From Nitrospinota bacterium (GTDB lineage Bacteria > Nitrospinota > Nitrospinia > JACRGO01), in assembly GCA_016212295.1 (NCBI GenBank), contig JACRGO010000191.1, forward strand, positions 1 to 19,202: DNA of 19,202 nt, in the 5' to 3' direction. The notes under the pieces were generated by a model that had not been told where the DNA came from, did not search any database, and saw only the letters and a list, made by a program, of their open reading frames with translations. A program made the translations under genes and the position numbers. Positions 1 to 19,202 of the stretch are shown one piece after another (the stretch's first letter is position 1; each line of letters starts with the position of its first letter).

Positions 1-108
1 AAGAGATGGGTCGACAGCACCGTGTGTATGGACATGAGTGAGCTGTCCATTGTCATGTTCATGCTGGTGGTTGTTCTGATGGGTATTTGGATGATCAGTC
101 ATATTTAG
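1..108 (+). CDS. C-terminal end of a membrane protein (partial)
   Basis: An open frame enters from the window edge and ends at TAG 106-108, giving 35 residues. The last 22 or so residues (starting LSIVMFMLVVV) are almost entirely hydrophobic and look like one membrane-spanning helix followed by a very short tail, so the protein probably ends in a membrane anchor. The gene starts before the window, so its family cannot be told. It runs in the same direction as the integrase that follows 150 bp later. It could also be a chance frame, but an uninterrupted frame with a clean helix right before its stop favours a real gene end. Confidence 0.5.
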   Translation, partial: KRWVDSTVCMDMSELSIVMFMLVVVLMGIWMISHI

Positions 109-160
109 GCCCTTCCCTATATTCTTTCTTAAACAGATAACCATTGATTATTAGGTCAAT

Positions 161-191
161 TTGACTTGATAAATTGATAATTGTCGATAAA
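161..191 (+). promoter_or_regulatory. Possible intI promoter with repeated TTGATAA motif
   Basis: TTGACT at 161-166 resembles a -35 box. The only -10 candidate is GATAAA near 186-191, at a wide 19-nt spacing, so the match is weak. TTGATAA occurs at 166-172 and again at 174-180, with a related CGATAA at 185-190, giving an 8- to 10-nt periodicity. GTCAATTTGAC just before forms a small odd palindrome. These could be integrase or regulator binding repeats. No LexA-like CTG-N10-CAG box was seen. Confidence 0.25.
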
Positions 192-258
192 TATGGCATT
201 ATTGCGCTGTCCTGTAATCACCTCTTTCGTCACCCTCCTTTCTCCAGTGAGAGGGCAC

Positions 259-1245
259 ATGGCAGACTCGAAAAAACGTAAAATTCTCGATGAACTCAGC
301 GACTTCATGCGGCTGCGCCACTACTCCATTCACACTGAAAGAGCCTATTGTGACTGGATCAGGCGCTTCATCCGCTTCCACAACATGACGAAGCGAGAAG
401 ACATCCACGGCGAGGAAGAAAAGAAAATCGAATCCTTCCTTACCCATCTCGCCAGTGAAGAAAATGTCGCCCCGGCCACTCAGAATCAGGCCATGAATGC
501 ATTGATCTTTTTGTACAGACGATTCCTCAAAACGCCTCTGGACAAGGAGATCGATGCCGTCCGTTCCCGAAAGAAAACCAATGTCCCCGAAGTACTCACC
601 CGTGAGGAAGTGAGTGGCATACTCTCCCTCATGCACGGAACACCGCAACTCGTCACCAAGCTGCTGTATGGCAGCGGCCTCAGGATCATGGAAGCGGTCC
701 GGCTTCGTGTCAAGGATATTGATTACGGTTACAAGCAGATCACGGTCCATTCCGGCAAGGGCGCCAAGGACCGGGTGACTCCTTTGCCTGCTGCCCTTGT
801 TCCCCTGCTCGAAAATCACCTTGAGCGGGTTCGCCTGCTCAACGAGAAAGACCTTCAGGCCGGTTTTGGCGAAGTCTATATGCCCCATGCCCTGGCGAAG
901 AAGTATCCCGGCGCTCAGCGTGAATGGATCTGGCAGTATGTCTTTCCCTCCCGTGATCTGTCAGCCGACCCCAGGGCCGACGGCAAAGTGCGCCGCCATC
1001 ATGTCGATCCGAGCGTCATCAACAAGGCCATCAAGGCCGCCGCCAGGCAAAGAGGAATCAGCAAGAAAGTAAGCGCCCATACTTTCCGGCACAGCTTTGC
1101 CACCCATCTGCTGCAACGCGGCACGGATATCCGCACCATTCAGGCATTGCTAGGGCACAAGGACGTAACTACGACCATGATTTATACCCATGTCCTGGCC
1201 CAAGGTGGCTATGGGGTCAAGAGTCCGCTCGATGACCTGCTGTAA
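259..1245 (+). CDS. intI: Integron integrase IntI (tyrosine recombinase)
   Basis: This is a site-specific tyrosine recombinase that, in integrons, inserts and excises gene cassettes at attI and attC sites. The catalytic set is complete: R142, K167, H274, R277, H300 and nucleophile Y309, the last in a TTTMIYTHV context. The stretch [21 protein letters not shown] at about residues 212-232 matches the extra segment that separates IntI from XerC/XerD, and the RRHH that follows is also IntI-like. The N-terminal SAM-like DNA-binding domain covers about residues 8-100. I chose ATG 259 (328 aa) because GAGAGG lies just upstream and IntI proteins begin close to this point; an upstream TTG at 181 would add 26 unlikely residues. 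No attI or attC consensus was found on either side, so the integrase looks solitary here. Cassettes, if any, would most likely lie before position 1. Confidence 0.9.
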
Positions 1246-1263
1246 AACCGCCTGCAACAAATT

Positions 1264-1446
1264 TATAGAGAAGCAATTCCCGCGCTCCGCCTGATTGAAA
1301 ATATCTTGGTCAACGGCCAGGATATAGGCGATAATGGCCGGCTGCTGCTTGCCCATATTGTCCACCAATTCAGGAACCTGCCACGGCGCCATGCCGCCGA
1401 CTTCTTTCCAGGTGTTTTCAACGATATGAGAAGGCATTGGGTTCAT
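1264..1446 (-). pseudogene. Truncated, frameshifted remnant of a small conserved protein gene
   Basis: Read on the minus strand from ATG 1446, about 57 codons give a protein-like sequence (MNPMPSHIVENTWKEVGG, then VDNMGKQQPAIIAYILAV and NQAER). It resembles small conserved proteins of unknown function that I recall containing EQPxxxAYLLA and ERELLLxLG segments. Near 1281-1284 a two-base change breaks the frame; after the shift the reading continues ELLLY, as expected for that family. Similarity stops at about 1264, some 19 bp from the intI stop codon. There is no ribosome binding site upstream, because the 132-bp inverted-repeat element begins 13 bp before the ATG. The gene is therefore truncated, frameshifted and cut off from its leader. 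Family recognition is from memory and uncertain. Confidence 0.55.
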
Positions 1447-1459
1447 GGCAATGTTTTGC

Positions 1460-1591
1460 TTAATGGGCGCGAAAAAATAACTTCACATTTTTGCATTCAT
1501 CTTCAGCCCATCTTTGGCCGATCCACAATCGCGAAATCCTATACTAAATCTAAACGCAATAATTGTAAAGTTATTTTTTCGCGCCCATTAA
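1460..1591. repeat. 132-bp element with perfect 24-bp terminal inverted repeats (MITE-like)
   Basis: Positions 1460-1483 and 1568-1591 are perfect inverted copies (24/24), starting TTAATGGGCGCG. Partial complementarity continues inward for roughly 15 more bases. There is no reading frame inside. Both ends carry TTAA, which could be part of the repeat or a duplicated target. The size and structure suit a miniature inverted-repeat transposable element; a large hairpin acting as a bidirectional terminator between intI and carB is an alternative. Its inner sequence does not match the attC core consensus. Confidence 0.7.
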
Positions 1592-1691
1592 ATATTAGAG
1601 ACCGTACCAATTTAGTAACAGCTTATCGGTTAAATTCTTGCTGGTGGAGAGTTTTCTATCTATTTTGCTTCATGCAAAGCTAGTCAAGAAC

Positions 1692-1720
1692 GCAAAGACC
1701 CTTCGGCAGGCTCAGCGGCG
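1692..1720. repeat. Short GC-rich sequence resembling a dispersed repeat
   Basis: Just downstream of carB, the sequence ccttcggcaggctcag and its GC-rich continuation resemble a short element I know as a frequent intergenic repeat in many environmental bacterial genomes. Only one copy is in the window, so repetition cannot be shown here. It has no T-run typical of an intrinsic terminator. Confidence 0.3.
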
Positions 1721-1724
1721 GGCC

Positions 1725-4700
1725 TTAGCCCTTCCCATGGTACTCCTGAAGGCTTTTAACGCCTGCCTCCTTTTCGCGCATGGCCTCGATGGCTCCCGCT
1801 GTGGCTATGCCGCCTTGTATGGTGGTGCAGCAGGGGATGTTCCTGTGCAAGGCGTTTCTGCGGATGGCGAAAGAATCCAGCAGCGCCTGTTTTCCCAAGG
1901 TGGTGTTTATAATGAGGTCGATCTTACCCTCATGGATCATGTCCACCACGTGAGGGGAGCCTTCCTTTACCTTATTAACCAGGAGACTTGAAATATTCGC
2001 CGCTGATAAGGCCGCGTGCGTGCCCTTGGTGGCCACGATCTCAAACCCCAGGGCCGAAAGCCTCCGCGCCACGTTCACCGCCCCGTGCTTGTCCTCGTCC
2101 CTCACGCTGATAAAGACCCGCCCCTTGGAAGGGATTTTGTAGCCGGCGGCGAATTGCGATTTTCCGAAGGCGCGGCCAAACGAGGAATCAATCCCCATGA
2201 CCTCGCCGGTTGACTTCATCTCAGGCCCCAGGACCGTGTCTATCCCCGGGAATTTGATGAAGGGGAAGACCGACTCTTTGACAGCGAACATTGGAGGGAC
2301 TATCTCCTTGGTGAAACCGAGTCCGGAAAGCTTCATGCCCGCCATGACCTTGGCCGCCAGCTTGGCAAGCGGCGCGCCTATGGCCTTGCTCACAAAGGGA
2401 ATGGTCCGTGACGCCCTGGGATTTACTTCCAGGACGTAAATCTCCCCCTTGTGGATCGCGAATTGGATGTTGATCAGTCCAATGACCTTCAACTCCCTGG
2501 CCATGGCTATGGTCTGGCTCCTGATTTCGTCCGCTATCATTGGAGAGATGGAATAGGGAGGGAGGGAGCAGGCGCTGTCGCCTGAATGGACACCGGCCTC
2601 CTCTATATGCTCCATGATTGCGCCTATTACGACTGTTTCGCCGTCCGAGATGGCGTCAACATCTATTTCAATGGCGTCCTGAAGAAACTTGTCTATGAGG
2701 ATGGGATGGTCGGGTGACGCCTCCATGGCATGGACCATATAACGCTCCAGTCTCTCATGGTCGTACACTATCTCCATGGCGCGGCCGCCAAGCACATAGG
2801 AGGGCCTGACCACCACGGGATATCCGATCCGTTCCGCTATCCTTCGCGCCTCCTTGTACGACGTGGCGGTCCCGTTGTCAGGCTGTTTAAGATTCAGGAA
2901 GTGAAGCATTTCCTTGAATTTCTCTCTGTCTTCGGCCCGGTCGATGCTCTCCGGCGAGGTGCCGAGGATCCGCACCCCGGCCTTTTGCAGCGGAACTGTG
3001 AGCTTGAGCGGGGTCTGGCCCCCGAATTGGACGATGACGCCATAAGGCTTCTCCAACTCAACGATGTTCATGACGTCCTCGAAGGTCAGGGGCTCGAAAT
3101 ACAGCCTGTCCGAGGTATCGTAATCCGTGCTCACGGTTTCGGGATTGCAGTTGACCATGACCGACTCTATGCCCATTTCCCTCAGGGCAAAGGAGCCGTG
3201 GACGCAGCAGTAGTCGAATTCAATGCCCTGGCCTATGCGGATGGGTCCGCCTCCGAGGATCATCACCTTTTTTCTGTCAGTTGGACCGGCCTCGCATTCC
3301 TCTTCATAAGTGGAATAGAGGTAAGGGGTGTGGGCCTCGAATTCAGCGCCGCAGGTGTCAACCCTTTTGAATACAGGCAGGACGCCGTGGCGCTTTCTCA
3401 AGCGGCGCACCTCGTCTTCCTTGCTTTCCACGAGTTTGGCGATGCGTCTGTCTGAAAATCCGAGCCTCTTCAGTCTCCTCAAAAGTCCGGCGTTTAAAAT
3501 ATTCGGGACTTCAGCAGGGCTGTATCTCTCATGCAACGGGGCAAGTTGTTCCCTGAGCCCGCTCTCCGCCTCGACTATTTCCAATATATTGTCCAGGAAC
3601 CAGGGGTCTATCCTGGTGGAGGAATGGACCTCCTCCGCGTTCATACCAAGGCGGAAGGCGTCAGCCACATACCAGAGCCGTTCCCAGTTCGGGACCTCCA
3701 GTTTTTTAAGGACAGCCTCCTTTTTTTCCTCCAGGGAAAGGCCTTCGGTTTCAGAGACCCTGGGCTCCAGCCCGTAACTGCTGATCTCCAGGGACCGCAG
3801 GGCCTTTTGCATGGACTCCTTGAAGGTCCTGCCGATTGACATCACCTCGCCCACTGATTTCATTTGGGTGGTCAGGGTCTGGTCGGCGCCCTGGAATTTC
3901 TCAAAGGCAAAGCGGGGAAATTTCACCACGCAGTAATCTATGGTTGGCTCGAAGGAGGCAGGGGTCTCCCTTGTGATGTCGTTGGGGATTTCGTCAAGGG
4001 TGTAGCCGACCGCTAGCTTTGCCGCGATCTTGGCTATGGGAAATCCCGTGGCCTTGGAGGCCAGGGCCGAGCTTCTGGAGACCCTGGGATTCATTTCTAT
4101 GACCACGAGTTCGCCGTTCTTGGGATCAACTCCAAACTGGATGTTCGAGCCCCCGGTCTCCACGCCTATTTCGCGGATGATATCGATGGCGGCGTTCCTC
4201 ATGATCTGGTATTCCTTGTCGGTCAAGGTCTGGGCCGGCGCCACTGTGATGCTGTCTCCGGTGTGCACCCCCATCGGGTCAAAGTTTTCTATGGAGCAGA
4301 TGATAACAACGTTGTCCTTTGTGTCCCGCATGACCTCAAGCTCGTATTCCTTCCAGCCGATGACTGACTCCTCGATGAGGGCGGTCCCTTCCGGGCTTTG
4401 CTGGATGGCCCAGTCGATGCACTCCTCGAACTCCTTAAGATTGCGCGCCACGCTTCCGCCTGTCCCTCCGAGCGTAAAGGAAGGACGGATGATCAGCGGA
4501 TAAGGGATGTTTTTTATTATCTCAAGGCCCTCGGCCTTGGAGCGCGCGTAACCGCTGTTCGGGACCCGCAGTCCTATCCTTTCCATGGCCTGCTTGAACA
4601 GGTTCCTGTCCTCTGACTTCAGGATGGCCTCCAGCTTGGCCCCTATCATCTCCACCTTGTATTTTTCCAGGACCCCGTTTTTGGCCAGGGCGATCCCTAT

Positions 4701-4991
4701 GTTCAGTCCGGTCTGTCCCCCAAGGGTGGGGAGGAGGGCGTCCGGCCTCTCCCGTTCAATGATCATTTCCACGACCTGGGGGTTGATCGGTTCGATATAG
4801 GTCCTGTCGGCAAGGTCAGGGTCGGTCATGACAGAGGCCGGATTGCTGTTTATGAGCACCACCTCGAAGCCTTCCTCCTTGAGGGCCTTGCATGCCTGGG
4901 TTCCGGAGTAATCGAACTCCGCCGCCTGGCCTATGACTATGGGGCCTGACCCCACGAGCAGTATTTTCTTGATGTCGGTTCTCTTGGGCAT
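1725..4991 (-). CDS. carB: Carbamoyl-phosphate synthase large subunit
   Basis: CarB makes carbamoyl phosphate from bicarbonate, ammonia (delivered by CarA from glutamine) and two ATP, feeding pyrimidine and arginine synthesis in the cytosol. The 1088 residues compare with about 1073 in E. coli, and the start [18 protein letters not shown] is nearly identical to that protein. The two homologous ATP-grasp halves are visible: residues about 1-400 ([23 protein letters not shown]) and about 555-935 ([32 protein letters not shown]), with the oligomerisation region between. The C-terminal MGS-type allosteric domain starts near residue 940 ([10 protein letters not shown]...). The ATG at 4991 has only a poor ribosome binding site. 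carA is not in the window, so the subunits are encoded apart or carA lies outside. The gene faces away from ffh and converges on the intI region. Confidence 0.97.
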
Positions 4992-5118
4992 GAGATTTTA
5001 CAGGGATTAAAAGAAATTATAATTGTTAATAAAATAAAAGGAACCCAGGGAACATGCGCCTTTTTCCAAAATTCCAGGACTTGGCGTTTTTCTGGAGGGG
5101 GAGATACTCGGCGTGTTT

Positions 5119-5124
5119 AGTATA
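5119..5124 (-). promoter_or_regulatory. Possible -10 box upstream of carB
   Basis: On the minus strand TATACT (5124-5119) is a good -10 match about 128 nt before the carB start. The only nearby -35 candidate, TTGTCC, sits at a short 15-nt spacing, so support is modest. The motif ttggcgttt occurs twice nearby (about 5091 and 5153, plus strand) and may be chance or a binding site. Confidence 0.3.
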
Positions 5125-5193
5125 TGATAACGGGTTGCGGGACAAAAAACAATTTGGCGTTTGTCCGCTCTAAAATTTGGCTTCCAATTTTTT

Positions 5194-5221
5194 AAAAGAA
5201 AAAGGAGCCGCCTGAAGGCGG
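5194..5221 (-). terminator. Terminator-like hairpin read on the minus strand
   Basis: CCGCC (5208-5212) and GGCGG (5217-5221) form a five-pair stem with a four-base loop. On the minus strand the stem is followed, after a four-base gap, by TTTTTCTTTT (5203-5194). It would end a transcript running toward carB, either a small RNA or an attenuated carB leader. The short stem and the gap before the T-run make this tentative. Confidence 0.35.
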
Positions 5222-5251
5222 GACTATGAACCAGGAAAACCGAAAACAGGA

Positions 5252-5310
5252 TTTGCGTTCAGGCGCTAGTTGGAAACCGGGGGTCCTGCCCCCTGAAACA
5301 GGTGGTTTCA
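5252..5310. other. Strongly folded GC-rich segment between carB and ffh
   Basis: GGGGG/CCCCC arms around a five-base loop (about 5279-5293) are enclosed by complementary GGAAACC and GGTTTC stretches (about 5272-5278 and 5303-5309). The fold can form on either strand. It does not match riboswitch, 6S or SRP RNA consensus sequences that I know. It may be a leader structure, a small RNA or another dispersed repeat. Confidence 0.35.
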
Positions 5311-5339
5311 TTGACTTTTTCAGTTGAAACTGATATAAA
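5311..5339 (+). promoter_or_regulatory. Near-consensus sigma-70 promoter reading toward ffh
   Basis: TTGACT (5311-5316), a 17-nt spacer and TATAAA (5334-5339) match the vegetative promoter consensus at ideal spacing. The spacer contains the palindrome CAGTTGAAACTG (5321-5332), which looks like an operator half-site pair but could be chance. Transcription from about 5346 would give ffh a leader near 320 nt long, or serve an unrecognised small RNA. Confidence 0.6.
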
Positions 5340-5465
5340 ATACAGTTTCCCTTTAATGGGAATCGGCGTTTTTTAGGGGTTTTAGGGATCAGGCGGCCTT
5401 TTAGAAGCAATCCTCCCGGATCAGAAAGTTTTTTCCCTTCCTTAAAAATTAAAGCAAAGGCCTAT

Positions 5466-5563
5466 GAACCACTAATGGACACGAATTTACACTAATTGCT
5501 CCTAAAGGTCAAAAAGAGTGTTTTTATGAAATATTCGTGTTGACTAGTGTTAATTCGTGGTTC
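5466..5563. repeat. Inverted repeat built from CACGAAT-type decamers
   Basis: The left arm (5466-5497) begins GAACCACTAATGGACACGAA, and the right arm (5530-5563), read in reverse complement, begins GAACCACGAATTAACAC. The arms agree at roughly three quarters of positions. Each arm is three near-copies of a 10-nt unit of the form CACKAATnnA. Sequences of this kind are familiar to me as dispersed intergenic repeats in environmental bacteria. It lies in the presumed ffh leader. Confidence 0.6.
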
Positions 5564-5665
5564 CAGGTTTTCATTAATCGATTTGCGAAGCTATGTTCTA
5601 AATCAGAGACATTGCATTGGCAAGGTTTTGGTTTAGGTGATTTTGCCATTTATAGGAAATAAATT

Positions 5666-6997
5666 TTGTTTGAAAGTCTGTCGGAAAAACTGGAAGCCGG
5701 ATTCAAGAAGCTAAGGGCAAGGGGAAAGTTGTCCGAGTCCGACGTGAAAGAGGCATTGCGGGAGGTCCGCATCGCCCTTTTGGAGGCAGACGTCAGCTAC
5801 GGGGCAGTGAAGGCTTTCATCGGAAACATCCAGGAAAAGGCGGTCGGGGAGTCGGTCCTGAACAGCCTGACCCCGGGCCACCAGGTAATAAAGATCGTCC
5901 ACGACGAACTGGTCGAATTGCTGGGAGGCGCTCAGAGCAAGTTAACGGTGGCTTCATCGCCGCCCACTATCATCATGCTGGTGGGGTTACAGGGGTCTGG
6001 AAAGACCACCACTGCCGGTAAACTGGCCAGGCAATTCAAGAAGGAAGGGACGCTGCCCCTGCTGGTCCCGGCGGACGTGCAGCGTCCAGCCGCCATCCAC
6101 CAGTTAAAAACCCTGGGCAAGGAGCTTGGGATCGATTGCTTCGAGACCGGCAGCATGGACCCTGTGGAAATCTGCCGCTCGGCGGTGGAAACCGCGAGGA
6201 ACTCAGGGTATAACCGGGTCATTCTGGACACGGCCGGCAGGCTCCACATAGATGACTCCTTGATGGAGGAATTGAAGAAAATAAAAGGGGCCGCAAGGCC
6301 GCATGAAATCCTCTTCGTGGCGGACGCAATGATAGGCCAGGAAGCGGTGAACGTGGGCAAGGGATTCAATGACGCCCTGGATATAAGCGGGGTCATTTTG
6401 ACCAAGATGGACGGCGACGCAAGGGGAGGCGCGGCCCTTTCCATACGGCACATAACCGGCAAACCAATCAAGCTCATCGGGACCGGAGAGAAGCTCGATA
6501 AGCTTGAGCCCTTCCACCCGGACCGCATGGCGGGCCGTATTCTGAATAAAGGGGACGTCATGTCCCTGATTGAAAAGGCCCAGGAAACCATCTCCCAGGA
6601 AGACGCCAGGAACCTTGCGGACAAAATACACAAAAACAGCTTTGACCTGGAGGATTTCCTGGCCCAATTCCGGCAAATGAAAAAAATGGGGTCGATGCAA
6701 AGCATATTAAAGATGATCCCGGGGATAGGCTCGAAGCTGAAGGACGTCAAGGTGGATGAAAAGGAGTTGGGAAAAACCGAGGCCATTATTTGCTCAATGA
6801 CCCAAAAAGAGCGGCGCAAGCACACCATCATTGACAGCAGCCGCAGAAAACGCATAGCAAAGGGGAGCGGCACACACGTGGCGGACGTCAACCGGCTCCT
6901 CAGACAGTTTGAGCAAACGAAAAAGATGATGAAACAGTTTTCAGACCCCGGCTTCGCGCGAAGGTTGACGCAGGGGAAGGGCGGGTTTCCTTTTTGA
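5666..6997 (+). CDS. ffh: Signal recognition particle protein Ffh (SRP54)
   Basis: Ffh is the GTPase that, with SRP RNA, binds signal sequences on nascent chains and hands ribosomes to the FtsY receptor at the inner membrane. The 443 residues show the helical N domain (1-90), the G domain with P-loop GLQGSGKTTTAG from G107 (K113), DVQRPAAIHQL, DTAGR, TKMDGDARGGAAL and the closing GTGEKLDKLEPFHPDR, and a methionine-rich M domain from about 320 (FRQMKKMGSMQSILKMIPGIG). The start is TTG at 5666, giving MFESLSEKL as in most Ffh proteins, with AGGA 8 nt upstream. Family length is 440-460, so the gene is complete. It opens the translation-related block, but 231 nt of repeat-rich sequence separate it from rpsP, so they may be transcribed apart. 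Confidence 0.97.
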   Translation: MFESLSEKLEAGFKKLRARGKLSESDVKEALREVRIALLEADVSYGAVKAFIGNIQEKAVGESVLNSLTPGHQVIKIVHDELVELLGGAQSKLTVASSPPTIIMLVGLQGSGKTTTAGKLARQFKKEGTLPLLVPADVQRPAAIHQLKTLGKELGIDCFETGSMDPVEICRSAVETARNSGYNRVILDTAGRLHIDDSLMEELKKIKGAARPHEILFVADAMIGQEAVNVGKGFNDALDISGVILTKMDGDARGGAALSIRHITGKPIKLIGTGEKLDKLEPFHPDRMAGRILNKGDVMSLIEKAQETISQEDARNLADKIHKNSFDLEDFLAQFRQMKKMGSMQSILKMIPGIGSKLKDVKVDEKELGKTEAIICSMTQKERRKHTIIDSSRRKRIAKGSGTHVADVNRLLRQFEQTKKMMKQFSDPGFARRLTQGKGGFPF

Positions 6998-7017
6998 AAG
7001 GAAAGGAAAAGGAATTT

Positions 7018-7044
7018 CACCGCGGAGACGCAAAAGACGCGGAG
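7018..7044. repeat. CGCGGAGACGC-type dispersed repeat
   Basis: ACCGCGGAGACGC is followed by AAAAGACGCGGAG, two related GACGC/GCGGAG blocks. The pattern resembles a purine-rich intergenic repeat (ACCGCAGAGACGCAGAG type) known to me from many environmental genomes. Only one copy is present in this window. Confidence 0.45.
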
Positions 7045-7092
7045 AAAAAAATTGAACATCGATAGAAAACGAAAAGCAAAAAATAAAAAACC

Positions 7093-7127
7093 GAACATCG
7101 AACATCGAACGTCCAACATTGAACGTC
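7093..7127. repeat. Tandem heptamer array GAACRTC, five units
   Basis: Consecutive 7-nt units read GAACATC, GAACATC, GAACGTC, CAACATT, GAACGTC, followed by GAATGAA. An isolated GAACATC lies at 7054-7060. The same unit reappears around the palindrome after holB (11505-11554). The array lies between ffh and rpsP. Confidence 0.75.
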
Positions 7128-7143
7128 GAATGAATAGTATGAG

Positions 7144-7195
7144 CGTCATGCGCGGTGCGCCATGCGCCTATGACACACAACACATGACGCATGAC
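7144..7195 (+). other. Hairpin-forming CATGCGC/ATGAC sequence before rpsP
   Basis: GCGTCAT near 7143 can pair with ATGACGC near 7183, or GTCAT with the nearer ATGAC at about 7170; GCGC blocks inside add further pairs. This would fold in the rpsP leader just upstream of its ribosome binding site. It may be a regulatory leader or another repeat; I cannot decide from the sequence alone. Confidence 0.3.
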
Positions 7196-7210
7196 ACAAT
7201 TAAAACTATA

Positions 7211-7220
7211 GAGGAGGTGA
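7211..7220 (+). promoter_or_regulatory. Strong ribosome binding site of rpsP
   Basis: GAGGAGGTGA is close to a full match to the 16S anti-Shine-Dalgarno sequence and lies 8 nt before ATG 7229. It fixes the rpsP start; the same frame is open upstream to 7052, but those 59 residues are encoded by the heptamer array and other repeat sequence. Confidence 0.85.
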
Positions 7221-7228
7221 ATAGCAAT

Positions 7229-7492
7229 ATGGCGACTGTAATCAGATTAAGACGAGGAGGAAGGAAAAAGAAGCCGTTTTACCATGTGGTGGTCACGGAT
7301 TCCCGAAGCCCGAGGAACGGACGTTGTATCGAGCAGATCGGGACCTATGATCCTTTGAACGACACAAGCGCGGGCTTCACCTTGGACGCGGACAAGGCGG
7401 TTGATTGGTTGAAGAAAGGCGCTCTGCCCTCTGAAAGGGTAAAAAGCCTGATGACTAAATCAGGCGTGATGGAGAAAGCGGCGCAGAAGTAA
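7229..7492 (+). CDS. rpsP: 30S ribosomal protein S16
   Basis: S16 binds 16S rRNA in the body of the 30S subunit and is important in its assembly. The 87 residues begin MATVIRLRRGGRKKKPFYHV and include VTDSRSPRNGRCIEQIGTYDP, both hallmarks of the family, and the length is typical (75-95). ATG 7229 is chosen because of the excellent ribosome binding site and because the family starts exactly here. It stands between ffh and the KH-domain gene in the classic rpsP-rimM-trmD neighbourhood. A 211-nt gap containing a double hairpin separates it from the next gene, which may allow S16 to be made in larger amounts than the enzymes downstream. Confidence 0.97.
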   Translation: MATVIRLRRGGRKKKPFYHVVVTDSRSPRNGRCIEQIGTYDPLNDTSAGFTLDADKAVDWLKKGALPSERVKSLMTKSGVMEKAAQK

Positions 7493-7552
7493 TAACTTGA
7501 TAGTATAGGAATTTCCCTTTTAAATTTTTAAAATCAAATAGATATATGAGGC

Positions 7553-7629
7553 ACACCCCCCTTGATCCCCCCTTGCCAGGGGGGAATTTTTGAGATATTC
7601 CCCCTTAAAAAAGGGGGCTAGGGGGATGT
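7553..7629. repeat. C/G-rich double-hairpin element between rpsP and khpA
   Basis: CCCCCC (7567-7572) pairs with GGGGGG (7579-7584), and CCCCC (7600-7604) with GGGGG (7613-7617). The whole is enclosed by ACACCCCCCT at the left and AGGGGGATGT at the right, which pair at 9 of 10 positions. The result is a cruciform-like element of about 77 bp, a type I recognise as a dispersed MITE-like repeat. In RNA it could attenuate read-through from rpsP. Confidence 0.7.
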
Positions 7630-7703
7630 CAATTCTTTAAGGCCCGCCCGAAGGGCTATAAGTTCAATAGGGCGATTTTGTTTTTATTTGATGGAGAATA
7701 ACG

Positions 7704-7934
7704 ATGAAAGAGCTAGTTGCTTATATGGCCAGGGAACTGGTCGATTTTCCCGAACAGGTGGAAGTCCGCGAGATTGAAGGCGAGAAGACCACTGTCGTGG
7801 AGCTGAAGGTGGCCAAGGACGATATAGGCAAGGTCATCGGACGCCAGGGGAAGACGGCCCGGGCCATGAGGAGTATTTTAAGCGCGACCGCCATGAAACA
7901 AGGCAAGCGGGCGATGCTCGAGATATTGGAGTAA
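7704..7934 (+). CDS. khpA: KH-domain RNA-binding protein KhpA (YlqC-like)
   Basis: A small RNA-binding protein of the KhpA/YlqC family. In Gram-positive bacteria it pairs with KhpB and affects cell-wall growth and RNA metabolism; its role in this lineage is not established. The 76 residues include the KH signature [19 protein letters not shown] with GRQG as the GxxG nucleic-acid-binding loop (about residues 47-50). The length is typical of the family. ATG 7704 has GGAG 7 nt upstream. It precedes rimM by 24 nt and is almost certainly co-transcribed with rimM and trmD, a very common arrangement. Confidence 0.93.
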
Positions 7935-7958
7935 CCCGGCCTGTCATCGTTATCCATA

Positions 7959-8480
7959 ATGCCGATTAAATTCATTGAAATTGGGAAGATTTTTAAGCCT
8001 CATGGGCTCAAGGGAGATGTAAAGTTTTATCCTTCTTCTCCCGATCTTTCCCTGTTTGAGGAATTCCCCTTCGTGTATCTCCCGCCGGTTGGAGGAGAAA
8101 GGAAGCGGCTTGTTATCACCAAGGTAAAGCCTTGCGGGAAATTCGCGATTCTCCATTTCGAGGGCGTCGATTCCATAGAGGCGGCTGAGCGCTTGTCGGG
8201 AATGGCGCTTGAGGTCCCGGAGGAGCAATTCCCGAAGCTTCCGGAAGGCGAGTATTACCAGTTTCAACTTATCGGGTTGGAGGTCGTCACAGAGTCCGGG
8301 GAGCGGCTGGGGACGGTGCGCGATATTATTGAAACCGGAAGCAATGATGTTTATGAAGTGGCGGACGGGAAGGGAGCTTCCTTTCTTTTGCCGGCAATCA
8401 AGGACGTGGTTCGCAAGGTGAGTTTAGAGGAAAAAAAAATCATCATCCGGGTGATGGAAGGCATGCTGGATGGCGATTGA
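7959..8480 (+). CDS. rimM: 16S rRNA processing protein RimM
   Basis: RimM helps mature the head of the 30S subunit and binds ribosomal protein S19. The 173 residues show the N-terminal beta-barrel (FIEIGKIFKPHGLKGDVKFYP; FEGVDSIEAAERLSGMALEV) and the C-terminal PRC-barrel (YYQFQLIGLEVVTESGERLGTVRDIIETGSNDVYEV; LLPAIKDVV). Length and motifs are standard. ATG 7959 matches the usual family start but has no clear Shine-Dalgarno sequence, suggesting translation coupled to khpA 24 nt upstream. Its last 11 nt overlap the start of trmD. Confidence 0.96.
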   Translation: MPIKFIEIGKIFKPHGLKGDVKFYPSSPDLSLFEEFPFVYLPPVGGERKRLVITKVKPCGKFAILHFEGVDSIEAAERLSGMALEVPEEQFPKLPEGEYYQFQLIGLEVVTESGERLGTVRDIIETGSNDVYEVADGKGASFLLPAIKDVVRKVSLEEKKIIIRVMEGMLDGD

Positions 8481-9207
8481 ATTCCATATAATTTCCATTT
8501 TTCCGGGCATGTTTGAGCCCGTGCTGAACGAGAGCGTTCTCAAGCGGGCCAGGGAAAAAGGATGTTTGAAAATTTTTCTACACGACCTTAGGGATTACGC
8601 CGGGGACCGGCATCGCACCACGGACGATTATCCATACGGCGGGGGATCCGGAATGGTCATGAAACCCGCTCCCTTGGCCGCTGCCATAGAGGCGGTGAAG
8701 GAAAAGGCCCCGGGCGCAAGGGTGGTCATGATGACCCCGCAGGGCGTTCCTTTCACCCAGGCAAAGGCCCTCGAAATCTCCGCGTGGGAGAAGGTGATTC
8801 TCGTTTGCGGGCGTTACGAGGGGGTGGATGAGCGCATAAGACAATTTTTCGTGGACGAGGAGCTTAGCATCGGCGATTATGTCCTGACCGGAGGCGAACT
8901 CGCGGCCATGGTGGTGGTTGACGCGGTTTCCAGGCTTGTTCCAGGGGTCCTCGGGTGCGAGGGGTCGCTCAAGGAGGAGACTTTTTCGGAGCCGATGCTG
9001 GAATATCCTCAATACACCAGGCCGGAAAACTTCAGAGGCCACGCGGTCCCGCCGGTATTGCTTTCCGGGAACCATGAGGAGATACGGAAGTGGAGGAGGC
9101 GGGAGTCCTTGAGCCGGACCTTGGCAAAACGTCCTGAACTCCTGGCAAAAGTCCAGCTTGGCGAAGAGGACATTAAAATGCTTGAAACCATTGAACGAAT
9201 TGTCTGA
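8470..9207 (+). CDS. trmD: tRNA (guanine-N1-)-methyltransferase TrmD
   Basis: TrmD uses S-adenosylmethionine to methylate G37 of tRNAs reading CNN codons, preventing +1 frameshifting. The 245 residues carry the SPOUT trefoil-knot motifs VILVCGRYEGVDERI and SIGDYVLTGGELAAMVVVDAVSRL, plus the N-terminal IISIFPGMFEPVLNESVLKRA and HRTTDDYPYGGGSGMVMKP typical of TrmD. The start ATG 8470 lies inside rimM, an 11-nt overlap that points to translational coupling. The stop TGA 9205-9207 overlaps the likely TTG start of the next methyltransferase gene. Confidence 0.97.
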   Translation: MAIEFHIISIFPGMFEPVLNESVLKRAREKGCLKIFLHDLRDYAGDRHRTTDDYPYGGGSGMVMKPAPLAAAIEAVKEKAPGARVVMMTPQGVPFTQAKALEISAWEKVILVCGRYEGVDERIRQFFVDEELSIGDYVLTGGELAAMVVVDAVSRLVPGVLGCEGSLKEETFSEPMLEYPQYTRPENFRGHAVPPVLLSGNHEEIRKWRRRESLSRTLAKRPELLAKVQLGEEDIKMLETIERIV

Positions 9208-9769
9208 AAAAAAAGGGATATATGTTGGACTGGTCCACTACCCCGTGTACAATAAGCATAAGGAGGTGGTGGTGGCGTCCATAACCACCATCGATATCCA
9301 CGATTTTTCCAGAATAGCCAGGACGTACGGGGTTGACAAGGTTTACGTGGTGACGCCGCTTAAGGCGCAGCAGGAACTTGCCCGCAAGATGTTCAGCCAT
9401 TGGATGTCCGGGTACGGGGCTGGATACAACCCGACCCGTAAGGAAGCTATTTCAAGGATCGGCGTGAATGACAGCGTGGAGGAGGTTATCCGGGAAATAG
9501 AGTCCCTGCACGGCAAGGGGCCAAAGGTAATCATCACCGGCGCGAAGGCTTATAAGAAATGCATAAGCTATGAAGAGGCCAGGGAAATGACGCGAAAGGA
9601 AGGCCCGGTTCTGATCCTGTTCGGCACCGGCTGGGGACTGGAAAAAAGCCTGGTGGAGAAGGCCGACTTTGTCCTGGCCCCGATCCAGGGAAACACTGAT
9701 TACAACCATCTCCCGGTAAGGGCGGCGGCGGCTATTGCAATTGACCGGATACTTGGAGACAGGGATTAA
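9200..9769 (+). CDS. SPOUT-family RNA methyltransferase beside trmD
   Basis: A predicted SAM-dependent RNA methyltransferase of the family usually found between trmD and rplS in Desulfobacterota and some other phyla (Methyltrn_RNA_4 type). Its substrate is unknown to me. Motifs include GIYVGLVHYPVYNK at the start, TNLDIHD-like TTIDIHDFSRIARTYGV, and the C-terminal knot FGTGWGLEKSLVEKADFVLAPI followed by YNHLPVRAAAAIAIDRILG. The family begins close to IYVGLVHYP, so I prefer TTG 9200 (189 aa), which overlaps the trmD stop. A further upstream TTG at 9158 is possible but would add 14 residues read from inside trmD. No strong ribosome binding site is seen, consistent with coupling to trmD. Confidence 0.85.
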   Translation: MSEKKGIYVGLVHYPVYNKHKEVVVASITTIDIHDFSRIARTYGVDKVYVVTPLKAQQELARKMFSHWMSGYGAGYNPTRKEAISRIGVNDSVEEVIREIESLHGKGPKVIITGAKAYKKCISYEEAREMTRKEGPVLILFGTGWGLEKSLVEKADFVLAPIQGNTDYNHLPVRAAAAIAIDRILGDRD

Positions 9770-9783
9770 ATTTATAATTTCAA

Positions 9784-9825
9784 ATTTGAGATTTCGGATT
9801 TGAGATTTGAGATTTCGGATTTGAG
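9784..9825. repeat. Tandem heptamer array ATTTGAG/ATTTCGG, six units
   Basis: Six consecutive 7-nt units read ATTTGAG, ATTTCGG, ATTTGAG, ATTTGAG, ATTTCGG, ATTTGAG, then decay to ATTGTAA. The period equals that of the unrelated GAACRTC array at 7093-7127. The array begins 14 nt after the methyltransferase stop codon and lies upstream of rplS. Confidence 0.8.
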
Positions 9826-9871
9826 ATTGTAAAAGAAAGCGCTGCTGATAACTCATAATTCTTTGTGTTCC

Positions 9872-9931
9872 TTTGTGTCTTAGTGTCTTTGTGGCAAAAA
9901 CAATATGGCCACAAAGGCGCGAAGACACAAA
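9872..9931. repeat. TTTGTGTCTTnG inverted repeat upstream of rplS
   Basis: The left arm 9872-9895 (TTTGTGTCTTAGTGTC, then TTTGTGGC) and the right arm 9908-9931 are inverted copies at about 20 of 24 positions, around a 12-nt loop. A CTTTGTGTTC unit directly before (9861-9870) repeats the arm start, giving a 10-nt period. It resembles a widely dispersed intergenic repeat. In RNA it would form a long hairpin about 60 nt before rplS. Confidence 0.7.
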
Positions 9932-9991
9932 GGGCCGCTAAGTTTAAAATACGAATTACTATAATAAAAATTTTAATCAAGGAGAATGCGC

Positions 9992-10402
9992 ATGAACGCA
10001 GTAGACGAAATTGAAAGAACTCAGATGAAGAAAAAGGTCCCGTCCTTCTGTGTCGGCGACACGGTGAAGGTCCACATGACCATCAAGGAAGGGGACAAGG
10101 AAAGGGTCCAGGTATTCGAGGGGGTCGTCATCGCCCGGAAACACGGCGGCGTAAGGGAGACCTTCACCGTGAGGAAAATATCCTTCGGCGTCGGGGTTGA
10201 GAGGGTTTTCCCTATCCATTCCCCCAAGGTCGGAAAAATCGAAGTGGCGCGGCACGGAAGGGTAAGAAGGGCGAAGCTCTATTATCTCAGGGACCTCAAG
10301 GGCAAGGCGTCCAAGACAAAGGAAAAGAGCAGGCAGCAGATCCAAAAAACCAGGCAAGAAGCCGTTGCTGGGGCGCCGGAAAAAGCCGCGGCTTCTTCAT
10401 AA
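9992..10402 (+). CDS. rplS: 50S ribosomal protein L19
   Basis: L19 sits at the 30S-50S interface and helps form an intersubunit bridge. The sequence shows [35 protein letters not shown] and [22 protein letters not shown], followed by [25 protein letters not shown], all typical. ATG 9992 (136 aa) is chosen over ATG 9986 because AGGAG at 9980-9984 is 7 nt away from the former and one nucleotide from the latter. The usual length is about 115-120; the extra 20 or so residues form a charged, then Ala/Gly-rich tail. It follows the methyltransferase after a 222-nt repeat-bearing gap. The rnhB gene that often comes next in related genomes is absent. Confidence 0.96.
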
Positions 10403-10511
10403 TGGCGCGGCATGGCCGCTGCAAATGAGATTCGCATGCCCTTCAGCAATATCGGCGGGTATCGATATAGTTTGGTTTCTCTGAATCCTGACCCCTGGAA
10501 CCATTACACTG

Positions 10512-11507
10512 ATGTCCTTTAAGAACATATTCGGGCATGAACGCCAAACGGAACTTCTTCAGAGGGCCATTATTTCCGGTAACGTCTCCCATGCCTATCT
10601 TTTTCATGGACCTGAAGGCGTGGGGAAAAAATTGGCGGCCTGCACCCTCGCGCAGGCGTTGAATTGCGAGCGGAGAGACGGCGACTCCTGCGGACAATGC
10701 CGTTCCTGCCGGAACATCCTTAAAGGGACCCATCCGGACGTCCTCTTCGTTCAGCCGGAGGAAGGCTATATACGGATCGAGGAGATCAGGGCCGTCCAGA
10801 AAATGCTGGGATATCGCGCCTTTGAAGGCGGATGGAAGATCGCGATCATGGAAGGCTGCGATGAAATGTCCATCGGCGCGGCCAATTCCTTTCTCAAGAC
10901 CCTGGAAGAACCCCCGGACCGCACCACGATCATTTTAATCTGCTCCAACTATAATTCCCTCCTCCCCACCATTTTTTCAAGATGCCAGAGGATCAGGTTT
11001 AATCCGTTGCATGGCGGCCGGATTCAGGATATCCTTATAAAAGTAAAGGGCGCGCCGCTGGAAGCTGCTTGCGCCATGGCCTCCCTTGCCGATGGAAGCC
11101 TTGGACGCGCCTTTTCGATAGACCTCCAGGAGGCTATAAAGTTAAGGAACGAGGCGTTTGACCTGATTTTGGAAAGCGGGGGGCGGGACGTGGTGGACCT
11201 TTTTGCCCTTGGCAAGAAAATTTCGGGCATGAAGGAAGAGCTGAAGGGGCTGCTTTGCTGGATGTTGACCCTGGCCAGGGACTTGGCGGTTACGAAAATC
11301 ACGGGGGAAAGGGGCTTGGTTAAAAACAAGGACCTCCTCCCAAAAATAGAGGCATTGGCGAAAAAATTCAGCCACGAGGCCCTTCAGGGGATGTTCGAGA
11401 GCATTAACGGCGCGCTTGCCTCCATTCAAAGGCATGCCAATCCTCAATTGACCATGGACCACCTGTTGATAAGCTTAACGGCCCGCGGGCGGACTTTAAA
11501 GAATTAA
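10512..11507 (+). CDS. holB: DNA polymerase III delta' subunit
   Basis: Delta' is part of the clamp loader that places the sliding clamp on primed DNA. The 331-residue protein is an AAA+ ATPase relative: P-loop GPEGVGKK from G33, four cysteines C52, C60, C63 and C66 of the clamp-loader zinc module, ANSFLKTLEEPP, and the arginine-finger SRC motif (IFSRCQRIRF) that in delta' helps neighbouring subunits hydrolyse ATP. A P-loop is retained, unlike in E. coli delta'. ATG 10512 gives the usual MSFKNIFGHERQ start, though the ribosome binding site is weak. It lies 109 nt after rplS, and an AT-rich 312-nt gap separates it from ricT. tmk, its common partner, is not adjacent. Confidence 0.92.
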   Translation: MSFKNIFGHERQTELLQRAIISGNVSHAYLFHGPEGVGKKLAACTLAQALNCERRDGDSCGQCRSCRNILKGTHPDVLFVQPEEGYIRIEEIRAVQKMLGYRAFEGGWKIAIMEGCDEMSIGAANSFLKTLEEPPDRTTIILICSNYNSLLPTIFSRCQRIRFNPLHGGRIQDILIKVKGAPLEAACAMASLADGSLGRAFSIDLQEAIKLRNEAFDLILESGGRDVVDLFALGKKISGMKEELKGLLCWMLTLARDLAVTKITGERGLVKNKDLLPKIEALAKKFSHEALQGMFESINGALASIQRHANPQLTMDHLLISLTARGRTLKN

Positions 11508-11554
11508 CATCGAACAGTAAGGGCACGATGCATCGTGCCCCAACATCGAACGTT
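11505..11554. repeat. 20-bp perfect palindrome flanked by AACATCGAAC repeats
   Basis: Positions 11521-11540 are a perfect palindrome (GGGCACGATG and its reverse complement). AACATCGAAC stands on both sides, at 11506-11515 and 11542-11551. The flanks use the same heptamer unit as the array at 7093-7127. The palindrome could form a hairpin in the holB transcript, but no T-run follows. Confidence 0.7.
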
Positions 11555-11819
11555 GAAAAAGGAGGAAAGGATTTAACACACTTCGATTTTAAAGGTTACG
11601 AATTAACGTTTGATGATGACAATACAAATCACAATTGTCAAATAACAAATAAATAACAATAACCAAAATTACAAACAAGGAAAAGGAATTATTTTGGACA
11701 TTCGGTAATTGTAATTTGTGATTTATTTGTAATTTGATATTTGTGATTTTGTTTTCCTTTGGGTTGCGGCTAGCCGCGCCATGGCATCAGCGTTCTATTT
11801 TAAAATGGAAATTCCTATT
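11508..11819. other. 312-bp repeat-bearing gap between holB and ricT
   Basis: No gene is seen. The first 47 bp hold a perfect palindrome between GAACRTC-type heptamers; the middle and end are an AT-rich inverted repeat (11624-11752). A gggttgcggctagccgcgcc segment with a CGGCTAGCCG palindrome (11767-11776) closes the gap. Promoter elements for ricT-metG are not clear in the AT-rich sequence. Confidence 0.55.
11624..11752. repeat. Long AT-rich inverted repeat upstream of ricT
   Basis: The left arm (11624-11664, ACAAATCACAATTGTCAAAT onward) and the right arm (11704-11752, TTATTTGTAATTTGATATTT core) are imperfect inverted copies over about 40-50 nt around a spacer of about 40 nt. Both arms contain the shared core ACAAATAAAT. 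It belongs to a type of AT-rich dispersed repeat common between genes of environmental bacteria. It places a large cruciform just ahead of the ricT start. Confidence 0.7.
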
Positions 11820-12797
11820 ATGAATAATGAAAACCAAGCGGAAGCGGGGAAAGACGCCGTCGTCGAGCCCTCGCCGGTTATTTTTATAGTTGGCATAAAA
11901 TTCCTCGGCAGCGGCAAGGTATACCCTTACCTGTCAGGGGAAGGAAGCCTGAAGGTGGGGGAATGGGTGGTCGTGGAAATAGAAAACGGCGAGAATTTCG
12001 GGATGATCGCCTTCGCGAAACATCCCCTTGCCGACAAAAAGGCCGAGGCCGGTTCCTTCAAGCGGATATTGAGAAAGGCTTCTCCCGATGACATGGAACG
12101 GGTCCAGAGGAACACGGAATTGGAAAGGGAAGGATACCAGATCTGCCAGGAAAAGATCGAGGAAAGGGGACTTCCCATGAAACTCAGCAGGGTGGAGTTC
12201 AGTTTTGACAGCCAAAGGGCAACGTTTTATTTTACCGCGGAAGGCCGGGTGGATTTCCGGGATTTGGTGAGGGACCTGGCCCATCACTTCAAGACAAAGA
12301 TTGAAATGAAACAAATCGGCGTGCGGGACGAGGCCAGGATCATCGGCGGCTGCGGGCCTTGCGGGGTCAAGCTGTGCTGCGCGTCATTCCTGAAGGATTT
12401 TGAGCCGGTATCCATTAAAATGGCCAAGGACCAGAATCTTCCCCTTAACCCCGTGAAGATATCCGGCGTATGCGGGAGGCTCATGTGCTGCCTGGTCTAC
12501 GAGCATGAAATGTACAGGGAAGCCAGGAAAAAAATGCCGGTGTGCGGCGTGTGCGTAATGACGCCCAACGGCCAGGGCACGGTGGAAAAGGTGGACCTGC
12601 TGCAAGAGAAAATTTTAGTGGCCTACCCGGATACAGAAAAAAAAGAGACCATGCTTTTTTCGGAGGTCACTGTCGTGAAGAATGTGCCGCCGCCGGCGCA
12701 GGAAAAAACGCAGGAAAAAACATCTGAAAAAGCGCCGGAAAAGGGGTCCGGAAGAAAAGAAGGCCAAGCAAGACATCATGGCAGGAGAAGACCGTAG
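11820..12797 (+). CDS. ricT: PSP1-domain iron-sulfur protein RicT (YaaT-like)
   Basis: In Bacillus, RicT with RicA and RicF carries iron-sulfur clusters and adjusts RNase Y-dependent mRNA processing; the role outside Firmicutes is less clear. The PSP1 domain is well marked: DEARIIGGCGPCGVKLCCASFL with C178, C181, C186 and C187, then NPVKISGVCGRLMCCLVYE with C218, C223 and C224, the conserved cysteines of the family. The C-terminal 35 residues or so are a Lys/Glu/Pro-rich, probably disordered tail. I chose ATG 11820 (325 aa), which has GGA 10 nt upstream; in-frame ATGs at 11781 and 11805 lack any ribosome binding site. The stop TAG shares one base with the GTG start of metG, so the two are co-translated. 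holB, ricT and metG together form a recurrent cluster. Confidence 0.9.
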   Translation: MNNENQAEAGKDAVVEPSPVIFIVGIKFLGSGKVYPYLSGEGSLKVGEWVVVEIENGENFGMIAFAKHPLADKKAEAGSFKRILRKASPDDMERVQRNTELEREGYQICQEKIEERGLPMKLSRVEFSFDSQRATFYFTAEGRVDFRDLVRDLAHHFKTKIEMKQIGVRDEARIIGGCGPCGVKLCCASFLKDFEPVSIKMAKDQNLPLNPVKISGVCGRLMCCLVYEHEMYREARKKMPVCGVCVMTPNGQGTVEKVDLLQEKILVAYPDTEKKETMLFSEVTVVKNVPPPAQEKTQEKTSEKAPEKGSGRKEGQARHHGRRRP

Positions 12798-14734
12798 TGC
12801 CAGGAAAAAAATTTTATATCACCACGCCCATCTATTACGTAAACGACCAGCCTCATATCGGGCACGCCTACACCACCATAGCGGCTGACGTAGTGGCGCG
12901 ATACAAGAGACAGCGCGGCCACGATGTGTTTTTTCTGACCGGCGTGGATGAGCACGGCCAGAAGGTGCAGGAAGCCGCGAAAAAAAGGAATGTCCCCCCG
13001 AAGCAGCATTGCGACGAGCTTTGCGTCCGCTTCAAGGACCTTTGGCGGGCCCTCCACATTTCCAATGATTATTTTATCCGCACCACGGATGAGGCGCACA
13101 AGGACGCGGTCAGGTCGGCCTTGCAAAAACTCCACGACAAGGGCGAAATCTACAAGGGCAGCTACGAGGGCTGGTATTGTCTCCCGGATGAGCGGTTTTG
13201 GATGGAGAAGGACCTCGTGGACGGCAATTGCCCGGAATGCGGAAGAAAAGTGGAGCATATCAAGGAGTATAATTATTTTTTCAAGATGGGCTCCCGCAAG
13301 GATTGGCTCGTGGAACATATCCGCTCCCACCCGGATTTCATACAGCCGGAAAGCAGGCGGAATGAGGTCCTGGGCTTTCTCCTCAGCAAGGACTTGGGAG
13401 ACCTGTGCATTTCCAGGCCCAAGGAAAGGCTCGCCTGGGGCATTCCCCTTCCCTTTGACGAGGGGTATGTCACTTATGTCTGGTTCGACGCCCTGCTGAA
13501 CTACGCCTCAGGCGTTGGATATCCCTCGGATGAAAAACAGTTCAGGACCCGATGGCCGGCCTCTTTTCATTTGGTCGGCAAGGACATATTGACCACCCAC
13601 TCGGTCTACTGGTCCACCATGCTGGAGGCGCTCGGCCTTCCCTTGCCTGAATCCATTTTCGCGCACGGGTGGTGGACCATCAACGGCCGGAAGATGTCAA
13701 AGTCGCTCCAGAACGTCGTGGAGCCTAATCAACTCGTGGACGAATTCGGCGCCGAGCCGATACGGTACTTCCTGCTTCGCGAGGTCCCATTCGGGTTGGA
13801 CGGGGATTTTTCCCGCCATGCCCTTATAGGCAGGATCAACAGCGACCTGGCCAATAATCTTGGGAACCTTTTCAGCCGCGCCCTCCAGATGATAATGAAG
13901 TTCAGCGGAGGCGAGGTCCCGGCGCCGGGCGCGGCCGGCGAAGGGGACGCCGAACTCAAGTCCATAGCCGGCGGAATCGTGGAGGGACTTAACGCCCAAT
14001 ACCAGGTCCTGGCCTTCAGCAAGATACTTGCCTCCATCTGGCATCTCGTGGATTTTTCCAATAAGTACATCGTGGTGAACGAGCCGTGGAGTCTTGCTAA
14101 ATCGGATGAAAAACGGGCCAGGCTTAACACGGTCCTTTACAATGTGGCGGAATCCCTGCGGATCACGGCGGTCTTGATCTATCCCTTCATGCCCCAAACC
14201 GCTGGAAGGATGCTGGACCAGCTTGGCCTCAAAACAGATGCGTCAGGGGTCGATCCGGGATCATTGAAGGAATGGGGAGGACTCCCAAGCGGGCTGAAGG
14301 TCAACCTTGGAGACGCGCTGTTCCCCAGGATAGACGAGAAAAGGGCGAAAAAAATCCTGGCCGGGGCGGAGCCAGCCGCGCTGCCGGACCAGGCAACTGA
14401 AGAGAAAGACCGGATAACCATTGAGGACTTCATGAAGGTGGACTTGCGCGCAGGAGTGATAAGGGAAGCGGAAAGGATCGAGAAGTCCAAAAAACTCCTG
14501 AAGCTGAAAGTGGATATAGGGAGTGAGACCCGGCAGGTCTGCGCCGGCATAGCAGAGAGCTATGCGCCGGAGGACCTCTTGGGCAAGAAGATCATCCTGG
14601 TCGCCAATCTCCAGCCCGCCAAGTTGATGGGGATCGAGTCTCAGGGCATGGTCCTTGCCGCCTCGGCCGGAGACAGGATCATCCTTGCCGGTTTCAACGG
14701 CGGCGAAGTCGGGCCGGGCTGGAAGGTTAAATAA
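12797..14734 (+). CDS. metG: Methionyl-tRNA synthetase with C-terminal tRNA-binding domain
   Basis: MetRS charges tRNA-Met with methionine in the cytosol. The 645 residues hold the class I HIGH motif (PHIGH, 19-23), KMSKS at 299-303, the anticodon-binding helical domain (about 380-520, WSLAKSDEKRARLNTVLYNVAESLRI) and a C-terminal EMAP/Arc1p-like tRNA-binding domain from about 540 (ITIEDFMKVDLRAGVI... KLMGIESQGMVLAAS). The single zinc knuckle is C128-x2-D131 and C145-x2-C148, so the second ligand position is Asp instead of Cys. The start is GTG 12797 (MPGKKFYITTPIYYVNDQ) with GGAGAAG 7 nt upstream, overlapping the ricT stop by one base. Its TAA abuts the stop of the convergent kinase gene with no intervening base. 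Confidence 0.97.
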   Translation: MPGKKFYITTPIYYVNDQPHIGHAYTTIAADVVARYKRQRGHDVFFLTGVDEHGQKVQEAAKKRNVPPKQHCDELCVRFKDLWRALHISNDYFIRTTDEAHKDAVRSALQKLHDKGEIYKGSYEGWYCLPDERFWMEKDLVDGNCPECGRKVEHIKEYNYFFKMGSRKDWLVEHIRSHPDFIQPESRRNEVLGFLLSKDLGDLCISRPKERLAWGIPLPFDEGYVTYVWFDALLNYASGVGYPSDEKQFRTRWPASFHLVGKDILTTHSVYWSTMLEALGLPLPESIFAHGWWTINGRKMSKSLQNVVEPNQLVDEFGAEPIRYFLLREVPFGLDGDFSRHALIGRINSDLANNLGNLFSRALQMIMKFSGGEVPAPGAAGEGDAELKSIAGGIVEGLNAQYQVLAFSKILASIWHLVDFSNKYIVVNEPWSLAKSDEKRARLNTVLYNVAESLRITAVLIYPFMPQTAGRMLDQLGLKTDASGVDPGSLKEWGGLPSGLKVNLGDALFPRIDEKRAKKILAGAEPAALPDQATEEKDRITIEDFMKVDLRAGVIREAERIEKSKKLLKLKVDIGSETRQVCAGIAESYAPEDLLGKKIILVANLQPAKLMGIESQGMVLAASAGDRIILAGFNGGEVGPGWKVK

Positions 14735-16678
14735 TCACCCCTCCATCTCATCCTTTATTTCCGTTGTTGACGGCAATCTGATGATAAAGGACACTCCTTC
14801 CGGGTCGAGGTTTTTAACCTCTATTGTCCCCTGGTGGTCCTGGACCGTGCCGAAGACTATGGACAGCCCCAGGCCCGTCCCCTTTCCAACATCCTTGGTG
14901 GTGAAAAAGGGGTCAAAGATACTCTTCAACTTCCCCTCTTCTATCCTCGGTCCGTTATTGGAAAAAATAATCTCCACCGAGCCTTCTTTCTGTCTGGTTT
15001 CCATTTTCAAGAGGCCGCCTTGCGTATTTTTTTCCTCGATGGCGTGTGACGCGTTGTTCAGGATGTTGACGAACGCCTGTTGCAGTTGGTGCGGATCGCC
15101 ATAAATTGTTTTTAAATCCCGGGCCAGGTCGGTCTTGATTTCGATTCCCTTCAGATCAAACTGGTGTTTCACCAGATTGAGCGTCTCCTCAATGGTGTCA
15201 TTGATATTCATTGTCCTTTTCTCGTGCCTGTGTTCCCTGGAGAAGGTGAGCAGGTTTTTCACGATCTTGGCCGAGCGTTCCGCTTCCTTGCGTATCTTTT
15301 CAATATCTTTTTTCACCTGCGGGTTTAAATCTTCGTTTTCAAGGATCAGTTCCGAATAGCCGATAATCCCGGTCAAAGGATTGTTAAGTTCGTGGGCCAC
15401 GCCCGCCACAAGCCCGCCGATGCTGCTCAATTTTTCCGCTTGCAGGAAATTTGCTTCCATTCTCTTCTTTTCCGTAAGGTCGCGGATAATGGCCGAGAAG
15501 TAAAGTTCCCCCCCGGCTTCAAAGGCTGAAATGGAAATTTCCAGGGGAAACTCCTCCCCGTTTTTTCTCTTGCCTAAAAATTCAACGGGTTTCCCGACGA
15601 TCCTTGCCTTCCTGGTTTCAAGGTAATTATTAAAGCTGCTTTGATGCTGCTCCACGAGATGTTCGGGCATAAGGATGGTGATATTCCGTCCGGCGACCTC
15701 TTCGCGGGCGTATTGAAACATATTCTCCGCCGCCTTATTGAACAGGGTGATCCTGCCCTCCGCATTGGCGGTGACTATGGCGTCCATGGCCGTCTCGGAC
15801 AGGGTGCGGTATTTTTCCTCGGACTCCCTCTGCTTGCTGGTCCTCGAAACAATGGTGTTTTTCATCTTATTGAAGCTTTTCGTGAGCTGGCCTATTTCGT
15901 CATCGGACGAACTTTCCAGGCTTATATCGTAATTTTCATCCTCCATCATTCTGGTGGCCTTGCCCAGCCTGGAGATGGGTTCCAGAACTATCCGGCTGAT
16001 TAAAACATACAGTATGAATTCCACGAACACTATGACGAGGACCCCGGAGATGAACAGTATCCACCGGCTTTTCCTGATCTCCGAGGTCGCCTTGTCCATG
16101 GGAATGAAAACGCTCAGCCCGCCCCGGACGTCGCCCACCTTGTATCCCTGAACGGCGTGGCAGGGAAGGCATTCCTCGGTCGTGTAAAGGGCCCCCATGA
16201 AGCGGAAGTATTCCCTGTCCTTGACCCGCTCCATCCTGAATGCCTCCTTTGTGCCTTTTTCCTCGAATTCCTTCAATGCCTTTTTTTCAAAGTCGTCGGG
16301 CTTATTAAAAGGGTTCAAGAGATTGAGGCTGGTCATGTGGAAGCGGAACAGGCCCAGTTTGTTGGCGTATTCGGAGAGCTCCCTTACCGCTATGGCGGGG
16401 TTGCGCAAGGTGAAGGTCCTCCCATCCTTTGTTTCAACATCCGGGTGGATAAGAAAGGGGTTGGATTCCACCCCCTCTCTTTTCTCCATGTAAATTCCTC
16501 CATGGTCCGCTATCCATTTCCTGGTTATCACCAACTGCTGGAACAGAATTAACGCTGAATTCTTGAGTTCGTGAAAGATCTGCTCCTCGGTGCGTTGGGC
16601 AACGCCCGCGAAAATAGCGCTGATGGATATGAATACTATCAGACCTACGGAAGCAGTGAGTTTTGTTTGGAGTTTCAT
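14735..16678 (-). CDS. Heme-binding sensor histidine kinase (DUF3365-HAMP-PAS-HisKA)
   Basis: A membrane histidine kinase that probably senses redox state, gas or a ligand outside the cytosol through a c-type heme. In order over 647 aa: N-terminal membrane helix (about 8-26), a DUF3365/Tll0287-like periplasmic domain with heme motif CLPCH at C170-H174, a second membrane helix (about 205-228), HAMP (about 228-280), PAS (about 288-410, EEKYRTLSETAMDAI; IIRDLTEKKRMEANF), phosphoacceptor H429 in AGVAHELNNPLTGIIGYSEL, and the ATPase domain with N-box (QQAFVNILNNASHAIEE), FDPFFTTKDVGKGTGLGLSIV. The G1 box reads NNGPR (N574-R578) where DNGPG is usual. The start ATG 16678 has a weak ribosome binding site. 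It is divergent from a receiver-bearing protein, its likely partner, and its stop touches that of metG. Confidence 0.92.
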   Translation of the reverse strand: MKLQTKLTASVGLIVFISISAIFAGVAQRTEEQIFHELKNSALILFQQLVITRKWIADHGGIYMEKREGVESNPFLIHPDVETKDGRTFTLRNPAIAVRELSEYANKLGLFRFHMTSLNLLNPFNKPDDFEKKALKEFEEKGTKEAFRMERVKDREYFRFMGALYTTEECLPCHAVQGYKVGDVRGGLSVFIPMDKATSEIRKSRWILFISGVLVIVFVEFILYVLISRIVLEPISRLGKATRMMEDENYDISLESSSDDEIGQLTKSFNKMKNTIVSRTSKQRESEEKYRTLSETAMDAIVTANAEGRITLFNKAAENMFQYAREEVAGRNITILMPEHLVEQHQSSFNNYLETRKARIVGKPVEFLGKRKNGEEFPLEISISAFEAGGELYFSAIIRDLTEKKRMEANFLQAEKLSSIGGLVAGVAHELNNPLTGIIGYSELILENEDLNPQVKKDIEKIRKEAERSAKIVKNLLTFSREHRHEKRTMNINDTIEETLNLVKHQFDLKGIEIKTDLARDLKTIYGDPHQLQQAFVNILNNASHAIEEKNTQGGLLKMETRQKEGSVEIIFSNNGPRIEEGKLKSIFDPFFTTKDVGKGTGLGLSIVFGTVQDHQGTIEVKNLDPEGVSFIIRLPSTTEIKDEMEG

Positions 16679-16737
16679 CTATCCGTGTTTTATTAATTTT
16701 TTTTAAGTTTGCCAAAATATTGTGGCCTTCATTTATA

Positions 16738-16766
16738 ACTATAATAACATTGCTTTCATGAGTCAA
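16738..16766 (-). promoter_or_regulatory. Sigma-70-like promoter of the heme kinase gene
   Basis: On the minus strand TTGACT (16766-16761), a 17-nt spacer and TATAGT (16743-16738) are close to consensus at ideal spacing. Transcription would begin near 16731, leaving a leader of about 53 nt before ATG 16678. Confidence 0.6.
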
Positions 16767-16784
16767 ATGATAAAAAAACTATTC

Positions 16785-16810
16785 TAAAATATCCCCAAAC
16801 CGTGTAGAAT
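16785..16810 (+). promoter_or_regulatory. Possible -10 boxes for the receiver protein gene
   Basis: TAAAAT (16785-16790) and TAGAAT (16805-16810) are fair -10 matches upstream of ATG 16854, but neither has a good -35 box at 16-18 nt. If used, the gene may need an activator. The divergent spacer totals 175 bp. Confidence 0.25.
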
Positions 16811-16853
16811 GGGATATTCGCAATCCTCACTAAGTCAATACGGAGCCAACCTC

Positions 16854-19202
16854 ATGGCGGATAAAAATATTTCCTTCAGCGAGAGCCTCTTGAAAAAAGG
16901 GCTGATCTCCAGGGAACAACTGGATAAAGCCCTGGCCATTCAGAACAAGGGCCGCTTGCTGGGCTCCATCGCCGTTGAATTCGGCTTGCTTGCCCAGGAG
17001 GATGTGCTGAAGGTCCAGGAATACCAGGAACTTCATAATAACCCCTTCGGAGAAGCCGCCATATCCCTCGGGTTCATCACCGCCAGCCAGTTGAAGTTCC
17101 TGCTCGATGTCCGCCTCCGTAAAAAAATCAGGATCGGGGATATCCTCGTCCAGGAGGGCTTCATTGAAAAAGAGAAGCTTTACGACGAGTTGATGAGTTT
17201 TGAAAAGAAGCGCCATCGCCTGGAGAAGATCCTCGTCTGCGATTCCTCGGAAATAGTCAACTCCCTCCTGAAGAAAAGACTGGAAAGGTATGGATATCGT
17301 GTATTTTCCACTGAAAGCCCTTCCAAAGCCCTTGAGGCCGCGAACAGGGAAACGCCCAATCTGATCATCGCGGGCGAGATTTTCAGCGGCATCTCCGAAT
17401 TGGTCGCCTGGACCCGAAATTTTTCCCTCCCGAAATTCTCTGAAACCAAGATCATCTACATGGCCCAGGATATTGATGAAAATCTCATTGAAAGAGCCTT
17501 TGAAGTGGGGATACACCATTTTCTCAAAAAGCCGGTCATGGAATATGAATTATTGAACGTGATCTATTCCATCGAACAGGAGACGAGGAAGAAACGGGAA
17601 GAAAAAATTCTCGTGGTGGAAGACAGCGATATGGTGCGGCAGATCATGGTCCGGGAACTCAAGCAGCACGGTTACACGGTATTTCAAGCCGGGAGCGGAG
17701 AGGATGCGCTGCGGACAGCGAAGGAGGAAAGGCCCGACCTCATCACCATGGATATCCTGATGCCCGGAATCGACGGATATGAAACTTGCCGCAGGCTGAA
17801 AAGTGATCCTGTGACCAGGGAAATCCCGGTAGTCATCGTAACCACCTGCAACAGCCTGGAGGAAAGGGAAAAGGGATTTGAAGCGGGGGCCGTTGAGTAT
17901 TTCATCAAGCCCTTCGCCCCGAACCAACTGGCCGATTTCATTAACCTGCTTTTTGAAACCAAGAAGACCCGACGCAAGGAAAAGGCCGTGGTCATTGAAG
18001 ACAATAAAACCACCCTCCATATCGTCAAGCACATCCTGGAAAAGCAGGGGATAGAGGCCGTTACCGCGGAAAACGGCCTGGAGGGACTGGAAAAAATCCG
18101 CCGGTTCCAGCCGGATATCATCCTGGCCGATATCTATATGCCTGTTATGGATGGATTCGAGCTTTTGCTGCAAATAAAGAAATCACCGGAAACCAGGGAC
18201 ATTCCATGCGTCCTCATGACCGGGTCCAGGGAAAAGGGGGATGTCTTGAAAGGGTTGGCCCACGGGGCAAGCGATTTTCTGATGAAGCCCTTTGACGAGG
18301 ACGAGCTTCTGGCAAGGGTCAGCAATCTGCTGGCCAACAAAAAACTATTCGATGAGTTTAAGTCCGAGAGGGAAAATACACTAAGACAAAGCAATATCAT
18401 GGAGGCCATTAACTCCGTCTTTCATAGGGCGTTGACCTGCGAGACCGATGAGGACGTGGCTCGCGCCTGCCTGGACGTGGCCGCGAAGCTGGCCGGCAGC
18501 CGGTTTGGTTTCATCGGAGAAATAAACAAGGACGGCAGGTTCGACACCATAGCCCAGAGCGACCTCGGCTGGGAGGCATGCAAGATACCCAAGTCGGACG
18601 CTATCCGAATGATAAGGAACATGGAAATACGGGGTTTATGGGGAACTGTTATCAAGAGCGAAAGCCCATCCATGGTTAACCATCCTGACTCCCATCCCGA
18701 CAGGGTTGGTACCCCGGAAGGCCATCCCCCCATAACCCGTTTCCTCGGAGTTCCCCTGAAAAAAGGGGGAAAGGTTGCGGGGCTCATTGGCTTGGCGAAC
18801 AAAGAAACCGATTACCTTATGGCCGACCGGCAAGCGGTGGAGGCCCTATCCTCCGCTTTTGTGGAGGTCCTGGCCCGGAAGCGGACGGAAATGGAATTGG
18901 AAAAACACCGAAAGCGCCTTGAGGAGATGGTGGAAAAGAGGACCGCTGACCTCACCGAAGCCAATAAGGAGCTTTCCCTTGAAATCCTGGAGCACGGGAA
19001 GGCCGAGGAAAAAATCAAACACAGCCTCGGTATAGAAAAATCCTTGTCAGGCATATCCAAGATCTTTGTCTCCAACCCTCACCCGGATTTTCATCTTGTG
19101 TTGCAATTTCTTGCGGCGGCTATTCCCGTCAACCGCGCCTATATCTTTCTCTTCAGGGAAAAAGAGGGGAAAATGGATAATGTCCATGAGTGGCGCGACG
19201 CG
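16854..19202 (+). CDS. Multi-receiver signalling protein: MshEN-like repeats, REC x3, GAF (partial)
   Basis: The frame is open from ATG 16854 (CGGAG 8 nt upstream) through 783 codons to the window edge, with no stop. Residues 7-116 are four copies of a 24-residue helical motif like the cyclic-di-GMP-binding MshEN motif of type IV pilus/type II secretion ATPases (glycines at 16, 44, 73 and 102). Residues 125-245 form a degenerate receiver with G174 at the phosphoacceptor position (IIAGEIF). Receiver 2 (250-370) is intact: E256, D257, D300, T330, K352. Receiver 3 (377-500) is intact: E382, D383, D426, K478. A GAF domain follows (about 515-675), then a charged coiled coil (about 676-720) and the beginning of a second GAF-like region. 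The output domain lies beyond the window and may be a kinase. It is divergent from the heme kinase, which probably phosphorylates it. Confidence 0.85.
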   Translation, partial: MADKNISFSESLLKKGLISREQLDKALAIQNKGRLLGSIAVEFGLLAQEDVLKVQEYQELHNNPFGEAAISLGFITASQLKFLLDVRLRKKIRIGDILVQEGFIEKEKLYDELMSFEKKRHRLEKILVCDSSEIVNSLLKKRLERYGYRVFSTESPSKALEAANRETPNLIIAGEIFSGISELVAWTRNFSLPKFSETKIIYMAQDIDENLIERAFEVGIHHFLKKPVMEYELLNVIYSIEQETRKKREEKILVVEDSDMVRQIMVRELKQHGYTVFQAGSGEDALRTAKEERPDLITMDILMPGIDGYETCRRLKSDPVTREIPVVIVTTCNSLEEREKGFEAGAVEYFIKPFAPNQLADFINLLFETKKTRRKEKAVVIEDNKTTLHIVKHILEKQGIEAVTAENGLEGLEKIRRFQPDIILADIYMPVMDGFELLLQIKKSPETRDIPCVLMTGSREKGDVLKGLAHGASDFLMKPFDEDELLARVSNLLANKKLFDEFKSERENTLRQSNIMEAINSVFHRALTCETDEDVARACLDVAAKLAGSRFGFIGEINKDGRFDTIAQSDLGWEACKIPKSDAIRMIRNMEIRGLWGTVIKSESPSMVNHPDSHPDRVGTPEGHPPITRFLGVPLKKGGKVAGLIGLANKETDYLMADRQAVEALSSAFVEVLARKRTEMELEKHRKRLEEMVEKRTADLTEANKELSLEILEHGKAEEKIKHSLGIEKSLSGISKIFVSNPHPDFHLVLQFLAAAIPVNRAYIFLFREKEGKMDNVHEWRDA

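Follow-up and report, generated by a model that had tools for sequence, protein, structure and literature searches.

The window analyzed here (the whole 19,202-nucleotide stretch of DNA, contig JACRGO010000191.1 of a Nitrospinota bacterium) ends inside the gene of a signalling protein. A sequence-only reading had described the N-terminal region of this protein as four MshEN-like repeats fused to receiver domains. This raises the question of whether the region really belongs with MshEN, and whether it could bring a second messenger, such as cyclic di-GMP (c-di-GMP), into contact with a phosphorelay.

Domain organization of the truncated signalling protein

The open frame of the gene begins at ATG 16854 on the plus strand, and the GGAG located eight bases upstream supports this start. 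The frame is still open at the end of the contig (C146 in our numbering, 19202 bases), which is also the end of the window. The gene (16854..19202, 783 codons in the window) is therefore incomplete.

Four 24-residue motifs of the MshEN type were revealed in its N-terminal part, at residues 7–30 (SFSESLLKKGLISREQLDKALAIQ, 16872..16943), 35–58 (LLGSIAVEFGLLAQEDVLKVQEYQ, 16956..17027), 64–87 (PFGEAAISLGFITASQLKFLLDVR, 17043..17114) and 93–116 (RIGDILVQEGFIEKEKLYDELMSF, 17130..17201), all on the plus strand, with starts 28, 29 and 29 residues apart. The same four positions had been proposed within residues 7–116, and they were recovered independently with a scoring matrix whose sole source was a set of 13 motifs from ATPases and glycosyltransferases that bear MshEN in related genomes. 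Motifs 1 to 4 scored 25.1, 11.8, 16.3 and 31.0 bits and are the top four positions in the 783-residue frame. The best four-motif chain (spacing 28–30) reached 84.3, far above the maximum over 5,000 shuffles (-27.0), and the second-ranking frame in the window gave -44.5. Motif 4 retains R, G, L, G, L and L, as previously noted. Comparison of the motifs with each other revealed no consistent pairing that would indicate a duplication history.

Behind the motifs, Pfam finds three Response_reg stretches on the plus strand, in agreement with the proposed receiver fusion. Receiver 1 (17223..17588) carries Gly174 at the phospho-acceptor position and is thus a pseudo-receiver; its nearest relatives have Gly or Ser at this position, and members of a second branch have Asp at the acceptor site but lack the acidic pocket. 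The phospho-acceptor Asp and the Lys by which PF00072 receivers are judged are intact in receiver 2 (17604..17942; D300 and K352, with the E256-D257 pocket and T330) and receiver 3 (17982..18344; D426 and K478, with the E382-D383 pocket and T456). They are followed by a GAF domain (18450..18857, plus strand; residues 533–668, PF13185, E 2.4e-20), a coiled coil and the cut end. A 540-residue model of the protein had a pTM of 0.38, too low to read the domain arrangement.

The nearest relative, L054, is also truncated at its end. In complete paralogs the C-terminal regions read as histidine kinases (kinase families match L064), and by analogy the missing C-terminus of the window protein would most likely be a kinase. 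In L066 the C-terminal region reads as a PP2C-like phosphatase (RssB-type match). Two relatives from Scalindua, L061 and L062, have a GGDEF end behind their receivers (TIGR00254, 9.1e-52 in L062); these two proteins may represent a c-di-GMP sensor placed on a c-di-GMP synthase.

Kinship to MshEN by sequence and predicted fold

No Pfam match over cut-off was found before residue 120 of the window protein. In particular, PF05157, the Pfam model of MshEN (cut-off 23.1 bits), matched neither the protein nor its isolated domain, and in the genome of the window it matched other contigs only. Pfam annotation would therefore overlook the four-motif domain. NCBIfam NF053729, a curated model of the MshE-related c-di-GMP motif, gave 72.5 bits (curated cut-off 38 bits) and an E-value of 1.7e-20 over two stretches, with residues 10–57 as the best; scored at separate places, it gave 43.9 and 35.9 bits. 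A sequence search of the PDB returned only two proteins, PilF of Thermus (1.6e-9) and MshE (0.015). Similarity to DUF4388 was weak, at or below the cut-off of that model.

A model of the domain obtained with AlphaFold2 from an alignment of 16 relatives contains eight helices in four short-long pairs (pLDDT 89.9, pTM 0.69). Its top Foldseek match is 5htl, the c-di-GMP-bound structure of MshE, which superposes at 0.7 A over 54 columns with a probability of 1.00; the E-value of 0.31 is poor for a region of this small size. PilF GSPII-B, also in complex with c-di-GMP, was another of the top matches. The VIA aligner gave Z 11.7 to 5htl_B (MshE; 2.1 A over 59 residues, model residues 33–91) and Z 10.5 to PilF, values in the range below about 13 that can reflect a common arrangement of helical bundles. 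The structural match to MshE carries weight because it agrees with the sequence evidence. Thus, the four-helix bundle of MshEN_N is found in the predicted model, no unrelated helical bundle came out of the prediction, and the suggested MshEN-like identity is upheld by both sequence and predicted fold.

The sequence-only reading had further held that the repeats are spaced more tightly than the usual tandem pair and may therefore fold differently. This argument falls, since in MshE itself two 24-residue motifs are joined by a 5-residue spacer, with 29 residues from Arg9 to Arg38 (PMC5013675), and 28–29 is the canonical spacing. A feature that does set the region apart from MshE and PilF is the absence of the MshEN_C subdomain, which supplies added contacts in both of them: after the bundle, motif 4 leads straight into receiver 1 at about residue 124. 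In the reading that we favour, the region of residues 1–118 is a doubled MshEN_N module composed of four helix-pair motifs without MshEN_C.

Comparison with known systems revealed that: (i) the protein shares with MshE of Vibrio cholerae (MshEN_N, 5htl) 24-residue motifs at a spacing of 29 and, in the model, the helix-pair bundle, but has four motifs, receivers instead of an ATPase and several lost consensus residues; (ii) Thermus thermophilus PilF (GSPII-A/B/C), its best sequence match in the PDB, likewise has several MshEN units per chain, each however with its own MshEN_C-type subdomain, whereas the four motifs of the window protein run unbroken; (iii) Bd2402 of Bdellovibrio, likened here by its description, is a two-component protein with MshEN and a reported binder of c-di-GMP, so that the receiver-MshEN fusion has a precedent (PMC5013675); (iv) Myxococcus PixA also joins a c-di-GMP domain to a receiver, but that domain is PilZ, not MshEN (PMC8316039).

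The MshEN motif, its fold and ligand, and a protein joining it to a receiver are thus already known. Our literature search, with most subscription papers outside its reach, found MshEN described and the four-motif form not described. New relative to the literature searched is an arrangement in which four motifs follow one another without a break and without MshEN_C, and which occurs both as a standalone protein and in kinase, cyclase and phosphatase contexts.

Distribution and genomic context of the four-motif module

With the window domain as a query, seven matches were found in the genome of the window and 10 in a congener (MAG Nitrospinia OFTM173). Across the phylum (77 genomes), strong matches fused to receivers were detected in the genus of the window, and standalone proteins of about 127 residues were scattered through other families. 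Other Nitrospinota and Scalindua records yielded more fused forms. From the phylum of Scalindua, 343 genomes were sampled evenly, and 37 of them matched the four-motif profile, some with the order receiver, four motifs, CheX. Among the relatives, the module is joined to parts of the histidine kinase, GGDEF, PP2C-like or CheX kind, or forms a protein by itself. A search of viral contigs and plasmids revealed no relative of the domain.

The CheX proteins of Planctomycetota, such as L101, share with the window protein the joining of the four-motif domain to a receiver and differ from it in domain order, in the CheX part and in having one receiver. It should be mentioned that at two loci of this phylum, L101 (955-2262) and L102 (979-1875), either a receiver, the four motifs and CheX are joined, or the four motifs and CheX alone.

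At seven of the eight Nitrospinota loci read, a CHASE2-Guanylate_cyc gene (742–743 residues, 56–88% alike) lies directly upstream of the standalone four-motif gene; this pair is seen at L082 (2913-5522) and also at L083–L088, with a flavin-reductase-like gene adjacent in most cases. In the genome of the window, a four-motif gene on contig C214 (L042) lies 23 bases before a gene of the HD-GYP type. Genes with c-di-GMP motifs beside HD-GYP-type genes were observed on both C214 and C91 of this genome.

Putative ligand and role in signalling

The binding residues were judged against the relaxed consensus that Wang et al. give (PMC5013675). Motif 1 departs from it at two positions (S7 for Arg at position 1, S9 for Gly at position 3), as does motif 2 (Leu at position 1 and, at the stacking-Leu site of position 21, Q55), while motif 4 departs solely at its last position, where F116 replaces Gln at position 24. 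An aromatic residue, Phe or Tyr, closes motif 4 in the tabulated relatives too and is a family trait. Motif 3, the most conserved in the family, is the only one of the window protein to agree with the relaxed consensus, and no pair of motifs does so in both members. Among relatives from other branches, agreement was found at motifs 2 and 3 in L063, which is better conserved, and at motifs 2 and 4 in L068; the standalone forms tested agree at motif 2 (L009, L010, L013) or motif 1 (L040).

Two lines of evidence disagree on which motifs would pair. The model residues aligned to the MshE bundle, 33–91, correspond to motifs 2 and 3, which places the predicted MshE-like bundle in the centre with motifs 1 and 4 outside. 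In the standalone relatives, linkers 1-2 and 3-4 are exactly five residues long and linker 2-3 is eight, which suggests pairs 1-2 and 3-4, against the model.

The loss of Arg need not be fatal, since PilF GSPII-B, which has Lys and Leu at position 1, still binds c-di-GMP at 6 nM (PMC11731258). Similarly, Bd2402, a Bdellovibrio response regulator with MshEN, binds the ligand tightly, and less conserved, imperfect MshEN proteins of the same organism were also caught by a c-di-GMP screen (PMC5013675). Binding by the window copy is therefore possible. The genome of the window contains 9 GGDEF, 18 HD_5 (HD-GYP type) and 21 PilZ matches over cut-off and thus possesses c-di-GMP machinery. The HD-GYP-type neighbour of the four-motif gene on C214 and the GGDEF ends of the Scalindua relatives also speak for c-di-GMP.

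Thus, it can be hypothesized that the four-motif module is an input or regulatory domain for a cyclic dinucleotide (most probably c-di-GMP) that acts on the receiver/kinase hub located C-terminal to it; we put the probability of this reading at about one half. The putative ligand site would be the MshEN half-site, in which leucines stack against each guanine and the main chain at the beginning of a motif holds it. Binding of the dinucleotide would change how the pseudo-receiver and the two receivers pack, or the state or partners of the hub, and a single protein could thereby couple the level of a second messenger to phosphorylation. Ligand binding by the window copy, the motif pair responsible and the effect on the phosphorelay are what we infer here. 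In general terms, the four-motif unit probably gives phosphorelays a second-messenger input.

In many bacteria, c-di-GMP enzymes far outnumber the known receptors. If the module binds c-di-GMP, it would be a widespread receptor invisible to Pfam annotation, connected directly to receivers, to kinases, to a diguanylate cyclase and to CheX domains, and the genus of the window would hold an expanded set of such receptors.

Several observations speak against the c-di-GMP reading: the departures from the relaxed consensus (two positions each in motifs 1 and 2, one in motif 4), the lack of a PF05157 match and of MshEN_C, and the fact that the enzyme encoded next to the standalone relatives is a class III nucleotidyl cyclase rather than one of c-di-GMP metabolism. 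The leading alternative, which we regard as possible though doubtful, is that ligand binding has been lost in the clade of the window and that this MshEN relative has become a module for protein-protein contacts or dimerisation within the receiver hub. The clade-wide loss of positions 1 and 3 of motif 1, Leu21 of motif 2 and Gln24 of motif 4 fits such a change, as do the polar residues K81, D85 and K91, which are conserved across the receiver-fused relatives and lie outside the MshEN consensus; the N-domain of Xanthomonas XpsE/GspE, where c-di-GMP binding has been lost, provides a precedent (PMC5013675). However, Gly at position 3 of motifs 2–4 and Gln24 of motifs 1–2 are invariant in 13 receiver-fused sequences, and the Arg that is missing here is dispensable in PilF (PMC11731258).

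A bolder form of the c-di-GMP reading, which we consider unlikely, takes the four-motif unit as a distinct sensor and not as two MshEN side by side. Around a central bundle of motifs 2 and 3, ligand bound at one interface might make the second accessible or shut it and so act as a switch for the receivers, kinases, cyclases or CheX domains joined to the unit, wiring c-di-GMP (perhaps cAMP) into the phosphorelays of Nitrospinota and Planctomycetota.

It appears improbable that the ligand is a different nucleotide (cAMP, cGMP or cGAMP), or that the module links c-di-GMP signalling with that of cAMP. The CHASE2-Guanylate_cyc gene directly upstream of the standalone gene favours such a role, but it is not direct evidence on the receiver-fused copies, some of whose kin adjoin HD-GYP-type genes, and MshEN half-sites suit the guanine of a dinucleotide. 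To our knowledge, no MshEN domain binds a mononucleotide.

Finally, it is very improbable that the motif helices merely resemble MshEN and are generic helical hairpins or similar to the fumarase C-terminus. In favour of such a reading, PF10415 (FumaraseC_C) reaches 2.9e-7 (16854-17225), slightly under its cut-off, and fumarase C-termini give Z of about 8 to the model in VIA. Against it, NF053729 surpasses PF10415 by about thirteen orders of magnitude in E-value and scores far above its own cut-off, the structural lead belongs to MshE and PilF, and four copies stand at the canonical MshEN spacing. The fumarase C-terminus, weaker than MshEN by every measure, was thus rejected as the identity of the domain; the likeness of MshEN helix pairs to the C-terminal domain of fumarase C may reflect either remote kinship or convergence.

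Returning to c-di-GMP as the input of a receiver hub, a possible phosphate donor, by adjacency only, is the divergent histidine kinase encoded at 14735..16678 on the minus strand (Tll0287-like region, HAMP, PAS, HisKA, HATPase). Its Tll0287-like sensor region contains a haem-type CxxCH motif (ECLPCH). Near the start of the contig, a 354-residue frame (181-1245, plus strand) resembles, as judged by eye from its sequence, an integrase or tyrosine recombinase.
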